This document shows positions 1 to 64,000 of a stretch of DNA of 64,000 nucleotides, piece after piece. Every line of letters starts with the position of its first letter. The stretch's first letter is position 1. The stretch is from Planctomycetota bacterium (GTDB lineage Bacteria > Planctomycetota > Planctomycetia > Planctomycetales > Planctomycetaceae), in the NCBI GenBank assembly GCA_003388505.1, contig QQVO01000036.1, forward strand, positions 62,001 to 126,000. The letters run 5' to 3'. The translations under genes and the position numbers were made by a program. The notes below the pieces were generated by a model. That model was not told the DNA's origin, made no database searches, and saw only the letters and a program-made list of their open reading frames with translations.

Positions 1-2
1 TC

Positions 3-257
3 GACCCGAACCGGGATCGCGATTTCACTGATGCGCGTGTGGCCACGACACTGGACGTCGGCGCGAGCCAGGTGGAAGGCCATTTCGGGCATCATTCCGT
101 CTGCTTCGATCCGGATGGACGATTCGCCTGTCTGACGAACCCCGGAGACGGTACGATCTGGGTGGTCTCGCTCAAGGATCTCGAAGTGAAAGCGAAGTTG
201 AAAGTCGGCGGAACTCCAACCGCAGTCAGTTGCATCGGCGGAAGGGCTCATCACTGA
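3..257 (+). CDS. Beta-propeller (YVTN/YncE-like) protein, C-terminal end
   Basis: The frame is open from the window edge to a stop at 257, so only the last 84 residues are present. They contain a typical propeller blade: HHSVCFDPDGRFACLTN followed by GTIWVVSLKDLEVKAKLKVGG and TPTAV, the pattern of YncE/YVTN or cytochrome-D1-like repeats, where a short loop joins a beta strand ending in a D/E-rich turn. Such proteins are usually exported in planctomycetes. The next gene, a His-rich lipoprotein, starts about 90 bases downstream on the same strand, so the three genes at this edge may be co-transcribed. The function cannot be refined from the fragment. Confidence 0.6.
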   Translation, partial: DPNRDRDFTDARVATTLDVGASQVEGHFGHHSVCFDPDGRFACLTNPGDGTIWVVSLKDLEVKAKLKVGGTPTAVSCIGGRAHH

Positions 258-347
258 AGTTTGGAAGTGATGACCGCCGAACTCCGAGATTCGCGTGCAA
301 CCTGAAAATTCATACAAGTTCACCCACAGACTCGAAAGAACACCGTC

Positions 348-875
348 TTGAATCTCACAACCCGACTCTTGAAGACGTTCCTGGTACTGGGGGGAGTCCT
401 CATCTTCGCCGGATGCCCCGGTTCGGACACCTCCCCGGATGACGCCGTCGAATCGGCCGACGGCGATCACAGTCACGACCACGACCACGATCACGGCGAT
501 GATGAGCCGCATCCGGAGACCTATGCCGAGGCAGTCGAACAGCTTGTGAGCATCGACAAGACGATTCGGGACGCCTTCGCCGCCGACGATGCAGACACCG
601 CCCACGGTCCGTTGCATGACATCGGTCATCTTCTCGAGGAGGTCGCCGCCCTGGCTGCCAAAGAGCCGATGAGCGAAGAACAGCGGGCGGACGTTCAGCA
701 GGCGGTCGATTCGCTGTTCGATCTGTATGGAGCGGTCGACGACACGATGCACGGCCGCGAAGGAAAATCGTACGACGAGGTCTCGACAGAAATCGACGCC
801 GCACTCAAGACGTTACAAAGTGCAACGACGGCATCCACCGCTGACGAAGGCGCAATCGATGAATCGTCTGAATAA
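348..875 (+). CDS. His-rich lipoprotein, probable metal-binding
   Basis: A 175-residue protein with a lipoprotein signal: basic MNLTTRLLKT, hydrophobic FLVLGGVLIF, then lipobox FAGC. Right after the anchor is a histidine/aspartate run (DHSHDHDHDHGDDEPH) of the kind that binds Zn, Ni or Cu. The rest is helical, with heptad-like stretches (YAEAVEQLVSIDKTIRDAF, HDIGHLLEEVAALAA, QQAVDSLFDLYGAVDD) and further His residues, resembling small helical cytochrome-like or periplasmic metal-buffer proteins. The start is TTG at 348, chosen because it gives the complete signal sequence; no ATG is available upstream of the hydrophobic core. It overlaps the next lipoprotein gene by 17 bases, which suggests translational coupling. 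No named family was recognised. Confidence 0.6.
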   Translation: MNLTTRLLKTFLVLGGVLIFAGCPGSDTSPDDAVESADGDHSHDHDHDHGDDEPHPETYAEAVEQLVSIDKTIRDAFAADDADTAHGPLHDIGHLLEEVAALAAKEPMSEEQRADVQQAVDSLFDLYGAVDDTMHGREGKSYDEVSTEIDAALKTLQSATTASTADEGAIDESSE

Positions 876-1374
876 TTGGCGCTGCGTCGTGGCCATCGCC
901 GCGATCGGGGCGCTTGGCTGCGGCAAGGCGGAAGACCCGCGAGCCGCGCGGTACCGGGATTCGATTTTGCTCAGTACGGCGCCCACCGGCGCCGTGACGA
1001 TCGAAGACGCCAGAGCTGAGATCGATTCAACCGACAGAGTGGTTCTGAAGGGACGCATCGGCGCCCGTGACATGCCGCAGTGGTGGTTTGAAGGGTCTGC
1101 GTCGTTCGTCGTTTCAGAAGCCATGCCCGGCTCACACTACAACGCCGGCCCGGACCACGACCCGAGCACGTGCCCCTTCTGCCGCAGAAAGTGGAAGCTC
1201 GAAGATTCCATGGCGATCGTGCGTCTTGTCGATGCCTCCGGCCAGGACATTCCCGTCACGATCACGGATCTGCTCGACCTGGATGAGGGCGACATCGTCG
1301 TCGTCCAGGGAGACGCCTCGCTGGATGAGTCCGGATTGCTCGTCGTCGACTCGGACGGCGTGTACATGGAGTGA
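859..1374 (+). CDS. Hypothetical lipoprotein with a CPFC motif
   Basis: A 171-residue product starting at ATG 859, inside the end of the preceding gene. The N-terminus has a lipoprotein signal (RCVVAIAAIGALGC). The body looks all-beta: VVLKGRIGARDMPQWWFEGSASFVVSE, then a loop with DHDPSTCPFCRRK, then a strand-rich end (AIVRLVDASGQDIPVTI, GDIVVVQGDASLDESGLLVVDSDG). The C-P-F-C pair with nearby His could hold a metal or be redox active. The last part resembles an OB-fold strand pattern. Together with the His-rich lipoprotein and the propeller protein it may form a small envelope metal-handling set; that is inference from position only. Confidence 0.6.
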   Translation: MNRLNNWRCVVAIAAIGALGCGKAEDPRAARYRDSILLSTAPTGAVTIEDARAEIDSTDRVVLKGRIGARDMPQWWFEGSASFVVSEAMPGSHYNAGPDHDPSTCPFCRRKWKLEDSMAIVRLVDASGQDIPVTITDLLDLDEGDIVVVQGDASLDESGLLVVDSDGVYME

Positions 1375-1433
1375 CGACCTTCCGTTGGCGACCGAATGCA
1401 GACGGGACGAGATTTCCGCTGATCGACCGGCGA

Positions 1434-1501
1434 CGATTGCGAGTCGCTGAAAATGATTGGGGCCGGAGAGACTCGAACTCTCAACCAACGGATTATGAGT
1501 C
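1434..1501. repeat. attL: left 68-bp direct repeat, displaced tRNA 3' half
   Basis: Matches 12111-12178 at 63 of 68 positions, with an exact 22-bp run at its right end (1480-1501, anticodon stem-loop and variable region of the tRNA). It carries the displaced host tRNA 3' half: anticodon arm, T-arm and 3' acceptor strand, on the minus strand. The two differences in the T-arm (1468 and 1478 region) form a compensated base pair, so the stem still folds. The 19 bases left of the tRNA end are also identical in both copies, so the homology extends past the tRNA gene. Confidence 0.9.
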
Positions 1502-1770
1502 TGTCGCCGGCTGATTGTAATCATCGCGACGGCAATGACTTACGCGATGCGCCCGAGGATGGTTGCCGGAATGGTTGCCGGTCGATTGCCGAAACCGGCT
1601 CGGCGGATGCCGCTGAGGGGCCGGCCAAACGGGCGACGGTGGAGTCGTCTGCGGCCCTCCCCGACGATCCCGAACTGCGGTCGGTGATCGCAAGCTGGGC
1701 CGATCTGTCCCGGCCCATAAAGGACGCTATCGTGGCGCTCTGCCGGCCGGCTGGGAAATCGACGAAGTAA
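1453..1770 (+). CDS. Detached C-terminal tail of the element's integrase frame
   Basis: The frame reads through the att core as GAGETRTLNQRIMS, the same frame that ends the integrase (GAGGTRTLNQRIMS). It then continues for 89 residues to ALPDDPELRSVIASWADLS and RPIKDAIVALCRPAGKSTK. That last segment, a DPEL..VI..W..L..PIK..I.AL pattern, resembles the C-terminal tails I associate with planctomycete tyrosine integrases. In the circular element, recombination in the core would join it to the integrase and give a protein of about 606 residues. There is no ribosome-binding site before 1453, so in the integrated state it is probably not translated on its own. Its stop lies 18 bases before the next gene. 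Confidence 0.55.
   Translation: MIGAGETRTLNQRIMSLSPADCNHRDGNDLRDAPEDGCRNGCRSIAETGSADAAEGPAKRATVESSAALPDDPELRSVIASWADLSRPIKDAIVALCRPAGKSTK
1559..1582 (+). repeat. Tandem atggttgccgg 12-mers, candidate arm-type site (right arm of attP)
   Basis: Two 12-base direct copies of atggttgccgg(a/t), 58 bases inside the left att core. The same 24 bases occur once more in the window, at 11980-12003 on the other side of the core, followed there by an inverted copy. Paired repeats flanking an attP core are the expected layout for integrase or excisionase arm sites. Assignment is by position and sequence only. Confidence 0.45.
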
Positions 1771-1788
1771 ACCACGGGAGGGGAACCA

Positions 1789-2349
1789 ATGGCCGCTACA
1801 GAATGCGACAGATTCCTACAACTCTCTCCCACGCAACAGGCGGCGATTGAGCATCTGCTGGCCGGGAAGAGCGACCGGGAGACGGGGGAGGCGGTCGGCG
1901 TCCATCGAACGACCGTCACCGACTGGCGGCGGCATCACCCGGCGTTCCGGGCGGAACTCAACGCCCGGCGGGCGGAGATTCGGGACGTCGCGACAGAACG
2001 GCTCTTGAAGCTGGTCTCAAAGGCCGTCGAAGCGCTGGAGGCCGAACTGGACGGCGGCCGGAACCGGTTCGCGGCGGCGATGCACATTCTCAAGGCGGCG
2101 GGGCTGACGGAACTGCCGAAGGGCGGAGCGACCGAAGCGGAAGACGAATTGAACTACCGGATCGCCGCCCAAGCCGCATCGGTTCGCCGGCGGCGGGAGG
2201 ACAAGCTGCCGATCGCCGAGCGGGCGATGGCCGAACTGTGCGGACCGACGCCGGAGCAAATGCTGGCGGACCGGGCCGAAGCTGAACAAGTTGTGCGCGC
2301 CGCTTTGAGCGAGCGGTTCGGCGACGCTGATGACGATTCGCAGGGCTGA
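1789..2349 (+). CDS. Helix-turn-helix protein, small-terminase-like
   Basis: A 186-residue protein starting at ATG 1789 with a strong ribosome-binding site (gggagggg at 1776-1783). Residues about 10-50 form a resolvase/terminase-type HTH: LSPTQQAAIEHLLAGKSDRE, GEAVGVHRTTVTDWRRHHPAF. After it comes a helical segment (AELNARRAEIRDVATERLLK, VSKAVEALEAELDGG) and ILKAAGL, the layout seen in phage small-terminase or phBC6A51-type HTH proteins. The C-terminal third is charged and helical. In a satellite such a protein could redirect packaging or act as a regulator. In the circular form it would lie directly after the full-length integrase frame, 18 bases away. DNA binding is fairly safe; the packaging role is a guess. 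Confidence 0.65.
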   Translation: MAATECDRFLQLSPTQQAAIEHLLAGKSDRETGEAVGVHRTTVTDWRRHHPAFRAELNARRAEIRDVATERLLKLVSKAVEALEAELDGGRNRFAAAMHILKAAGLTELPKGGATEAEDELNYRIAAQAASVRRRREDKLPIAERAMAELCGPTPEQMLADRAEAEQVVRAALSERFGDADDDSQG

Positions 2350-2450
2350 TCGAGCCGGCCCAACGTCGCATCCGCATGAAGCCCGTGGGATGATCGGTTA
2401 GGATGATCCGCACGGCTTCGCCGGCAAGAACAGCGACTGGAAACAGGCCG

Positions 2451-2966
2451 ATGAACATGACGACCGGACAACGGCGGTTGGTGATCGCGGCAGCGGTGCT
2501 GATGCCGCTGACGCTGCTCTATCTCTGGTCGCGCGATCGAAGCCGGGCGGAGGAAAGACAACGAGCCGCAGAAGCCGCCGCACTCCATCGGGACCATAGC
2601 CGAATCGAGGCACAGCGATTTGCCGGCTTCCGTGAGGCGCGGGCCGCTGAGGAACGCGGGGAGGTGCGCGTCGTCGCGCCGTCCGCTGACGACTGGGAAG
2701 CGGCGGAGGCGGACCTGCGGTCTCACGCGCTGGGGTTCGTCGGCGTCTCGTGGTACGACAACCTGACAGAGTTCCGCGTGTCTGACGGCGTCGCGGAAGC
2801 CTACACGGACCTGTACCCGGACTCGGATGCGACCGCGCCGGCGAAGTCGCTGAAGGCGATGATGCTCGGGTGGGCGAACGGGAAGGATAACCCGCACCGA
2901 ATACGGTGGGTGCGCGTCTACGACAAGTTCGGCGACGTCATCGACTCGCAGGCGACGACGCGGTGA
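2451..2966 (+). CDS. Hypothetical single-pass membrane protein
   Basis: About 171 residues from ATG 2451 (an upstream ATG at 2403 is also in frame). It has a basic N-terminus and one membrane segment (LVIAAAVLMPLTLLYLW), then an Arg/Glu/Ala-rich helix likely to form a coiled coil (residues about 30-75). The C-terminal soluble part contains FRVSDGVAEAYTDLYPD and HRIRWVRVYDKFGDVIDS. The orientation suggests N-in with the C-terminal domain outside, or a tail-anchored-like helix; not resolvable. It belongs to the cargo block between the HTH protein and the RM gene. No family recognised. Confidence 0.55.
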   Translation: MNMTTGQRRLVIAAAVLMPLTLLYLWSRDRSRAEERQRAAEAAALHRDHSRIEAQRFAGFREARAAEERGEVRVVAPSADDWEAAEADLRSHALGFVGVSWYDNLTEFRVSDGVAEAYTDLYPDSDATAPAKSLKAMMLGWANGKDNPHRIRWVRVYDKFGDVIDSQATTR

Positions 2967-2990
2967 AAGGAATCAATCGGACGCTACAGA

Positions 2991-3206
2991 ATGACCAAGC
3001 GAAGCAAGCTGTTGCGATACATTAGCGCAGCGCTGAAAGTACCGGGCGTTCTGCTGTTAAGCGGGGGTTTCAATCAGGCGCGCCGAGGGAACGGCATCGG
3101 TGCGGCGATTTGGTTCGGCGGGGCGCTCATAGCGCTGGGGTTCGGTCTGCTGATTTCGATGCACATTACGGCTTGGATGAACGATAGAAGTGAAGATGGT
3201 TGCTGA
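2991..3206 (+). CDS. Small membrane protein, hypothetical
   Basis: A 71-residue product with two hydrophobic segments separated by a short Arg/Gly loop: LRYISAALKVPGVLLLSGGF and GIGAAIWFGGALIALGFGLL. It starts at ATG 2991, 24 bases after the previous gene, and ends 32 bases before the RM gene, so it is probably co-transcribed with both. Small two-pass membrane proteins next to defence genes can be holin-like or membrane effectors, but nothing here shows that. Confidence 0.5.
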   Translation: MTKRSKLLRYISAALKVPGVLLLSGGFNQARRGNGIGAAIWFGGALIALGFGLLISMHITAWMNDRSEDGC

Positions 3207-3238
3207 GAAGATTTCCACTCCCATCCGACGGGCCGCTG

Positions 3239-6200
3239 ATGACTCCTGCTGAATTCGTTGAGCGCTGGAGCGCGTCCGGCGGGGCGGAACTTGCGAATTC
3301 GCAGTCGTTCCTCAAGGAACTCTGCGACTTGCTCGACGTCCCCCAGCCGGAGCCGACGCAACCGGACGTCGAAGAGAATCGCTACGTCTTCGAGAAAGCG
3401 GTTACGTTCAACAACGGCGATGGAACGACCAGCAGCGGCCGGGTGGACCTGTACCGTGAGAAGTGTTTCGTCCTCGAATCGAAGCAGGGAAGCGAGCGGA
3501 AGGCGGCGGAGCAGGCGGAGGCGCTGGCAACGAAGACGAAGCAGAAGAAACGGCGCACCGGCACGGCCGATCGGGGGACAGCCGGTTGGGATGCGGCGAT
3601 GGCCAAGGCCCGCCGGCAGGCGGAAGGGTACGCCAAGGCCCTCCCGGAATGGCCGCCGTTTCTGATTGTTGTCGACGTCGGCCACTGCTTCGACCTGTAC
3701 GCCGATTTCAGTGGAACCGGCAAGCTGTACCAGCCGTTCCCCGACCCGAGGAACTACCGCATCCGATTGTCGGAACTTGCGGACGAAACGCCGGCCGACG
3801 GTGAGCAGACCCGAGGCGAACAGGTCCGGGAAATGCTCCGCACGATCTGGCTTGATCCTCAGTCGCTTGATCCGGCCCGCCGTGCGGCCAAGGTGACACG
3901 GGAACTGGCCGGCCGTCTTGCCAAGCTGGCGAAAAGCCTGGAAGAACAGACCGACGCCGCCGGCGAGAAACTGCACAAGCCGGAAGACGTCGCACAATTC
4001 CTGATGCGCTGCCTGTTCACGATGTTCGCCGAAGACGTCGAACTCATCCCGAAGCATTCATTCAAAACGCTGCTTGAATCGCTGTGTGAGACACCGGAAG
4101 GATTCGCGCCCACGGTCGAAGCTCTATGGCGGGAGATGGACACCGGCTGCGACTTCTCTCCGATCCTGCGGGCGAAGCTGAAGGAATTCAACGGGGGATT
4201 GTTCGGGACGCATACCGCGCTCCCGCTCAATCGGGATCAACTGGAACTACTGATCGAAGCCGCCGCTGCGGAGTGGCGGGAAGTCGAGCCGGCGATCTTC
4301 GGGACGCTGTTGGAGCGCGCCCTCGACCCGCATGAGCGCCATAAACTGGGGGCACACTACACGCCCCGCGCCTACGTCGAGCGGCTGGTGATGCCGACGA
4401 TCATCGAGCCGCTCCGCGAAGAGTGGGACGCCGTTTACGCGGCGGCGGTGCAGGAAGATTTGGACGGCGAGCCAGCCAAGGCCCGAAAGCTTGTGAAGCA
4501 ATTCCACGAGCAACTCTGCGAGACGCGGGTGCTCGACCCGGCGTGCGGTTCCGGGAACTTCCTGTACGTGTCGCTCGAACTGATGAAGCGGCTTGAAGGG
4601 GAAGTCCTGAATGCCCTTCGCGAATTCGGGGAGCGGCAGCTTCCGCTGCATACGATCGACCCGCATCAATTCCTGGGGATTGAAGTGAATCCGCGCGCCG
4701 CCGCGATTACCGATCTCGTTCTCTGGATCGGCTACCTGCAATGGCACTTCCGCACACGCGGCAACGCTCCGCTGAACGAGCCGATCATCCGCAAGTTCCA
4801 CAACATCGAATGCCGGGACGCCGTGCTCGCATGGGATTCCGTGGAACCAGTGACGGACGAGGACGGAAACCCCGTCACCCGCTGGGACGGTCGGACAACG
4901 AAACCGCATCCCGTGACGGGGGAGGAAGTGCCGGACGAGACGGCCCGAGTTCAGGAACTGCGGTACGTCAATCCACGAAAGGCGAAGTGGCCCGATGCCG
5001 AATACATCTTGGGGAACCCGCCATTCGTCGGCGCTGGGAGAATGCGGGAGAGTCTGGGGAGCGGTTACACCTCAACCCTGCGCGAAGTTTACGACCACCT
5101 CCCGGAATCAATTGACTACGTGACCTATTGGTGGGATTGCGCTGTACACGCACTAACACGCAGTACCATCCGATTCGGTTTCGTTACGACAAACAGCATC
5201 ACGCAGACCTTCAATCGTCGCGTCGTCGCCTCTCACCTTGATTCCGGGCAAATCAGCATCGTCTTTGCACTTCCCGATCATCCGTGGATCGATGCGGCAA
5301 CGTCTGCCGCTGTCCGAATCGCGATGTCAGTCGTTCAGCTAGGTGAGTGTGATGGGCGCGCGTTGTCGGTCGTGCGCGACCGAGAACGATCGGATGGTGA
5401 GTCGTTCGTTGAGATTGTCGAGCAGCGCGGACGAATTGGGCCCCGTCTTCGAGTCGGAGCGGACGTTACACGTGCAGTTCCACTGATTGCGATGCGTGGT
5501 GTGAGCAGCATGGGCGTAAAGCTGCACGGCAAGCGGTTTGAACTCAGCCGAGAAGAGTATGAGAAATTTGGCGCGTCCAGTCCGCACGTGTTTCCGTATC
5601 TCGGTGGACGTGACTTAACCGCAACACGAAGAGAGCGATTCGTGATCGACTTGTTTGGACTGTCGGCGAGGGAAGCTGAAGACCAATGCCCGGCTGTCTA
5701 CCAGCATGTATTGACGTTTGTAAAACCTCATCGTGACGCGAACAATCGTGCGACGTATCGAGAGAACTGGTGGATATTCGGTGAACCGCGCACTGAGTTG
5801 CGAAAGGCGGTGACCGGCCTCGACAAGGTGATCGTGACGCCGCGAACCGCGAAGCATCGATTCTTCCAATTTGAATCCGCCGAAAGTCGATTTGAAAGTG
5901 AGATCGTCGTAGTACCTTCCGATGATTCATTCGTACTTGGCATCCTCAGCAGTCATCCGCATGTTGTATGGGCACTTGCGCAAGGTGGGCGGCTCGGTGT
6001 TGGAAACGATCCGAGGTACAACAACTCTCGATGCTTTGAGACATTTCCGTTTCCCGAACGTTCGGATGGCACGGGAAAACTGATAAGTGCGCTCGCCGAA
6101 CGCCTCGACGCCCACCGCAAGCGGCAGCAGGAACTGCATCCCGGACTCACGATGACCGGGATGTACAACGTCCTCGAAAAACTCCGCAGCGGCGAGACGC

Positions 6201-6706
6201 TCACAACGAAAGAACAGACGATCCACGAACAGGGGCTCGTCTCCGTCCTCAAGCAGATTCACGACGACCTCGACGCCGCCGTTTTCGACGCCTACGGCTG
6301 GCCGCATGATCTGACCGACGAACAGATTCTGGAACGCCTTGTGGCCCTCAATCACGAACGAGCGGAGGAAGAAAGTCGCGGTCTCGTCCGCTGGCTGCGG
6401 CCCGAATTCCAGAACCCCGCCGGCGAAACGCAGAAGCGGATCGCCACGCCGGACGATGCGGAGGCGGAAGCCCCGGCTGCGAAGTCGACGCCGGTGAAGG
6501 TCAAGAAACAGCCGTGGCCGAAGACGCTGCCGGAACGAGTCCGCGTCCTGCGGTCCACGCTGGCGGAGGGATCAACCCCGCTCGCCGCCGACGACCTGCG
6601 AAAGCGATTCACCCGAGCGAGAAAGACCGACGTCGAAGAACTTCTGGAAACGCTGGTGGAAGTCGGCCAAGCCCGCTGCACCGACGACGGGCGCTATGTG
6701 GCGTGA
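3239..6706 (+). CDS. MmeI-like type IIL restriction-modification enzyme (fused nuclease, methyltransferase, specificity domain)
   Basis: A 1155-residue single-chain enzyme. Residues 70-82 read D-LYREKCFVL-E-S-K, an exact D-X9-E-X-K nuclease motif, the arrangement and spacing known from MmeI. Methyltransferase motif I is DPACGSGNFLYVSLELM (from about residue 433) and motif IV is NPPF (N593), which places it with gamma-class N6-adenine methyltransferases. A helical linker (about residues 190-390) precedes the methyltransferase. A target-recognition region follows at about residues 620-945, and a helical C-terminus ends in a winged-helix-like stretch (LAADDLRKRFTRARKTDVEE). MmeI itself is about 920 residues, so this is a long member. 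Start ATG 3239 fits the conserved TPAEFVERW opening; an upstream TTG at 3200 is possible. The expected role is hemi-methylation of its own site and cutting of incoming DNA. The target-recognition part is poorer in GC than the rest. Confidence 0.85.
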   Translation: MTPAEFVERWSASGGAELANSQSFLKELCDLLDVPQPEPTQPDVEENRYVFEKAVTFNNGDGTTSSGRVDLYREKCFVLESKQGSERKAAEQAEALATKTKQKKRRTGTADRGTAGWDAAMAKARRQAEGYAKALPEWPPFLIVVDVGHCFDLYADFSGTGKLYQPFPDPRNYRIRLSELADETPADGEQTRGEQVREMLRTIWLDPQSLDPARRAAKVTRELAGRLAKLAKSLEEQTDAAGEKLHKPEDVAQFLMRCLFTMFAEDVELIPKHSFKTLLESLCETPEGFAPTVEALWREMDTGCDFSPILRAKLKEFNGGLFGTHTALPLNRDQLELLIEAAAAEWREVEPAIFGTLLERALDPHERHKLGAHYTPRAYVERLVMPTIIEPLREEWDAVYAAAVQEDLDGEPAKARKLVKQFHEQLCETRVLDPACGSGNFLYVSLELMKRLEGEVLNALREFGERQLPLHTIDPHQFLGIEVNPRAAAITDLVLWIGYLQWHFRTRGNAPLNEPIIRKFHNIECRDAVLAWDSVEPVTDEDGNPVTRWDGRTTKPHPVTGEEVPDETARVQELRYVNPRKAKWPDAEYILGNPPFVGAGRMRESLGSGYTSTLREVYDHLPESIDYVTYWWDCAVHALTRSTIRFGFVTTNSITQTFNRRVVASHLDSGQISIVFALPDHPWIDAATSAAVRIAMSVVQLGECDGRALSVVRDRERSDGESFVEIVEQRGRIGPRLRVGADVTRAVPLIAMRGVSSMGVKLHGKRFELSREEYEKFGASSPHVFPYLGGRDLTATRRERFVIDLFGLSAREAEDQCPAVYQHVLTFVKPHRDANNRATYRENWWIFGEPRTELRKAVTGLDKVIVTPRTAKHRFFQFESAESRFESEIVVVPSDDSFVLGILSSHPHVVWALAQGGRLGVGNDPRYNNSRCFETFPFPERSDGTGKLISALAERLDAHRKRQQELHPGLTMTGMYNVLEKLRSGETLTTKEQTIHEQGLVSVLKQIHDDLDAAVFDAYGWPHDLTDEQILERLVALNHERAEEESRGLVRWLRPEFQNPAGETQKRIATPDDAEAEAPAAKSTPVKVKKQPWPKTLPERVRVLRSTLAEGSTPLAADDLRKRFTRARKTDVEELLETLVEVGQARCTDDGRYVA

Positions 6707-6765
6707 GGGTGGGAAAGTCGTCGCGACGATAACAGAAACGCTCCCATTGGAGGCGTGTCACCGTG

Positions 6766-7095
6766 ATGACAATCGTTAGCGTTGAATGGAAAGACTATCA
6801 AGACATCTACCCGGCGCTGTTCGTCATGCTGGCGGACGGCGAGCAATTCTGGTGCGTTTCGGAGGGGATGAAGATTCCGGTGCTGGAGCAGGACGTCGTC
6901 ATTGTCGCCGGCCGCTCCGAGTGGATGTCCAAGCTCCCGCCGGTCGACATCACGAACGACGACGGCGAGCACATTACGCTTGACGGTCCGTTCATTCGCG
7001 ACCCACAGTTGGCGCGGCTGGCACTCGATATGCTCGCCGCGTCGCGGGCCGGCGAATTCTCGCCGCGCACGATACCACTGGACGAGCGGAATTGA
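6766..7095 (+). CDS. Hypothetical protein, acidic, element cargo
   Basis: A 109-residue soluble protein just downstream of the RM gene, preceded by a ggagg at 6749-6753 (GTG 6763 is an alternative start with closer spacing). It looks like a small alpha/beta fold: IVSVEWKDYQDIYPALFVML, GEQFWCVSEGMKIPVLEQDV, VIVAGRSEWMSKLPPVDI, then HITLDGPFIRDPQLARLALD. No signal or membrane segment. It may be an accessory to the RM enzyme or an unrelated cargo gene. Not recognised. Confidence 0.5.
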   Translation: MTIVSVEWKDYQDIYPALFVMLADGEQFWCVSEGMKIPVLEQDVVIVAGRSEWMSKLPPVDITNDDGEHITLDGPFIRDPQLARLALDMLAASRAGEFSPRTIPLDERN

Positions 7096-7268
7096 ATCTG
7101 CGGAATCGCGCGCGGATTTCTCCGCACTGGGATCGCTGTCCGGGGACTGATGAAGCCGGCTGCGAACGCGCGTTTGAATCCGCTATGATCCTCCCCACGG
7201 GTTGCCGCTGCGCGTTGACGAACGCCGGCGGCCGAAGCGGACCGGACCCGGTTGCGGTTGGCTCTTTC

Positions 7269-7322
7269 GCCTGCTTGTCCCGCAACCGTCCGGTTCGGCC
7301 CGGCCCGGTTAGACAAGCAGGC
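7269..7322 (+). promoter_or_regulatory. 11-bp perfect inverted repeat just before a start codon
   Basis: gcctgcttgtc (7269-7279) and gacaagcaggc (7312-7322) are perfect inverted copies separated by 32 bases. The right arm ends 5 bases before ATG 7328. The loop holds a smaller palindrome (aaccg tc cggtt). As RNA it would place the start region of the next gene next to a stem; as DNA it could be an operator. There is no T-run, so it is not a standard terminator. Confidence 0.4.
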
Positions 7323-7327
7323 AGCTC

Positions 7328-8380
7328 ATGGAACGGATTCTCGATAAAGACCTCCCGCGCGACCGCGATCTTCTGATGCAACTGCGCTCCGCCGCCATAC
7401 GGCACCACAACGAGTGGAGCGCGGCATCTGAAGGATTCTGTGTCGGATTCGATGAGTTGTTGGCGTGGGAGCGACGCCCCGATACCGCATACTTGAAGGC
7501 GGCGGCGCAAGATGCCTTCCGTGCGAGCGGAAGTGGATTCGACGCGCCGGCCGGTGCCGTTCTCCCGCCCCTTGGGATGACCGACTGCCCGCAGGGTTTG
7601 GTTCGCCAGCGGGGCGACGACCGCCGTGGGCTGTCCGATCCAAAGGCGTCCTTCCCGTTGGACGCCGAGTTGAGACCATACGTCGGCGGCGCGTGGTCGC
7701 GCGCCGTCGCCCGGTTTGAAGCGCTGCGAACGAACGCCCTCCGGATGCTTCACGGTGGGCGGCTCATCCGCGACGTGCAATGCGCGTTTGCAGCCTTGTT
7801 GGGTGCGGTGGACGCAGTGCGAAATGAGGCCGAACGATTGCTTGAGGAACTGTCGGCGAGCACGGGGAATCCCCCTGCGGTCCATGAAGGCGCCACGCCG
7901 CCGGCGAGCGAGGCTGCGGAAGAATCTGCCCGAGACGCTGTCGACGTCAACGATGAGATTGAGGCGGCGAAGCCAATCAGCCCGAAGAGCAAGAGCGAAC
8001 AACGGGCGCGATGGCTTGCGGAAGCGATGCTGCTAGTTCGCGATCATCCTGACTGGTCCGATGCCAGTATCGCGGGGAAGGTTGGAAAGCATAAGTCTCA
8101 ATTGTCGCGCAGCCCGGAATACAAGGCCGCAGCGGCACTTGCACGCGAAAGTAAGGCGACGATACGGGAAGGCCACATCACGACCGATCCCGATGCAAAG
8201 TTGTCAGACGTGGAAGCCGTAGACCCCTCGACGGGCTGGTCCGAAAACAGAGCAGACCGTGGTGAAGCCATCCCAGGTTCAGAATATGTGCGGGAATACT
8301 GTTCCGAGTGTGGCGAGGCAATGAGGGTACTGCCGAGCAAGGTGGGCGCTCACTGCATCTGCGAGGATTGCCAGACCTAG
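7328..8380 (+). CDS. Hypothetical protein with HTH-like segment and C-terminal zinc ribbon
   Basis: A 350-residue protein. The N-terminal two thirds are helical and not recognised. Around residues 230-270 there is a helix-turn-helix-like stretch (ARWLAEAMLLVRDHPDWSDA, SIAGKVGKHKSQLSRSPEYK). The end has two Cys pairs (YCSECGEAMRVLPSKVGAHC, ICEDC), a treble-clef or zinc-ribbon pattern. The combination suggests a DNA-binding protein of the element, perhaps a regulator. It starts at ATG 7328, right after the inverted repeat described above, and its stop lies at the edge of the iteron-like repeat cluster. Confidence 0.5.
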   Translation: MERILDKDLPRDRDLLMQLRSAAIRHHNEWSAASEGFCVGFDELLAWERRPDTAYLKAAAQDAFRASGSGFDAPAGAVLPPLGMTDCPQGLVRQRGDDRRGLSDPKASFPLDAELRPYVGGAWSRAVARFEALRTNALRMLHGGRLIRDVQCAFAALLGAVDAVRNEAERLLEELSASTGNPPAVHEGATPPASEAAEESARDAVDVNDEIEAAKPISPKSKSEQRARWLAEAMLLVRDHPDWSDASIAGKVGKHKSQLSRSPEYKAAAALARESKATIREGHITTDPDAKLSDVEAVDPSTGWSENRADRGEAIPGSEYVREYCSECGEAMRVLPSKVGAHCICEDCQT

Positions 8381-8383
8381 AAA

Positions 8384-8470
8384 ACGCAACACGCAACGCA
8401 ACGCTCAACGGCTTCCCGTCGCGTAAATTCCGGTATTTGCGCGATTCGCAACGCAACGCTCACGCAACGC
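8384..8470. repeat. Iteron-like direct repeats, candidate replication origin of the element
   Basis: The octamer cgcaacgc recurs in two blocks. A 16-bp unit (cgcaacgcaacgctca) is present in two exact copies at 8392-8407 and 8447-8462, with single octamers or near copies on both sides (8384 and 8463 regions). Between the blocks is a relatively AT-rich near-palindrome (gcgtaaat tccgg tatttgcgc). The cluster directly precedes the AlpA/winged-helix/DnaC-like genes. Repeats flanking an AT-rich core next to replication genes are the usual look of an iteron origin. No binding data exist. Confidence 0.45.
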
Positions 8471-8510
8471 GGCACGTCCTTCGTCGAATTCTTCGATGAA
8501 AGGACCAACG

Positions 8511-8702
8511 ATGACCGCGAAACTCTCGGACTCCGCACGTGACGAAGCCGCGCAGATCGTCGCGCTCTTCTCAGTGCTGATTCATGCGTGGCGGACAGAC
8601 GCTGTTGACGAAGCAACCCGTGCGCATAGCGCATTAAAACGCTTGGGCGTCGAAGTGCAGATTTCTCCATGCGGACCGGCCCGTAAAGGGGGTGCCCAAT
8701 GA
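8511..8702 (+). CDS. Small hypothetical protein upstream of AlpA-like gene
   Basis: A 63-residue helical protein (MTAKLSDSARDEAAQIVALF, SVLIHAWRTDAVDEATRAHS). ATG 8511 is chosen because aaagga lies 7 bases upstream; ATG 8496 is an alternative. Its stop overlaps the start of the next gene (ATGA, 8699-8702), so translation is coupled. It is the first gene after the iteron-like repeats and may be the first of the replication operon. No family recognised. Confidence 0.5.
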   Translation: MTAKLSDSARDEAAQIVALFSVLIHAWRTDAVDEATRAHSALKRLGVEVQISPCGPARKGGAQ

Positions 8703-8935
8703 CCGCACCCGCCCTTCCTCCCCTGATGGTCTCCGCCGATGACGCCGCAGCGCTCATTGGCGTGAGTCCCGCGACGTGGCATCGGATGGTCGCCGCCGGG
8801 AAGACGCCGGCTCCCGTGCGTCTCTCCAAGGGGTGCGTTCGGTATCGAACGGCTGACCTTCAGCGCTGGTGTGAGGCCGGCTGCCCGGATCGAAAGACGT
8901 GGGAGGCGGACGAGCACGGGAGGCCGGCCCGATGA
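8699..8935 (+). CDS. AlpA-like / excisionase-type HTH protein
   Basis: A 78-residue protein with the classic MerR/excisionase-like layout: SADDAAALIGVSPATWHRMV, AAGKTPAPVRLSKGCVRYRT, then ADLQRWCE. This is the AlpA pattern (choose module, HTH, G..P.P..L..G..R.....L..W). In P4-type elements and phage-inducible islands AlpA activates the integrase or the replication operon, or acts as a directionality factor. Here it overlaps both neighbours by ATGA junctions, so it is translated with the replication genes. Candidate binding sites are the atggttgccgg repeats near attP or the 8.4-kb repeats. Confidence 0.75.
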   Translation: MTAPALPPLMVSADDAAALIGVSPATWHRMVAAGKTPAPVRLSKGCVRYRTADLQRWCEAGCPDRKTWEADEHGRPAR

Positions 8936-9687
8936 GCACGACGCCGAGCGCTTCGGAGAGCAACGGACACCACGCCGATGCGACCGACAATGCCCCCGCC
9001 GATCTGGCGTCACGTCAGCGGGCGATTCTCAGGGCGGGATTGCCGCCGCAAGAGAAGCTGCTACTGCTCACGCTGGCGCTCTACATCGGCGACAACGGTG
9101 AGTGCTGGGCGACGGTGGAGACGTTGCGGCGCGACTGCTCACTGTCGATTCGGCGGACTCACGTGCACCTCAAGTCGCTGAAGGACCGGGGAATCGTACG
9201 CAGTCGACGTCGGCGGAATGCTCCGTCTCTACGGTCGATCGTGTGGGGGCGGCTCGCCGCTCTCAACGTGACGCCAGCGGCACATTCAGATGGGCAGGAT
9301 GTGACGCAGAAGACACCCCGGATGTGCCGCCAGCGACACCCCGAATGTGCCGCGCACGACGCATCGGGATATGACGCAGACGACACACAGAAACAACAAG
9401 GAAACACCAAGAGAAACGACCAAGGAAAGGAATCTATGTCCCGCTTCCGCAAACCATCTGTGGAAGAGATTCGAGCCTACTGCCGAGAGCGGCGGAACGA
9501 CATCGACCCGGACCAGTTCTTCGACCACTACGAAGCGAACGGCTGGAAGCGGGGGAAGACTCCGATCAAGGACTGGCGCGCCTGCGTCCGCACGTGGGAA
9601 CGCAACCAGCAGGAAAGGAAACCCGATGCACGATCGAAACGAACAGGATCGGCGTACCGATACGCCGGCGACGACTCCGACATCTGA
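8932..9687 (+). CDS. Winged-helix replication-type protein (phage O/Rep-like)
   Basis: A 251-residue protein starting in the ATGA overlap at 8932. Residues about 25-95 match the helix-turn-helix found at the start of phage replication initiators: LLLLTLALYIGDNGECWATV, ETLRRDCSLSIRRTHVHLKS, LKDRGIVRSRRRR. A variable linker rich in polar residues follows, then a C-terminal segment (FRKPSVEEIRAYCRERRNDI, DPDQFFDHYEANGWKRGKTP, IKDWRACVRTWERN) that is typical of the tail of phage/plasmid replication O-like proteins and probably contacts the helicase loader. It precedes the DnaC-like gene, overlapping it by 62 bases. It most likely binds the iteron-like repeats at 8.4 kb; this is inference. Confidence 0.7.
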   Translation: MSTTPSASESNGHHADATDNAPADLASRQRAILRAGLPPQEKLLLLTLALYIGDNGECWATVETLRRDCSLSIRRTHVHLKSLKDRGIVRSRRRRNAPSLRSIVWGRLAALNVTPAAHSDGQDVTQKTPRMCRQRHPECAAHDASGYDADDTQKQQGNTKRNDQGKESMSRFRKPSVEEIRAYCRERRNDIDPDQFFDHYEANGWKRGKTPIKDWRACVRTWERNQQERKPDARSKRTGSAYRYAGDDSDI

Positions 9688-10495
9688 CGCGGCCACGGAG
9701 ACCCCGGCGGCGACCCGCCTCAGAGCCATCACAGCCGGCTTCGCAGATCAAGGAATGTCCCAGCAGGACGCCTATCAGATGGCAAGAGAACAACACTCCG
9801 AGCTTGCCGAGGAAGCGGATCGGGAAGCCGAACAACGTCGACAAGAGCGCGAACGGAGGGCTGAGCAAGAACACCGGGAGAAACTCGAATCGGTCGACTG
9901 GCCGAAGAAAGCGGGTCGGTTCGCCGGCTGCCGACTTTCGACGTTCACCATCCACGGGAGCAACGAAGAACAAGCGGCGCAACGGCGGGTCATTTCAGAA
10001 CTCGAAACCCTGAAGCTTGGGAAGACGATCGCAGACGGTCAGAATGTCGTCTTCGTTGGTCCGTGCGGAACGGGCAAGGATCATCTGATGCACGCGCTGG
10101 CGTTCCGGTCGTTTGTTCCACTCAACGGCAGAGTAGAAATCAGAAATGGAGCGGCTCTGAGACGGGAACTCCGGGACGCCGCGATGGCAGATGAAGGCGA
10201 GCGATCCGTCATCAATCGACTGATTTCTACGAAGCTGCTCTGTCTGTCCGATCCCGTCCCCGCCGGCGGAACCGAACTGACCGACTTTCAGGCGGACGCG
10301 CTGTACCACATTGTCAATGAGCGATGGAACGCCCGCCGGCCGATCTGGTGCACCGTGAATCTTCCATTGGAGCAGACACGGGAGGCGGCTGAACGGATTC
10401 TGACGGCCCCCGTCTGGGATCGCCTCAAGGACGGGGCCGTGATCGTCCGCTGCAACTGGCGAAGCTTCCGCAAGCACTCCGCAGTGATCGAATGA
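9626..10495 (+). CDS. DnaC/IstB-like AAA+ helicase loader
   Basis: A 289-residue protein from ATG 9626 (aggaaagga just upstream). The N-terminus is a charged coiled coil (residues about 45-85, rich in E/R/Q). Residues about 143-153 are Walker A (VGPCGTGKDHL), followed by ALAF, the hallmark of DnaC/DnaI/IstB ATPases. Walker B is weak (LLCLSDPVPAG). TVNLPLEQTREAAERI.TAPVWDRLKDGAV fits sensor regions in which the usual T.N step is retained. In phages and islands such proteins load the host DnaB helicase at the element's origin. Together with the preceding winged-helix protein it forms a minimal replication module without primase or polymerase. Confidence 0.75.
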   Translation: MHDRNEQDRRTDTPATTPTSDAATETPAATRLRAITAGFADQGMSQQDAYQMAREQHSELAEEADREAEQRRQERERRAEQEHREKLESVDWPKKAGRFAGCRLSTFTIHGSNEEQAAQRRVISELETLKLGKTIADGQNVVFVGPCGTGKDHLMHALAFRSFVPLNGRVEIRNGAALRRELRDAAMADEGERSVINRLISTKLLCLSDPVPAGGTELTDFQADALYHIVNERWNARRPIWCTVNLPLEQTREAAERILTAPVWDRLKDGAVIVRCNWRSFRKHSAVIE

Positions 10496-10626
10496 AGACG
10501 ACTCGCGAATTCCGCTGATCCATCGGCGGCGATTGTGCGTTACATTACCGATCGACCTTTCGCGTTCCATCGCGGCCGGAGTGAAGGCCGGCCCGGTGGA
10601 GCGCGTCCTTCACGAAAGATTCTCGA

Positions 10627-12208
<1,582 letters not shown>

Positions 12209-12480
12209 GGTGTTTGCGTCGCGCGATTATGGCGTTTTCTGCCGTTGCTCGGAACCGACGTCGGATTCATGCCGCATGAGAACACTCGGAACTCCGCCGA
12301 GGAACGAGACGGTTCGACAAGTCCACCCCCGTTGCAGACGGAACCACGTGGGATTACCCCGGACTATTCATGACGAGGGCCCGGTTCACGATAAGTGTTT
12401 TCCAAACAGCGGGTGATCGAAAAGCTGGCGACAGCGTCGCGCTTTTCGAACGGATTGCACGCCGATGTCATGTCAACGGT
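12209..12480. other. Intergenic, with one strong hairpin at 12418-12448
   Basis: No credible gene. It holds the promoter region of the tRNA and a hairpin at 12418-12448: cgaaaagc, bulge tg, gcgac, loop agc, gtcgc, gcttttcg. The stem has 13 pairs but no following T-run, so it may be a weak or Rho-assisted terminator for the minus-strand operon ending at 12518, or a structured RNA element. Confidence 0.5.
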
Positions 12481-12517
12481 GACGCACGCCGGCAGCGGGC
12501 GCTACGAATACTCCGGG
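12481..12517. repeat. 37-bp dispersed repeat abutting a stop codon (copy 1)
   Basis: Matches 40846-40882 at 34 of 37 positions, and each copy ends exactly at the base before the stop codon of a minus-strand gene. Its centre is an imperfect palindrome (acgc.ggcagcg.gcgct), so the RNA can form a hairpin just after the stop. Confidence 0.7.
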
Positions 12518-13252
12518 TTAACGCAAGCCGAGCCTGAACAGGGTAATGTCCCGCAGAATGGTCAGTCCATCTGTGACCACGTGGACGTTTGACCGCCCTT
12601 CCTGACGGGCCAGCGTGGTCACCGGGACGTCGACCACACGCAGGCCGCGCTTCAGCGCCTTGACGGGCAGTTCGACCTCATAGGAATAGTTGTCGCTGAC
12701 GATCGCCGCAACTTGTGCGGCATGGCGCGTCCAGGCGGTCATGCCGGCGAGCACGTCGGTCATTCGCCGGCCGAACAAAATGGACGCATACAAGCTGGTC
12801 GTATAGTTGCCGAAGGTTCGCAGCGGCGTCGTGCTGCCCGGTTTACAGACGGAATCGCGCATGAAGCGGCTGCCCAGTGCGACATCGGCCTGCCCCGCCT
12901 GGAGAGGCGCCAGCAGTCGCGGGATTTCCTCCGGGACAAACTGCATGTCGGCGTCGATCTCGACGAGGTATCGGCCGACGGACTCCGCGATGCCGACCTT
13001 CGTCGCATGTCCTTTGCCGCGGTCGTCCTCGTTGCGGATGTACCGCAACAATCGAAACTCGGAACACAGAGAGTTGACGACGCTGCCCGTTTCGTCGTTG
13101 CCGCCGTCGACAACCAGAACTTCGCAGTCCGAGGGAAACTGTGCGAACAGCCTGCGCACGCACTCTTCGATCGTGTTCTGTTCGTTAAAGGTTGCCACGA
13201 TGACGCTGATTTCGGCGCTTGATCCGTCTGAGACGGCCTCTACGTCCTGCAT
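12518..13252 (-). CDS. Family 2 glycosyltransferase (dolichyl-phosphate-mannose-synthase-like)
   Basis: A 244-residue GT-A enzyme without membrane segments. Residues about 15-130 give the fold: ISVIVATFNEQNTIEECVRR, VLVVDGGNDET, GKGHATKVGIAES, YLVEIDADMQFVPEEIPRLL (the D-x-D metal site), then VALGSRFM. It should transfer a sugar from a nucleotide sugar to a lipid or glycan carrier at the inner face of the membrane. It starts 21 bases after the stop of the YfhO-SGNH gene and is the last gene of a four-gene minus-strand block, so it may supply lipid-linked sugar to the two multi-pass GT-C-like proteins upstream. Confidence 0.85.
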   Translation of the reverse strand: MQDVEAVSDGSSAEISVIVATFNEQNTIEECVRRLFAQFPSDCEVLVVDGGNDETGSVVNSLCSEFRLLRYIRNEDDRGKGHATKVGIAESVGRYLVEIDADMQFVPEEIPRLLAPLQAGQADVALGSRFMRDSVCKPGSTTPLRTFGNYTTSLYASILFGRRMTDVLAGMTAWTRHAAQVAAIVSDNYSYEVELPVKALKRGLRVVDVPVTTLARQEGRSNVHVVTDGLTILRDITLFRLGLR

Positions 13253-13273
13253 CTCGATTGCTCGATTCGTGCT

Positions 13274-16200
13274 TTACTGTTGCTGCGATTGGGGATGAAG
13301 ACGACGTTGCAGATGATCTGTCAATACTTCCGAGACGATATCGACCCCTTTGCCGGACCAGTGGCCGTCCAGATTGAGGTAGGATCCGGGCACGTCGTGC
13401 AGCGCCGGGTACAAATCGACGACGTCGATTCCCTGCGAACGCGCTCGAGACGCCAGCCTCTCTCCCGCATCACGGCAAGGCTGCGTCACCCGGCGCATGT
13501 CGGCCAGCGGCTTCCATTGTTCGACCATCCGCGAATCGACCTGAAACGCCTCCGGGATAATCACGAGGGTGAAAGCGACGCCGTTGGATTCACACACCCT
13601 GGCTGCTTCGCGAACCCAATGCATCGCCGCGTCTTCGGATTGGAACTCCCATCGGGCAGCGCCGGTGTCGCCGGCGGCGCGCAAGGCGCTTGCGAGATAG
13701 TAGGAACGGAATTGACCCTCATCCGGTTCCCTCAGCATCTCGTAGAACGCCTCCATGTCAGGTGACTCGAGTTTTGCCTTCAGGCGAGCGGTTTCGCCCG
13801 GAGGAAGGTCGGCGGCTGACAACAGCAACTGCCGGATGGCGGGAGTCTCGAGTTCTGACAGCACGAGGAACCGGTATTCTTCCGATCGTCGAAGATTTCC
13901 CGCTCCCAGCCAGGCCTGAATGACCGGCCGCTGCTGATTTGTCAGCAGATGGTTGACGCCCGTCAAACCGATCGAGGTCAAGAGTGAACCGCGCGGGTTG
14001 ACCGCAGCGACTCCCGCATAGCTCGGCAGCGACGGTCCAGGCTCTGAAAAATCGTTGCCGGTGAAGACGAACATCATGCAGTAATCTGCGCCGAGCGGGA
14101 GGGCGACGTTTCGCAGGCGATAGAAATACTCATCGGGGCTGGTCGCCGAGACGCCGAGATTGACGACCTCGACGTCGTCGCGGCCGAGTCGTTCTTCGAC
14201 CAGCAGCGAGACCGGTACGGTGGTGGCCTCCTCCAGAAAGGAATCGCCGATAAACGCGATGCGATACATCCCCGGGTCTGGTTTGAGCGAGCGGTCCCGG
14301 TCCCTTTGTCCCCAGTCGTTGAGTCCGACGGAATCGTCCGCCTGACTCACGCGGCTCCAGGTTTGCTCTGCCACTTCGGGACTCACGCCGTGCAGCGCAA
14401 TGACAGGCCATGACGGCGAAAGAAGCCGGGCGAAGGCTTCGAGAAGCAGCAGACTCGACGGGAACAACAGCAGAAACGCGACGAAGCCGAACCCGAATCG
14501 CTTTCGATCGACGCCCCACAGTCGCCAGGCGGACAGTGCCGCGACCACGCCGCTCACGACGGTCAGCACAGCGATCGGTACAAGAGAGGCCGGTCGGACT
14601 CCGGGGGGCGGGGGGTATTCGCCGACCCACTGGTAAACCCACCCTCCCCCGGCGAATACAAACACCATCGCACCGAGAAAGAATCCGACCTGCCAGTGAA
14701 GAAGAGGCTGCGCGCGAACTTCTGCGGAAGCGGGACGAATCGGTTCGTTCGCACTCGCTTGCTTGGCCTCGCGAGGTGGAATCAACCAGGTGCGGCAGGC
14801 CGTCCAGATGAGCGATCCGGCCGCGACGACCAGCGCGACGAGCGAGATCGATCGACCGATCCGGAAGGCCGCAGGACTGTACTGAAATTCAACTGTGTGC
14901 CGGCCGGCAGGGACGGCGACAGCCCGCATGACGAGGTTGGCCGGCGCCACCTCGGCCGGCGCTCCATCAATCGATGCCCGCCAGCCGGGGTCATAGTTTC
15001 CGGAAACGACAACCAGCCCCGGCCGAGTGAGTTCCACGTCGACAACCATGCGCGTCGCGCTCGATTCGGCAATCAGGCACTGCTCCTGCGTCCGCTCACT
15101 CCCGGAAACCGGTTCCAGGGAAAACGGCAGCGGGCCTTCAACGAAGCTCGCCTCGTGCACTCCCTGCTCAAGCAGTCGCGGTAGCAGAACCTTGCCGCCC
15201 TCCGAATATTGGATCGACCGGGCCTGGTGGACGATGAATGCGCGAGGCAGCACGTCAACATTCTCAAACAAATCGAAAGCAACGCCTTCCCACACAAAAA
15301 CCCGTTCTTTAACGAGCCGGTCCCGTGAAGAGTCTCCAATCCGATTCGCGTTGCGCGATGCGGCGTAGTAGCGGACGTTCAGCAGGTCGAAGAGTGGCTC
15401 ATGAACGACGGGGAACGACAGAGACTCTTGCGAGCGCGGATCGACTCCGATTGTCATCTGGATCAGATCGGAATAGCGCGTGGGACAGGTGATCCCAACG
15501 CCTCCGGGGGACTCGATGTCCTCGCCCGCAAACTGGCCGACAAGCTGTTCACTGTTGGTGACGCAACAGAATCGCCATCGCCCGTCTGGCGGGATCTCGG
15601 CGCGAACCAACCGGGAGGGTTCCCGCAGCGGTGTGGCATCGTACGTCTTGAGATAGGGAGAAGCGAACAGGTAGAGTTCGGCGAACAGCACTCCGATGAG
15701 GAGACTCCGAGCCGGCTGGCAGCGGCGGATTCCAATGAGAAACGCGCTGCAGACAACGCAGAGCACCGACGCGGCCCAGATCAACTCACCCACCATGGTG
15801 TGGTACGACTGTTCAACGAATTGGTTCGTCAGACGACCGGGAGCCCTGAGCGAGGTCAACTCGTCGGACGAGCGAACCCACGCCACAAAGGATCTCCAGT
15901 AAGCCGGGGGTGGAGCATCGAAGGCCTGTTCAAGGAGCGCCCATCCGATGACCACCGCGCCGAATCCCAGGCCCGCAACAGCGACCAGTTTTCGAAGACC
16001 TTTCTTGCCTGGCCGGCTCTGAAGACAGGCATCGATTCCTCGTGCGGACAGAATCGACAGAGCCAGCGTCAAAAAAACGCTGAAGACTCCCGTTCCGCGC
16101 AACGATCCGAGGACCGGAAACGACGACGCGGCAGGCAGATGGAACAGGATGGACTCGCTCATCGATACAAACAGCGCCGCGAGTGTGGTCAGAATCCAGA

Positions 16201-17227
16201 ACGATGTCTCCCGATCGGGCCGGCAACAGAGAACGCCCGCCACTGCGAGCAACAGAGTAGAAAGACCGCAGAAGGCGGTCGCATACGAAAACGTGGACTG
16301 TCCCCAGTACTCCAGTTCGACGGCGTCACCGAACAATCCGGGGGCGATCAGCGTCGTCACGTTGATTGGGGGAAAACCAGCGGGTGCCTCAGAACCCCCG
16401 ACTGAGACATCGGCCTCATGTCGGTCCTCCGTGGAGGCGAATGTCGGCCCCAGTTGAGCGCCCGCCAGTCCCACCGCCATGACTGCGGCGCCCAGCAAGC
16501 AGGGAAGGATCGACTGATGAGTTGCCTCCCCTCCCGGCGTTTCCGGCGGTCTGACAAGGATCACATAGAGCGGGATCATCAGCCCCAGGAAGACTGATAG
16601 CGAGAGAGCGCCGGCCAGAATCTGACACGCCAACAAGAGCGTTAAGATACAACAACGGGCCCATCCGGGCTGCTTCCTGAGGCGGTCGACGCTCCAGAAA
16701 ATGCAAGGCAGCCACGCGGCAGAATAGCCGACGTAGGGCTGACCCGCGAACTGGTACAAGAGAGCACAACCGCCGACGGAGAACGCCATTGCCGCAAACA
16801 GGCTCGCTTCGAGCGATCGCCCCCGTCCCCGGCAATACATCCAGGTTCCACCGGCCGCGAGCAGCGCGTGTGCAACGAGCAGAAAATTGAAGGTTCGCTC
16901 CGGCGGGAGAAGCATGTGCAGCCAATGGGGCGGATACAGAATCCCGAGCCGTGCCGACCGCAGGAAAGGGGCTCCGCACAGAGAATACGGATCCCAGATT
17001 GGAAACTCCCCTGAGACCGCCAGATTGGCGGCGATTTGTGCGGCGGGGAGCCATCCGGTCGCGAGGCCGCCAGACGGATCGGCGGAAATGTGTCCCGCGG
17101 GCGCAAAGAGAACTGGAGCGTACAAGACGGCGAAGAGAACTGCGGCGGCGGCGACGGTGACGGCGCGCGACACACTGGGACGTCGCTCCGCTCTGTCGGT
17201 TTCAGCGGTACCGTCGGGATGAATCAT
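13274..17227 (-). CDS. YfhO-like GT-C membrane protein fused to an SGNH hydrolase
   Basis: A 1317-residue protein. Residues 1 to about 830 match YfhO/GT-C-type multi-pass proteins: many hydrophobic helices and the early motif WDPYSLCGAPFLRSARLGIL, followed by a periplasmic part with PGWRASIDG and VVSGNYDPG, typical of YfhO. More helices (about 845-960) lead to a C-terminal SGNH domain with all four blocks: GDS at 994-996, G in VVNLGVSA, GND at 1057-1059, and D1287-x-H1289 in NLDGHWSGKG. SGNH domains of this kind often acetylate or deacetylate exported polysaccharide or sugar groups. The fusion suggests glycan transfer and acyl editing at the outer face by one polypeptide. It lies between the TMTC-like gene and the family 2 glycosyltransferase. 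Confidence 0.75.
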   Translation of the reverse strand: MIHPDGTAETDRAERRPSVSRAVTVAAAAVLFAVLYAPVLFAPAGHISADPSGGLATGWLPAAQIAANLAVSGEFPIWDPYSLCGAPFLRSARLGILYPPHWLHMLLPPERTFNFLLVAHALLAAGGTWMYCRGRGRSLEASLFAAMAFSVGGCALLYQFAGQPYVGYSAAWLPCIFWSVDRLRKQPGWARCCILTLLLACQILAGALSLSVFLGLMIPLYVILVRPPETPGGEATHQSILPCLLGAAVMAVGLAGAQLGPTFASTEDRHEADVSVGGSEAPAGFPPINVTTLIAPGLFGDAVELEYWGQSTFSYATAFCGLSTLLLAVAGVLCCRPDRETSFWILTTLAALFVSMSESILFHLPAASSFPVLGSLRGTGVFSVFLTLALSILSARGIDACLQSRPGKKGLRKLVAVAGLGFGAVVIGWALLEQAFDAPPPAYWRSFVAWVRSSDELTSLRAPGRLTNQFVEQSYHTMVGELIWAASVLCVVCSAFLIGIRRCQPARSLLIGVLFAELYLFASPYLKTYDATPLREPSRLVRAEIPPDGRWRFCCVTNSEQLVGQFAGEDIESPGGVGITCPTRYSDLIQMTIGVDPRSQESLSFPVVHEPLFDLLNVRYYAASRNANRIGDSSRDRLVKERVFVWEGVAFDLFENVDVLPRAFIVHQARSIQYSEGGKVLLPRLLEQGVHEASFVEGPLPFSLEPVSGSERTQEQCLIAESSATRMVVDVELTRPGLVVVSGNYDPGWRASIDGAPAEVAPANLVMRAVAVPAGRHTVEFQYSPAAFRIGRSISLVALVVAAGSLIWTACRTWLIPPREAKQASANEPIRPASAEVRAQPLLHWQVGFFLGAMVFVFAGGGWVYQWVGEYPPPPGVRPASLVPIAVLTVVSGVVAALSAWRLWGVDRKRFGFGFVAFLLLFPSSLLLLEAFARLLSPSWPVIALHGVSPEVAEQTWSRVSQADDSVGLNDWGQRDRDRSLKPDPGMYRIAFIGDSFLEEATTVPVSLLVEERLGRDDVEVVNLGVSATSPDEYFYRLRNVALPLGADYCMMFVFTGNDFSEPGPSLPSYAGVAAVNPRGSLLTSIGLTGVNHLLTNQQRPVIQAWLGAGNLRRSEEYRFLVLSELETPAIRQLLLSAADLPPGETARLKAKLESPDMEAFYEMLREPDEGQFRSYYLASALRAAGDTGAARWEFQSEDAAMHWVREAARVCESNGVAFTLVIIPEAFQVDSRMVEQWKPLADMRRVTQPCRDAGERLASRARSQGIDVVDLYPALHDVPGSYLNLDGHWSGKGVDIVSEVLTDHLQRRLHPQSQQQ

Positions 17228-17402
17228 TCAAACGGCCTCGGGCAAACAACCAGAACCTCGCCAATGGTAGTGTCTGCCGTCCGATCGGAGGCGACAACTG
17301 TTGTGCCGAAAGTCGGAGGATGACCTCCGGGGACGCACTCCCCGCGCTGCGCCGCTGCCGGTCACTGCGTCAGCGATGGTTCCGGTGTCGCGAGAGCACG
17401 CC

Positions 17403-19232
17403 TCAACGGGAATCGTCGCGGCCGGTTTTGTCCAACTCCTCCAACAGTTGGCGCGCTCTCGCATGATTCGGATCGATCTGCAGAACGCGCCGGAATGAGT
17501 TGGCGGCGGAGTCTGAATCGCCCTGTTCCCGCTGAATCAGCCCAAGATTGAAGTGCGCAGAGGTATAGTGCGGCGCGATTTCGATCGCCCGTTCCAATTG
17601 AGCCAGCGCTTCATCGGTCCGGCCGGTGAGAAAAAGCGTGACCGCCAGTCGCACACGGGCGGCCGCCATGTCGGGTCGTGATTCCGCCGCCTTCTCGAAT
17701 TCGCTTCGAGCTTCCGACAGGAATCCGGCGTCGTGATACAGCACGCCGAGATTAAAGTGCGCGAGGGCGTAATCCGGGAGAATCGAGATGGCGGCGGCGT
17801 AGTGCCGGGCCGCCATACCGCGGTTCCCGCGCAAGTAATGACTGTGTCCCAGATTGTTGTGCGCCAGGTAGTTTGATTCGGTGACCGAGATCGCGTGACT
17901 GAAGAGAGATTCCGTGTCGCGCCACGTGGAGGCCTGACGCCACGTCGGCAAGGGTAGCGCGATCAACGGCGCCGCCGCAACAAGACGGACGACCTGAGCG
18001 GGCACAAACTTTCGTAATCGAGCGAGCAGTTCACCGCCAAGCCAGACAACCGCCCAGAAGATCCCGATGAGAGGAAGATACGCGTACCGATCGGCAAGCC
18101 GCTGCTCGCCCACCTGGAGGATGCCGATCATCGGGAACATTACTCCCAGGTACCACAGCCAGCCCGTCAGCAAATAGCCTCTCCGACGCCGCTGAAGAAA
18201 TGCGACCAGAGTGACGGTGATAATGACTGCCGCCGAGATGATCGCCGGCAACGCTAAAGCAGAGTCCGGATTCGCGTCGACGACGGCAGGGTGTGGGTAG
18301 AATACCGCCAGATCCACCGGCCAGACCGCTTTCCGGAGATACTCGACGTATGAGACCAAGGCGTTTTCGATGCGAATCGAAAGTCGAAAGGTCGTCAAGT
18401 CCTGGACGACTCCCTCGGCTTTCTGGCAGAGGATTGTGAGCACGCCTGCAATCACCGCCATGGCGAACAGCGGCGCCTTCTCAAGGACCAGACGCTTGTA
18501 CGAGTCGCCCGCCATCGCTGCATCACGCGGCGCTACAGAGTCGATGGCCTCACCGCTGTCAGAGGGTTGCGATCGACCGCATCGCCGGAGCGGCCAGAAA
18601 TCGAGCAGAATGAATACGCATGGCAAGGTCACCGCGAGCGGCTTCGACATCAGCGCGAGCGCTGCGGTGACCAGCACCGCGAGGTAGGCGCCCGCCGATC
18701 TCTTCTGACAGTACACCGCGTAGCACCACATCGACGCCATCCAGCAGGCGGCGCACAGCACATTGCGGCGCTCCGAAACCCACGCGACGGACTCGACGTT
18801 GAGCGGGTGGATTGCGAACAGCATCGCGACGTATGCACTCGCCTGCGTTCGTCCCGTCATCCTGCGAATCGCCATGAACAGCAGGACAACGCTCAGAATA
18901 TGGAGCCCGAGATTGGTCAGGTGATGCCCCGCCGGTTCGAGGCCGAACAGTTCGCAATCGAGTTGGTGCGACAACCAGGCCAGAGGATGCCATTGACTGG
19001 GGCCGTGGATGCCGAAAGCCCAGGTGAAATTGTCCCAGGTGAGGCCGGAACGAACGTGCTCGTTGTCGAACACATGCACACCATCGTCGTACTGCACAAA
19101 CTCGAAGCTTGCGGTCTGCGCGTACAGCAGGGCCGGCGCCGCCGCCAGCAGGATCACGGCCGGCCATGCCGGGCGCAGCGGTCGGCGATCAGGAGAATCA
19201 ACGGAGTTCAAATCAGCCGACCGATCCGACAT
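17403..19232 (-). CDS. TMTC-like multi-pass mannosyltransferase with C-terminal TPR repeats
   Basis: A 609-residue protein. The N-terminal half has about 10 membrane segments. The first periplasmic loop contains FEFVQYDDGVHVFDNEHVRS, the YDD motif of GT-C transferases of the PMT/TMTC type, then SQWHPLAWLSHQLDC and HPLNVESVAWVSERRNVLCA, which are strongly conserved in this bacterial family (DUF1736/TPR). The C-terminal third carries at least four TPR units (HNNLGHSHYLRGNRGMAARH, HFNLGVLYHDAGFLSEARSE, SAHFNLGLIQREQGDSDSAA). It probably transfers a sugar from a polyprenyl-phosphate sugar to exported proteins or glycans. It lies in one block with a CRTAC1-like gene upstream and YfhO-SGNH downstream. 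Confidence 0.8.
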   Translation of the reverse strand: MSDRSADLNSVDSPDRRPLRPAWPAVILLAAAPALLYAQTASFEFVQYDDGVHVFDNEHVRSGLTWDNFTWAFGIHGPSQWHPLAWLSHQLDCELFGLEPAGHHLTNLGLHILSVVLLFMAIRRMTGRTQASAYVAMLFAIHPLNVESVAWVSERRNVLCAACWMASMWCYAVYCQKRSAGAYLAVLVTAALALMSKPLAVTLPCVFILLDFWPLRRCGRSQPSDSGEAIDSVAPRDAAMAGDSYKRLVLEKAPLFAMAVIAGVLTILCQKAEGVVQDLTTFRLSIRIENALVSYVEYLRKAVWPVDLAVFYPHPAVVDANPDSALALPAIISAAVIITVTLVAFLQRRRRGYLLTGWLWYLGVMFPMIGILQVGEQRLADRYAYLPLIGIFWAVVWLGGELLARLRKFVPAQVVRLVAAAPLIALPLPTWRQASTWRDTESLFSHAISVTESNYLAHNNLGHSHYLRGNRGMAARHYAAAISILPDYALAHFNLGVLYHDAGFLSEARSEFEKAAESRPDMAAARVRLAVTLFLTGRTDEALAQLERAIEIAPHYTSAHFNLGLIQREQGDSDSAANSFRRVLQIDPNHARARQLLEELDKTGRDDSR

Positions 19233-19306
19233 ACGTTCACGGAATGTCTGGTTTCAAATGGCATCGGCCGCGCCGCCCGAAGGCCGCCCCGAGGCGGCAT
19301 GACACG

Positions 19307-22300
19307 TCAATCGGACGGGGCGAGCCGGAACAGTTTCGGCCGGCCTTCGACTGCGAGCAGCATCCGGTTGACCGGAACCTCGTCCAACTCGTCGACACGT
19401 CCGCTGGGCCACCGGATGATCAACCGGTCCACGAATTGCGCGGATCCGATTCCGAAGTGCAGCAGGGGCTGGTTGCGCGCCTGATACCCGTCCCCCGCGG
19501 AGAGATGACGCACCGTGGGAACCCCCTCGACGAAAACCGTGGCGATGGCGCCGACGGCGTCCCGGTCCGACGATGCCCCCCGCAGTTGAAGCGAGACAAA
19601 GTTGCCGACGTCTGTCGTCGTATTCGTCAGCAGCGCCGAATTCGCCTGGAGATGCGAAATCGCCGTGTCCTCCCGTCCATCCTGGTTCCAGTCCAAGCGA
19701 GCCAGCCCGCGCCCGAAGAAGTGCTTCTGAAAATACGGCCCGAGCGTGAGCGCGGGAACTTCAGCGAAGCGTCCGTCTCCAGCGTTGAGAAAGAACTGCG
19801 GCGGCATCGCATACATCTGGCCGGCGGCCCGGTAGTCGTCGATATGGCCGTTCGTGACGATCAGGTCCAGGTCTCCATCCAGGTCCACATCCAGAAACTG
19901 CGTTCCGAAACCGAGCAGGTGATAGGACGGCTGCGCGAGTCCGGCGACCTTGGTCCCGTCGACGAACAGGCCGCCTGCCTGCTGAATGTAGAGCGTATTC
20001 GTCTCCTCGGTGAAATTCGTCACGAACAGGTCGAGTCGCCCATCCCGGTTCGCATCACCGGCGGCGACTCCCATGCACGCTTCGCTGCGTCCGTCGCCGT
20101 TCAATGCGAGTCCGGCGGGAAGGGCGTTGTCTGTGAATCGCGGGGATCTTTCAGACTTCGATGTCGTGTTGCGGAGAAAAAAGTTCGGAACTCCGTCATT
20201 GGCAACAAACAGACTGATGTCGCCGGAACCGTCGATATCCGCGGCGAGAACGCCGAGTCCCTTGCCGTTGTCGCGCGTCGCTTCGCCGATCGACGTCGCG
20301 GAATAGAAGGTTCCGTCTCCCGCGTTGACCAGTAGACAATCAGCAGCCGCTGAGAAGTTGACGGGGAGGCAGGGATTCCGGATTCCGTTTCGATCACGGC
20401 AGACGCGCTCGAAGATCTCGTCTCCGCTGAGGTAATTGACACAGTAGATGTCGGGCAGTCCGTCGCGGTTCAGGTCGGCGATCGCACAACTGGTCGTCCA
20501 CGAAGGCGCACCTTCCGCGTCGGAGAGATCGTTTTCGGTGAACGTCCCGTCGCCGTTGTTGACGAAGAACCGGTTCTTGCCCAGGTTGGCAACGAACAGG
20601 TCTGGAAACCCGTCGGCGTTCACGTCCCCCACGGCCAGTCCCTGACTGTAGCGATCCTCGAGAATTCGCGCCTTCAACGTGACATCGAGAAATCGCTCTC
20701 CGGAAACGTTCCGAAACAGACGATCCAATTCGTCCGCCGGGGACGCAACCGGCGGCGAACGGCTTCCCTGTGTGAAGTACAGATCGGGAAACCCATCTTG
20801 ATCGAAATCGACAGCGCCGACGCCGCCTCCGGTGAACTCATAGACTCGGCCGAGACCGTCTATTTCCGGGTCGGCGCCATTCTCGTATCGGAACTCAATC
20901 CCGCATGCGGCCGCACGGTCCTCAAAACTCACTGAGGACGCCGGATCTCGACCAGCTTCGAAAAGAGTCCGAGGTCGCGTGCCATCCCGGGGGGCGGACG
21001 AGTGGTCGGTTGACCCGCTCGAATCATCCACGTCGGTCGAGGGCGAGAGGCTCGCAACGTCGAATCTGAGTTGTTCGGCGATGCTGGGCTGGATTCGATT
21101 GAGAGAGAGCCCTTCCGGAATTGAGTCCCGCCACGTCTCCAAGGCCTGCGGGTCTCGGCTTGGTGCAGCATTCTCCGCCAGGAACGACCAGGCGTGTTCC
21201 TCCCACCGCAGGCCGAGAGATGCTGCGATCCCGGAGGCTCGCTCCGCCCGCTGCCGATCAATCTCCGGACGATGTGTGAACGCGTCAAAGACGGCATTCG
21301 TGTAAGCCTGAAGCCTGACGGCGCGCTGCAAATAGGTCTCGGCCTCGTCACGCCGATCGAGTGACAGCAGTGCCTGAGCGAGCCCATAAACCGCGCCCCG
21401 ATGGCAGCCGTTCAGTTCGACGGCTCTCGCGAAACAATGGGCAGCGCGGAAGGATTCGCCTTGATCCGCAGCGAACTCACCGCGCAGCACCCAGAGCGCG
21501 GGGAATTCGTCCGCCCCCTCGGGAAGCTGCTCGTCCCACTCGACGAATTCGTCGAGCCGACCAGCCGACAGCAGCAGGCGTCCCAATTTCAGTTGAGGCT
21601 CGATCCAGTCCGGCCGGGCCTCGATTGCGGCGCGCAGCAGGGCCCCTGCCTCCGCCGTCTCGTGTTGCGCCAGGTGTCGCTCCGCAACCGCCAATAGAAC
21701 GCCCGGGTCGTGCGGCGCCAACTCGCGGTACTCCTCAATGCTCTCATCGGTGTGCCCCAACTCATTCACACAGATGAGATACAGGCGGCGCAGTGTAACG
21801 TCGCCTCGGCGAATCATGGCGAGTTGATACGGCAAGGCCTCCCAATGGCGGGTTTCCAGGCTCAGGATGAACGACAGTCGATCGGTCGCGATCAGATGAT
21901 CCGGCTGCTGGCTCAGCGCGCGGCGGAACTGGTCCTCCGCCTCCGTGAGCTGTTTCTGCTGCCGAAGATAGATCTCACCCGCCGCGATGCGAGCCTCGAC
22001 GGAACTCTCGCCGAGTCCGTCAGGGATTCGTTCGTACCATTGCAGCGCATCGACCGGACGGCCGGACCGGACGGCCGCTTCGGCGGCAATCGTCAGTGCC
22101 GCAATGGAATCCGGTTCGTGCTTCAGCAATGCGCGGGCCGCGTGAGATGCCGCCGCGAAGTCTTTCTTCGAGAGGGCAACTCGTGCGGCAGAGAGCAGTT
22201 CTTCGGAAGAATCGGGCGCGAAGAACTGTCGGCCGAAAATCGCCGCCGCCACAGCCAGACCGGTCAACAGGAGAATGGCGAGTGGGCCGCGTCTCTTGCG

Positions 22301-22351
22301 GGCAAGCCCCTGATGCGCGGGCCGGTCGGACGAAGGAGACTGATCCACCAT
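19307..22351 (-). CDS. CRTAC1-like protein A: TPR, FG-GAP propeller, UnbV/ASPIC domain
   Basis: A 1014-residue protein from ATG 22351 (longer reading of the frame upstream lacks a signal). One N-terminal membrane anchor (GPLAILLLTGLAVAAAIFG) is followed by TPR-like helices (about 40-400). An FG-GAP propeller then shows seven calcium-type D-x-D-x-D/N-G motifs (DFDQDGFPDLYF, DVNADGFPDLFV, DLNRDGLPDIYC, DIDGSGDISLFV, DANRDGRLDLFV, DVDLDGDLDLIV, DWNQDGRED). It ends in an UnbV/ASPIC domain (GDGYQARNQPLLHFGIGSA, IIRWPSGRVDEL). The protein should be anchored and face the periplasm or outside. It is divergent from a full-length paralogue 170 bases away. The biochemical role of the family is not settled. 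Confidence 0.85.
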   Translation of the reverse strand: MVDQSPSSDRPAHQGLARKRRGPLAILLLTGLAVAAAIFGRQFFAPDSSEELLSAARVALSKKDFAAASHAARALLKHEPDSIAALTIAAEAAVRSGRPVDALQWYERIPDGLGESSVEARIAAGEIYLRQQKQLTEAEDQFRRALSQQPDHLIATDRLSFILSLETRHWEALPYQLAMIRRGDVTLRRLYLICVNELGHTDESIEEYRELAPHDPGVLLAVAERHLAQHETAEAGALLRAAIEARPDWIEPQLKLGRLLLSAGRLDEFVEWDEQLPEGADEFPALWVLRGEFAADQGESFRAAHCFARAVELNGCHRGAVYGLAQALLSLDRRDEAETYLQRAVRLQAYTNAVFDAFTHRPEIDRQRAERASGIAASLGLRWEEHAWSFLAENAAPSRDPQALETWRDSIPEGLSLNRIQPSIAEQLRFDVASLSPSTDVDDSSGSTDHSSAPRDGTRPRTLFEAGRDPASSVSFEDRAAACGIEFRYENGADPEIDGLGRVYEFTGGGVGAVDFDQDGFPDLYFTQGSRSPPVASPADELDRLFRNVSGERFLDVTLKARILEDRYSQGLAVGDVNADGFPDLFVANLGKNRFFVNNGDGTFTENDLSDAEGAPSWTTSCAIADLNRDGLPDIYCVNYLSGDEIFERVCRDRNGIRNPCLPVNFSAAADCLLVNAGDGTFYSATSIGEATRDNGKGLGVLAADIDGSGDISLFVANDGVPNFFLRNTTSKSERSPRFTDNALPAGLALNGDGRSEACMGVAAGDANRDGRLDLFVTNFTEETNTLYIQQAGGLFVDGTKVAGLAQPSYHLLGFGTQFLDVDLDGDLDLIVTNGHIDDYRAAGQMYAMPPQFFLNAGDGRFAEVPALTLGPYFQKHFFGRGLARLDWNQDGREDTAISHLQANSALLTNTTTDVGNFVSLQLRGASSDRDAVGAIATVFVEGVPTVRHLSAGDGYQARNQPLLHFGIGSAQFVDRLIIRWPSGRVDELDEVPVNRMLLAVEGRPKLFRLAPSD

Positions 22352-22521
22352 GGTTCGATCGATTCTACCCCGATCCAGACGGGCGGGCCAGAAGCAAACA
22401 CTGCCGCGATCCGGGTGACGACCCTGCTTGCCGCGTCTGGATTCCCGTGATAGTTTTGAAATGACGGCAGCGCGTGCTGGAGCGCAAGGCTTGCCTGTTT
22501 GCGTCTCATGACAGGACTGGA
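22352..22521. promoter_or_regulatory. Divergent intergenic region between the CRTAC1-like paralogues
   Basis: 170 bases separate two divergent start codons, so the promoters of both transcription units must be here or inside the genes. I see no clear -35/-10 pair or operator palindrome. Confidence 0.4.
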
Positions 22522-25500
22522 ATGTCGGGTTCCCGTTCGGCCCCTGCAGAAAGCTCGCCGCGGCGGAACTCTCGGCTCGGCGCATTGCTGCTCATGTTCG
22601 GTGCGATCGCCGGCCTGGTGGTCGTGCTGGCCTTTTCGAAGAGTGATCGGTCGCACGATGAACGCTTGAGGTCTGCGAGGCAATCGTTTGCCCTCGGGGA
22701 CTATCGCGCCGCCGAAGCGGCCGCCGCTGCGGCGCTCGACGCTGAACCTGAATCCCTGGCGGCGATGACGCTTGCTGCGGAGTCCGCCGTCCGGCTCGGC
22801 GATCCCGATCGAGCGGTCCGCTACTTCGAGGTTCCCGAGGACGCCGCCGCGGCAGCAGAAATGCACTCGACCGCGGGAGAGCTGCTGCGCGAGCAGGGAT
22901 ACCTCAGTGCTGCCTTGGAGCAGTTTCGCCGGGCCGTCCGGCGCGATCCCGACCACACACTGGCGCATCGCAGGCTGGCCTTCCTGTATGGAGTCGCCGC
23001 CCGAAATTACGAAGCGATGCCGCATCGACTGCGCGCTCTCGACGAGCCGCGCGTCACGCCGGCCGAAGTCTTCGCCGTCTCGATGGGCGACGACTTTCTT
23101 GAGAACCCCGAGCTTCTGGCCGAATTTCACCGCGACAACCCGGCTGACCCGCTTCCGAAACTCGGATTGGCGCGGGCCGCGCTGGCGCAACGACGTTACG
23201 CGGAGGCGCAGACGTTGCTCGAGGACGTTGTGGCGGCTGAACCGGGCAACCTCGAAGCGCGCGTCAACCTCGGCCGGGTCTTTCTCGCTCTGGGTCACTC
23301 GGAGCAGCTTTGGAACTGGTTTCACGATCTCCCGGAGGGTGAGTGGTCCCATCCAGGCATCGGAATGGTGTGTGGGGAGTGGGCTGAACGGCAGGGAGAC
23401 GTTCGCGCGGCAGTTCGCTGTTACTGCTCCGCATTGCGGCTCGATCCGGAGTCGGCGGAATCGAATTATCAGTTGGGACGCCTGCTCTCTGTCCTGGATG
23501 AAGGGGCGCTGGCTGAACCGTTCCTCACTCGTGCGAGTCGCCTGCGCGGTTACACGAACGACTGTTACGCAGTCATCACTCGTGAGAGCGACAAGACACC
23601 CGTCTGGCAGCAGGATGTTCGCTCCGCCGCCGAGTCTGCGGAGACTCTGGGGCTCACATGGGAAGCGGCGGCCTGGAAGCGGATCGCCGCAGGGATGGCC
23701 GGCGCCAACTCGGAAGACGAAGAGAGTCAGTCAACTTCGAGGGCGGAAAACTCCGTTGCGGCGCAGTGGCCGTTTCGACGGTCGCCTCCGGAGGCCAATC
23801 CGGCCGTGGCGTTCCCAATTCAGGATTATCCCGCGTTTGTCCCGCAGCAAGAGGGACGCTCGCCTGAAAAGCCTCCCCACGATTCAACAGCCGGGAGCAG
23901 ACCGTCACCCCCCATTCGAATCAGGTTTCGCGACGATGCGGAGAGCGCGGGGCTGGGGTTTACGTACTTCAATGACGGGTTTCCATCGGGGCCCGACCGG
24001 CATCTGATGTACGAGTTCACCGGCGGAGGAGCGGGAGTCCTCGATTTCGATCAGGACGGTGCGCCGGACGTCTTCTTCCCCCAGGGATGTCGCTGGCCGC
24101 CCGAATCGCGGGGGCGCGACTACGTCGACGCGCTCTTCAGAAACGTGGCAGGAACTCGATTTCAACAGGTGGAACGGCAGGCTCGCGTGGCGGAAGACCG
24201 CTACAGCCAGGGCGTCGGCGTCGGCGACCTCAATTCGGACGGATTTCCCGACCTGTACATCACGAACATCGGAGGAAATCGTCTGTTCATCAACTGCGGC
24301 GATGGTACGTTTTCGGATGAAACCGCAGCCGTTTCGGGCGACGCGCAGCAGTGGAGCACGAGCTGTGCGCTGGCCGACCTGGACGGCGACGCTCTGCCGG
24401 ACGTTTATTGCGTCAACTACCTCGGCGGGGAGGACGTGTTCACCCGGGTGTGCCGGAACATCGACGGGACGCCGGAGACGTGTCTGCCCCAGAACTTCGA
24501 CGCTGCTCCTGATCAGGTGTTTCTCAGCGCCGGCGACGGGCGATTCATCGATGCCACGAAAGCATCCGGGTGCGACGCCCCTGGTGGAAAGGGGCTGGGA
24601 ATCATCGCAGCCGACTTTCAGTCGAGCGGGCGGCTGTCGGTTTTTGTCGCCAACGATCAGACCCCGAATTTCTTCTTCACGACGTCGGACCCTGACTCCA
24701 CTGCGGAGCCTTGGTTCGTCGAGCGCGGTTTGCCGTCAGGGCTGGCTCTGAACGAACGCGGCCAGACCGAGGCGTGCATGGGAATCGCCGTTGGCGATGC
24801 GGACGGAGATGGACGGCTCGACCTGTTCGTCACCAACTTCGAGCACGAGTCGAACACGCTCTACCTTCAACGGGACGCCATGTCCTTCGTGGATCAGACC
24901 GACCGGTTCGGCCTTGCCGTTCCCAGTCTGCCGATGCTCGGATTCGGGACGCAGTTCCTCGATCCTGACCTGGACGGCGACCTCGACCTGTTGGTGTCCA
25001 ACGGACATATCCACCAAACCGGCCGCGAACGGATGCCGCCGCAGTTCTTCGTCAATCACGACGGCCGGACATTCTCGACTCTCACTCCGAACGAACCGGG
25101 CCCCTATTTCGAGGGCGCGTATCTCGGACGCGGGATGGCGCGGCTCGACTGGAACGGCGACGGCCGCGAAGACGCCGTCGTCACCCACCTCGATGCACCG
25201 TCCGCACTGTTGACCAACGCCGGCCGGTCGCCAGGGAATTGTCTTCGCGTTCGCCTGATCGGCACACGTTCCAACCGCGATGCCATCGGGGCATCCGTCA
25301 CCGTGCGGACCGGCGACCGGACTCTCTTCCGGCAGATCACGGCGGGCGACGGCTATCTCTCCAGCAATGAGCGGGTGCTGACGTTCGGCCTCGGCCTGTT
25401 GGATCGCGTGGACGAGGTCCGGGTCCAATGGCCGTCCGGCGAGACGCACACATTTTCCGAGATTCCCGCGAATCGTCTGATTGCCATCAGGGAGGATGGT

Positions 25501-25545
25501 GCGCTGCATGCGATGCGTTCGTTCGACGATGCGGATGCGGAGTGA
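22522..25545 (+). CDS. CRTAC1-like protein B: TPR, FG-GAP propeller, UnbV/ASPIC domain
   Basis: A 1007-residue paralogue of the divergent gene, with the same order: N-terminal anchor (LGALLLMFGAIAGLVVVLAF), TPR helices (LRSARQSFALGDYRAAEAAA), seven propeller motifs (DFDQDGAPDVFF, DLNSDGFPDLYI, DLDGDALPDVYC, DADGDGRLDLFV, DPDLDGDLDLLV, DWNGDGREDAVV; one degenerate, DFQSSGRLSVFV) and UnbV/ASPIC (GDGYLSSNERVLTFGLG). ATG 22522 is chosen over an upstream TTG at 22474 because it directly precedes the anchor. The two copies share many strings over the propeller (EACMG.A.GDA..DGRLDLFVTNF), so they arose by duplication. The octaheme cytochrome follows 123 bases downstream. Confidence 0.85.
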   Translation: MSGSRSAPAESSPRRNSRLGALLLMFGAIAGLVVVLAFSKSDRSHDERLRSARQSFALGDYRAAEAAAAAALDAEPESLAAMTLAAESAVRLGDPDRAVRYFEVPEDAAAAAEMHSTAGELLREQGYLSAALEQFRRAVRRDPDHTLAHRRLAFLYGVAARNYEAMPHRLRALDEPRVTPAEVFAVSMGDDFLENPELLAEFHRDNPADPLPKLGLARAALAQRRYAEAQTLLEDVVAAEPGNLEARVNLGRVFLALGHSEQLWNWFHDLPEGEWSHPGIGMVCGEWAERQGDVRAAVRCYCSALRLDPESAESNYQLGRLLSVLDEGALAEPFLTRASRLRGYTNDCYAVITRESDKTPVWQQDVRSAAESAETLGLTWEAAAWKRIAAGMAGANSEDEESQSTSRAENSVAAQWPFRRSPPEANPAVAFPIQDYPAFVPQQEGRSPEKPPHDSTAGSRPSPPIRIRFRDDAESAGLGFTYFNDGFPSGPDRHLMYEFTGGGAGVLDFDQDGAPDVFFPQGCRWPPESRGRDYVDALFRNVAGTRFQQVERQARVAEDRYSQGVGVGDLNSDGFPDLYITNIGGNRLFINCGDGTFSDETAAVSGDAQQWSTSCALADLDGDALPDVYCVNYLGGEDVFTRVCRNIDGTPETCLPQNFDAAPDQVFLSAGDGRFIDATKASGCDAPGGKGLGIIAADFQSSGRLSVFVANDQTPNFFFTTSDPDSTAEPWFVERGLPSGLALNERGQTEACMGIAVGDADGDGRLDLFVTNFEHESNTLYLQRDAMSFVDQTDRFGLAVPSLPMLGFGTQFLDPDLDGDLDLLVSNGHIHQTGRERMPPQFFVNHDGRTFSTLTPNEPGPYFEGAYLGRGMARLDWNGDGREDAVVTHLDAPSALLTNAGRSPGNCLRVRLIGTRSNRDAIGASVTVRTGDRTLFRQITAGDGYLSSNERVLTFGLGLLDRVDEVRVQWPSGETHTFSEIPANRLIAIREDGALHAMRSFDDADAE

Positions 25546-25668
25546 CACGACCCGCCGTCTCCGGCGGCAGAGCGGCGACCGTTCTGGAACGCGATCTGCG
25601 GCTCTGCTAGGCTCAAGCCGGGCATATTGATTGGAAATCCTGTCAGGACACCGTGTTCGCCTCTCGGC

Positions 25669-27678
25669 ATGCAGATCGTCGTCCTTCTTATTCTCGGAAC
25701 GTTTCCGATCCTGTTCTGGATCTTGCGCGCGAAGGTGCCGCTTGCGAAGGCATCGGGAGTGTTGGTCGTCTGGGCGGCCGCATTGGCGACCACGGCGTGG
25801 ATCGTGATCCAACGGGATGAGTCGGCGGGGGACCGCAGCGCATCCACAGAGTCTGTTCCGCGAGTCCAGACCGCAGTGGGAGGTCCACGGATCGACAGAT
25901 CGTCGGGATTCGTCGGCTCGGACGCCTGCCGGGACTGCCACTCCGGGCAGCACGCCAGTTGGTACGCCACCTATCATCGGACGATGACTCAAGTCCCCTC
26001 GCCGGAGACGGTGATCGGCGACTTTGATGATCCCGATCTGCCGGAGTGCGGCCTGCCGTTCGATCTGCGATTGCTGCGGGACGATGAGCAGTTCTTCATC
26101 GAGATGGCGGCGGAGGGGCTGGGAGAACAGAGACGGCCGGTGGTGCTGACGACCGGTTCCCATCACATGCAGGTCTACTGGATGAGCCTGGATGAGAGCA
26201 CCAGCGCGCTGGGAATGCTGCCTTATGCGTACCTTCGCGACGAGGCCCGGTGGGTGCCTCGACACGCTGCGTTTCTCAGACCTCCGCAGCCGGTCGCCGA
26301 CAATGAACTGGGCCGTTGGAATCTCGTTTGCATTCAATGCCACACCACGTTCGGCCGCCCCGGCTTCACGCATTACGACGATCCCGACCATGTGTATTTC
26401 GACGGCGTCGACTCGCGCGTCGCCGAACTCGGAATCTCCTGCGAAGCCTGCCACGGGCCGGGAGAAGCGCATGTCCGCTTCCAGCGGCGGCGCGGAGGGA
26501 CGGCCGACTCAAAGGAAGATCCGCCGCTGCAGGCCGCCTCGCTCGTCAACCCGGCAGAGTTGTCGCATCGACGATCGTCGCAGGTCTGTGGTCAGTGCCA
26601 TGCCGTCTTCGAACTGACGTACGACGGGTGGGAACAGTGGAACGCCGGCGGGCACGACTTCCGGCCGGGCGCCGATCTGTCTGAATCGACGACGCGGCGG
26701 CTCATCACCTGTTGCGATTCCGGCAGCGTCGAGCCGGACGAGGCAGGTTACGCCGGTACGGCGGATCTGATGTCGCAGTTCTGGCCGGACGGGATGATCC
26801 GCGTGCGAGGCCGGGAATACACCGCGATCCTCAACACGCCCTGTTTCGAGAAGGGCGAAATGTCGTGCGTGACCTGTCATCAGCTCCATCAGAAAGCGGA
26901 CGATCCCCGGCCCGCCCGGGAGTGGGCCAACGATCTCTTGAAGCATGGGCTCGACTCCGGCAACCAGGCCTGCCTTGACTGCCATCAGGACTTCGCCGAA
27001 GACGACGTGCTTGTGAATCACACTCACCACGCGGCCGATTCCGCCGGAAGCCTCTGTTACAACTGCCACATGCCGTTCACGACGTATGGTCTCCTCAAGG
27101 CGATTCGCAGCCACCAGATCGACTCGCCGGACGTCGCGACGACCATCGAAACAGGACGTCCGAACGCCTGTAACCAATGTCATCTCGACCGAACTCTCGG
27201 TTGGACGGCGGAGAACCTCTCCCGGTGGTACGGCCGGCCGGCCGTGGAGTTGCCCGACGAACATACAACAACCGCGGCCTCCGTCCTCTGGTTGCTGCAG
27301 GGAGACGCCGGGCAGCGCGCCCTGACGGCGTGGACTTACGGCTGGGAAGACGCACATGCAGCCTCGGGAACGGAATGGCTCGCGCCTCACCTGTCGCAAC
27401 TCCTCGTGGACCCGTATGACGCGGTGCGGTTTATCGCCGGAAAATCGCTGGGGCGACTCGAAGGGTTTGAACAACTCGAGTACGACTACCTGGCGCCGCA
27501 GCCTGAGTTGAGCCGCCGCCGCAACCAGGTGCTCCAGACGTGGGCCGCCCGATCGGAACGATTGGCGCCTCAACAGGCCGCCCGCGTGCTGATTGATGGA
27601 GACGGGGCATTGCTCGATGACCGCGTCCGGCAGCTCTTGCAGGGACGCGACGATCGCGAGGTGCGGTTGTCCGAATAG
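25669..27678 (+). CDS. Membrane-anchored octaheme c-type cytochrome with helical C-terminus
   Basis: A 669-residue protein with two N-terminal membrane helices ([17 protein letters not shown] and [18 protein letters not shown]). Eight CxxCH sites follow: CRDCH (C87), CIQCH, CEACH, CGQCH, CVTCH, CLDCH, CYNCH and CNQCH. The C-terminal 150 residues are heme-free and look like HEAT/TPR-type helices ([20 protein letters not shown]). The first heme context ([17 protein letters not shown]) is that of the cytochrome c554-like or DmsE/UnbV-associated multiheme group. The protein should carry electrons outside the cytoplasm. ATG 25669 is preferred; a TTG at 25627 is in frame. It follows CRTAC1-like B on the same strand, a pairing I associate with planctomycetes. 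Confidence 0.85.
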
Positions 27679-27689
27679 TGCGGTTTGCG

Positions 27690-27790
27690 AATCCGTGTTG
27701 GCGATCCGTCTCGTGGAGTTCCCGGCTGAGCGGTCTGAAAACCGCTCGACGCGGACGGATGAAGAGCAATCTGCTCCGGCCGCCGGGGGC
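27690..27790. repeat. About 95-bp dispersed repeat (copy 1), with internal hairpin
   Basis: Similar along its length to 50685-50785, including gtgttggcgatc, accgctcgacgcggac and agagcaat.tgctc. It contains gagcggt-ctgaaa-accgctc (27728-27747), which can fold. It lies directly after the octaheme gene; no gene is seen between 27679 and 27953. Confidence 0.55.
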
Positions 27791-27953
27791 CGTTCCGGCG
27801 GTGTCAGCCCGCTTGGCAAATCGGAGAAATACCGGGTTTCGAGGCAAATCTACAGTTGAAGTGACGTCCCGAACGAGATACGCTGTCAAGCTGGTGCGTT
27901 CTCAGCATGCAAAGCCATTTCTCCATTTTCACACTTTCTTAAGGAGCAGGTTC

Positions 27954-28967
27954 ATGAAATTCGTCCCCTGGTACACAAGACGGAGAGGCTTCACACTCAT
28001 CGAATTGCTGGTGGTGATCGCGATTATCGCGATTCTCATCGCCCTGCTCCTGCCGGCCGTCCAGCAGGCGCGTGAGGCGGCCCGCCGCACGCAGTGCAAG
28101 AACCACATGAAACAGATCGGGCTGGCGCTGCACAATTATCACGACTCCCATTTGCAGTTCCCTCCCGGCTTCCTCAATCCATGTACGCCGTCGACCGGCG
28201 GCTACGTCACCTATTGTACTTGGGCGGCGAATTGCGGCGTCGAAGGCCGCAACGCCTCGTGCCATCTCTACCTGCTGCCGTTCATCGATCAGACGGCCGT
28301 TTACAACCAGTTGCGATTCGAATTGCCGATCGGCGGGGGGAACAACAGCGGGACGTCCCCGGTCGTCACCAACCCGCCCAACACGAATCCGTCTGTGATC
28401 AGCAACGAGGACATTTCAACGTTCTCCTGCCCGTCGGATATCGAAGAGGGGCCGATCGTTTCCGGCTCCCCCCCTGGAACGAACACGGTCGGCTATCGTG
28501 CGAGTTACGGGCCGGTCTGGCACCGCATCCTGCGAGACGTGTGTCTCTACTCAGGCACATGGAAGGTCAACGGCGACCTGACGTTTCGCGGCGCGTTCGG
28601 CATCAACGGCTCGGCCCGCATCGACGACATCAAGGACGGGACGACCAACACCATGCTCTGGTGCGAAGCCCGCAAACGGAATTCGAGCACCAGTTGGGGC
28701 GTGTACTGGGGCGCCTGGCGGTACACGGCGAACCTGGTGCCGGCCACCTACGGCATTAACGTCCCCTCGGACGCCATTGATTGCCAGAACAACCCGGCGA
28801 GCACCGAATGCTACCCGTACGCCTGGGGCGCGGGCAGCGTGCACGAAGGGGGCATGCACATCCTGCTGGGCGACGGCAGCGCCCGTTTCCTGAGCGAGAA
28901 CACCGATCGCAACCTGCTTCGCGCCCTGGTGAGCATCCAGGGGAGTGAGACGATTTCGGACTTCTAA
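27954..28967 (+). CDS. DUF1559 protein with type IV pilin-like N-terminus
   Basis: A 337-residue member of the large planctomycete DUF1559 family. The start is fixed by aaggag (27941-27946) before ATG 27954. Residues 11-33 are the prepilin cleavage/methylation segment ([20 protein letters not shown]) with the glycine-Phe cut site and Glu5, followed by [19 protein letters not shown] and [10 protein letters not shown], the family signature. The end carries [18 protein letters not shown], the H-x9-DG motif. Export is likely by a type II/IV-pilin-like system. The small lipoprotein downstream (29102) commonly accompanies these genes. A clear terminator separates the two. Confidence 0.95.
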
Positions 28968-28992
28968 TTTCGGAACTCCGTTCTGCAGACAC

Positions 28993-29035
28993 AGCCAGGC
29001 CGCTTTGTCCGAAGCGGCCTGGCTGATTTTTCTTT
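28993..29035 (+). terminator. Rho-independent terminator after the DUF1559 gene
   Basis: A perfect 13-bp stem (agccaggccgctt at 28993-29005 with aagcggcctggct at 29012-29024), 6-base loop, then gatttttcttt. It lies 25 bases after the stop codon. Confidence 0.9.
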
Positions 29036-29101
29036 CCGGCAATCGGGCGCGCCACGAATGCGGTGCACCGGACGTTGACTTACCCAGGGAGTAGAGCATT
29101 G

Positions 29102-29497
29102 ATGAGACGACAGACGGCCGCGGTGTTGTTGTTCGGTTTGACGACTCTGTTCGCGGCAGGCTGCGGGGGGGGCGGCGAAGAGGCGCCGGAACTGGCGCCG
29201 GTGACCGGAGTGGTCACCATCAACGGTCAACCGGTCGAAGGCCTGATGCTGCGCTTCCAGCCGGAGGCCGGACGCGAGTCGCAGGGAAAGACCGACGCTG
29301 AGGGCCGGTACGAACTGGTTCACGTCAGCGGCGAAGACGGGGCCGAGCTGGGCCGCCACGTGGTTCGCTTCGAATACGACGATCCCGCCGAAGCCCCGCA
29401 AGAGATCCCCGCTGAGTACAACGTCGAGAGCCAGGAATCGGCCACCGTCCAGGAGGGCGAGAACACGTTCGACTTCAACCTCGAGATCGCGCAGTAG
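29102..29497 (+). CDS. Small lipoprotein, transthyretin/carboxypeptidase-regulatory-like fold
   Basis: A 131-residue protein with lipobox AAGC (RRQTAAVLLFGLTTLFAAGC) followed by a glycine/glutamate linker. The body is the beta-sandwich seen in planctomycete proteins usually encoded after DUF1559 genes: VTGVVTINGQPVEGLMLRFQ, GKTDAEGRYELVHVSG, HVVRFEYDDP, IPAEYNVES, FDFNLEI. The GxVx.nGxPv and T(d/D)..GxYel patterns are those of the CarboxypepD_reg-like domain. ATG 29102 is chosen because it gives an intact signal peptide with aggga upstream. Probably an outer-envelope structural partner; no catalytic residues seen. Confidence 0.85.
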   Translation: MRRQTAAVLLFGLTTLFAAGCGGGGEEAPELAPVTGVVTINGQPVEGLMLRFQPEAGRESQGKTDAEGRYELVHVSGEDGAELGRHVVRFEYDDPAEAPQEIPAEYNVESQESATVQEGENTFDFNLEIAQ

Positions 29498-29561
29498 AAG
29501 ATCGCGCAGTCGAGCGGCACCGCCGGAAACCGGCCCGGTTGATCGTCCGCCGCCGCACCGG

Positions 29562-30683
29562 CTACGGAGTTGCCCCGGCGCGGGGCTCGTAGATTTCAGT
29601 TTGCGGCTGAAAGGCGTACCACGCGAACCAGGCGGCATACATCCAGTGCACGTCCCCCTCCTGATCGACGACGCGGAGCGTTCCGGCGCCGGGGTTGGAC
29701 ACGACAGTCAATGAAGACGTCCCCAGTTCGATCGTCGTCGCGTCCTGTTCGGTGAATGCTTCAACCGGGACGGCGACGGTACGATCAGCCGTCCAGGCCC
29801 CAAGCACCGGGTCAAGCCAGCCGAGACGATCTGTCGGAGCAAACGGTTCGACGGCGAAGAGCGGCATCGGCAGTTTGCCCGCGAAATAATCGGCATAGGG
29901 CGAAATCCCGCTGTAGTCCAGCCGGTGGCCGGTCTGAGGGGAGAGAACCTGGGTGTCCGGATGGCGGGCCCGCCAGTCGGCCCAGGTCGTCACTTCGAGC
30001 GGCAGCACGGGGAGTTCCCGGCCCGTTTGCGGCCCGAGAATCGAAGTGCGCCCCATCTGCGACCAGAGGCTCTCCTCTTCCGAGGATGTGCGGTTGTAGA
30101 AAATGACGTTGCTGTTGTAGAGCAAGCCCGAGACGCCGAACTCGACCGGATCGTTTTGGAAAACCGCTCGCCGGTCGAACACGATTGACGAGTCGCAGAG
30201 CGGACAATAGGTCACTGCGATCGGGACGCCTGCCAGATCGTCGTTGACGACCTCGTGCCACTCGAGAATCTTGAGCGGATACGCGCGCGGGAGTCCGCCG
30301 ATGGAGACTCCGATCACACGATCGTCGGGCCTCATCTGTGCGGCGTCGGTTGCCGCGAGCATCGGCGGATTGACCAGGGCCGGGATTCCGTCTTTGTTCA
30401 CGTTGCCGACGCTGATCAGCTCTTCGGGGACAGTCGCTTCGGCCAGCGGATACCGCCGAAACGCCTCGTGAAGAGGATCGCCGTACAACGGATCCCACAA
30501 ACGTCGAATGTGCATCCAGTTGTCGCGGGCGTACCAACCGGCGAACGCGATGCCCACGAGCGCACCCACCAAGAGTGGAAACTGAAAACGCCTGCGTCGT
30601 CGCATCGACGGCGATCCGCCTTCACCGACTGTCTTGGGCAAATCGGGGCCGACATCTTCCGGGGTTGGCGAATCGCTGCGCAT
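29562..30683 (-). CDS. DUF3179 domain protein, membrane-anchored
   Basis: A 373-residue protein with one N-terminal membrane helix (FPLLVGALVGIAFAGWYA) and a DUF3179 domain over most of the rest. Family marks are visible: IPALVNPPMLAATDAA, RVIGVSIGGLPRAYPLKILE, WHEVVNDDLAGVPIAVTYCP (T-Y-C-P-L-C), FGVSGLLYNSNVIFYNRTS, ESLWSQMGRTSILGPQTG, RHPDTQVLSPQTG. The two Cys of TYCPLC and nearby His/Glu are conserved in the family and may bind a metal. Biochemical function of the family is unknown. It converges on the small lipoprotein gene at 29497. Confidence 0.9.
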   Translation of the reverse strand: MRSDSPTPEDVGPDLPKTVGEGGSPSMRRRRRFQFPLLVGALVGIAFAGWYARDNWMHIRRLWDPLYGDPLHEAFRRYPLAEATVPEELISVGNVNKDGIPALVNPPMLAATDAAQMRPDDRVIGVSIGGLPRAYPLKILEWHEVVNDDLAGVPIAVTYCPLCDSSIVFDRRAVFQNDPVEFGVSGLLYNSNVIFYNRTSSEEESLWSQMGRTSILGPQTGRELPVLPLEVTTWADWRARHPDTQVLSPQTGHRLDYSGISPYADYFAGKLPMPLFAVEPFAPTDRLGWLDPVLGAWTADRTVAVPVEAFTEQDATTIELGTSSLTVVSNPGAGTLRVVDQEGDVHWMYAAWFAWYAFQPQTEIYEPRAGATP

Positions 30684-30997
30684 CTCTGGTTTTGTCCAAT
30701 CAAGGGTGTTTCGCGGAGGCGGCCTTCATTGAGGCAGTCGCAGCAACCGGAAAAGGCGCGGCCTGTCTGCCCAGCGCGCCGACCAACCGGCAAGTGGTCG
30801 CCGCCACCCGGGGAGTCACTGGACAACGCTCGCAACACGGCAGGCGAAATTCAGTATGATGGTCCACACTTCGGGTGAAAAGCGCGAATCGCTCTGCAGA
30901 TCGCCATGCTGCACCACGAAAACGCGAACACACGGCAGGGCATAGCGCTCGGGCCGGTGTTGCGCGTGCGGTCGACCGGGGGCTGCGTCCTTGCTCT
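30684..30997. other. Intergenic, no feature seen
   Basis: About 314 bases between the start of the DUF3179 gene and the stop of the GDP-fucose synthase gene, both on the minus strand. Open frames here lack coding character and start signals. No clear hairpin with T-run. Confidence 0.4.
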
Positions 30998-31948
30998 TCA
31001 GAACCGCAGGTCGGCGTAGTGTTCGACGAACCAGTCGTACGTCGCGCGAATCCCGGCTTCCAGTTCCGTCTCGTGCCTCCAGCCAAGCGCATGCAGACGG
31101 GAAACATCCAGTCGCTTGCGCAGCGTGCCGTCCGGTTTGCTGCGATCGAAGTGGAATTCGCATTCCGGATAGACGACGTCGCGCACGATTCGCGCGACAT
31201 CACGGATGGTCACGTCCTGACCCGTCCCGACGTTGATCGTCTCGGGCGAATCGTAGCGCTGGAGCAAGAAGAGACAGGCGCGGGCCAAGTCGTCGACGTG
31301 CAGAAATTCGCGTCGGGGCTCGCCGGTCCCCCACACTTCAACGGTGGGTCGTTGCTCGACCTTGGCTGCGTGGAACCGGCGCATCAGCGCCGGCAGAACG
31401 TGAGAACCTGATTCAGAGAAGTTGTCTCCCGGCCCGTAAAGATTCGTCGGCATCGCGGAGATGAAGTTGCATCCGTACTGCTGCCGGTAGGCCTGGCAGG
31501 CCTTCATCCCGGCAATCTTGGCGATGGCGTAGGCTTCGTTCGTCTTCTCCAGCGGTCCGGTCAGCAGGTATTCCTCGCGGATCGGCTGCGGACACTCGCG
31601 GGGATAGATGCACGAGCTTCCGAGATAGAGCAGCTTGTCTGTCTTGTGACGCCAGGCCGAGCGCAGCACGGTGGCGTGGATCATCAGATTGTCGTACAGG
31701 AAGTCGGCAGGCGCCTGCATGTTGGCCAGGATGCCGCCCACCCTGCCGGCGGCGTTGATCACGTATCTCGGCCGGTGAGCCGAAAACCATCGATCGACCG
31801 CCGCAGGATCCCGCAGATCAAGTTCCGCTCGCGAGGCCGTGAGGATTCGAGCATGCCCGGATCGCTCGAGAAGCCGCACAATCGCAGAACCGACCAGCCC
31901 CCGATGACCGGTGACGAAGACAGAGGCATTCGGATCGAGCGCGGTCAT
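30998..31948 (-). CDS. fcl: GDP-L-fucose synthase
   Basis: A 316-residue short-chain dehydrogenase-type epimerase/reductase that makes GDP-L-fucose from GDP-4-keto-6-deoxymannose with NADPH; length is normal for the family. The cofactor loop is [20 protein letters not shown] (G14, G17, G20). Then [40 protein letters not shown], and the catalytic Y-x3-K in [32 protein letters not shown] and [15 protein letters not shown] complete the signature. ATG 31948 is chosen to place the Rossmann loop near the N-terminus; the frame is open further upstream towards the tRNA gene. The product probably feeds fucosylated surface glycans. Confidence 0.95.
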
Positions 31949-32070
31949 CGGAAATGGCGTTCGCCAATCGGCCGCAGCGTGCCAGTTGAGGGCCGTTCGT
32001 GCGAGAACGGACATCCTGCAACGGCGTCGGCAGATCGGCGCAATCAACGCCGCAGGAGCGAGTTGCGAAG

Positions 32071-32143
32071 AGCCACCGGTCAGACTCGAACTGACGACCT
32101 AGGCTTTACGAAAGCCTCGCTCTGCCAACTGAGCTACGGTGGC
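32071..32143 (-). tRNA. tRNA-Thr (CGU anticodon)
   Basis: A 73-base cloverleaf on the minus strand. Acceptor GCCACCG pairs with CGGTGGC, D-arm GCTC/GAGC, anticodon stem with loop TTCGTAA (anticodon CGT), T-arm GTCAG-TTCGAGT-CTGAC. CCA is not encoded. It lies upstream of the GDP-fucose synthase gene. Confidence 0.9.
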
Positions 32144-32646
32144 GCAGAGAATTGAGTGTATACCTTGCGTGGGTATTTCCTGCAACCCGTTCTCTCAAAA
32201 GATGATCGGGCGATCATGCGGGTTGCCGGATGCCTGACGCACAGCGGTGGGCCGAGGCGCAATTCCGGCCGTCTGCGAGTGAGGATCGCCGAACTCCGAT
32301 TGCTCCGCAGCGTCGTTTTCGGTTACAAGGCGGCCCGCATCCAGATCCGTTTCCCCACGTTCGACCCGATCTGCCGTGTGCTGGTTCGCCGGATGACGCA
32401 CTCGTCCGGTTTGCGAGCGACGGGCGGTCGAACCATGTCTTCGAGGCCCTGCACGGTTGGTTGCCCTGTTGGGTCATTCGTGGGTGTTCAATCCTGATTT
32501 GACAGGATCGGCGCCGCTCTCTTGGCCAGTGCGTTGGCGGGAAGACGCGCGTTGTAATTCGCACTGGCAGAGCCAGTGGCACCCGTCCTCGCACTGGCAG
32601 AGCCAGCGGCACCGGTCCGCCTGCACGGGGCGATCCGCCCTGAAGA
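32144..32646. other. Intergenic, contains a tandem repeat
   Basis: About 500 bases with no convincing gene between tRNA-Thr and a divergent lipoprotein gene. It contains the two-unit repeat at 32560-32619. The remaining frames lack start signals and do not resemble any family. Confidence 0.4.
32560..32619. repeat. Two tandem 30-bp repeats built on an actggcagagccagt hairpin
   Basis: Units 32560-32589 and 32590-32619 match at 27 of 30 positions. Each contains actggc-aga-gccag(t/c), able to form a small hairpin. The core tgccactggc also appears at 51704-51718 and near 60346, all in intergenic DNA. Confidence 0.6.
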
Positions 32647-33588
32647 ATGATGTCCCGCTTTTCCATAGCGCTGCTTCTCGCGATCGCCATCCTGGCGGCC
32701 GGCGGTTGCGCGCAGACGGCGCAGATCACCTATCGACGGCCGGCAGAGATCGGCTCCGGCACGCTGAGACAGGTTGCCGTCGCCGAACTGGAGGGCGAAG
32801 GAGCCGCTGATGTCAGACGGGCGATCGAATTGCAGATCGCGGACGTCGAAAACCTGACCGCCGTTGACCACGCACTGCTGGAACCGACGATCCAGCAGGC
32901 GGGGCACATTCCCGGCGATCCGGCCGAAGCGGAACGGCTGCTCCGGATCGCCCGGCACAACGGTGTCGACGCGCTCGTCGTGGGCGAAGTCGTCGAGTAT
33001 GCGTCGACTCCGAACGCCTCGCAGGATCCCAGCGATGCTGTGACTCGGGCTCGCGTCTCACTCGCCCTGCGACTGATCGACGTGGAAACCGGCGACGCCC
33101 TGGATGAACGCCAGGTCACCCGGAGCTATGATCGGAGGCGGAGAAGCGACCGGTTGCTGTCGTCGGCCCGAGCAGACGTCATGGAGCGGCTGACCGACGA
33201 GTGCGTCGCCGAGTTCATGAAGCTGTTGGCGCCGCACGAGGCGACGGCGTCGGTCGAACTGGCGAACGGGGAACTGTTTCGTTTGAGCGGGCTCGACATT
33301 CGGCGCGGCGTGAAACGGGCCGCCCGGGGCGACTGGGACGGGGCGGAGCGAATCTGGCGGTCCGTGGTCGCGCGGGAGCCTGAGAATCACGCGGCGCTGT
33401 TCAATCTGGCCGTTGCCGCCGCCAGCCGGCACGATTACTGCGCCGCCGAAGACTACGCCATGCAGGCTTTGCGGTCACACCACACCGACTGCTACCAGGC
33501 CGGCCTCGACCAGATTCGCCGCTTCCGCAGTCACGAGGATCGCATCGACCGAAATTGCGACGTTCCGCTGACAGCGCATCTGGATTGA
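32647..33588 (+). CDS. Lipoprotein with CsgG/TolB-N-like domain and TPR end
   Basis: A 313-residue lipoprotein (ALLLAIAILAAGGC). Residues about 25-175 resemble the CsgG/DUF6340-type nucleotide-free Rossmann-like fold of envelope lipoproteins: RQVAVAELEGEGAADVRRAI, DHALLEPTIQQAG, ARHNGVDALVVGEVVEY, ARVSLALRLIDVETGDALDE. The final third has TPR-like helices (RAARGDWDGAERIWRSVVAR, HAALFNLAVAAASRHDYCAA). It may sense or assemble envelope components. An alternative ATG one codon downstream is equally good. The product precedes proB by 69 bases but functional linkage is unlikely. Confidence 0.7.
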   Translation: MMSRFSIALLLAIAILAAGGCAQTAQITYRRPAEIGSGTLRQVAVAELEGEGAADVRRAIELQIADVENLTAVDHALLEPTIQQAGHIPGDPAEAERLLRIARHNGVDALVVGEVVEYASTPNASQDPSDAVTRARVSLALRLIDVETGDALDERQVTRSYDRRRRSDRLLSSARADVMERLTDECVAEFMKLLAPHEATASVELANGELFRLSGLDIRRGVKRAARGDWDGAERIWRSVVAREPENHAALFNLAVAAASRHDYCAAEDYAMQALRSHHTDCYQAGLDQIRRFRSHEDRIDRNCDVPLTAHLD

Positions 33589-33657
33589 CTGAATCGACGG
33601 GTGGAGCGGCAGCCCTCGCCCGAAACCCCGCAAGTGATTCCACGGCAGCAGACAAGA

Positions 33658-34791
33658 ATGGACCCCCACCAGCGGCGGAGCTTGATCGAGTCGGCCCGAA
33701 CCATTGTGGTCAAGGTGGGGACGAACGTCCTGGCGCGGGAGGATGACACGCTCAACACCGACAGGATTCACGAACTCGCCGCGCAGATTCACCGCATCCG
33801 GGAAACGGGGCGTCAGGTGGTGGTCGTCTCCAGCGGGGCCGTTGCGGCCGGGATGGGGATTCTGGGACTCAAGCAGCGTCCCGACGACCTGCCGCACCTG
33901 CAGGCGGCCGCGGCCAGCGGACAGGCGCGGGTGATCCGGCACTACAACGAGGCGCTGCAGCAATTCGGGCGGCACGCGGCGCAGATTCTGGTCACGGCCA
34001 ACGATTTCCGTCACCGCGGGCGGTATCTCAACATCCGCAATACGATTCACACGCTGTTCGAATACGGCGTGGTGCCGGTGATTAACGAGAACGACACGGT
34101 CAGCATCGACGAGATCAAGTTCGGAGACAACGACCGCCTGGCGGCGATGGTGACGAATCTGCTGCACGATCCGTTGCTCGTGATTCTCTCGGTCGTCGAC
34201 GGCCTGTACGACGGCGACCCGGGATCGCCCGAGACGAAAGTGATTCCGCTCGTTGAGGAATGGAACAACGACCTGCTGCAACTCGCCTCCACCACACACT
34301 CAACGCGCGGGATGGGAGGCATGCGGTCTAAACTGGAAGCGGTCTCGATGGCGACGTCGGTCGGGGAAAGCGTGATCATCGCGAACGGAACCGACGCCGC
34401 GATTCTGGATCGGATCATCGCCGGCGAAGAGGTCGGAACGCTGTTTTTGGCCAGAGACATCACCGTGCCGGCCTGGAAGCGATGGATCGGCTACACCATC
34501 GAGCCCAAAGGACGATTCCACCTCGACGACGGCGCGGTCCGCGCGATCAAAGGCCAGGGACGTTCGCTGCTTGCCGCCGGCATGACGCGGGTGGAAGGGC
34601 GGTTCGAGGTGGGCGAAGTGGTGGCGCTGATTGATCCGCACGGCCGCGAGTTCGCCCGCGGGCTGACCAATTACAATGCGGCCGACGCTTCATCAATCGC
34701 CGGCAAGCGGACGAGCGAGATTAAAGCCGTGCTGGGCGACGTCCCGTACGAAGAGGTGGTCCACCGGGACAACCTCGTGGTGACGCGCTGA
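33658..34791 (+). CDS. proB: Glutamate 5-kinase
   Basis: A 377-residue enzyme that phosphorylates glutamate, the first step of proline synthesis. Kinase signatures: [93 protein letters not shown] and the late GT...A. A C-terminal PUA domain (about residues 280-370) contains [20 protein letters not shown]. The length with PUA is normal. ATG 33658 is chosen; the frame is open a little further upstream. proA is not adjacent. It converges with the peptidyl-prolyl isomerase gene. Confidence 0.97.
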
Positions 34792-34845
34792 CATCGGGCT
34801 GACATCGAATCGCGCGTCGGTTGCGAAGCGACTCGCCGAGAGCCG

Positions 34846-35802
34846 TCAATCACGCTCCGGGCGCCGAGTCTTCCACCGGATGCGCGCCGATTCCCGCTCC
34901 GCTTGGACGAGTTCGTCCCATTCCTGCTCGATCACTTCCTGCCAGACCTCCTCCCGCACATCCTCCAGACTCAGGTCACCCGGTTTCCGGGCGGTCACCG
35001 TCACCAGGTGCACGCCGAAGGGCGTCTGCAACACCTCGCTCAGTTCGCCCTCTTCGAGCGAGAACGCCGCATCGAGCACCGCACGCGGCAACTCGCCCCG
35101 ATAAGAGACGAACCCCACGTCCCCGCCTTGCTCCGCGCTGGGACTGGTTGACGCCTCTTTGGCCGCGTCGGCAAACGAAATCTCCCCGGCCGCGATCCGC
35201 TCTCGCACCGCGGCGAGCGTCTGCTCAGCGTCCTGCCACGCCTGCTCGGGCGCGTCGTCATCGACGGTCATCACGATGTGGCTGACGCGAATTTCCGTCC
35301 CGTCGAACCGGCTGCGGTGGACGTCGAAATAGTTCCGCAGTTGGTCGTCGGTGACAGTCCGCCGCACGTAACCGTTCCATGCCAGCGGGAGCGAAATGTA
35401 TTCCCGCAGCGATTGCTCCGAGAATCCAAGCCGCGCGAGGACCGACTCTAACTCCTCTCCCTCGCCGCTGCGCTCAATGATCAGCTTGACGAGTTCCATC
35501 TGACGATCAAGCAATTGCTCAGAGACTGGGGCGCGTCGTTTCTTCAGATAGGCGGCGACGAGCGCCCGGTCGACCAGATCATTCAGAAAGCGATCGCGGA
35601 ACTCGTCCCTCGCCTCCGCCGGCACGCCTCGCGACAGAAACTCGATCTCGAGATCTGCCGCCGTGATCTCCACTCCGTTCACGGTCGCCAGCACCGTGTC
35701 GGGAGGGACAGGCTCCGCCTCCTGCAGCATTCTCGCGGATGCGGGGACAGCGCAAATCGCGCCGAGCAGCGCCGCCCAAGTGATTCCGGTTCGTACGCGC
35801 AT
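34846..35802 (-). CDS. SurA-like periplasmic peptidyl-prolyl isomerase (parvulin)
   Basis: A 318-residue exported protein with a signal peptide (ITWAALLGAICAVPASA). The N-terminal SurA_N-like helical part (LATVNGVEITAADLEIEFLS, FLNDLVDRALVAAYLKKRRA) is followed by a rotamase domain at about 165-275: IRVSHIVM, ISFADAAKEASTSPSAEQGG, DVGFVSYRGELPRAVLDAAF, GELSEVLQTPFGVHLVTVTA. These are classical parvulin residues (His of SHI, GG-D, PFG-H). It should help outer-envelope proteins fold. One parvulin domain rather than two. Confidence 0.92.
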   Translation of the reverse strand: MRVRTGITWAALLGAICAVPASARMLQEAEPVPPDTVLATVNGVEITAADLEIEFLSRGVPAEARDEFRDRFLNDLVDRALVAAYLKKRRAPVSEQLLDRQMELVKLIIERSGEGEELESVLARLGFSEQSLREYISLPLAWNGYVRRTVTDDQLRNYFDVHRSRFDGTEIRVSHIVMTVDDDAPEQAWQDAEQTLAAVRERIAAGEISFADAAKEASTSPSAEQGGDVGFVSYRGELPRAVLDAAFSLEEGELSEVLQTPFGVHLVTVTARKPGDLSLEDVREEVWQEVIEQEWDELVQAERESARIRWKTRRPERD

Positions 35803-35994
35803 CGCTGAACTCCGCTTTTCCTCAGCGACCGGCTCTCCATCGGCCGGCCGTCATTGCGGAGTATAGAGTCTTTCGGCTGAGCATGAGCGCGATTTTCGCG
35901 CGCGTTCCGCTGCGGTCTTTGGATTCTGACTGGTTGTGGCAAACCCGCCGCACCGGGCGCTGTTGCGCAATTCAGAACGCCAATCGGCCGGCGT

Positions 35995-36327
35995 TCAAGC
36001 CGTGGCGACCGTCTCGCGCTCTGCCGGGCGCTCATTATGCGCCGGCGGCGCCTCATCCCCGCTCGGTGTCACGTGCTTGTCCAGCCGCGAAGTCACCTGG
36101 TCCAAGCGGTTCGATTGAACCAGTTCTCTGCGTCGCGCGGCCGCGAAATCGAATGCGATGAACGCCAGAATCCCCGCGAACGCCGCTGCCAGGGCGTACG
36201 GCGAAATCGAATCCGCCCCCCCCTTGCCGACCGAAACGCCGACCAGGAACGAACTCAAAATCAGAATCGTCGTGCGGCTGATGACGGCGCCGTCGGCGTC
36301 CACTTCGTGTCGCTGGTGTTCGGGCAT
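35995..36327 (-). CDS. Hypothetical small membrane protein
   Basis: About 110 residues with two membrane segments (TTILILSSFLVGVSVGKG and YALAAAFAGILAFIAFDFAA), followed by a basic turn and a polar, Glu/Pro-rich C-terminal tail. No Shine-Dalgarno-like sequence precedes ATG 36327. It has a coding-like composition but no recognised family, so treat as probable. Confidence 0.45.
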   Translation of the reverse strand: MPEHQRHEVDADGAVISRTTILILSSFLVGVSVGKGGADSISPYALAAAFAGILAFIAFDFAAARRRELVQSNRLDQVTSRLDKHVTPSGDEAPPAHNERPAERETVATA

Positions 36328-36934
36328 GGAATCACGCTGTGCAGGAGGAGGTTGAAGGGAACGATCGGAACGGATCGAAACGCGGCATCACCGCAGGCCC
36401 GACGACGGCGCTTTGAGTGAGCACAACGTCGGCAGACAGAACCTGGAACTTGACTCTACGCCATCCACGGAACCGGTCAACGAAAATGTCGCAGAATCCC
36501 GGCCTCAAGCACCCCCTCGTACGACAGGTCTTCAACCTGTCGTTTACACACATCTCTCGATCCCCGATTGAGTGACTCTTCGAGAGATTCGAATGGAACG
36601 CGGATGACCACGGATTGGACCCATTTTCGCTGATTTTCGCTGATTGCTTTCTGTGGACCGGGGCTTCCGTCGCTTCGCTCAGTCCAGCCCCGGCCACCCG
36701 GTTGAGATTTGTGTCACTGACAGGTTTTCAACCGTTTCCAGCCCGGAAAACTCCGTCACACAACCGGTCTTCAACCCGCGCATGCACCCTTTCCCGAAGT
36801 GCCTGCGGTGAGGCTTTGACGACGGCGCGGGAAGTTCCGATCATAAGAAATAAACAGTCAAGCAAACCTCGCAACGGTCGGCCGATGCAGACCCGGAGAC
36901 TCGACTTTCCCCCGATGAGCAGCCGGCCGACGTC
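36328..36934. other. Intergenic, with dispersed repeats and a hairpin
   Basis: About 600 bases without a convincing gene. It contains a perfect 8-bp hairpin (cgacaggt-cttca-acctgtcg, 36522-36542) and a 28-base repeat (36579-36606) shared with 45318-45345, followed by ttttcgctgattttcgctga. Another partial acaggtttt.caacc copy occurs near 36718. Confidence 0.5.
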
Positions 36935-38599
36935 ATGAAAATCGCACTGGCTCAACTCAATCCCACGGTCGGCGACGTCTCCGGCAACGCCGCGTTGCTT
37001 CGCAAGGCGGTCGAAGACGCCGGCTCACAGGGGGCGGTACTGGTGGTTGCCTCCGAACTCGTCGTCAGCGGGTATCCCCCCAAAGATCTGTTGCTCCGGG
37101 ACGGATTTGTTGAGAAGTGCGAAGCGGCCGTTGCCGATCTCGCAACCGAAATCGATCCTCGCATCGGACTGGTGCTGGGACATCCGGCGATCGTCAGCCG
37201 CGAATCACGCGGCGTCTGCAACGCGGCCAGTCTGATCTACCAGGGACGCGTCGCGGCCACGGTGCACAAGCGATTGTTGCCCAACTACGACGTCTTCGAT
37301 GAGCAGCGCTACTTTCGACCGGCGGAGTCCGTGACGCCCGTCGAATTCGACGGGCGAACACTCGGGATTCACATCTGCGAAGACGCCTGGTGGGGCGAGC
37401 CCAGGACGTTCTATCACCACGATCCCTGCCGGCTGCCCGATCCCGTCGCGGAACTCGCCGCCGCCGGGGCGGACTGCTTCATCAACCTCTCCGCCAGTCC
37501 CTTTGAAGTCTCCAAGCCGGTCCGCCGCGATGAAATCATGGTCCGCCATGCGCGTCGTCATCAGCGACCGGTCCTCTTCTGCAACCAGGTGGGCGGCAAC
37601 GACGACCTCGTCTTCGACGGACACAGCTTCGTCGCCGATTCTCAAGGCGCCGTCGTCCGCCGTCTGCACGGCTTCAGACCCGATCTTCAAGTCGTCGACC
37701 TCGACGATCTCGGGACGCCGTGCGAGCCATTCGCCGCCGAACGCCGGGAGTTGATCCTCAACGCCGTCGTTCTCGGGCTCCGCGACTACATGCACAAATG
37801 CGGCTTCACCGACGCCGTGCTCGGCCTCTCGGGCGGCATCGACAGCGCCCTGGCCTGTTACCTCGCCGCCCGCGCGATCAGCCCCGAACACGTTCACGGA
37901 CTCTTGATGCCGAGCCGATACAGCAGCCAGCACAGCATCGAGGATGCGCAGCGGCTCGCGGAGAACCTCGGCATCGATTGGGAGGTCATCCCGATCGACG
38001 AGGTCCATCGCGGTTACGAGTCTCTCCCGGTGATCGGCGACGACCTCCGCAGCCAGCCGGCCGGCCTCGCCGATCAGAATCTGCAGGCGCGCATTCGAGG
38101 CGCGATCGTCATGACGCGCAGCAACCGTCACGGGTGGATGGCGCTCGCAACCGGCAACAAGAGCGAACTTGCCGTCGGGTATTGTACGCTCTATGGCGAC
38201 ATGTGCGGCGGCTTCGCCGTCCTCAGCGACCTGCTCAAACGCGACGTCTACGCCGTGGCGCGCTATGTCAACGACCAGGTCGAGGGTCGCGAGGTCATCC
38301 CCGAGAGCACCCTCAGCAAGTCCCCCAGCGCCGAACTCGCTCCCGATCAGCGCGACGAAGATTCTCTGCCTCCCTATCCCGTGCTGGACTCGATTCTCGA
38401 ATGTCTCATCGAACGGGAAGAGTCCCCCCGCGAGCTCTGCAGGGAGTTTCCTCCCGAGACGGTGCGCTGGGTCGTCCGCGCGCTCGACCGCAACGAATTC
38501 AAACGGCGTCAAATGCCCCCCGGAATCAAACTCTCACAGCGCGCCTTCGGCAGCGGACGCCGCATGCCGATGGCGGCGCGGGTTGAAGTCGAACCATGA
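36935..38599 (+). CDS. nadE: Glutamine-dependent NAD+ synthetase
   Basis: A 554-residue two-domain enzyme. The N-terminal nitrilase-type glutaminase shows the Glu-Lys-Cys triad: E41 ([16 protein letters not shown]), K112 ([18 protein letters not shown]) and C148 (IHICEDAWW). The C-terminal NAD synthetase has the PP-loop [20 protein letters not shown] (from S299) and later [20 protein letters not shown], typical of ATP- and deamido-NAD-binding. It makes NAD from nicotinate-adenine dinucleotide using glutamine nitrogen. Length is typical. Start ATG 36935. It precedes a hydrolase gene by 27 bases, which may share its transcript. Confidence 0.97.
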
Positions 38600-38626
38600 A
38601 TTCCGTTTGATGCGAAACAGCACGAC

Positions 38627-39751
38627 ATGACAAACACATTCCTCGCTCTCACACTCCTCGCCGCCGCACCGGATGCGGCGAACGAGATGGAATGGGTGAA
38701 AGTCTCTGACGACGGACAAGGCTTCGTCCTCAGCGAGTCGGGCCGGCCGTTCGTTCCGTGGGGATTCAACTACGACCACGACGGCGACGGCCGCCTTATC
38801 GAGGACTACTGGAACGACGAGTGGCCCGCCGTCGAATCCGCGTTTCGCGAGATGAAACAACTCGGGGCGAACATCGTCCGCATTCACCTGCAGTTCGTCG
38901 CTTTCATGAAGAGCCCCACCGAGCCGCGGCAGGAGTCGCTCGATCAACTCGCGCGGCTGGTCACGCTGGCCGAGCAGACCGGACTCTACCTCGATCTCAC
39001 CGGCCTCGGCTGCTACCACAAGCAGGACGTGCCCCCCTGGTACGACGAACTGAGCGAAGCCGGGCGCTGGGCCGCTCAGGCCGCGTTCTGGGAAGCGATC
39101 GCCCGGATCTGCTCCGAAAGCCCGGCGATCTTCTGTTACGACCTGATGAACGAACCGGTCGTCCCCGGCGGCGACAAGCCGCGAGACGACTGGCTGGGGC
39201 CCGGCTTCGGCGGCAAGCACTTCGTGCAGTTCATCACGCTCGACCGCGCCGGGCGGGAGCGGACGAAGATCGCCCGCCAATGGATTCGTCAACTCACAAC
39301 CGCCGTCCGCGAACACGATCAGCGGCATCTCGTCACCGTCGGCCTCGTTCCCTGGAGCCTGGACCGACCCGGATTGACGTCAGGTTTCGTGCCCGAAGAA
39401 ATCGCCGGCGACCTCGACTTCATCGCAATGCACATCTACCCCGAGCGAGAGAAAATCGCGGAAGCGCTGGAGACCGTGCAGGGCTTCGCCGCCGCCGGCA
39501 AACCGGTCGTGATCGAGGAGATCTTCCCCCTCAAGTGCGACGCCGAGGAACTCGGCCGCTTCATCGAGGACTCCCGCGACCATGCCACCGGCTGGATCGG
39601 CTTCTACTGGGGCACAACCCCCGAGGAGTACCGCCAGCAACCCCCCACGATCACCAACGCCATTGCCTTGAGCTGGCTGGAACTGTTCCAGAACAAGACC
39701 CCCGAGATCCTTCCGCCAGACGATGACGATCAGAACAACGCTGATCGCTGA
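38627..39751 (+). CDS. GH5-like glycoside hydrolase, secreted
   Basis: A 374-residue TIM-barrel hydrolase with a short signal-like N-terminus (FLALTLLAAAPDAA). The GH5/clan A pattern is visible: PFVPWGFNYD, ANIVRIHLQFVAFM, YLDLTGLGCYH, acid/base N175-E176 in YDLMNEPV, WSLDRPGL, IAMHIYPE, and the nucleophile E297 or E298 in GKPVVIEEIFP. The substrate is probably a beta-mannan or beta-glucan, not decidable here. A strongly acidic tail ends the protein (PPDDDDQNN). It lies between nadE and a DapA-family gene. Confidence 0.8.
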   Translation: MTNTFLALTLLAAAPDAANEMEWVKVSDDGQGFVLSESGRPFVPWGFNYDHDGDGRLIEDYWNDEWPAVESAFREMKQLGANIVRIHLQFVAFMKSPTEPRQESLDQLARLVTLAEQTGLYLDLTGLGCYHKQDVPPWYDELSEAGRWAAQAAFWEAIARICSESPAIFCYDLMNEPVVPGGDKPRDDWLGPGFGGKHFVQFITLDRAGRERTKIARQWIRQLTTAVREHDQRHLVTVGLVPWSLDRPGLTSGFVPEEIAGDLDFIAMHIYPEREKIAEALETVQGFAAAGKPVVIEEIFPLKCDAEELGRFIEDSRDHATGWIGFYWGTTPEEYRQQPPTITNAIALSWLELFQNKTPEILPPDDDDQNNADR

Positions 39752-39802
39752 CGCCAACGCAACGACACCCACCGCCCGCCAACCAACGACGCACAATACA
39801 GA

Positions 39803-40732
39803 ATGACATTCGCCCGCGAACTCCGAGACCAACTCAAGAACGTCCACACCTACGCGGTGACACCGTTTCTCGCATCCGACACGACGCAGATCGACCGCGA
39901 GGGATTTGCGTGGAACCTCGAGTTTCTGCTCCGGCAGGGAGTCCGCGTCATCGCCGTCGGCGGCGGTACGGGAGAGATCGAAGCGCTCTCCGTCGACGAA
40001 CTCGAACTCCTGGCGAGGACGGCTCTGGAAGTCGTCGGGACAAAGGCGCTCGTCATCTCCTGCCTGCCGGGAAATTTCCGGGACGCGACTGAACTCGCCC
40101 GGCGATACGAACGGCTCGGCGCGAAAATCATGCTCGGCATGCCGCCCCTGATTCGGGGAAAGATCCCCGCCGACTTGAGCGGCGTCGCCGACTTCTTTCA
40201 GCACATCTCCCGCGTCACGCCGGTTCCCCTCATGCCATACAACACACAGGGCTGGCCGGCCGAATTCTTCGTCCAACTCGCCGAAATCGAAACCATCATC
40301 GGCGTCAAAGACCCTTGCCACGTGCCGCACGAGTTCTTTCGAGCCATCCAGCTTCTCGGTGATCGATTCGTCTGGGTCGGAAACAAGAAGCACGATCCGG
40401 GCGTCGCCCATCTGCGCTACCAGATGGGCATGGAGGGCTTCACCTCCGGCCAGAGCAACTTCTATCCGGAGCCCGAACTCGCCATCCACGAGGCTGCCGC
40501 CCGCAAGGACTGGGACAAAATCATCCGCATCCAGCGGCGCATCGCCCCGCTGGAACAATTGCGGCTTGCCCACGACGACGCGGCCATGGTCAAGGCCGGC
40601 ATGGACCTCGTCGGCCTCACCGGCGGGCCCGTCCGCCCTCCCCGCCGCAACGCGCCGCAGGAGGCCGGAAACGCCCTGCGTCAGGCGCTCGAAACACTCG
40701 GCGTCGGCACGAAATCCGCTCGACTCGCATAG
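39803..40732 (+). CDS. DapA-family aldolase/dehydratase (5-dehydro-4-deoxyglucarate-dehydratase-like)
   Basis: A 309-residue (beta/alpha)8 enzyme. The Schiff-base lysine is K169 (IIGVKDP) and the tyrosine is Y146 (VPLMPYNTQG). The substrate loop is GGGTGEIEALSVDELELL (G53-E58). TYAVTPF and the longer VLVISC..G segment follow DapA family order. Whether it acts on a sugar acid or on pyruvate plus aldehyde is unknown; the GGGTGE rather than TTGE loop favours the KDGDH (5-dehydro-4-deoxyglucarate dehydratase) side. Its stop (40730-40732) lies inside a 13-bp inverted repeat. Confidence 0.85.
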   Translation: MTFARELRDQLKNVHTYAVTPFLASDTTQIDREGFAWNLEFLLRQGVRVIAVGGGTGEIEALSVDELELLARTALEVVGTKALVISCLPGNFRDATELARRYERLGAKIMLGMPPLIRGKIPADLSGVADFFQHISRVTPVPLMPYNTQGWPAEFFVQLAEIETIIGVKDPCHVPHEFFRAIQLLGDRFVWVGNKKHDPGVAHLRYQMGMEGFTSGQSNFYPEPELAIHEAAARKDWDKIIRIQRRIAPLEQLRLAHDDAAMVKAGMDLVGLTGGPVRPPRRNAPQEAGNALRQALETLGVGTKSARLA

Positions 40733-40888
40733 CCCGGATCGTTCATCAAGAGTTTCACCACGAAGACACAGCGCAGGCGTCGCCCGCAATCCAACCACGT
40801 AGCGCACGCAGCCTTGCGTGCGTCCCGCTGATCGCAGAGGTGGTTGACGCACGCTGGCAGCGTGCGCTACGAATAATCCGGGCTATGC
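40727..40888. repeat. Nested inverted repeat between two convergent genes; contains both stop codons and repeat copy 2
   Basis: gcatagcccggat at 40727-40739 and its perfect reverse complement at 40876-40888. The left arm contains the stop of the DapA-like gene (TAG 40730-40732); the right arm contains the stop of the DUF3500 gene (40883-40885). Inside are gtagcgcacgc...gcgtgcgt and acgcacgct...agcgtgcgctac half-palindromes, and the 37-bp repeat at 40846-40882 shared with 12481-12517. Confidence 0.7.
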
Positions 40889-41881
40889 CTCCTCGCGCAA
40901 TCCGCCGATGTTGATGTACGCATGCACGTGCGGCGCCCCCCGGAAGTGCCAGACAAACGACGGCCCTTCGATCCGCCAGATGTCCCACACCTTGTCGTCG
41001 TTCAGGTCGCCCTGACGGTAGAACGCCATGTTCAGCGACTGCACGCCGCCCGAGTCCTTCAGAATCTGCATCACCTCGTCCACGTCTTCTTCGCGATACG
41101 GGGCGAGCAGCGTCTTGAGCGTACCGGAGACCAGTTCCTGCTGATCACCGCTCAACTCCGACACCGCAATCCCGGGGAACGATCCCGACTCTCCCTGAAT
41201 CGGCACTGCCGACTCGCGCGGCGCTTCGCGAATCAGCGCCTGTTTCGCCTGCGCCTCGTCGAGCGCGCGAAAGAGTTCGTTCGTCGCCTTCGTCTGATAG
41301 TGGAACAGGTTGTCTTTCGGATCTTCCTCGCCGTGGCCGTAGACGATCGGTCCGCCAAACGCCGCCTGATCGACGCTGTTTCCATCGGCCCGCATCGTCA
41401 GGTGCCGCCCCGTCAATTCCCACTGGAACGGCCCCTGCCCCGGCTCGCCGAAGACCGCCACGCTGTAGAAGTTGATCCCGCCGTCATCCTCTTCCATCTG
41501 CCGGACCAGCCGCTTATAGCCGTCGTCGGAAGTGATCCCCTTGACGATCTCGGTAATCATCGCCCGCTGGTCGTCGCTGTAGAAGTCGTCGCCGATCACC
41601 GGTTCCGTAATATGCCAGTTCGCGCTGATCTTGTGCCGCTGCGCATGATCGAACGGCAGACAGATCGCCTTCCGCTGCTCGTCGCTCAGCGACCGGTAAA
41701 ACCGCCCCACAGCGGTCTCAGCGGCGCTTTCCGGCGAAGGCGCGGCAAACAGACCGGCCCGCGGCATCAGCAGCGGTCCCGCCGCCCCTGCAAGCGCGGC
41801 TCCTCCGGCAGTGCGGAGAAAATCGCGACGCGAATGGGTCGATTCACAATCAAAGCAACGACCAGCGGCGGAGTTCAACAT
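40883..41881 (-). CDS. DUF3500 protein with Tat signal
   Basis: A 332-residue exported protein. The N-terminus has a twin-arginine motif SRRDFLRTAGGAALAGAAG. The body is a DUF3500 domain: RFYRSLSDEQRKAICLPFDH, GDDFYSDDQRAMITEIVKGI, FQWELTGRHLTMRADGNSVD, AAFGGPIVYGHGEEDPKDNL, FYRQGDLNDDKVWDIWRIEG, FVWHFRGAPHVHAYINIG. Several His residues near the end could bind metal, but the family role is not established. ATG 41881 is chosen because ggaggtg lies 7 bases upstream on this strand. Confidence 0.9.
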   Translation of the reverse strand: MLNSAAGRCFDCESTHSRRDFLRTAGGAALAGAAGPLLMPRAGLFAAPSPESAAETAVGRFYRSLSDEQRKAICLPFDHAQRHKISANWHITEPVIGDDFYSDDQRAMITEIVKGITSDDGYKRLVRQMEEDDGGINFYSVAVFGEPGQGPFQWELTGRHLTMRADGNSVDQAAFGGPIVYGHGEEDPKDNLFHYQTKATNELFRALDEAQAKQALIREAPRESAVPIQGESGSFPGIAVSELSGDQQELVSGTLKTLLAPYREEDVDEVMQILKDSGGVQSLNMAFYRQGDLNDDKVWDIWRIEGPSFVWHFRGAPHVHAYINIGGLREEA

Positions 41882-42085
41882 CAGACACCTCCCGGGCAAT
41901 TTGTGCGACAGAGACGAACGGTTGGTTCAACGCCTAAGTCATAGTCATTGAGGCGCGCGATTGTCTACCGCAGTGGCTGATGCCTCCCGCCGCTAAGCTG
42001 CGACGGTCCACCGCGAGCCAGTAGAGAGGAGTTGAAGTGTACACAATGGGGAGCTATCGGAATGCACGTCGCTCGAACAGATCTG

Positions 42086-42484
42086 TCACAAATGGCCTTC
42101 AGCAATCAGCCGTTCTCGCAATTGCCTCCGGCGGGTCGCGTTCATCTGCATGAGCTGAGCAGTCGCCCTCCCGGTCGGTGTTATGCCGATGATCCACCCA
42201 CCCATCGACTCGAAGCGCGCGTTCCAGTCATCTCGGCGCGGATGAAACAGTTCAACGATCTGTCCTGAATCGGGATCGATCGATGAGAGGTTCGGTCCCT
42301 TGTGCAGATTGCAGCGGTCACACGCCAGGCAGAGGTTGTCGGTGTCGTCGGTGCCTCCATGTTGTTTCGCGACAATGTGCTCAATGTGAAATCTGAGGTC
42401 GACGGCGTCTTGCGGCAACCGGCAATATTCGCACCGCTCGTGTGCGCGCTGGCGAACCAGACGGCGGATAGCCGCATCCATCAT
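42086..42484 (-). CDS. HNH endonuclease domain protein
   Basis: A 132-residue protein with a compact HNH domain: HERCEYCRLPQDAVDLRFHI, EHIVAKQHGGTDDTDNLCLA, CDRCNLHKGPNLSSID. Two CxxC pairs (C18xxC and C50xxC) should hold zinc; the catalytic H-N-H set is E/H-HI...N-L...N-H. The C-terminal part contains FHPRRDDWNARFESMGGWI, seen in this planctomycete/cyanobacterial group. It overlaps a small upstream gene by 4 bases (42481-42484), so the two are co-translated. Possible roles are a host nuclease, a homing-like relic or a two-component defence gene. Confidence 0.85.
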   Translation of the reverse strand: MMDAAIRRLVRQRAHERCEYCRLPQDAVDLRFHIEHIVAKQHGGTDDTDNLCLACDRCNLHKGPNLSSIDPDSGQIVELFHPRRDDWNARFESMGGWIIGITPTGRATAQLMQMNATRRRQLRERLIAEGHL

Positions 42485-42750
42485 GCACCCTGTCGCGCGA
42501 GTACCTGCCGCGACAACGATTTCAGAATCCCGAGCAGATCGGCTCGTTCGATCAGGTCTTCATATTCGTCCCGCTCAGCGCCGCTCAAACGATCTTCCGC
42601 TGCCTTCGCGGCTAACTCATCGACCCGGGACTGGACCTGCGGACTGATCGCCACGCCCAGGATCCGCCGAGCGACCTCCGGTGTCAGACAGTCGGCGACC
42701 AGTTCGAGGATCTGATCCGTGTTTGGATTGGGCGACGATACGGTGCTCAT
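42481..42750 (-). CDS. Small helical protein paired with the HNH gene
   Basis: An 89-residue protein from ATG 42750, helical throughout (TDQILELVADCLTPEVARRI, VDELAAKAAEDRLSGAERDE, YEDLIERADLLGILKSLSRQ). Its stop overlaps the HNH start by ATGA. Similar pairs of a small helical protein with an HNH nuclease are common in planctomycete genomes in my recollection; the small protein might regulate or inhibit the nuclease. Not verified. Confidence 0.6.
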   Translation of the reverse strand: MSTVSSPNPNTDQILELVADCLTPEVARRILGVAISPQVQSRVDELAAKAAEDRLSGAERDEYEDLIERADLLGILKSLSRQVLARQGA

Positions 42751-42910
42751 GGAAGAAATCCTACCAATTGCCGATCGGCGCGGCCAACAGATTCTCACCC
42801 CACACCTGGAGGTGCAACTCCAAATTGGGCGGATGCCCGCAGTTTGGCCTGCTCCGTTGTAGGCGGCCTTCGCTCCAGCGCGTTGTCGCGCAATTCGATG
42901 CTGATCACCC

Positions 42911-44962
42911 TCACGACTTCAAAAACAACAACCCCACCGACGACCAGTAAAACCCCGAAAACGCCGCCACGGTCATCACGCCCTGCCAGACCGGCCGCCA
43001 GCTCCGCTGCCGAAAGCAGAGAAGACCCGCCAGTGAAAACGGCAGCGCCGCCCCGAACCCGCACAGAAACACCCACTCGAACACCAGGCTCAATCGCCGG
43101 CACAGTAGAAAGTAAGCAACACACACTCCGATGAACCCCACACCGACGAGTCGGGACCTCCAGCGTCTTCGCTTCACGCCCTCAGCGTCCGCCCCACGCA
43201 CGCGAATCTGAGCCACTGCGGCTTCAAACGCCACAAAGATCGACACCGGCCAGGTAAACACAAAGTCCCCCCGCCAACGACTGAGAAACGTCGTTCCCAG
43301 CGCACCCAGCACAAACGCCGTCGCCCAGAAGGCCCACCGCGACGCACTCGGCCCGAGACCCGCACCAAACACAATCCGCACCAGCAGGCCCGCGCTCAGG
43401 CTGACCCCGATCAACCCCAGCGAAGCCAGATACCACTCCCGCAGCCACCTGCTGCTCGGAACATCGAACGCGTACTCTGGTTCGATCCCCAGAATCGCCC
43501 CGGCCAGATCGAAGTATTCCGCTTGCGGAATGTCCGACACCGTCAGATGACCCGCACTCCCCGATGGCGGCAACCGGTCAGCCGTCCCCAGAAAGAGGCA
43601 CGCCGCCTGGCTGTGGTTCCGGACAAACAGTCGCCCGCCAAGCAGCGTCGGTTGCGTCCAGCAGATCTCACCAGTCGACACCGGCACGCGAGCCAGTTCT
43701 TCGTACTCCGCGCGGTCGGCCCGCGCGAGGATCAGTTCGCCGGTGTCGTTCATCAGAATCAGCTTGCTATCCGCCACAATCACGGTCGCATGCCCGATGC
43801 GTTCCCCCGCGTCGCCCGTCGCCTCGTGGTCAATCGACCGCCGCGGTTTGTCGTCTCCGGCGGACCATTGTTCCTCGCCGGTTAGAAAATCGAGACAGCG
43901 AAACCGGCCCCGCGTCGGACGATGCGTCTTGGCCTGTGCGTCGCTCACGTCGAATCCGAAGACCGCTCCGTCGACAAGCACACTGGAGAAGATGTCGTTC
44001 GACATCAGCGAACTCTGGTAGACGCTCTCGACCGGACGCTGCTCATCCCCCGTCAACTTCAACAACTGGCACCCGTTGCGGAACGGACCCGAAATCCACA
44101 GATGAGGCTCGTCGTAGATCGGCCAGGCGGAATGCTCGTCGTAGCCGTGCGACAGTTCCCACCGCCACTGCTCTTCGCCGGTTTCCAGGTCACGGCAGAC
44201 CAGTGCATTCTGCAGATAACCCAGCACGAGCCGTCGTCCGCGAAACGTGATCGGGTAAGCCGGCGTATAACTGGCCGGATCATCGCCGGAAGCCCACACG
44301 ACCGATCCGTCATCCGCATCGAGCGCGACCATGCTGGCGCCGCTCCCGCCCACCGGCAGCAGCACCTTCCCCTCTTCCACGACCGGCGAGCACGAATACC
44401 CGAACCCGATGCCGTCGCTGTTGAACTGCTCAACGACGTTCCGCGACCACAACAGGTCGCCGTTGCCGGCCTGCAGACACCCGATCAGCCCGCTCGGTCC
44501 GGCGAAGTAGACGCGGCCGGCATGGTAGGTGGGCGTCGCCCGCGGGCCGGGATAGACCCCTCCCGGCTCATACGGCCAGTCGTACCGGTGCTCCCAGATC
44601 GTCTCGCCCGTCTCGGCATTCAGGCACAGAACGAACTGTCCACCCAGCGTCTGGTACTGAGTGCAACAGCGATCGTCCCACGCGACGAACCCCGAATACC
44701 CCGTCCCGAGTTCCCGCGTCCACAATACCGGCGGCCCCTCGCCCGGCCACTCGTCGGCGATCCCCCGCTCGCGCGAATGGCCGTCGTAGTCCGGACCGCG
44801 CACGAACGGCCAACTCTCTCCCTCGTCAGCCGCTCTTGAAGCAGTCCCGGCCAGTCCGCAAATAAGCGCAACCACCAGGCTGTGGCCAAGCGGCGAAACA
44901 TTCAGCGAACAATGGATGCAATATCGAACGACGTCGCCACTCGTTCTCTCTCGGGCCGGCAT
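42911..44962 (-). CDS. PQQ-type beta-propeller protein with C-terminal membrane domain
   Basis: A 683-residue protein. A signal peptide (LGHSLVVALICGLAGTASRA) precedes a PQQ-like eight-bladed propeller: WPFVRGPDYDGHSRERGIAD, LGTGYSGFVAWDDRC, LNAETGETIWEHRYD, YPGPRATPTYHAGRVYFAGP, LDADDGSVVWASGDDPASYT, PVSTGEICWTQPTLLGGRLF. The last 180 residues have four to five membrane helices. No catalytic residues for a dehydrogenase are seen, so it probably belongs to the non-enzymatic PQQ-like group anchored in the membrane. Confidence 0.8.
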   Translation of the reverse strand: MPARERTSGDVVRYCIHCSLNVSPLGHSLVVALICGLAGTASRAADEGESWPFVRGPDYDGHSRERGIADEWPGEGPPVLWTRELGTGYSGFVAWDDRCCTQYQTLGGQFVLCLNAETGETIWEHRYDWPYEPGGVYPGPRATPTYHAGRVYFAGPSGLIGCLQAGNGDLLWSRNVVEQFNSDGIGFGYSCSPVVEEGKVLLPVGGSGASMVALDADDGSVVWASGDDPASYTPAYPITFRGRRLVLGYLQNALVCRDLETGEEQWRWELSHGYDEHSAWPIYDEPHLWISGPFRNGCQLLKLTGDEQRPVESVYQSSLMSNDIFSSVLVDGAVFGFDVSDAQAKTHRPTRGRFRCLDFLTGEEQWSAGDDKPRRSIDHEATGDAGERIGHATVIVADSKLILMNDTGELILARADRAEYEELARVPVSTGEICWTQPTLLGGRLFVRNHSQAACLFLGTADRLPPSGSAGHLTVSDIPQAEYFDLAGAILGIEPEYAFDVPSSRWLREWYLASLGLIGVSLSAGLLVRIVFGAGLGPSASRWAFWATAFVLGALGTTFLSRWRGDFVFTWPVSIFVAFEAAVAQIRVRGADAEGVKRRRWRSRLVGVGFIGVCVAYFLLCRRLSLVFEWVFLCGFGAALPFSLAGLLCFRQRSWRPVWQGVMTVAAFSGFYWSSVGLLFLKS

Positions 44963-45606
44963 GCTTGCGCCTCAGCGCCGTTACTGATTCAGTCAACGAC
45001 CAGCAGGAGTGCGCCCGATTCATTGTACGACCGGTGGTCGGAATGTGTTGGAAGTCGCGTGCACGAGACCCTGATGCGACGCACGTTTTCCGCAACGACG
45101 AATGGCCCCACCCAACTTCGTGCTACAAACAGTAAGAATTTTCGTGTGGTGCGCAAACTTCGCGTGCAGCGAATTCCACGTCGTGGACATCCGACTCGGC
45201 GGAGCGAGTCGGCTACATTGGTTGCGGCCGGAGGCCGCCAGGGCACGTCTCGATCACGGCCTGAAACCTGTCGTTTCTATAAAGCTCCTGTTCAGCCGGT
45301 CTCCGATCAGTTCGTTTTTCGAGAGACTCGAATGGAACACGGATGGACGCGGGTCGGACGGATTCACACTGATTGCTGTCCTGGGTGTCCATGCCGTTCA
45401 CGCCTCGATCGATGCGGTCTCTGCGCTTCCGCCTCTGGAACGACAGGTTGATTGATCCGTGCTGATCCGCCGAATCCGCGGAAATCCGTGTACCATTCGA
45501 AGATCCCTTCGGCCCGGTTCGCCGGGGCTTGGCCCCAGCCAGGTTGTGTGACACTTACGGCCTTGGAAGGCCGTGGCCTCCAAAACCCGTGCTGCCACAC
45601 GAGCGC
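44963..45606. other. Intergenic, rich in dispersed repeats
   Basis: About 640 bases without a convincing gene. It contains repeat copy 45318-45345 (partner 36579-36606), an aaacctgtcgttt copy near 45265 related to 36522-36545, and tccgcggaaatccg at 45475-45488 (exact copy at 45835-45848). Confidence 0.5.
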
Positions 45607-45804
45607 TCAATCCAGATCCTGCTCCGCGCTGGCCGAGACGAAGGCCTCGCCGTCGGCGTCAATATCCACACGGATCACGTTCGGCCGGCAGCAGACCGGG
45701 CAGTCTTCGACGTACTCTTGATGGGCGCCCGCCGAGGGGTCCACCGGAACGACGATCTCCTCGCCGCACGCCGCACAGACGTAGCTCGCCTCCTCCTGCA
45801 TCAC
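45607..45804 (-). CDS. CPXCG-motif cysteine-rich protein
   Basis: A 65-residue protein with two CxxC-like pairs (YVCAACGEEI and DCPVCCRPNV) and an acidic C-terminus (DIDADGEAFVSASAEQDLD). This is the CPXCG family, a small zinc-binding protein of unknown role found in many Gram-negative bacteria; the second pair here reads CPVCC. No signal peptide, so cytoplasmic. Confidence 0.85.
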   Translation of the reverse strand: MMQEEASYVCAACGEEIVVPVDPSAGAHQEYVEDCPVCCRPNVIRVDIDADGEAFVSASAEQDLD

Positions 45805-45865
45805 CGGCTCTCAACCGCATCACTCCAGTTGCCGTCCGCGGAAATCCGCCGCATCCGCGGACCAT

Positions 45866-46126
45866 TCACAGCGCCTGCCGGATCCGCTGAAAGCCCTCCT
45901 TGATCTCGTTCGCCACCGACTTCATCGCATCCCCGACTTTGCCGGCAGATTCGGTCGCCGCCGTGCGGGCCGGATCGTAGCTGGCGAGCAGGCTGTCCAG
46001 CTTTCCGCGCAGACCCTCCCACTCCTGCTTCGCTTCTGCGCCGGCCAGATGCATTTTCAGAGCCAGTTCATCTCGTTCCTGCTTGAGCGTGGAGACAATC
46101 TCCTGAAACGTCGGTTCGTGAGACAT
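45866..46126 (-). CDS. Small helical protein, hypothetical
   Basis: An 86-residue protein from ATG 46126, with ggaggaa just upstream. It is a single long amphipathic helix with a break (FQEIVSTLKQERDELALKMH, EWEGLRGKLDSLLAS, GKVGDAMKSVANEIKEGFQR). It might form a coiled coil or bind another helical protein. Its stop is about 60 bases from the start of the CPXCG gene on the same strand. No family recognised. Confidence 0.65.
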   Translation of the reverse strand: MSHEPTFQEIVSTLKQERDELALKMHLAGAEAKQEWEGLRGKLDSLLASYDPARTAATESAGKVGDAMKSVANEIKEGFQRIRQAL

Positions 46127-46843
46127 GCTCGGTTCCTCCATTACGGTTTCAAGTGGCGCGACACACCATTCCTGTTCCACCGGGAATCGGTCTGCAGCCG
46201 GTTCGATAATCCTGCAAGTTACAACCGTTTTTGATAGCGATTCACTTTCTACGAACGCAATCATGCCCACCGAATCACCCGCTTGCAACGTCAGCCACGG
46301 CCGCGCCTGCCTGCAACCCACGATTACCCTTCAGCAGTTCCCGTTTAGCCGCGACCCGCAGGGGAGCGCGTCTCTTCGATTCACAACAAATCGGTCAGAG
46401 CCACCCGTGCTGCCATTCAGAAACCGAACACATCGATGCGAGCGCGAGGACCGACAATCAGCCCCTTTCCGGGCATCCCGGTGCGTTGTTTGGAACCGCC
46501 GTTTTCGCTAAGATTCACCGATAGAAACGGTCGAGCACCGGACCGCCGTTTCTCGCCACAACGTCTTCTCAGTGCGCTGGTTACATTGAGCCAGCAGGCT
46601 TGCGGCAGTCGGTGTCTGTCGACGGATTGACGTCGCTTTCGAGTCGGCTGAATCGAATTGTGAATCACGGATGATCCAGCCGATGGCCGAGTGCAGGAAC
46701 TCTCCCCGGACGCAACGTTGTCGAAGGGAGAGAGCGCGATCGAGTGGCCTGCGGCAAGAATGATTCCGGTTGTATTTCGACTGACGGCAGCTGCACACCG
46801 TGTGCGGTTCGCCAGATTCTCATCGTGAGCAAAGGAGCCCGCA
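46127..46843. other. Intergenic upstream of gyrA, with a dispersed repeat
   Basis: About 700 bases without a convincing gene. It contains a 24-base element (46346-46369, with gccgcgacccgcagggg) repeated exactly at 50769-50792. The gyrA leader and its promoter lie at the right end; no riboswitch-like structure was recognised. Confidence 0.45.
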
Positions 46844-49525
46844 TTGTCGGACGGCACACCTCCCCAGGATGATCTTCCCCCGGAAGGGGCCGGTGAGGGA
46901 TCTGCAAACGGGGATCGCATCCAGCGGCTCGACATCCGCGACGAGATGCAGCAGAGCTACCTCACCTACGCGATGAGCGTGATCGTCAGCCGCGCGCTGC
47001 CCGACGTCCGCGACGGTCTCAAGCCCTCCCAGCGGCGAATCCTCGTCGCGATGAACGACCTCAACCTCGGCCCCAACGCCGGCCGCGTCAAATGCGCGAA
47101 GATCTCCGGCGACACCAGCGGTAACTATCACCCGCACGGCGACAACGCCATCTACCCCACCCTCGTCCGCCTCGCCCAGGAATGGGCCATGCGCGAGGTT
47201 CTCATCGACAAGCAGGGCAACTTCGGATCGCTCGCCGGCCTCCCACCGGCCGCCATGCGGTACACCGAAGCGCGGATTGCCGCCGCCGGAGCCGAAATGC
47301 TCGTCGACATCGACCGCAACACGGTCGACTTCGTGCCCACCTACGATCAGCGGAACGAAGAACCCGTCGTCTTGCCGTCCCGCTTCCCCAACCTGCTGGT
47401 CAACGGGTCGCAGGGCATCGCCGTCGGGATGGCCACCAGTATTCCTCCTCACAACCTCTCCGAGGTCGCTGACGCCGTCTGCCTGCTGGTCGACAATCCC
47501 GAGGCGACCATCGACGAGATCCTCGACGTCCTCCCCGGTCCCGACTTCCCCACCGGCGGCGTCATCTGCGGCCGCATGGGGATCCGCCAGGGTTACATGA
47601 CCGGCCGCTCCACGCTCACCCTGCGGGCGAAAGTCGATTTCGAAACCGAAAAGAACACCGAAGTCATCGTCGTCAAGGAGATCCCCTACCAGGACACCCG
47701 CGACCGGATCAGGGAGAAACTCGAAGCCCTCATCAAGGAAGACAAGATCAAGGGCATCGCCAAGGTCGTCGACTACACCGACCGCAATACGCCCGCCTGG
47801 CAGGTCAGGCTGCACATCTACCTCAAGCGCGACGCCGACCGCGACGTCGTGCTCAACCAGTTGTACAAGTTCTCGCCGCTGCAGCAGACAGTGAGCGTGA
47901 TCCTGCTGGCGCTCGTCGGCAATCGCCCGCAGACGCTCAACATCAAGCAACTGCTGGAAGAGTTCATTCGCCACCGGATCACGGTCATCCGCCGGCGGAC
48001 CGAGTTTCTCCTTGAGGAGGCCCGCAAGCGCAAACACACCGTCGAAGGCCTGCTGGTCGCACAGATCGACATCGACGAGGTGATCCGGACCATCCGCAAC
48101 TCGCCCAGCCGCGCCGAGGCCAAGGTCCGCCTGCAGCAGATCGAGATCGCCGCCGAACTCGTCGCCCGCGCGCTGGGCGACGAGGGATTCGCGCAATACC
48201 AGGAAGAGCAGGGAGTCCGCGAAACCTACTCGCTCTCGGCCAACCAGTCCGAGGCGATCGTCTCCATGCAACTCGGCTCGCTGGCCAACCTCGAGCGGGA
48301 GAATCTCCAGGGAGAACACCGGCAGCTCCTCGAAAGCATCGCCGACTGCAAACGCATTCTCTCCGACGAGGCCAACATCCGCGCCCTCATCCGCGACGAC
48401 ATGGACGACGTCAAACGGAAGTTCCCGGCCAGGCGGCGGACCGAGATCAACGACGAAGAACTCAGCGAGGTCAACAAGGACGAACTGATCGAAGAAGCGC
48501 CGATGGTCGTCACGCTCTCCCAGCGGGGCTACATCAAGCGCACGCCGCTCAAGACCTACCAGGCGCAGAACCGCGGTGGAAAGGGAATCACCGGCGCCAA
48601 GACCGACGAAGAAGACCCGATCGAACACCTGTTCGTTTCGAGCACCCATTCCTATCTGCTCTTCTTCACCAATCTCGGCAAAGTCTACTGGCAGAAGGTC
48701 TACGACCTGCCGCAGCAGGGCCGCACCGCCAAAGGCCGCGCGCTCGTCAACCTGCTCTCCCTGTCCGAAGGAGAATCAGTCCAGGACTGCATCGACGTCC
48801 GCGAGTTTGACGACGAACGCTGCCTCCTCATGGCGACGCAGAACGGCTTCGTCAAGAAGACCGAACTCACCGCCTACGGCCGGCCCAAGCGGGGGGGAAT
48901 CATCGCCATCAAGCTGGAAGAGGGGGACCGGCTGATCGACGTCGTCAAGGTCCGCCCCGGCGACGACGTCGTCCTCAGTACGACCGGCGGCATGTCCATT
49001 CGCTTCTCCGAAGCCGACGCCCGCGCGATGGGACGCAGTTCACGAGGCGTGAAGGGCATCTCGCTGGCCGACGACGATCATCTCGTCGGAATGGTCGTCG
49101 CCGTCCCCGACACCTCGCTGCTCACGGTCTGTGAAAACGGCTACGGCAAGCGGACCCCCTTCGGCGCGGGCGATCTCGAAGACGAAGAACCGGACGCCGA
49201 TTCCGCCGACTCCGACTCCAACGGCGATGATCAAAACGACGAGGCCGCCGCGCGGAGCAACATGCGCTATCGCCGGCAGAAACGCGGCGGCAAAGGACTC
49301 CGCGACATCAAGACCACAGAGCGCAACGGCAAGGTCATCGGAATCCTCGCCGTGCAGGATGAAGACCACGTGCTCATGGTCTCCCACGGCGGCAAGATCC
49401 AGAGGATTCGCGCCGCAGACGTCAGCCTCATCGGTCGCAACACCCAGGGCGTCCGCGTGATGTCGCTCGGCGAAGACGACGCCGTCGCCAAGATCGCCCG
49501 CATCCCCGCCGAAACCATGAACTGA
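46844..49525 (+). CDS. gyrA: DNA gyrase subunit A
   Basis: An 893-residue GyrA. The start is TTG 46844 with aaaggag at 46831-46837. Order: breakage-reunion domain ([40 protein letters not shown]), catalytic Y140 ([11 protein letters not shown]), coiled coil, then a C-terminal propeller with GyrA-box QNRGGKG. Blade 6 has a second Q-RGGKG site (QKRGGKG) preceded by an acidic insert of about 30 residues ([19 protein letters not shown]). In the quinolone region the order is HPHGD-N101-A-I-Y-P105, so the E. coli Ser83 and Asp87 equivalents are Asn and Pro. gyrB is not in the window. The Gfo/Idh gene starts 5 bases after the stop. Confidence 0.96.
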
Positions 49526-49530
49526 CGACC

Positions 49531-50625
49531 ATGATCCGCTACGCCATCATCGGCGCCGGCGCCGTTTCAGACTACCACCACGTCCCCGGCCTCCGCCTCG
49601 ACCCCCGCGCAGAACTGGTCGCCGTCTGCGATCCCAACGAATCGCTGCTCGACCAGCGCGGGCGTGATTGGGACGTCTCGAAAGTCACAACCGACTTCAA
49701 TGCGATCGCCTCCGACCCAGACGTCGACGCCGTCGTCATCGCCACTCCCAACTTCACGCACAAGCCGATCGCTCTGGCCTGCATCGAGGCCGGCAAGCAC
49801 GTCATGTGCGAAAAGCCGCTCGGCCTCAGCTACGAAGAAGCGGCCGAAATGGCCCGCGCGGCAGAGACTGCCGGCGTCAAACACATGACCGCCTTCACCT
49901 ACCGGTTCGCTCCCTCCATGCGCTGCTTGCACAGGCTGGTCCATACCGGAGCGCTCGGGACCGTTCGCCACTTCCGCAGTCAGCGGTTCCTCGATCTGCC
50001 CGAAACAAGCTGGGGCTGGCGGCAATACAAGAAGCTGGCCGGAGCGGGCGACCTCTACGACATGACGATCCACCGGATCGATTTCGCCATGGACCTGCTC
50101 GGGCCGGTTCAGTCGGTCTGCGGCGCCGTCGCCACCTTCTGCCCCCGCGACGAAACGAAGCAGGGCGAACCCTGCGATCCGTCCGACGTCGACGACTGGT
50201 CCGCCCTCATCGGACGTTTCACCTCAGGCGCAGTCGGCGTCTGGGAGGGCAGCACCGTGATGAAGGGTCACCACAACAACGGCTTCGGCTGGGAATGGGC
50301 CGAGGTCAACGGTTCCGAAGGCAGTGCCGTCTACCGCCTCACCGAACCGAACACAATCCTGTTCGGCAAACCGGGCGAATCACTCCAAACCGTCCCCGTC
50401 CCGGACGACTGCCTGGTCATCGAAGGCAGCCCGCGCGACCCGTCGCAAGGCGTCCCCAGCACCGTGTTCCGCTACGACCTGGTGTACGAACTCACCTCCG
50501 CCATCATCGAAGATCGCCCCGCCATACCCGGCTTCGACCACGGCGCCGCTGCCCAGGCCGTCGCCGACGCCGTCCTCAAATCCAACGAAACCGGCCAATG
50601 GGTCGACGTCAACGTCAACACGTAG
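49531..50625 (+). CDS. Gfo/Idh/MocA-family oxidoreductase
   Basis: A 364-residue NAD(P)-dependent oxidoreductase. N-terminal Rossmann fold: RYAIIGAGAVSDYHHVPGLR, VAVCDPNESLL, DAVVIATPNFTHKPIALACI, EAGKHVMCEKPLGLSYEEAA with the EKP lysine. The C-terminal domain contains GAGDLYDMTIHRIDFAMDLL, including the H-x-x-D catalytic pair typical of inositol or glucose-type dehydrogenases. The substrate is unknown. It starts 5 bases after gyrA, so may be transcribed with it, although the pairing is likely not functional. Confidence 0.92.
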   Translation: MIRYAIIGAGAVSDYHHVPGLRLDPRAELVAVCDPNESLLDQRGRDWDVSKVTTDFNAIASDPDVDAVVIATPNFTHKPIALACIEAGKHVMCEKPLGLSYEEAAEMARAAETAGVKHMTAFTYRFAPSMRCLHRLVHTGALGTVRHFRSQRFLDLPETSWGWRQYKKLAGAGDLYDMTIHRIDFAMDLLGPVQSVCGAVATFCPRDETKQGEPCDPSDVDDWSALIGRFTSGAVGVWEGSTVMKGHHNNGFGWEWAEVNGSEGSAVYRLTEPNTILFGKPGESLQTVPVPDDCLVIEGSPRDPSQGVPSTVFRYDLVYELTSAIIEDRPAIPGFDHGAAAQAVADAVLKSNETGQWVDVNVNT

Positions 50626-50684
50626 TGCGTCATTTCACAAGTGCAGGCAGGGGTCGACGCGCTGTTTATAGCGCTTTGCAAGTC

Positions 50685-50792
50685 AGTGTTGGCGATCTGT
50701 CTCGCGGATTCTCGTTCTCGACAGTCCAAACACCGCTCGACGCGGACACATGGTAGAGCAATTCGCTCTAGCCGCGACCCGCAGGGGAGCGC
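50685..50792. repeat. About 95-bp dispersed repeat (copy 2), with a 24-bp tail shared with 46346-46369
   Basis: Aligned over most of its length with 27690-27790. The right end (50769-50792) is identical to 46346-46369. Sits in the 190-base gap between the Gfo/Idh gene and the next minus-strand gene. Confidence 0.55.
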
Positions 50793-50813
50793 TCCAGTTC
50801 GAACTGCGCCCGC

Positions 50814-51422
50814 TCACTCCGCGGCGTACCGCTCACAAACCGCGTGATACAGACTCCCCGGCGTCTGCACGAACGGCAACTCGTACCACTGCTCGCTGTA
50901 GAAATGCCACGCGTCGCGCGCGTAGGTCGTGCAGTTGTTGCGATACCCCCCGTGCCCGAACCCGTCCCCGTCTCCGCGAAAGATCACCGGATCGGTCACT
51001 TGCACGTTCAGCAGGCGGAAGTTCCCCTCCGCCACCTCCTCTTCATGCCGCAGATCAACGTCCCACTGCACCCCCGACACCTTGACCGGGGGATGCAACC
51101 AGCGGAACGAACGCGGATCGCGGACGCCCCCCGCCCCCTTCTTGTAACTCCCCAGCGTGTGCACCTCGCCGGTCGCTTCGTTCTCGAAACGGATCCAGGC
51201 ATGCGACGACTTGATGCACAGGCTCACCGTCCACTCCCCGGAAAGCCGCTCCGGCAATTCCGCCGGCCCGACCGGCGAGCGCGGCAGCGAGAGCGAAGCG
51301 CCGCTCGCCCCGGAATCGACGAGACGTGCAACCGCAGGTTCCTGCGCAAAAACTGCCGGCGCAGGCGGAGCCAACGTTCCCCCCAGAACGACGTACAGTC
51401 CGATTCCGCCGCGCAAACTCAT
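50814..51422 (-). CDS. Exported protein with H...NC motifs, possible permuted papain fold
   Basis: A 202-residue protein from ATG 51422, with ggaggggg upstream. Signal-like N-terminus (GIGLYVVLGGTLAPPAPAVF). Two motifs stand out: H74 in SSHAWIRFENEATGEV and C164 in YRNNCTTYARDAWHFYS. In permuted NlpC/P60 families (LRAT, YiiX-like, DUF4105-like), the histidine comes first in a strand as HaWi/HwaI and the cysteine later in an N-C helix start, as here. If correct, it would be an exported thiol hydrolase or acyltransferase. No close family was recognised, so this is a structural guess. Confidence 0.6.
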   Translation of the reverse strand: MSLRGGIGLYVVLGGTLAPPAPAVFAQEPAVARLVDSGASGASLSLPRSPVGPAELPERLSGEWTVSLCIKSSHAWIRFENEATGEVHTLGSYKKGAGGVRDPRSFRWLHPPVKVSGVQWDVDLRHEEEVAEGNFRLLNVQVTDPVIFRGDGDGFGHGGYRNNCTTYARDAWHFYSEQWYELPFVQTPGSLYHAVCERYAAE

Positions 51423-51836
51423 GTCACGTCCCCCTCCCTCATCGAAATCGTCCGCACAACCCTCACCGCTTGACCTCACCTGGCGCAGGCGGAGCCATCT
51501 CGACCGGGGGAACCCGCATAACCGGACCTCCCGACCCGCGCAAGCCGCATTTTCGGCTCCTTCCCATAAGGGAGCACGCGCCGCACATCCGATTCAGCCC
51601 GTAGGGGCCGCACAAGAGCGCCTTTCATTGAACTGTAGCGGTTCTGGCGGCGTAAAATGCCGCACCCAAAGACAAAAACGGGACCAAAGGCCGCCACGAT
51701 GAAGTGCCACTGGCACTAAGGATGCGCCCGTTTGCACGTCAACCGCTCAAGCGGCGACAGGCGCGGCAATCCGGCGGCGGCTGCACCGCGCGGGCCGATG
51801 CCGCGGAACAATCAAATACCCGAGGGGAGGAAACGG
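51423..51836. other. Intergenic, no gene seen
   Basis: About 410 bases between two divergent genes. It includes one palindromic agtgccactggcact at 51703-51717 related to the 32.5-kb repeats. Promoters for the two flanking genes should be here; none is obvious. Confidence 0.4.
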
Positions 51837-52685
51837 ATGTCCACCCGGCTCATTCTGCTGACCACCGTCATCACCGCCGCCGTCACACAGAGTGGCGCAG
51901 CCCAAGACCCGTACGTGACGGTCCAGCCGGGCCTGTATCAGTTGCAGGATCCCAACATCCTCCGCGGCTCGTCCACGTTCCACTGGAACCCCGGGCTCCG
52001 CGTCTCGTCCCAATACGTCTCCACGCAGAGCGGATTCTTCGATCGCGTCAACGACCACGGCGTCCGCGTCGGAATCCACGCCTATCTCCCGCTCTGGAAC
52101 AGCCAGACCGGAACCGACGGCCTCTCCCTGCCCTTCATCACCGACTATTGCTGCGCCCGAGGCTCGAGCTGGCTCGTCGCCGACGGTTCGAGCTGGTGGG
52201 CCGACGTCGTCGAGATCGGGTTCGTCTGCGGATACAGCCACACCGACTACAACCCCAGAGACAACGTCCAGCTCAATGTCCCGGGCGGCAATAACTACGT
52301 CATCCGCGACATGAACACCAATCTGTTTGAAGCCGGACTGGAAACCCGCATCATTCGCCCCTTCCCCTTCGACTCGATCAATCTCGCCTGGTACGGCGAC
52401 GCGGGCGTCCTGTTCCTCCTCGGTCAGGCGACCGGCGACTTCGCGGTCCAGGCGTTCGATCCCACCAAACACCAGGTTCTCGTCAGCGGCAACCCCCGCG
52501 GCGCCAGCGACGAAACCATGTACGGCGGCCGCGTCCGCCTCGGCACGGGACTGCGGGGATCATGGTGGTCCGCCGGACTGGTCTTCAACATCGACCGCTT
52601 CCGCACCGACGTCGGCACCCCCGGCGACTCCTCCCCCAGCACCACCTTCTCCACCGGAGCCGAAGTCGAATTCCGCCTGCGATAA
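51837..52685 (+). CDS. Exported beta-barrel-like protein, hypothetical
   Basis: A 282-residue protein with a cleavable signal peptide (LILLTTVITAAVTQSGAA) and a strong ribosome-binding site (ggggagga at 51823-51830). The body is rich in aromatic residues, glycine and alternating strands: FHWNPGLRVSSQYVSTQSGF, GVRVGIHAYLPLW, VEIGFVCGYSHTDYN, NLAWYGDAGVLFLLGQATGD, SWWSAGLVFNIDRF, TFSTGAEVEFRLR. Ending in an alternating FRLR strand fits an outer-membrane beta-barrel of about 10 or more strands. No family recognised; related hypothetical proteins in planctomycetes look similar by eye. Confidence 0.7.
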   Translation: MSTRLILLTTVITAAVTQSGAAQDPYVTVQPGLYQLQDPNILRGSSTFHWNPGLRVSSQYVSTQSGFFDRVNDHGVRVGIHAYLPLWNSQTGTDGLSLPFITDYCCARGSSWLVADGSSWWADVVEIGFVCGYSHTDYNPRDNVQLNVPGGNNYVIRDMNTNLFEAGLETRIIRPFPFDSINLAWYGDAGVLFLLGQATGDFAVQAFDPTKHQVLVSGNPRGASDETMYGGRVRLGTGLRGSWWSAGLVFNIDRFRTDVGTPGDSSPSTTFSTGAEVEFRLR

Positions 52686-52808
52686 CCAAAGCCCGTGGGC
52701 TGCGTCCCACCGACACCAACGCCTCCCTCTTTGTCGATCTCTCGTCCCTGCTACAATCGTCCGCACCGCTCGCGGAACGAATGACGAGAACAACACGGAG
52801 GGAACCGC

Positions 52809-54506
52809 ATGCCCCACAACCACCCGGAATCCGCTGAACGCCCGCGCGACTTCATCCGCGAAATCGTCGCCGCCGACGTCGCCGCGGGCCTCCACGGCGG
52901 CCGCGTCCACACCCGCTTTCCCCCCGAGCCCAACGGCTATCTCCACATCGGGCACGCCAAGTCCATCTGCCTCAACTTCGGCATCGCCCGCGAATTCGGC
53001 GGCAAGTGCAACCTCCGCTTCGACGACACCAACCCCGCCACCGAAGAAACCGAATACGTCGATGCCATCCAGGACGACATCCGCTGGCTCGGCTTCGAAT
53101 GGGACGAACTCCACTTCGCCTCCGACTACTTCGATCAGCTCTACGAATGGGCCTGCGTCCTGATCAACAAGGGACTCGCCTACGTCGACAGCCAGACGCT
53201 CGAAGAAATCCGCAGTCAGCGCGGCACGCTCACCGAGCCCGGCCGCGAGAGCCCCCATCGCAATCGCTCGCCCGGGGAGAACCTCGACCTCTTCCAGCGG
53301 ATGAAGGCCGGCGAATTCCCCGACGGCGCCCACGTGCTTCGCGCCAAGATCGACATGGCCTCGGCCCACCTCATTATGCGCGACCCGGTCATGTACCGCA
53401 TCCGCCACGCGCCCCATCACCGCACGGGGGACAAGTGGTGCATCTACCCGATGTACGACTTCACCCACGGCCAGAGCGACGCCATCGAAAAGGTCACACA
53501 CTCCATCTGCACGCTCGAGTTCGAAAACCATCACCCGCTCTACGACTGGTTTATCGAAAACCTCGAAATCTTCCCCTCACAGCAGTACGAGTTCGCCCGG
53601 CTCAATCTCACCTACACCGTCATGAGCAAACGCAAACTGCTCGAACTTGTCCGCGAGAACCGCGTCACCGGCTGGGACGACCCCCGCATGCCGACCCTCT
53701 GCGGTCTCCGCCGCCGCGGCTACACCCCCGAAGCGATCCGCAATCTCTGCGCTCAGGTCGGAGTCACCAAGTTCAACAGTCTCACCGACATGGTCGTCCT
53801 CGAAAATGCGCTCCGGAACGACCTCAACAAACGCGCCGAGCGGCGGATGGCCGTCCTCCGCCCCCTCAAGGTCGTCATCACCAACTACCCCGACGGCGAA
53901 ACCGAACAACTCGAAGCCATCAACAACCCCGAAGACGAATCCGCCGGCAAGCGCAGCGTCCCCTTCTCCAAGGTCCTCTACATCGAGCGGGACGACTTCA
54001 TGGAAGACCCGCCGAAAAAGTTCTTCCGCCTCGGCCCCGGCCGCGAAGTCCGCCTGCGTTACGCCTACTTCATCACCTGCCAGGAAGCGATCAAGGACGA
54101 CTCCGGCGAGATCGTCGAACTCCACTGCACCTACGACCCCGCCACCCGCGGCGGCGACGCCCCCGACGGCCGCAAAGTCAAAGGCACCCTCCACTGGGTC
54201 AGCGCCGAACATGCTCTTGATGCCGAAGTCCGCCTCTACGACCACCTGCTCAAAGTCGAAAGCCTCGGCGACGTCGGCGAAGACGAGGACTGGAAAGACG
54301 CACTCAACCCCAACTCCCTCGAAACCCTCACCGGCTGCAAACTCGAACCTTCACTCGCCGATGTCCAGCCCGGAACCTCCATCCAGTTCGAACGCCTCGG
54401 TTACTTCACCCCCGACTCTGTTGATCACACTGCCGACAAGCCGGTTTTCAACCGCAGCGTCACCCTCAAAGACGCTTGGGCCAAAATCCAGAAGAAGCAG
54501 GGGTAG
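52809..54506 (+). CDS. glnS: Glutaminyl-tRNA synthetase
   Basis: A 565-residue class I synthetase. HIGH is in [20 protein letters not shown] (about residues 38-57) and KMSKS is in [11 protein letters not shown]. The catalytic core includes [55 protein letters not shown]. Two C-terminal beta-barrel anticodon-binding domains follow ([40 protein letters not shown]). Length is typical for bacterial GlnRS. It charges tRNA-Gln directly. Start ATG 52809 with ggaggg upstream. Confidence 0.98.
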
Positions 54507-54509
54507 CGA

Positions 54510-54616
54510 GTAGGCCGGATCAAGGAGCGCAGCGACGCCGCTCCGGCAATACCTTGGAATCCGACACGCGTCTACACTGAGCCTGCCGGAACTGCGCTGC
54601 GCTTGGTCCGGCCTAC
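54510..54616. repeat. Imperfect inverted repeat after glnS (REP-like)
   Basis: gtaggccgga (54510-54519) and tccggcctac (54607-54616) are perfect terminal inverted copies, with related sequence further in (atcaaggagcgcagc against gcgctgcgcttggtcc). It begins 4 bases after the glnS stop. REP-like. Confidence 0.6.
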
Positions 54617-54626
54617 TGTCTGCCAG

Positions 54627-54761
54627 CGAGAGAACGGTCCCCTGCGGAGTCGCAAAGTCATGTGCCGGCGACTCGTCCCAGTCCCGTTCCGGCACCGTCA
54701 GCGAACCACACCCCAGCGCGCTAATAACAACGAATCCAGAGATCGCGCGAATCAGGTTCAT
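54627..54761 (-). pseudogene. Lipoprotein gene remnant truncated at a repeat
   Basis: ATG 54761 opens a frame with a good lipoprotein signal (NLIRAISGFVVISALGC) followed by a short stretch (LTVPERDWDESPAHDFATPQ, GTVLSLA) of the kind seen in small planctomycete lipoproteins. At about 54627 it runs into the inverted repeat after glnS and from there reads only repeat and glnS antisense sequence. This looks like the 5' end of a gene whose remainder was lost, perhaps at the repeat. It may still be expressed as a fused product. Confidence 0.4.
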
Positions 54762-54885
54762 GGCTCAAGGATTATCTTCGTATGCCGCGAAAAGGCCAAG
54801 CATTCGCTGAACCAGGGACGTTATCTACGCTCTCAATGTCGCGATTCTCGCCTGAAGACCAGTCACGCATTTCTGCACCTCGCAT

Positions 54886-57800
54886 TCACCGAAGCCAGAC
54901 CTCCTCCGGCAGTCGCCACAGGAGAATGGGATTAGGAACGTCCTCGTTCGTAGCCACGCTGTTTTGTGACTCGTCAACCTTCCTTCCGCTGGCCGCAAAT
55001 CGTCCATCAGGAGTAATGTCGAGGCAACCTCCGCCGAGAAGACTCGGCACACGCGCCGGTAACTTCGCTTCCCATGTGACACTTCCGGTGTCGGCTGAAC
55101 GAACCTGCAGGATTGTTTGCCCTTCCCCTGCATTCAGTGAGACGAGGTTGCGTCCATCCGGGGCAAACACTACTGCGCCGCCTCCCCATACCCGATAGGT
55201 CTGATGCTGCAATTCGCCAAACAGGTCAAATTGCATCAGCTGCCAACTCTCGTTCGCCACGAGCACGACCGCCTCTCCATCCGGTCGTAGTCCGAGTGTA
55301 TAGGAGACCGTTCCTCCGTCGTCCGATCTCGACCGAAACGTCCGGACTTCCCGCCGCGTTGGAAGGTGGAACAGCTTCGTTGCGTACTCGGTGGACGGGC
55401 TGCTGACGAGCAAATGCTCCCCGTCAGGCAAGAACCGCATCGCTCCAGCCCAACCTTCTCCGTCCGCGCCGGGGAGTTCAAACTCGAGTCGGGGATTCGT
55501 CGACGCGGAGACGTCATAGATTTTCACACCTCCGCCGTCGATGTGCACCGCAAGACGATTCCCGTCCGGTGAGAACGCACTGGCATAGGCGACATTCCCG
55601 GCCCACGTCACTCGGCTTTCCATGTCACCCGTCTCTAGCTCGTAGAGTCTTGCTTCCCCTGCACACGAGACCGCCACGCGTTGCCGTCGGTTATCAATCG
55701 AAAGTCCATAGGCAATCCCGACGTCGATCACATGTTGCGCCGTCCCCGTTTCCAGATCCCAGATTCGCAGCGATTGGTCAACGGCGCTCACCGTTGCTAG
55801 GGTCTTTCCATCAGCTGCGAACTCTAGTCCGGTGATTATTCCAGTGTGACCATCGAGCGTTTGCAAAAACCCAGGCGGCCCATCCGGCAGCGGAGACTTC
55901 GCGAACGAGCCCACCGCTGGCGCGGTCGTCGAGTGCGCCGCAGCGGCTCTCTCGGAGAGACGCCAGACCCGAACCACAGGAATCTGTTCCTCGCTTTCGG
56001 GGACCGCGGTGACTCCCGACACGGCCAGAATTCGACTGTCCCACGAGAACGACACTCTCTCGACGGAGAATCCATCCAGCGAAAGGTTCTTGAGCCAGCG
56101 GTACGTCGTTCCGTCAAACAGCGCCAGGCCGTCGTTTGTGTTAGTCGCTGCGGCGATCAATGCGGAATCTGGCGACCACGCCAACGCCCTGCGATTGCCG
56201 CCGCTGCCGATGATCTGAGCATCCTGCCATGTTCTTGAATTGACTGCATAGAGCGGTTGACCCTCCCAGCAAGCGATGACGGCGCGATCATCAGCCCCCA
56301 TCACGATGCTCCCGCCGCCGGGTATGCCGTCGCATCGCTTCACATCGACCTCGCCCGACTCGGCCGCGATCTCGTAGATCGATCGTCCGCCGTCGTGCGC
56401 AGCAACGACGATCAACTTCCGGGAGTCGGTCGAGAACACGACTTGCAAATGCCACGGGTCGCCGAACTCAATCGGTATCTCCGCAACCAGTCGGCCGGTT
56501 TCCAGTTCCCAGACAGCGGCGCGACCCCGCATCATCACCGCGCCGATCCACCGCCCATCTGGGGACACGCACAAGGCTGTTGCCTGGCCCGACGAATCGG
56601 AAAACTCGAGGCGCTGTTTCATTTCCCACGGCTCGGTCGTCCAGACCTCAACCCGTCCGAACGCCCTGGCCAGCAAGACGTATCGGCCGTCGCTCGTGAT
56701 ATCCATGTCGTAGGCTCCCCCCCTGTCGGAAAGAAGCACGGGCGAGGTCGTCTCGTCGTCATCGAACTTGTAGATGTACTTCCCCATCGACAGATACGTC
56801 TCTCCCCCCTTTCCGGTCAGGACCAATCCGTTGGCGTGGAGGTCTTGACCTTCCAGCTCCGTAAACTCATAGGACAGGATCTCCTCGAATTCGAACTCGG
56901 TTGCGGACACCGGCTGCGAAGCGTTTGCCCCGGAGGAGCCGGGTGCGCCGCCCTCCGCAACGTGATCTGCCGGATTCTGAGTGCGGTTCGCCAGTCGCAT
57001 TCCGCTTGCGTCAATGTGCAAGACCGGCCTGGTTCCCTTCTCGATCGTGAAAGTCTGCGGATTGTGGACGATCGTCTCGCCGTTCCTCACCGAGAAACCG
57101 TGCTCTCCCAGTGTCACTGTGACCTCCATGCCCGGACCGGTGAGGGTGTACTCGTCATCGTCGACCGAGAGTGACAGTTCACCTTTCTGGTCCTCCAGCC
57201 AGGCGTCGTTGACTTCAACGGCCAGCGTGCGGCTGCCGTGCTTGAGGTAGAACACGACTCCCAGATACACCGTGCCGCAAACCAGGCAGAAGCATAAAGC
57301 GCCGATCAGCAGCCAGTTGTCCCAGATGCTGCCGCTCGAACGCGGCTGGAGCTGTCCGCTCTTGTCAAACTGGTACCTGCGCTGCTTCAAGGGGACTTTG
57401 GCATACGTCCTGATCGCCTCCCGAAGCTCCCTGGCGAACTTGTTGCCCGGTTTGAGTTGGAGAAACCGCTTCAGGTTGTCTTCAATCCCCTCCAGTTGAC
57501 GGGTGCGGACGCATTCCTGCAAAGAGAGGAGCAAAAGGTCGGACTCCTCTTGGAGTTCTACGGCGTTGTCGAGCGTCTTCTGGACTTCCGCGCTACGGAA
57601 GTCCGGGGGAATTTCCTGTAAAAGCTGAGCCGCCTGGCCGTAGTCCTTTCGGACTATTGATTGCTTCGCGGTGGCCAGGAGGGACGGAACGGCGGCCTGA
57701 AGCCGCCGGGGAAGTTTCTTGACTTCAGGGAGCTGGTTGCGAGCCCAGGCCACATAGTTCGCTGTTCCCGGTCCTTGCAATTTCTGCATCTTTTCCATGG

Positions 57801-59010
57801 CCGCCACGGCCTGCGCATGCTGCCCCCGTTGAATCAACCCTACCACGTTGGACTTCATCGATTCGCACTTTGCGATGTTCTCCGCCTCCTTTGACTGTCG
57901 TACGCGATCTCCAGTTGAGTTGTTCTTGAGCCATGATTGAAGAAAATCCACCACCTCTTTCATCGACTGAGGCCGCCGCTCCGGCTCCTTTTCAAGCATT
58001 CGCAAACAGAAATCGGCCAACTCCGGATCGACGTCGGGACGAAGTTTCTTAAGCGGTCGCGGCCGCTTCTGAAGCGCTTGATTCAGGACGACCAGCGTCG
58101 ACCCCTGAAATGGAATGCGCCCCGTCAGAAGTTCGTAGAACACGACCCCCAGTGCATAGACGTCGCTGTGCGGACCGATCCGGTCGAGTTCGGATCGGAT
58201 TTGTTCGGGGGCCATATAAGCCGGAGTTCCCAGAAGGGCCCCCTCATGCGTCAACTTCGATTCCTGCCGGTCTTGAATCCGCGCCAGTCCGAAGTCCGTC
58301 ACGCACGGCGTGTCACCGTTCTGCATCAGCACGTTTCCGGATTTGACGTCTCGGTGCAGGATGCCGCGCTCGTGCGCCGCCTGCAGGCCCGATGCAATCC
58401 CCTTCACAATTTCCACGATTCTGCGTTCGTCGTGATAGGCAGCAGTGCCCACGCACTGTGAGAGCGGCGGGCCGTCGATGTACTCCATCGAAATGAACGG
58501 AGTTCCGTTGACGTCGCCCGCGTCATAGATGCGGCAGAGGTTCGGATGTTCCAACCGGGCTGCCGCCTGCGCCTCCCGCGTGAACCGTTTCAGGAACTCC
58601 TCGCCGTCCGTTCCTGTCCCCTTGGGAATCTTGAGCGCGACCCGACGATCAAGCTGCGTGTCTTCCGCCAGATAGACGGTGCCCATGGCGCCCTTTCCCA
58701 GTTGGTGAACGAGCCAATACCGTCCGAATTGCGATTGCGGCGCAAAGTCGGTCCGTTGAGCGCCGCCGGGACGCATTGTCTCGGCCGACCGGAGATCTCC
58801 GGAGTCGACGTCGGCACGGTCCGAGAGCGCATCCAGCAGTCCCTCTCCCTCCGCATACGACCTCAAGCCGTCTGCGAGATCGGGATACGACGCGCAGAAG
58901 GATTCAATGTCGACCGACTCGCCGGCTTCGCGCCGCCGAATGTACTCGGCCAGCACTCCGTGCAGAGTGAACTCCCCCGCGAAACCATGCCGCCCATCTT
59001 CATGACTCAT
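54886..59010 (-). CDS. Ser/Thr protein kinase fused to a WD40 propeller, membrane-spanning
   Basis: A 1374-residue Hanks-type kinase. Kinase residues: glycine loop (LGKGAMGTVYLAEDTQ), K127 (VALKIP), catalytic D221 (HRDVKSGNVLM), D239 (DFGLAR), GTPAYMAPEQ activation end. The N-terminal 90 residues contain YIRRREAGESVDIESFCASY, common in planctomycete kinases. A helical spacer (about 360-560) and one membrane helix (NWLLIGALCFCLVCGTVYLG, about residue 570) follow. The outer part is a WD40-type propeller from about 720 to the end (FSDSSGQATALCVSPDGRWI, GHTGIITGLEFAADGKTLAT, LRIWDLETG). It should carry signals across the membrane. It starts 8 bases after the sigma-factor gene stop. Confidence 0.93.
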   Translation of the reverse strand: MSHEDGRHGFAGEFTLHGVLAEYIRRREAGESVDIESFCASYPDLADGLRSYAEGEGLLDALSDRADVDSGDLRSAETMRPGGAQRTDFAPQSQFGRYWLVHQLGKGAMGTVYLAEDTQLDRRVALKIPKGTGTDGEEFLKRFTREAQAAARLEHPNLCRIYDAGDVNGTPFISMEYIDGPPLSQCVGTAAYHDERRIVEIVKGIASGLQAAHERGILHRDVKSGNVLMQNGDTPCVTDFGLARIQDRQESKLTHEGALLGTPAYMAPEQIRSELDRIGPHSDVYALGVVFYELLTGRIPFQGSTLVVLNQALQKRPRPLKKLRPDVDPELADFCLRMLEKEPERRPQSMKEVVDFLQSWLKNNSTGDRVRQSKEAENIAKCESMKSNVVGLIQRGQHAQAVAAMEKMQKLQGPGTANYVAWARNQLPEVKKLPRRLQAAVPSLLATAKQSIVRKDYGQAAQLLQEIPPDFRSAEVQKTLDNAVELQEESDLLLLSLQECVRTRQLEGIEDNLKRFLQLKPGNKFARELREAIRTYAKVPLKQRRYQFDKSGQLQPRSSGSIWDNWLLIGALCFCLVCGTVYLGVVFYLKHGSRTLAVEVNDAWLEDQKGELSLSVDDDEYTLTGPGMEVTVTLGEHGFSVRNGETIVHNPQTFTIEKGTRPVLHIDASGMRLANRTQNPADHVAEGGAPGSSGANASQPVSATEFEFEEILSYEFTELEGQDLHANGLVLTGKGGETYLSMGKYIYKFDDDETTSPVLLSDRGGAYDMDITSDGRYVLLARAFGRVEVWTTEPWEMKQRLEFSDSSGQATALCVSPDGRWIGAVMMRGRAAVWELETGRLVAEIPIEFGDPWHLQVVFSTDSRKLIVVAAHDGGRSIYEIAAESGEVDVKRCDGIPGGGSIVMGADDRAVIACWEGQPLYAVNSRTWQDAQIIGSGGNRRALAWSPDSALIAAATNTNDGLALFDGTTYRWLKNLSLDGFSVERVSFSWDSRILAVSGVTAVPESEEQIPVVRVWRLSERAAAAHSTTAPAVGSFAKSPLPDGPPGFLQTLDGHTGIITGLEFAADGKTLATVSAVDQSLRIWDLETGTAQHVIDVGIAYGLSIDNRRQRVAVSCAGEARLYELETGDMESRVTWAGNVAYASAFSPDGNRLAVHIDGGGVKIYDVSASTNPRLEFELPGADGEGWAGAMRFLPDGEHLLVSSPSTEYATKLFHLPTRREVRTFRSRSDDGGTVSYTLGLRPDGEAVVLVANESWQLMQFDLFGELQHQTYRVWGGGAVVFAPDGRNLVSLNAGEGQTILQVRSADTGSVTWEAKLPARVPSLLGGGCLDITPDGRFAASGRKVDESQNSVATNEDVPNPILLWRLPEEVWLR

Positions 59011-59018
59011 GGATGACC

Positions 59019-59630
59019 TCAAGCATCGGTAATTCCGTGTTGTTTCAGGATCGCTTTGAGTTCCTTCATTCCGCTGATCAGCATTCTTGCGACAGCGCTT
59101 TCTGATCTTCCGAGTTGCCGGGCGATCTCCGCCATCGTGAGGCCGTCCAGGTGTTTCATCCGCATGACAACCCGCCATTCGTCAGTCAATTGATCGATCG
59201 CTTCCCGCACGATGCGGTGGTGCTCACGACGCATCACTCGACGGCTGGGAGAAGTTTGCCGCCCGGGAGCCTGGCGGATTTCGTGGCTCGCGTCTTCCTC
59301 TCGATCGATGCTTCGCTTGGCAGTGAATTTCTCGCGTTGCAGCAATTCCTGAATGTCGTGCTCCAGAATCCGGCGAACCCACTGCACGAACTCAGCGCCC
59401 GACCGGCCTCGGAATTGAGGTATGTCCTCCAAAACCTGAATCAGCACCTTCTGCACCAGGTCGGAACCATCCGCGCGGACGCGGAGCTTCGGCCCCAGTT
59501 CCTGATCAATGATCGGTCGCAGTGAATCTCTGAGTTGCTGCAGCAACGCGCTACGGGCCGCTTCATCTCCCTCACGTGTATGCTGCAGCGGTCGATCGAA
59601 TTTCTCAAAACCGCTCTCATTGTTCGCCAT
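59019..59630 (-). CDS. ECF-like RNA polymerase sigma factor (kinase-linked)
   Basis: A 203-residue sigma factor from ATG 59630 with gggagtggag just upstream. Region 2-like part: ALLQQLRDSLRPIIDQELGP, DGSDLVQKVLIQVLEDIPQF, SGAEFVQWVRRILEHDIQEL. Region 4: AIDQLTDEWRVVMRMKHLDG, LTMAEIARQLGRSESAVARM. Planctomycetes have ECF groups encoded beside Ser/Thr kinases and thought to be controlled by them; here the kinase gene follows by 8 bases, so the pair is one operon. No anti-sigma factor gene is adjacent. Confidence 0.93.
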   Translation of the reverse strand: MANNESGFEKFDRPLQHTREGDEAARSALLQQLRDSLRPIIDQELGPKLRVRADGSDLVQKVLIQVLEDIPQFRGRSGAEFVQWVRRILEHDIQELLQREKFTAKRSIDREEDASHEIRQAPGRQTSPSRRVMRREHHRIVREAIDQLTDEWRVVMRMKHLDGLTMAEIARQLGRSESAVARMLISGMKELKAILKQHGITDA

Positions 59631-60644
59631 CTCCACTCCCGGCAATTCCTCAGGCAGAATCTCAGCACGATTCCAGCGGAGAAAGTCTCCGCAAATCGAC
59701 ATTTTTTGCGAATAGACGCAACTCATATTACAATAAAGAGTTGCACATGCCCGTACACATGCGCTGCCGGAGAAGTTTGCCTCGCCACGAGTCGATCGCA
59801 TGCCTCACGGCTGTGATCCGTGAGTTTTCTCCCAGAGATCGTCATAGGTCGGTTGCGCTTCCTCGGCGCACCTGCTCATACGGGTCTCTGAAATCGACGG
59901 ACATGATGTTTGCGCAACACAGAGTCGTGGCGGGTCGATGCAACTTTTTCGGATGGAGCGTTTCTCAGGAAAGCAAGAATACCACAGAATTTCCTGCAAA
60001 TTCGCGGTTCAGCGCACCCGATCATTCCCCCAGCGCAACTCTGCACGATTCACTGAGGAGCCCACCGCACGGACGACTCACACCCCGCATCGGCCGCCAA
60101 ACATGTGCGTCACCCGCTTCGACCCGCCCATCCTGCCCACACCCCGCGCACGAACTCGGCGAATCCCAAACACCGGCTCCCGCACGTCTTGGCACACGTT
60201 TTCCCAAAGAGTTAAAGACTTGCCCGAATCTCCCGGAAAACAACGCACCCAACCCTTTAACAACCCTCTCAAACCCCAAACAAGAACCGCCGCCACGCCC
60301 TCTCATCTTTGCGTCTTCGCGCCTTTGCATGCCGCCCCCGCCGGGTGCCACTGGCGTTCCGCCGGTGCCTTCCCAACTCCTGCCGATTGCTCGAAGCGAA
60401 ACCCTCCGGCGCACCGCCGCCCCCACAGGTAGAAGGCGCAAACAACAACGTTCATGTGGCCCGGACGGGTGGCACGACCCAGAACGGAATGCAATGGAGT
60501 GATGGGCGTGGCTGGATGCCGCGTTGACGCGCATTGGCAACACGTAACTCGCCGCGAAATTACGCGAGGCACCACGCCCAGCTCGAACGCTCCATGAAAA
60601 CCGAAACCGAACAGCGACAACCAGGCAACTGAGGCCACCAGCCC
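59631..60644. other. Intergenic, about 1 kb, no gene seen
   Basis: Between the sigma factor start and the FliF stop. Short minus-strand frames (for example 59805-59999) lack good start signals. A repeat related to the tgccactggc family lies near 60346. The sigma/kinase operon promoter should be at the left end. Confidence 0.4.
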
Positions 60645-62633
60645 TCAAGCCAGATCCAGCGCCAGGCCGCTCAGGATCTCCCGCTGCGCCGTCTCGACGT
60701 CGTGCAGCCGCATCGGCCGCCGGGTGCGCAGTGCCTGCTGCAGTCGCTTTGAATCGTCGCGGGGGAGCGTCTCGCTGAGATGTTCCTGGACGGCGTCCGA
60801 TGCCCCGACCAGCGCGGCCGCCCAGGTGTCGCTGGAGGTCTGCTGAAACAGCCGGCACAGCCGGGCCGGGTCGCAACGCAGGATCTCTTCGATGTCGACC
60901 GGCGCATCATCGGGCACTTCGGAGGAACGCAGCCGGAATCCGGCCAGTCCAATCGCTGGCTCAGCCGCATGGGAGACGTCGGAAATCGGCTGATTCGCCT
61001 GACCGGCCACCGGCGACCGGCTCTCCGCCGCATGCGGAACGGCAGTCGCGCGGCCTTCATTCGCATGATCCGCGATCTCGAAGCGCGTCTCGTGAATTGT
61101 CGTTGCCTCTTCGCTGCTTTCCTTGCCGGACGGCTCCTGCAGCAGCGAGGCGAGGGCCTCCGCCAGGCGGTCGGACGAAGCGCTCGCTGCGCCGCTCGCT
61201 CCGGCGTCCGAGGGTGTCGGCTCCGGTGCGGAGGATGCAGGCTGGGTCTGCTCGCCGTCAGCGGTTTGCTGAGGCAATGCCTCTTCCCCGCCGGCCGGCA
61301 GCGGTTTCGGTGGCGTCACTTCTCTGACCACCAGCCGCCGCGCCAACCAGTACGCCGACCACAGGCAGACTCCCAGAACGAGCGTCGCCATCACCCAGGC
61401 CGACCAGCGGTGCTGCTGCAACACGCCCGAGATCCAAGGCCATGCCGCGACCGGTTCGCTGACCGCAGCCACCGCCGCAGGTTGCGGTGGGTCGCGATAG
61501 GCCGCCACCTCCACGACGGGAGCAGAGGAAGCATCGAGGCGGCCGTCGAGCGCCCGCGTCACGCGCTGCTGCACGTCGCGCACGACCCGCTGTTCAACCT
61601 CCTGGCGTGCAGCGTGCAACTGATCTGCGGCGATCTGCCGCCCTGCGGTCTGTTGCCCCAGCAAGCCGTTGAAGTACGACTGCGGCACCGAGACCTGCAC
61701 GGACACTTCATGCCTCGCCACGGTCGGGGAAGCGACTCCCGGCTCAGACTCATCAAGGGGAGGCAACTCCATCCGGGCGTTCGGCGCAACGGCCGGCAGT
61801 TCCCAATCGTCGGGCGATCCATTGACCTCGGAAGATTCCGTGACAACCACCGCGACGCGAACGCCCGTGATGTGAGCCAGCGCATGTTCGACCCGCCCGC
61901 GACAGGCGGCCGTGAAGCGAGCCGCCGATTCCGAACCGCCGCTCCCGCCGGCCAGCGACTCATCACCGGAGTAGGTCACCATGCTCCGCATGTCCATCAC
62001 GGCCACGTCCGCCGGATCGAGATGGGCCTTACTACCCGCGACGGCCGTGCGGACGGCTTCCACCGTCTCGGGGCTCAGGAGATGTCCTTCAAGCGGCTTC
62101 AGATAGACGGTCGCCCGCACCTTGGGCGGCTTCCGCCAGCCGATGCGGGCTTCTTCGTCCCACACGATCTCGGCCGAGTCGATCCCCGGCAGTTCACCCA
62201 GCAGCTTGCTCAGCAGTTCGGCGCGGGCGATCTCCCCGGCGTCTTTCCGCTGTCGGCTGAGCGCAAACTGGCTGAGCGACGAATTCGCTTCACGCCAGGT
62301 GTCTCCCCAACTGTGCGGCCCGTCGGCTTCGTCGGCCGCGACCGCGTCGTACCGGTCCACGTCGGCTTCCGGCGCCAGCAAGCGGGAGCCGTCCACTTCG
62401 TACTCGGTCAGCCCGGCCGCATCGAGCTGGCTGGAGATTTCATCGATCTCCGAGGGAGGTAGCGATCGCCCACCCAGGGCGGGGACCATCTTCGACGAGG
62501 CCGGCCTGAGCAGCAGCCAGCAGAGCCAGCCACCGATCGCCGCCGCGCACAGGATCACGGTGCACCGTTGTGCAAACGGCATCGAACGATAAACGGCCAG
62601 AAGCTGATCGCTCGTGGCTCCGGAAACCTCCAT
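60645..62633 (-). CDS. fliF: Flagellar M-ring protein FliF with FliG C-terminal-like extension
   Basis: A 662-residue FliF. The order is: first membrane helix (CTVILCAAAIGGWLCWLLL), periplasmic ring-building parts (LPPSEIDEISSQLDAAGLTE, LLGELPGIDSAEIVWDEE, VRATVYLKPLEGHLLSPETV, KAHLDPADVAVMDM), a Pro/Ala-rich linker region, and a second helix (WVMATLVLGVCLWSAYWL). The cytoplasmic tail is about 220 residues, much longer than usual, and ends (about residues 580-662) in DIEEILRCDPARLCRLFQQT, WAAALVGASDAVQEHL, RPMRLHDVETAQREIL. That matches the FliG C-terminal pattern (ALKGA, GPVRLSDVE..Q..IL). Most charged torque residues are not kept. The upstream gene is a sigma-54-activator-like regulator. 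Confidence 0.85.
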   Translation of the reverse strand: MEVSGATSDQLLAVYRSMPFAQRCTVILCAAAIGGWLCWLLLRPASSKMVPALGGRSLPPSEIDEISSQLDAAGLTEYEVDGSRLLAPEADVDRYDAVAADEADGPHSWGDTWREANSSLSQFALSRQRKDAGEIARAELLSKLLGELPGIDSAEIVWDEEARIGWRKPPKVRATVYLKPLEGHLLSPETVEAVRTAVAGSKAHLDPADVAVMDMRSMVTYSGDESLAGGSGGSESAARFTAACRGRVEHALAHITGVRVAVVVTESSEVNGSPDDWELPAVAPNARMELPPLDESEPGVASPTVARHEVSVQVSVPQSYFNGLLGQQTAGRQIAADQLHAARQEVEQRVVRDVQQRVTRALDGRLDASSAPVVEVAAYRDPPQPAAVAAVSEPVAAWPWISGVLQQHRWSAWVMATLVLGVCLWSAYWLARRLVVREVTPPKPLPAGGEEALPQQTADGEQTQPASSAPEPTPSDAGASGAASASSDRLAEALASLLQEPSGKESSEEATTIHETRFEIADHANEGRATAVPHAAESRSPVAGQANQPISDVSHAAEPAIGLAGFRLRSSEVPDDAPVDIEEILRCDPARLCRLFQQTSSDTWAAALVGASDAVQEHLSETLPRDDSKRLQQALRTRRPMRLHDVETAQREILSGLALDLA

Positions 62634-62735
62634 TCGACGTTTCCTCGAGGTTCAAGAGTGAAGCAAGCCAACCAAGCCCGCCGGTCGCGACCGGCGGGAT
62701 CGAGATCATGCGACCGAGTCGGCTGCACCCGCCGC

Positions 62736-64000
62736 TCACGCAGCCCGCGAGACGCGATTCGAGCCCGGCCCGCCGCGCGGCGGATAGCCGTACTCCCGCA
62801 GCTTGCCGGAGAGCGTCCTGAGTCCGATCTTCAGCGCCCGCGCGGTCAGTTCGCGGTTGCCGTTGAACCGGTTGAACGTCGCCTCGATGAGCTTCCGCTC
62901 CATTTCGCGGAGCGACAGGCCGACGTCGTCCGGGCTGATCTCGGACGGCGTTTCGAGCCAGGTCGTCACGATGTCGGAGGTGAGCACCGGATCGGTCGTC
63001 AGCGAACAGCCCCGCGCGATCACGTTCTCGAGTTCCCGCACATTGCCGGGCCAATGATGCGCCTGCAGCCGCTGCACGGCTTCGGCCGCGAGTTGCTTGG
63101 CGGGACGTCCCTCGCGGGCCGCGAAGTCGGCCAGAAAATGTTCGGCCATCGGAGCGATGTCGTCCGGCCGATCGCGAAGCGCGGGCACAGTCACGGTATG
63201 TCCTGTCAGACATTCGTAAAGCTGGTCGTCGAAACTGCCGTCGCGGGCCATGTCGTGCAAGGGGGCGTGCGTGGTGGCGATGATCTGCGGCGGAGACTCG
63301 ATTTGTTTCAGCGCCGCCGCCAGCCGCGCCTGCACCGAAAGCGCCAACGCATCGACGTCGTCGAGCAGCAGAGTCCCTTCGCTCGCGGCAGACAGGCGGC
63401 CGCGGCTTTCGTGACCTTCGCCGAACAGCGCGGCTTCGGCCGCCGACGCGGCCAGCACTTCGCAGCGGACCGCCATCAGCGGGGCGTGCTCGCCCTTGCG
63501 GATCGAGTGAATCGCCCGGGCGATGAACGTCGTCCCGCTGCCCGATTCGCCCTGCACGATCACCGGCCGGTCGTCTTCGGCGATTTCGCGAAGCTGCTCC
63601 CGCACCTTTTCAATGCCGTCGCTGTAGCCGATCAATTCGGGCCAGAGTCGCACGTCGCTTTGCTGCTTGAGTTGCTGATTCTCCGAGACCAGTTGCGAGC
63701 GGCCGACGGCTGCGAACAGGGCGCGGCCGATCCGCTCGGGAGTGTGGGGAGGTTCGAGCACTTCGGCGTTCAGTCCGACGAACTGGCCGCGCGGCGCCGT
63801 GATGGCCGGCAGCACGACAACCTGCGTCGAAAGGCCCGCTGCTTCGATCGCGTTTGCGACCATTTCGACGAATCCGGGCGACTCCGGTTCGTCGAGGATG
63901 CAGGCCGCCGGAGAGATGCCGGCCAACAGGTCGCACAGGCTGTCGGCCGACTCCGCCTGGGTGACATCGAAACCCTGGCGGCCGACCGCTTGCGCGATCT
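62736..64000 (-). CDS. NtrC/FlrC-like regulator with degenerate ATPase, 5' end cut by the window
   Basis: The frame is open from 63998 to a stop at 62736; the true start lies outside. An N-terminal receiver-like part (FDVTQAESADSLCDLLAGIS, ACILDEPESPGF) is followed by an AAA+ domain and a C-terminal Fis-type HTH (IEATFNRFNGNRELTARALK, GLRTLSGKLREYG). The AAA+ domain is altered: Walker A reads GESGSGTTF (lysine replaced by threonine, 63528-63551), Walker B reads LLLDDVDAL, and the GAFTGA loop is absent (LFGEGHESRGRLSAASEGT). The order of other blocks (RPDDIAPMAEHFLADFA, HHWPGNVRELENVI) is normal. It precedes fliF by about 100 bases on the same strand. Confidence 0.85.
   Translation of the reverse strand, partial: IAQAVGRQGFDVTQAESADSLCDLLAGISPAACILDEPESPGFVEMVANAIEAAGLSTQVVVLPAITAPRGQFVGLNAEVLEPPHTPERIGRALFAAVGRSQLVSENQQLKQQSDVRLWPELIGYSDGIEKVREQLREIAEDDRPVIVQGESGSGTTFIARAIHSIRKGEHAPLMAVRCEVLAASAAEAALFGEGHESRGRLSAASEGTLLLDDVDALALSVQARLAAALKQIESPPQIIATTHAPLHDMARDGSFDDQLYECLTGHTVTVPALRDRPDDIAPMAEHFLADFAAREGRPAKQLAAEAVQRLQAHHWPGNVRELENVIARGCSLTTDPVLTSDIVTTWLETPSEISPDDVGLSLREMERKLIEATFNRFNGNRELTARALKIGLRTLSGKLREYGYPPRGGPGSNRVSRAA

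Follow-up and report, generated by a model that had tools for sequence, protein, structure and literature searches.

Results

A fliF-fliG fusion gene downstream of an NtrC-type regulator

The window, i.e. the whole stretch of DNA analysed here, comprises 64,000 nt of contig QQVO01000036.1 (assembly GCA_003388505.1, positions 62,001 to 126,000, forward strand) from a planctomycete genome labelled G000. Close to its end lie a fusion of fliF with part of fliG and a regulatory gene, with the following features (window positions):

60645..62633, minus strand: fliF-fliG fusion gene, a single open frame of 662 aa with an ATG start
62508..62564, minus strand: first transmembrane helix, residues about 24-42 (hydropathy; helix at 20-42 in the model)
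61983..62462, minus strand: YscJ_FliF periplasmic ring-building region, residues 58-217 (Pfam PF01514; full-length model)
61326..61403, minus strand: second transmembrane helix, residues about 411-436 (hydropathy; model)
60897..61325, minus strand: linker on the cytoplasmic side, residues 437-579 (largely disordered in the model; helix at 482-497)
60669..60896, minus strand: FliG_C domain, residues 580-655 (Pfam, phmmer, AlphaFold tail model, alignment)
62634..62735, minus strand: gap of 102 bp between regulator and fusion gene (same strand; possible operon)
62736..63998, minus strand: NtrC-type AAA+ regulator with HTH_8, clipped at the window edge (complete at L002:7736-9088, 450 aa)

The fusion protein shows the features of FliF, namely the YscJ_FliF domain (37.9 bits against a Pfam cut-off of 24.4), two transmembrane helices and ring-building motifs; over its full length it does not reach the NCBIfam FliF equivalog cut-off. 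The model of the whole protein is poor overall (pLDDT 60.5, pTM 0.27); its first matches are FliF MS-ring structures, and its tail leads to FliG. About 226 residues follow the second transmembrane helix, and the protein has 662 aa compared with 500-577 aa in nearly all intact unfused FliFs of relatives, in agreement with a first-pass annotation of this DNA, which had described the tail as longer than usual. GC content is highest at codon position 3 and lowest at position 2 in nearly every block of the gene, including the junction and the linker. This coding pattern of the frame, together with the presence of the same fusion in independent assemblies and in other genera (see below), rules out an assembly or frameshift artefact.

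The regulator lies upstream of fliF in the same direction, an arrangement also seen in genomes G010, G027, G028 and G036. The GAFTGA loop is absent in all five regulator copies checked (the window, L037, L041, L136 and L139), and activation of sigma-54 in the usual way is therefore doubtful; a search for a -24/-12 motif near the fusion-type loci gave nothing. Elsewhere in the window, 54886-59178 (minus strand) encodes a large kinase-like protein whose second half contains repeats, and this gene overlaps an RNA polymerase sigma-factor-like gene (59019-59801, minus strand) at the end of the latter.

The tail is a FliG C-terminal domain

The first-pass annotation had recognised a FliG C-terminal pattern in the tail of FliF (60645-60893, correctly delimited as residues 581-662 plus the stop codon) and had proposed a profile search and a structure prediction, both of which support it. 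FliG_C (PF01706) matched residues 580-655 with 49.3 bits (E 6.7e-13, cut-off 23.3), and phmmer on the tail retrieved the FliG chains 1lkv, 4fhr and 3ajc (E about 4e-6 to 5e-6). Residues 565-662 were modelled with AlphaFold (pLDDT 83.7); the model has six helices in an ARM_C-like fold, and its 17 best matches in the PDB were all FliG (Foldseek), the first 16 with probability 1.00, TM about 0.7 and rmsd 1.5-2.6 A; owing to the small size of the domain, the Foldseek E-values were only about 0.001-0.1. The whole-FliG family TIGR00207 was far from reached (20.3 bits, cut-off 226.7), FliG_C alone being present. A weak, sub-threshold match to MgtE_N in the tail might suggest that FliG_C was hit by chance or that another helical-repeat domain is involved, but the fold of the tail model is that of FliG, FliG_C lies above the cut-off in eight further fusions, and fliH-fliI follow the fusion gene in several relatives, so that we regard this explanation as practically negligible.

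A MAFFT alignment with the Thermotoga FliG and 15 FliGs of relatives was used to read the residues that carry torque-related charges. Where E. coli has Lys264, Arg281, Asp288, Asp289 and Arg297, the fusion protein has V, D, Q, A and R, exactly as first annotated, with only the Arg297 equivalent kept; in all 15 FliGs of relatives the corresponding residues are K, R, E, E (one N) and R/K.

An export gate without detected motor or filament genes

The draft of genome G000 has 6.8 Mb in 78 contigs and is 98.76% complete; absences reported for it are based on HMM or tblastn searches, which very diverged versions could escape. The fusion gene is the sole FliF and the sole FliG_C detected, and profile searches gave no match to FliM, FliG_M, MotB_plug, Flg_bb_rod or Flagellin_N, although searches for these components give matches in E. 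coli, B. subtilis, Caulobacter and Thermotoga. A separate FliG with intact charges, which the first-pass annotation had proposed to look for elsewhere in the genome, was not found in G000. The genes fliG, fliH and fliI had been noted as missing downstream of the fusion, and none was detected anywhere else in G000 either: a chimeric query for FliI and FliH yielded F1-ATPase-like matches at 31-33% and other P-loop ATPases, and the same query found FliI at 45-61% identity in G010, G028, G030, G034, G036 and G054. It missed a small SpoA-like ORF in G003 and is thus a weak test for FliN.

The export gate is represented in G000 by FlhA (one copy), FlhB, FliP, FliQ and FliR, accompanied by FliO and FlhF. 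FlhA adjoins FlhF and a FliA-like sigma factor, and FliO, FliP, FliQ, FliR and FlhB are clustered on another contig. FlhB, of 260 aa, ends before the self-cleaving NPTH C-domain (its profile is covered only to 221/335). FlhA aligned over the whole family model (782 bits) and is close to that of motile relatives; at 53-64% amino acid identity, the codon positions of FlhA and FliP vary in the way typical of purifying selection. The fusion protein diverges fast (34% identity between G000 and G028, with codon position 2 changed at 46%), and selection on it is therefore weaker than on FlhA.

Fusions recur in related genera in graded forms

The main sample comprised 59 planctomycete genomes, and the class-wide FliG_C survey 219 genomes (among the matches listed). 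Further fusions were found in six genera (G006, G009, G028, G030, G036 and G054), so the natural fusion of the M-ring protein with FliG that had been suspected from the window alone is real and recurs. The fusion is the only FliF in G000, G006, G009, G030 and G054, and stands beside a normal FliF and FliG in G028 and G036. In two genomes of genus g35 (G191 and G229) FliF is joined to a complete FliG (N, M and C domains), and in G034, of the same genus, fliF and fliG are separate with a 4-nt overlap. The FliF of G027 runs off the contig end in a stretch that resembles FliG_M by eye, but Pfam finds FliF alone, and it is therefore just a probable fusion. In five genomes (G009, G030, G054, G191 and G229) fliH and then fliI follow the fusion gene, which is the classical place of fliF-fliG.

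Arranged by domain content, these loci form a series of overlapping genes, FliF-FliG(NMC), FliF-FliG(MC) (G006, G009, G030, G036 and G054, with a degenerate FliG_M in the linker region of G036) and FliF-FliG(C) (G000 and G028), which brings together forms from related genera and need not be the path that any one lineage took. In the seven reduced fusions, i.e. the MC and C forms, the lysine at K264 is absent without exception (7/7) and most other torque charges are gone too. The two full-length fusions and the unfused FliGs of G010 and G034, which belong to systems without a detected stator, keep the lysine and have lost some of the other charges.

Mapped on the FliF tree, the fusion label needs five to six changes, and a single fused clade was rejected by the AU test (p 6e-13, or 1.8e-4 with G027 counted; several branches are long), suggesting that the fusion probably arose several times. 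A single origin followed by descent alone thus appears unlikely on the tree, with the number of origins kept uncertain by the long branches.

Some loci proved to be of another kind. A 729-aa frame in G046 is an extended frame that runs over a separate fliF, and a weak match in G045 (23.4 bits, 950-aa frame) falls in an ORF of 948 aa that does not encode FliF. The FliF entry for G023 proved to be the wrong choice and is left out. In G046 (L043, family f2; 8178-10324, plus strand) fliF and fliG are separate, the FliG consisting of N and C without M, and the genome has no MotB, rod or flagellin match. In G003 (L138, 1846-4106, plus strand) fliF is followed by a 206-aa FliG_M-like remnant, and the FlhB of this genome has NGMA in place of NPTH.

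Fusion and loss of the motor

Matches to MotB, rod and flagellin are absent in 5/5 of the genomes whose only FliF is the fusion; for MotB this compares with absence in 13/51 genomes without a known or probable fusion (Fisher p 0.002, kinship ignored). FliM is absent in three of the five. It is missing in G000, which has no FliG_M, but also in G009, G030 and G036, which kept FliG_M, and the link between the two losses is therefore loose. The first-pass annotation had raised the possibility of a rotor that unites ring and torque domain in a single chain. Such a working motor, with a diverged stator and filament, could draw on the engineered FliF-FliG deletion fusions of Salmonella, which still rotate (PMC6445934), but with MotB, rod/hook and flagellin in 0/5 fusion-only genomes, no FliM or FliG_M detected in G000, and the charges lost throughout the reduced fusions, we consider it very improbable. 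The other proposal made there, a FliG paralogue reused for assembly, holds in part: reuse fits better than a rotor, but the domain is the last remaining FliG of its genome and not a paralogue.

G028 and G036 each encode two FlhA, two FliF and one MotB, and the fusion system therefore stands beside a real flagellum there. FlhA occurs without any rod, flagellin or MotB match in 16/59 sampled genomes, and the FlhAs of such systems nest at several places inside one flagellar FlhA type (FlhA tree); flagellum-free export gates seem to be common in this planctomycete class. As a separate observation, three adjacent flagellin_N ORFs are present at G010:C88:8925-12372, in a genome that is 79% complete and has no rod or MotB match.

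The stepwise loss of components, the degenerate FliG_C and FliG_M, the missing FlhB C-domain and the fast divergence of the fusion could all be expected of a decaying relic, i.e. a flagellum in the course of being lost, with a functionless fusion and functionless leftover export genes. However, every remaining gate gene is an intact ORF, FlhA is full-length and near that of motile relatives, FlhA and FliP have the codon pattern of purifying selection, flagellum-less FlhA is found in as many genomes as stated above, and G028 and G036 carry such a system next to a real flagellum; we therefore think a relic unlikely.

Discussion

We consider it likely that the product of the fusion gene is FliF joined to the last FliG domain in a planctomycete that has no flagellum and retains the export gate. 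Our best reading is a repeated conversion of the flagellum into a non-rotary export gate, in which the fused FliG remnant would be a static cytoplasmic collar. In a normal flagellum the FliF C-terminus and FliG_N together attach FliG to FliF; with the covalent FliF-FliG link this joint would become dispensable. The fusion itself, the lost charges, the presence and absence of components, the recurrence and the graded loss of domains can be read from the sequences, whereas we infer ring assembly, a collar role and the export of a substrate: FliF subunits would assemble into an MS ring that surrounds the FliPQR-FlhB-FlhA gate, and the fused FliG_C domains, as a static collar beneath ring and gate, would stand in for the joint and no longer contact a stator. 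Where there is no stator, FliG_C would not take part in generating torque, in line with the loss of its charges. Since no FliI or FliH was detected in G000, putative export would be driven by the ion gradient through FlhA, and since the FlhB C-domain, rod, hook and flagellin were not detected there, presumably no substrate switching takes place and no filament is built. The path would have led from a flagellum through stator loss, fusion of fliF and fliG, and loss of FliG_N to the losses of FliG_M, FliM and FliH/FliI, the order of these last losses being left unfixed by the data.

Alternatively, the gate might be a platform and not a secretion channel, e.g. a nanotube base resembling a FliPQR-FlhBA core or a regulator of other surface machines, a role reported for FlhA, FlhB, FliR and FliI in Lysobacter without flagella. 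The retained gene set is near the core gate, an MS ring with a FliG remnant would serve as an anchor, and in Lysobacter enzymogenes, which lacks flagella, flagellar T3SS genes affect twitching and still export flagellin (PMC7277350). The Lysobacter system uses FliI, however, which was not found in G000, and we judge a platform improbable.

The conversion to a non-rotary export gate can be compared with several known systems. Flagellar FliF and FliG, which build the MS ring and the C ring, share with the fusions the same domains, the same fold and, in the relatives, the fliF-fliG place before fliH-fliI; the fusion in the window differs in being one chain from which FliG_N and FliG_M are missing, with no FliM or stator partner found. 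An engineered Salmonella deletion fusion (fliFGd-f), in which FliF without its C-terminus is joined to FliG_M-FliG_C without FliG_N, assembles and rotates (PMC6445934), and its domain order is the natural order in G006, G009, G030 and G054. It is, however, man-made and works in a complete motor, whereas for the natural fusions neither a stator nor a filament was detected and torque charges have been lost; the one in the window lacks FliG_M as well.

Export systems without motility elements have been described before. Myxococcales keep an intermediate, non-flagellar T3SS (Abby and Rocha, PMC3459982), which is likewise flagellum-derived; here, unlike there, the FlhAs nest within planctomycete flagellar FlhA and an FliF-type MS ring is retained, and no FliI was detected in G000. 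The non-flagellated L. enzymogenes OH11 keeps flagellar export genes, with FliI present and needed, and no FliF-FliG fusion is described in the available part of the source (PMC7277350). Chlamydia pneumoniae keeps FliF, FlhA and FliI without a flagellum, and the C-terminus of its FliF binds the cytoplasmic domain of FlhA (PMC2830194); the chlamydial FliF is short (342 aa), FliI is kept, and FliG is not mentioned in that report. Flagellar assembly genes are reported to be poorly represented in non-motile Isosphaeraceae (PMC5352709). Flagellar export genes without flagella (Lysobacter and Chlamydia) are already known, and in the open-access literature searched we met no description of a natural FliF-FliG fusion.

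The fusions described here provide a natural counterpart to the well-studied engineered FliF-FliG fusion and show which part of FliG is kept once torque is not needed, and the system of G000 is a candidate minimal export gate without FliI/FliH. How a flagellum turns into a secretion device is an old question that is usually argued from injectisomes of ancient divergence; in these Planctomycetes, related genera display the steps side by side. The broader proposition, that Planctomycetes repeatedly made non-rotary and eventually ATPase-less export machines, in several of which an ever smaller FliG was fused to the MS ring, seems to us evenly balanced. If it is true, these bacteria would have given rise to a line of their own of secretion systems derived from the flagellum, in which every step is still represented by living intermediates.

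Follow-up and report, generated by a model that had tools for sequence, protein, structure and literature searches.

What is left for an enhancer-binding protein to do once the residues for ATP hydrolysis and for contact with sigma-54 have disappeared from it? The question is raised by a gene next to fliF at the edge of a 64,000-nucleotide stretch of planctomycete DNA, which is termed here the window. The initial annotation of this stretch had proposed two roles for such a protein, namely a DNA-bound scaffold or repressor of flagellar genes and an inhibitor that co-assembles with an active partner. The reading favored here, to which a probability of about 0.6 is assigned, is that the protein sits on DNA and regulates sigma-70-type promoters (TKGACA-N17/18-TATCA), for which it would need neither ATP hydrolysis nor phosphorylation. 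A literature search, whose coverage left out most subscription journals, returned nothing on this planctomycete protein.

Domain Architecture and Lost Residues

The regulator frame (62736-63998, minus strand) is open at the window edge, and the genome sequence places the ATG start codon at window position 64088, the whole gene (L013:4736-6088, minus strand) encoding 450 aa. Pfam matches were obtained for Sigma54_activat (PF00158, 77 bits), AAA_lid_14 (75 bits), and HTH_8 (36 bits), and in the layout a receiver-like domain is followed by a long linker helix, then by the sigma-54-activator AAA+ domain and its lid, and finally by a Fis-type HTH. The retained HTH and the overall domain order noted in the initial annotation are thereby borne out. 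The structure model (mean pLDDT 90.7) contains the AAA fold and the linker helix, and the profile, the model, and the PDB matches all point to the presence of the AAA+ sigma-54 interaction domain fold. The same receiver-AAA+-Fis HTH order is found in FlrC of the Vibrio FlrB-FlrC two-component system, on which the AAA domain superposes with a TM of about 0.80-0.85 normalised by the target, while the top whole-length folds for the model are NtrX (5m7p) and NtrC1 (1ny5). The NtrX structures hold nucleotide, whereas the window protein is devoid of the usual residues for it. The fliF gene does adjoin the regulator, as had been annotated, and begins directly downstream after a gap of 102 bp, from which co-transcription of the two genes appears probable. 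Its product is fused to a FliG C-terminal domain, and this fliF::FliG_C gene is the sole YscJ/FliF-family gene found in the genome of the window.

Table 1. Positions of the regulator gene, its remnant motifs, and the associated genes (window coordinates unless a contig of the same genome is named)
Feature	Position	Strand	Basis or remark
Degenerate FlrC-type regulator gene	62736..64088 (part in window 62736..64000)	-	450 aa
Receiver-like domain, residues 31-130 in window, acidic pair and Lys gone	63699..63998	-	alignment to 11 intact receivers; model
Walker A remnant GESGSGTT, residues 180-187, Lys to Thr	63528..63551	-	alignment
Place of absent GAFTGA loop, residues 221-232, LFGEGHESRGRL	63393..63428	-	alignment
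Walker B remnant LLLDD, residues 240-244, Glu to Asp	63357..63371	-	alignment
Lost arginine fingers FDDQLYECL, residues 286-294	63207..63233	-	alignment
Fis-type HTH, residues 392-435	62784..62915	-	HTH_8; 71% mean identity to intact sister proteins
Clade-specific invariant tail PPRGGPGSN, residues 436-444	62757..62783	-	81/81 degenerate
C-terminal RAA, possible ClpXP-type degron	62739..62747	-	AA end in 73/81 relatives
fliF fused to FliG C-terminal domain	60645..62633	-	domain matches
Flagellar-type export gene groups in own genome	C12:74380-79114 and C2:185624-188577

The lesions first noticed in the protein, a Walker A without its Lys (GESGSGTT), a Walker B ending in DD (LLLDD), and a deleted GAFTGA sigma-54 contact loop, are all confirmed, and no GAFTGA stands between ALFG and GTLLLDD. 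A second surface loop is shorter as well, the sensor I Asn and the acidic pair and Lys of the receiver are lost, and the arginine-finger stretch reads FDDQLYECL in place of the intact FREDLYYRL, with Asp and Cys at the finger positions, so that both fingers are gone.

Relatives were collected from 61 family genomes and from a collection of genomes for which the best 80 of 167 loci were kept, and the sample is enriched in degenerate forms because the degenerate protein served as the query; weaker matches in the family genomes (about 1e-40 to 1e-46), most of which fell in long frames, were set aside as other paralogues. After removal of 15 duplicates from 125 proteins, 110 were aligned, comprising 82 degenerate proteins, 13 intact ones (with records mostly labelled Pirellulales), and 15 paralogues from the genome of the window itself. 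In this comparison across planctomycete relatives, which the initial annotation had proposed, the losses proved to be fixed: GAFTGA and arginine finger 2 are each retained in 0/82 degenerate proteins versus 13/13 intact sister proteins. The Walker B Glu survives in 3/82 and arginine finger 1 in 56/82, each against 13/13 in the intact set. The Walker A Lys is kept in 13/81 (13/13 intact), which means that its loss is not universal, and ATP binding may persist in some of these Lys-keeping relatives. Wide variation was seen at the positions of Walker A, Walker B, and sensor I. The phosphorylation residues are present in the 11 intact receivers that were aligned, and the acidic pair and Lys occur together in no degenerate receiver. 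Neither ATP hydrolysis nor sigma-54 remodelling is thus to be expected of the protein, a prediction of the initial annotation that the residues extend to its planctomycete relatives, and the label "sigma-54-dependent regulator" would be wrong for the whole degenerate clade. A frameshift or assembly error behind the losses, and chance or sequencing error in general, were rejected because losses of the same kind are common to 82 distinct relatives from many assemblies.

Phylogeny, Selection, and the Conserved C-Terminal Region

The tree was built from 82 of the 110 rows, with 28 near-copies left out. The degenerate set forms one clade (support 100, stem 0.65), which is sister to the intact clade at 96, and both are joined at 99. 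Arginine finger 2 and the PPRGGPGSN tail each require one change on this tree, GAFTGA requires two, of which one falls on an unrelated paralogue from the window's own genome, and the Walker Lys requires three. From these counts, the sigma-54 contact and the trans-acting finger would have been lost first and the Lys later and unevenly.

The dN/dS ratio was estimated from 16 pairs, 15 degenerate and one intact. Values of 0.007-0.064 were obtained in 13 of the 15 degenerate pairs; the 11 close ones gave 0.007-0.034, with an HTH dN of 0 in 10 of them. Higher ratios were obtained for two distant degenerate pairs (0.31 and 0.41) and for the sole intact pair (0.32), and these are probably due to saturated dS. 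The low ratios of the close pairs indicate that the degenerate protein is in use, and a pseudogene was rejected on account of this strong purifying selection.

Compared with the intact set, the window protein averages 18% identity over the receiver, 36% over the AAA domain, and 71% over the HTH; its HTH identity to the 15 paralogues from its own genome averages 32%. Right after the HTH, the segment PPRGGPGSN was found in 81/81 degenerate proteins, 0/13 intact proteins, and 0/15 paralogues; the C-terminal counts were made on 81 proteins, L109 being cut by its contig. The degenerate proteins end in AA in 73/81 cases and in VA in the other 8, and AA ends occur in 102 of the 801 predicted genes of the loci. 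An AA terminus resembles degrons of the ClpXP type, for instance the one in CtrA, and the uniform AA/VA C-termini suggest a conserved proteolytic control.

Probable Dismantling of the Sigma-54 Circuit

The intact loci share the order TPR, FlgN-like, histidine kinase, regulator, flgB, flgC, fliE, fliF, fliG, fliH, where fliH was named by position only. The place before flgB-flgC-fliE-fliF-fliG is ancestral and common to the FlrC-like intact homologue and the degenerate regulator, and the latter differs in being without the kinase, the phosphosite, the ATPase residues, GAFTGA, and the -24/-12 promoter. A histidine kinase immediately precedes the regulator in all 10 intact loci with enough contig (3 of 13 were too short), and it is absent in 17/17 degenerate loci with the same operon, where the gaps are at most 340 bp. 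In three intact loci (L120, L123, and L124), the kinase frame and the open frame of the regulator overlap widely, so that overlapping genes or fusions are possible. Elements of the -24/-12 type were scanned within 500 bp after the regulator at a threshold of at least 10/12 consensus positions, with GG and GC required; such an element precedes flgB in 10/13 intact loci versus 1/20 canonical degenerate loci, and it was found in 0/4 loci with a fused fliF, the window's locus included. In the Fuerstiella-, Schlesneria-, and Planctomicrobium/Thalassoglobus-labelled sets, the regulator lies outside the flagellar operon and is nonetheless conserved. Sigma-54 promoters at motility genes in Planctomycetia are described in PMC12316311, with which the intact planctomycete set agrees.

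Candidate Operator and Sigma-70-Type Promoters

In the intact loci, CGGCA-N5-TGCCG-like dyads are located between the regulator and flgB, upstream of the -24/-12 element, with a matrix match in 9/13 (the dyad was first spotted by eye and the matrix was trained partly on sites later counted). The exact dyad with its 5-bp spacer occurs at 37 sites in the loci (7 intact, 30 degenerate), and other spacers from 0 to 11 give 3-9 sites each (intact 0-3, degenerate 2-6). The dyad is a probable operator common to the intact and degenerate regulators.

In the Fuerstiella set, the dyad lies before the regulator gene itself, where a TTGAC[ACT]-N18-TATCA promoter is present in 29/29 loci (0.18 expected from shuffles). 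The dyad centre is found 100 bp (21 loci) or 109-110 bp (7 loci) upstream of the start of the -35 box in 28 of these 29 loci, two distances that differ by about one helical turn. A sigma-70-type promoter was likewise detected in 24/32 other orphan loci (0.1 expected), and before the regulator in 1/20 canonical-operon loci, as expected if the gene is operon-internal there; among 8 canonical-operon members checked, one has a dyad-promoter pair upstream of the operon. Operator-like sequence also approaches the promoter core: one such dyad in L023 sits between the -35 and -10 boxes, and in Schlesneria-type loci TTGACACATTCTGCCG fuses the -35 box with half-sites.

More independent tests of the dyad were provided by the flhA regions and by a scan of 170 genomes. 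Upstream of flhA, 40 regions yielded 11 matrix matches versus 2 in the reversed sequence; 8 of the 11, from 7 genomes, lie 249-497 bp before the FlhA match, and an eighth genome (G039) has a dyad match at 44 bp, dyads near flhA thus being confined to 8 of the genomes examined. A TGGACA-N17/18-TATCAC-like promoter was found in 15/39 flhA regions, compared with 0.16 expected; the accompanying dyads lie at 100, 70, and 69 bp, and a further, weak dyad lies at 180. The composite pattern dyad-N80-110-TKGACA-N17/18-TATCA, scanned over 170 whole genomes, gave 18 sites against 0 for the reversed pattern, and neither the gap (92) nor the spacer (18) varies among the 18. Seventeen of them precede the regulator gene and, coming from related genomes of few genera, are not 17 independent events, whereas the one before flhA is separate. 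A second composite pattern with a gap of 50-80 was found in 0 of 170 genomes. The strict pattern misses real-looking cases, since the two flhA sites at 69-70 bp escape it, one with TACATC for TATCA and the other with a mismatched arm. The dyad centres, 69-110 bp upstream of the -35 box, suggest helical phasing with it (R=0.76, P=0.013 at 10.5 bp, for n=7 chosen distances).

Proposed Mode of Action and Alternatives

What the sequences support comprises the fixed losses, the purifying selection, the conserved HTH, and the conserved dyad at a fixed distance from sigma-70-type promoters, both before the regulator's own gene and, in some genomes, before flhA; a promoter switch is visible in the degenerate clade as compared with its sister clade. 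The ancestor would have been an FlrC-type, phosphorylation-switched sigma-54 activator of the flgBC-fliEFG operon, and on the stem of one planctomycete clade the kinase, the phosphosite, the ATPase machinery, the GAFTGA loop, and the -24/-12 promoter would have been lost. The DNA-binding domain probably kept its dyad target CGGCA-N5-TGCCG and gained the extra C-terminal segment. At its own promoter, the protein would repress by way of operator-like halves that overlie the -35 box or lie close to it, together with the distal dyad in helical phase, and the combination of a strong -35 box, promoter half-sites, and a phased distal dyad suggests looping. Autorepression is probably the likelier sign there, in a mode that may be likened to TyrR or GalR, and the effect on flhA could be activation or repression. 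The reading is weakened by the missing dyad and composite site in the window genome, by the small number of genomes with dyads near flhA, by the single dyad-promoter pair among the 8 canonical-operon members, and by the Walker Lys kept in some relatives. The clade would in this way offer a natural experiment in the dismantling of a sigma-54 circuit, in which kinase, phosphosite, motor, sigma contact, and promoter were lost and the DNA reader and its probable operator were kept. It would likewise be a testable case of an AAA+ pseudo-ATPase acting as a transcription factor, and it supplies a predicted operator for planctomycete flagellar control.

The main rival accepts the same sigma-70-type rewiring and makes the protein an activator, which would contact RNA polymerase from the dyad in the manner reported for Rhodobacter capsulatus NtrC. 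The seemingly phased dyad positions (69-110 bp upstream of the -35 box, n=7) and the weaker TGGACA -35 box of the flhA promoters are in its favor, as is the activation of sigma-70 promoters by GAFTGA-less NtrC proteins reported in PMC10274813. The -35 box of the own promoter is, however, mostly full-consensus TTGACA, and operator-like halves overlap the -35 box or sit in the spacer in some clades (L023, L109, L086, L088, and L089), which leaves activation a serious competitor and still somewhat doubtful.

Precedents for enhancer-binding proteins without GAFTGA are known. TyrR, DhaR, HupR, VpsR, and YplP work, or are thought to work, with sigma-70 according to PMC3162934, and the NtrC proteins of Rhodobacter and Caulobacter are described as GAFTGA-less and sigma-70-dependent in PMC10274813. 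Proteins of the TyrR/DhaR/HupR/NtrC/VpsR kind, as these sources present them, have likewise lost the sigma-54 contact loop and kept the HTH, the move to sigma-70 being only probable for the planctomycete protein. The NtrC examples keep the kinase, a working receiver, and Walker A, with the Walker residues being required in Caulobacter (PMC10274813). The window protein, in contrast, has no Walker Lys, which 13/81 of its relatives keep. Judged from residues and gene order against the cases in these papers, the degenerate clade exceeds the known GAFTGA-less proteins in its losses, which extend clade-wide to Walker A, the receiver, the arginine fingers, and the kinase.

Alternatively, the AAA domain might serve as a switch for another ligand, a nucleotide or c-di-GMP, as in VpsR or FleQ. 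Both proteins are among the closest sequences and folds, the AAA fold is conserved, and some relatives (13/81) keep the Walker Lys; the wide variation in Walker A, in Walker B, and at sensor I and the absence of the FleQ motif LFRS from the equivalent position of the window protein make this reading unlikely. In FleQ, LFRS is the c-di-GMP motif.

Much less probable still is an inhibitory subunit that joins and poisons the rings of an intact enhancer-binding protein, the second role put forward in the initial annotation. The modelled AAA fold and linker helix would permit it, and the genome of the window contains RpoN and many intact sigma-54 activators. Against this stand the loss of arginine finger 2 in 82/82 and the average HTH identity of 32% for the 15 own-genome paralogues, compared with 71% for the intact sister proteins. 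The intact FlrC-like paralogue for which a search had been suggested did not emerge either, no intact sister copy being seen in the window's genome.

The Regulator and the Export Genes of the Window Genome

In the genome of the window, the regulator promoter TTGACA-N18-TATCAC lies at window 64260-64290 (minus strand), just past the window edge, and the nearest relatives have a promoter of the same type in which operator-like halves abut the -35 box. Upstream of the window's regulator gene no dyad of score at least 9 was found, the halves having diverged beyond recognition, and none of score at least 10 was found upstream of flhA; the composite site is absent from a whole-genome scan. Exact dyads number 37 in this genome versus 60 for the reversed pattern, and there is thus no enrichment. 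Twelve of the exact sites were inspected; three of them proved to be intergenic, no phased promoter accompanied them, and an own-genome regulon defined by the dyad was dropped on both grounds. The neighbours of the three intergenic dyads encode a VTT protein, a ketoacyl synthase III and an MMPL protein, and a carbon-nitrogen hydrolase/MotA-ExbB pair.

Two groups of flagellar-type export genes were located (Table 1), one with FlhA, an FlhF-like GTPase, and a FliA-like sigma factor, and the other with FliP, FliR, and a short FlhB. No rod/hook-family match, no flagellin, and no FliG besides the fusion were found in this genome, and the organism is for this reason probably without a flagellum; the assembly, with an estimated completeness of 98.76%, might lack a flagellar cluster. 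The set could represent an export system of flagellar descent in a cell that has no flagellum, and the FliF::FliG_C system may be what the regulator serves in this organism. In three other family genomes (G028, G036, and G039), a fusion-type match coexists with a separate FliG and with flagellin. The first role suggested in the initial annotation is consequently upheld in part: a DNA-bound scaffold or repressor fits best, with the HTH and the probable operator conserved and the ATPase not, while flagellar genes as its targets are doubtful here, where rod/hook genes, flagellin, and a separate FliG are missing.

A more ambitious scheme for the whole clade can be put forward tentatively, as something short of an even chance. 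A sigma-54 activator would have become an ATP- and phosphorylation-free sigma-70 regulator that keeps the "enhancer" geometry: held at a dyad some 100 bp upstream that is helically phased with the -35 box, it would loop to a promoter half-site (TTGACA-N5-TGCCG) and thereby control flagellar export genes as well as its own gene. In the window lineage, it would have outlived the flagellum and would serve a rod-less, hook-less FliF::FliG_C export system. That the protein is instead a decaying relic of a flagellar regulator, as the missing rod/hook genes, flagellin, and separate FliG and the diverged operator of the window genome might suggest, is the least probable reading of all, given the selection on the 11 close pairs of relatives (dN/dS 0.007-0.034, HTH dN 0 in 10) and the promoter and dyad conserved in relatives.

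Three further genes were noted in passing. A second GAFTGA-less enhancer-binding protein, with Walker A and receiver intact, is encoded on contig C10 of the same genome (L016:1916-3250, minus strand), and a protein on contig C2 (L256:2175-3485, minus strand) matches the sigma-54 activator domain over its later part only, at profile positions 60-167. Within the window, a 1430-aa protein (54886-59801, minus strand) looks by eye like a Ser/Thr kinase whose C-terminal half is rich in repeats, and it is encoded beside an ECF-type sigma factor.
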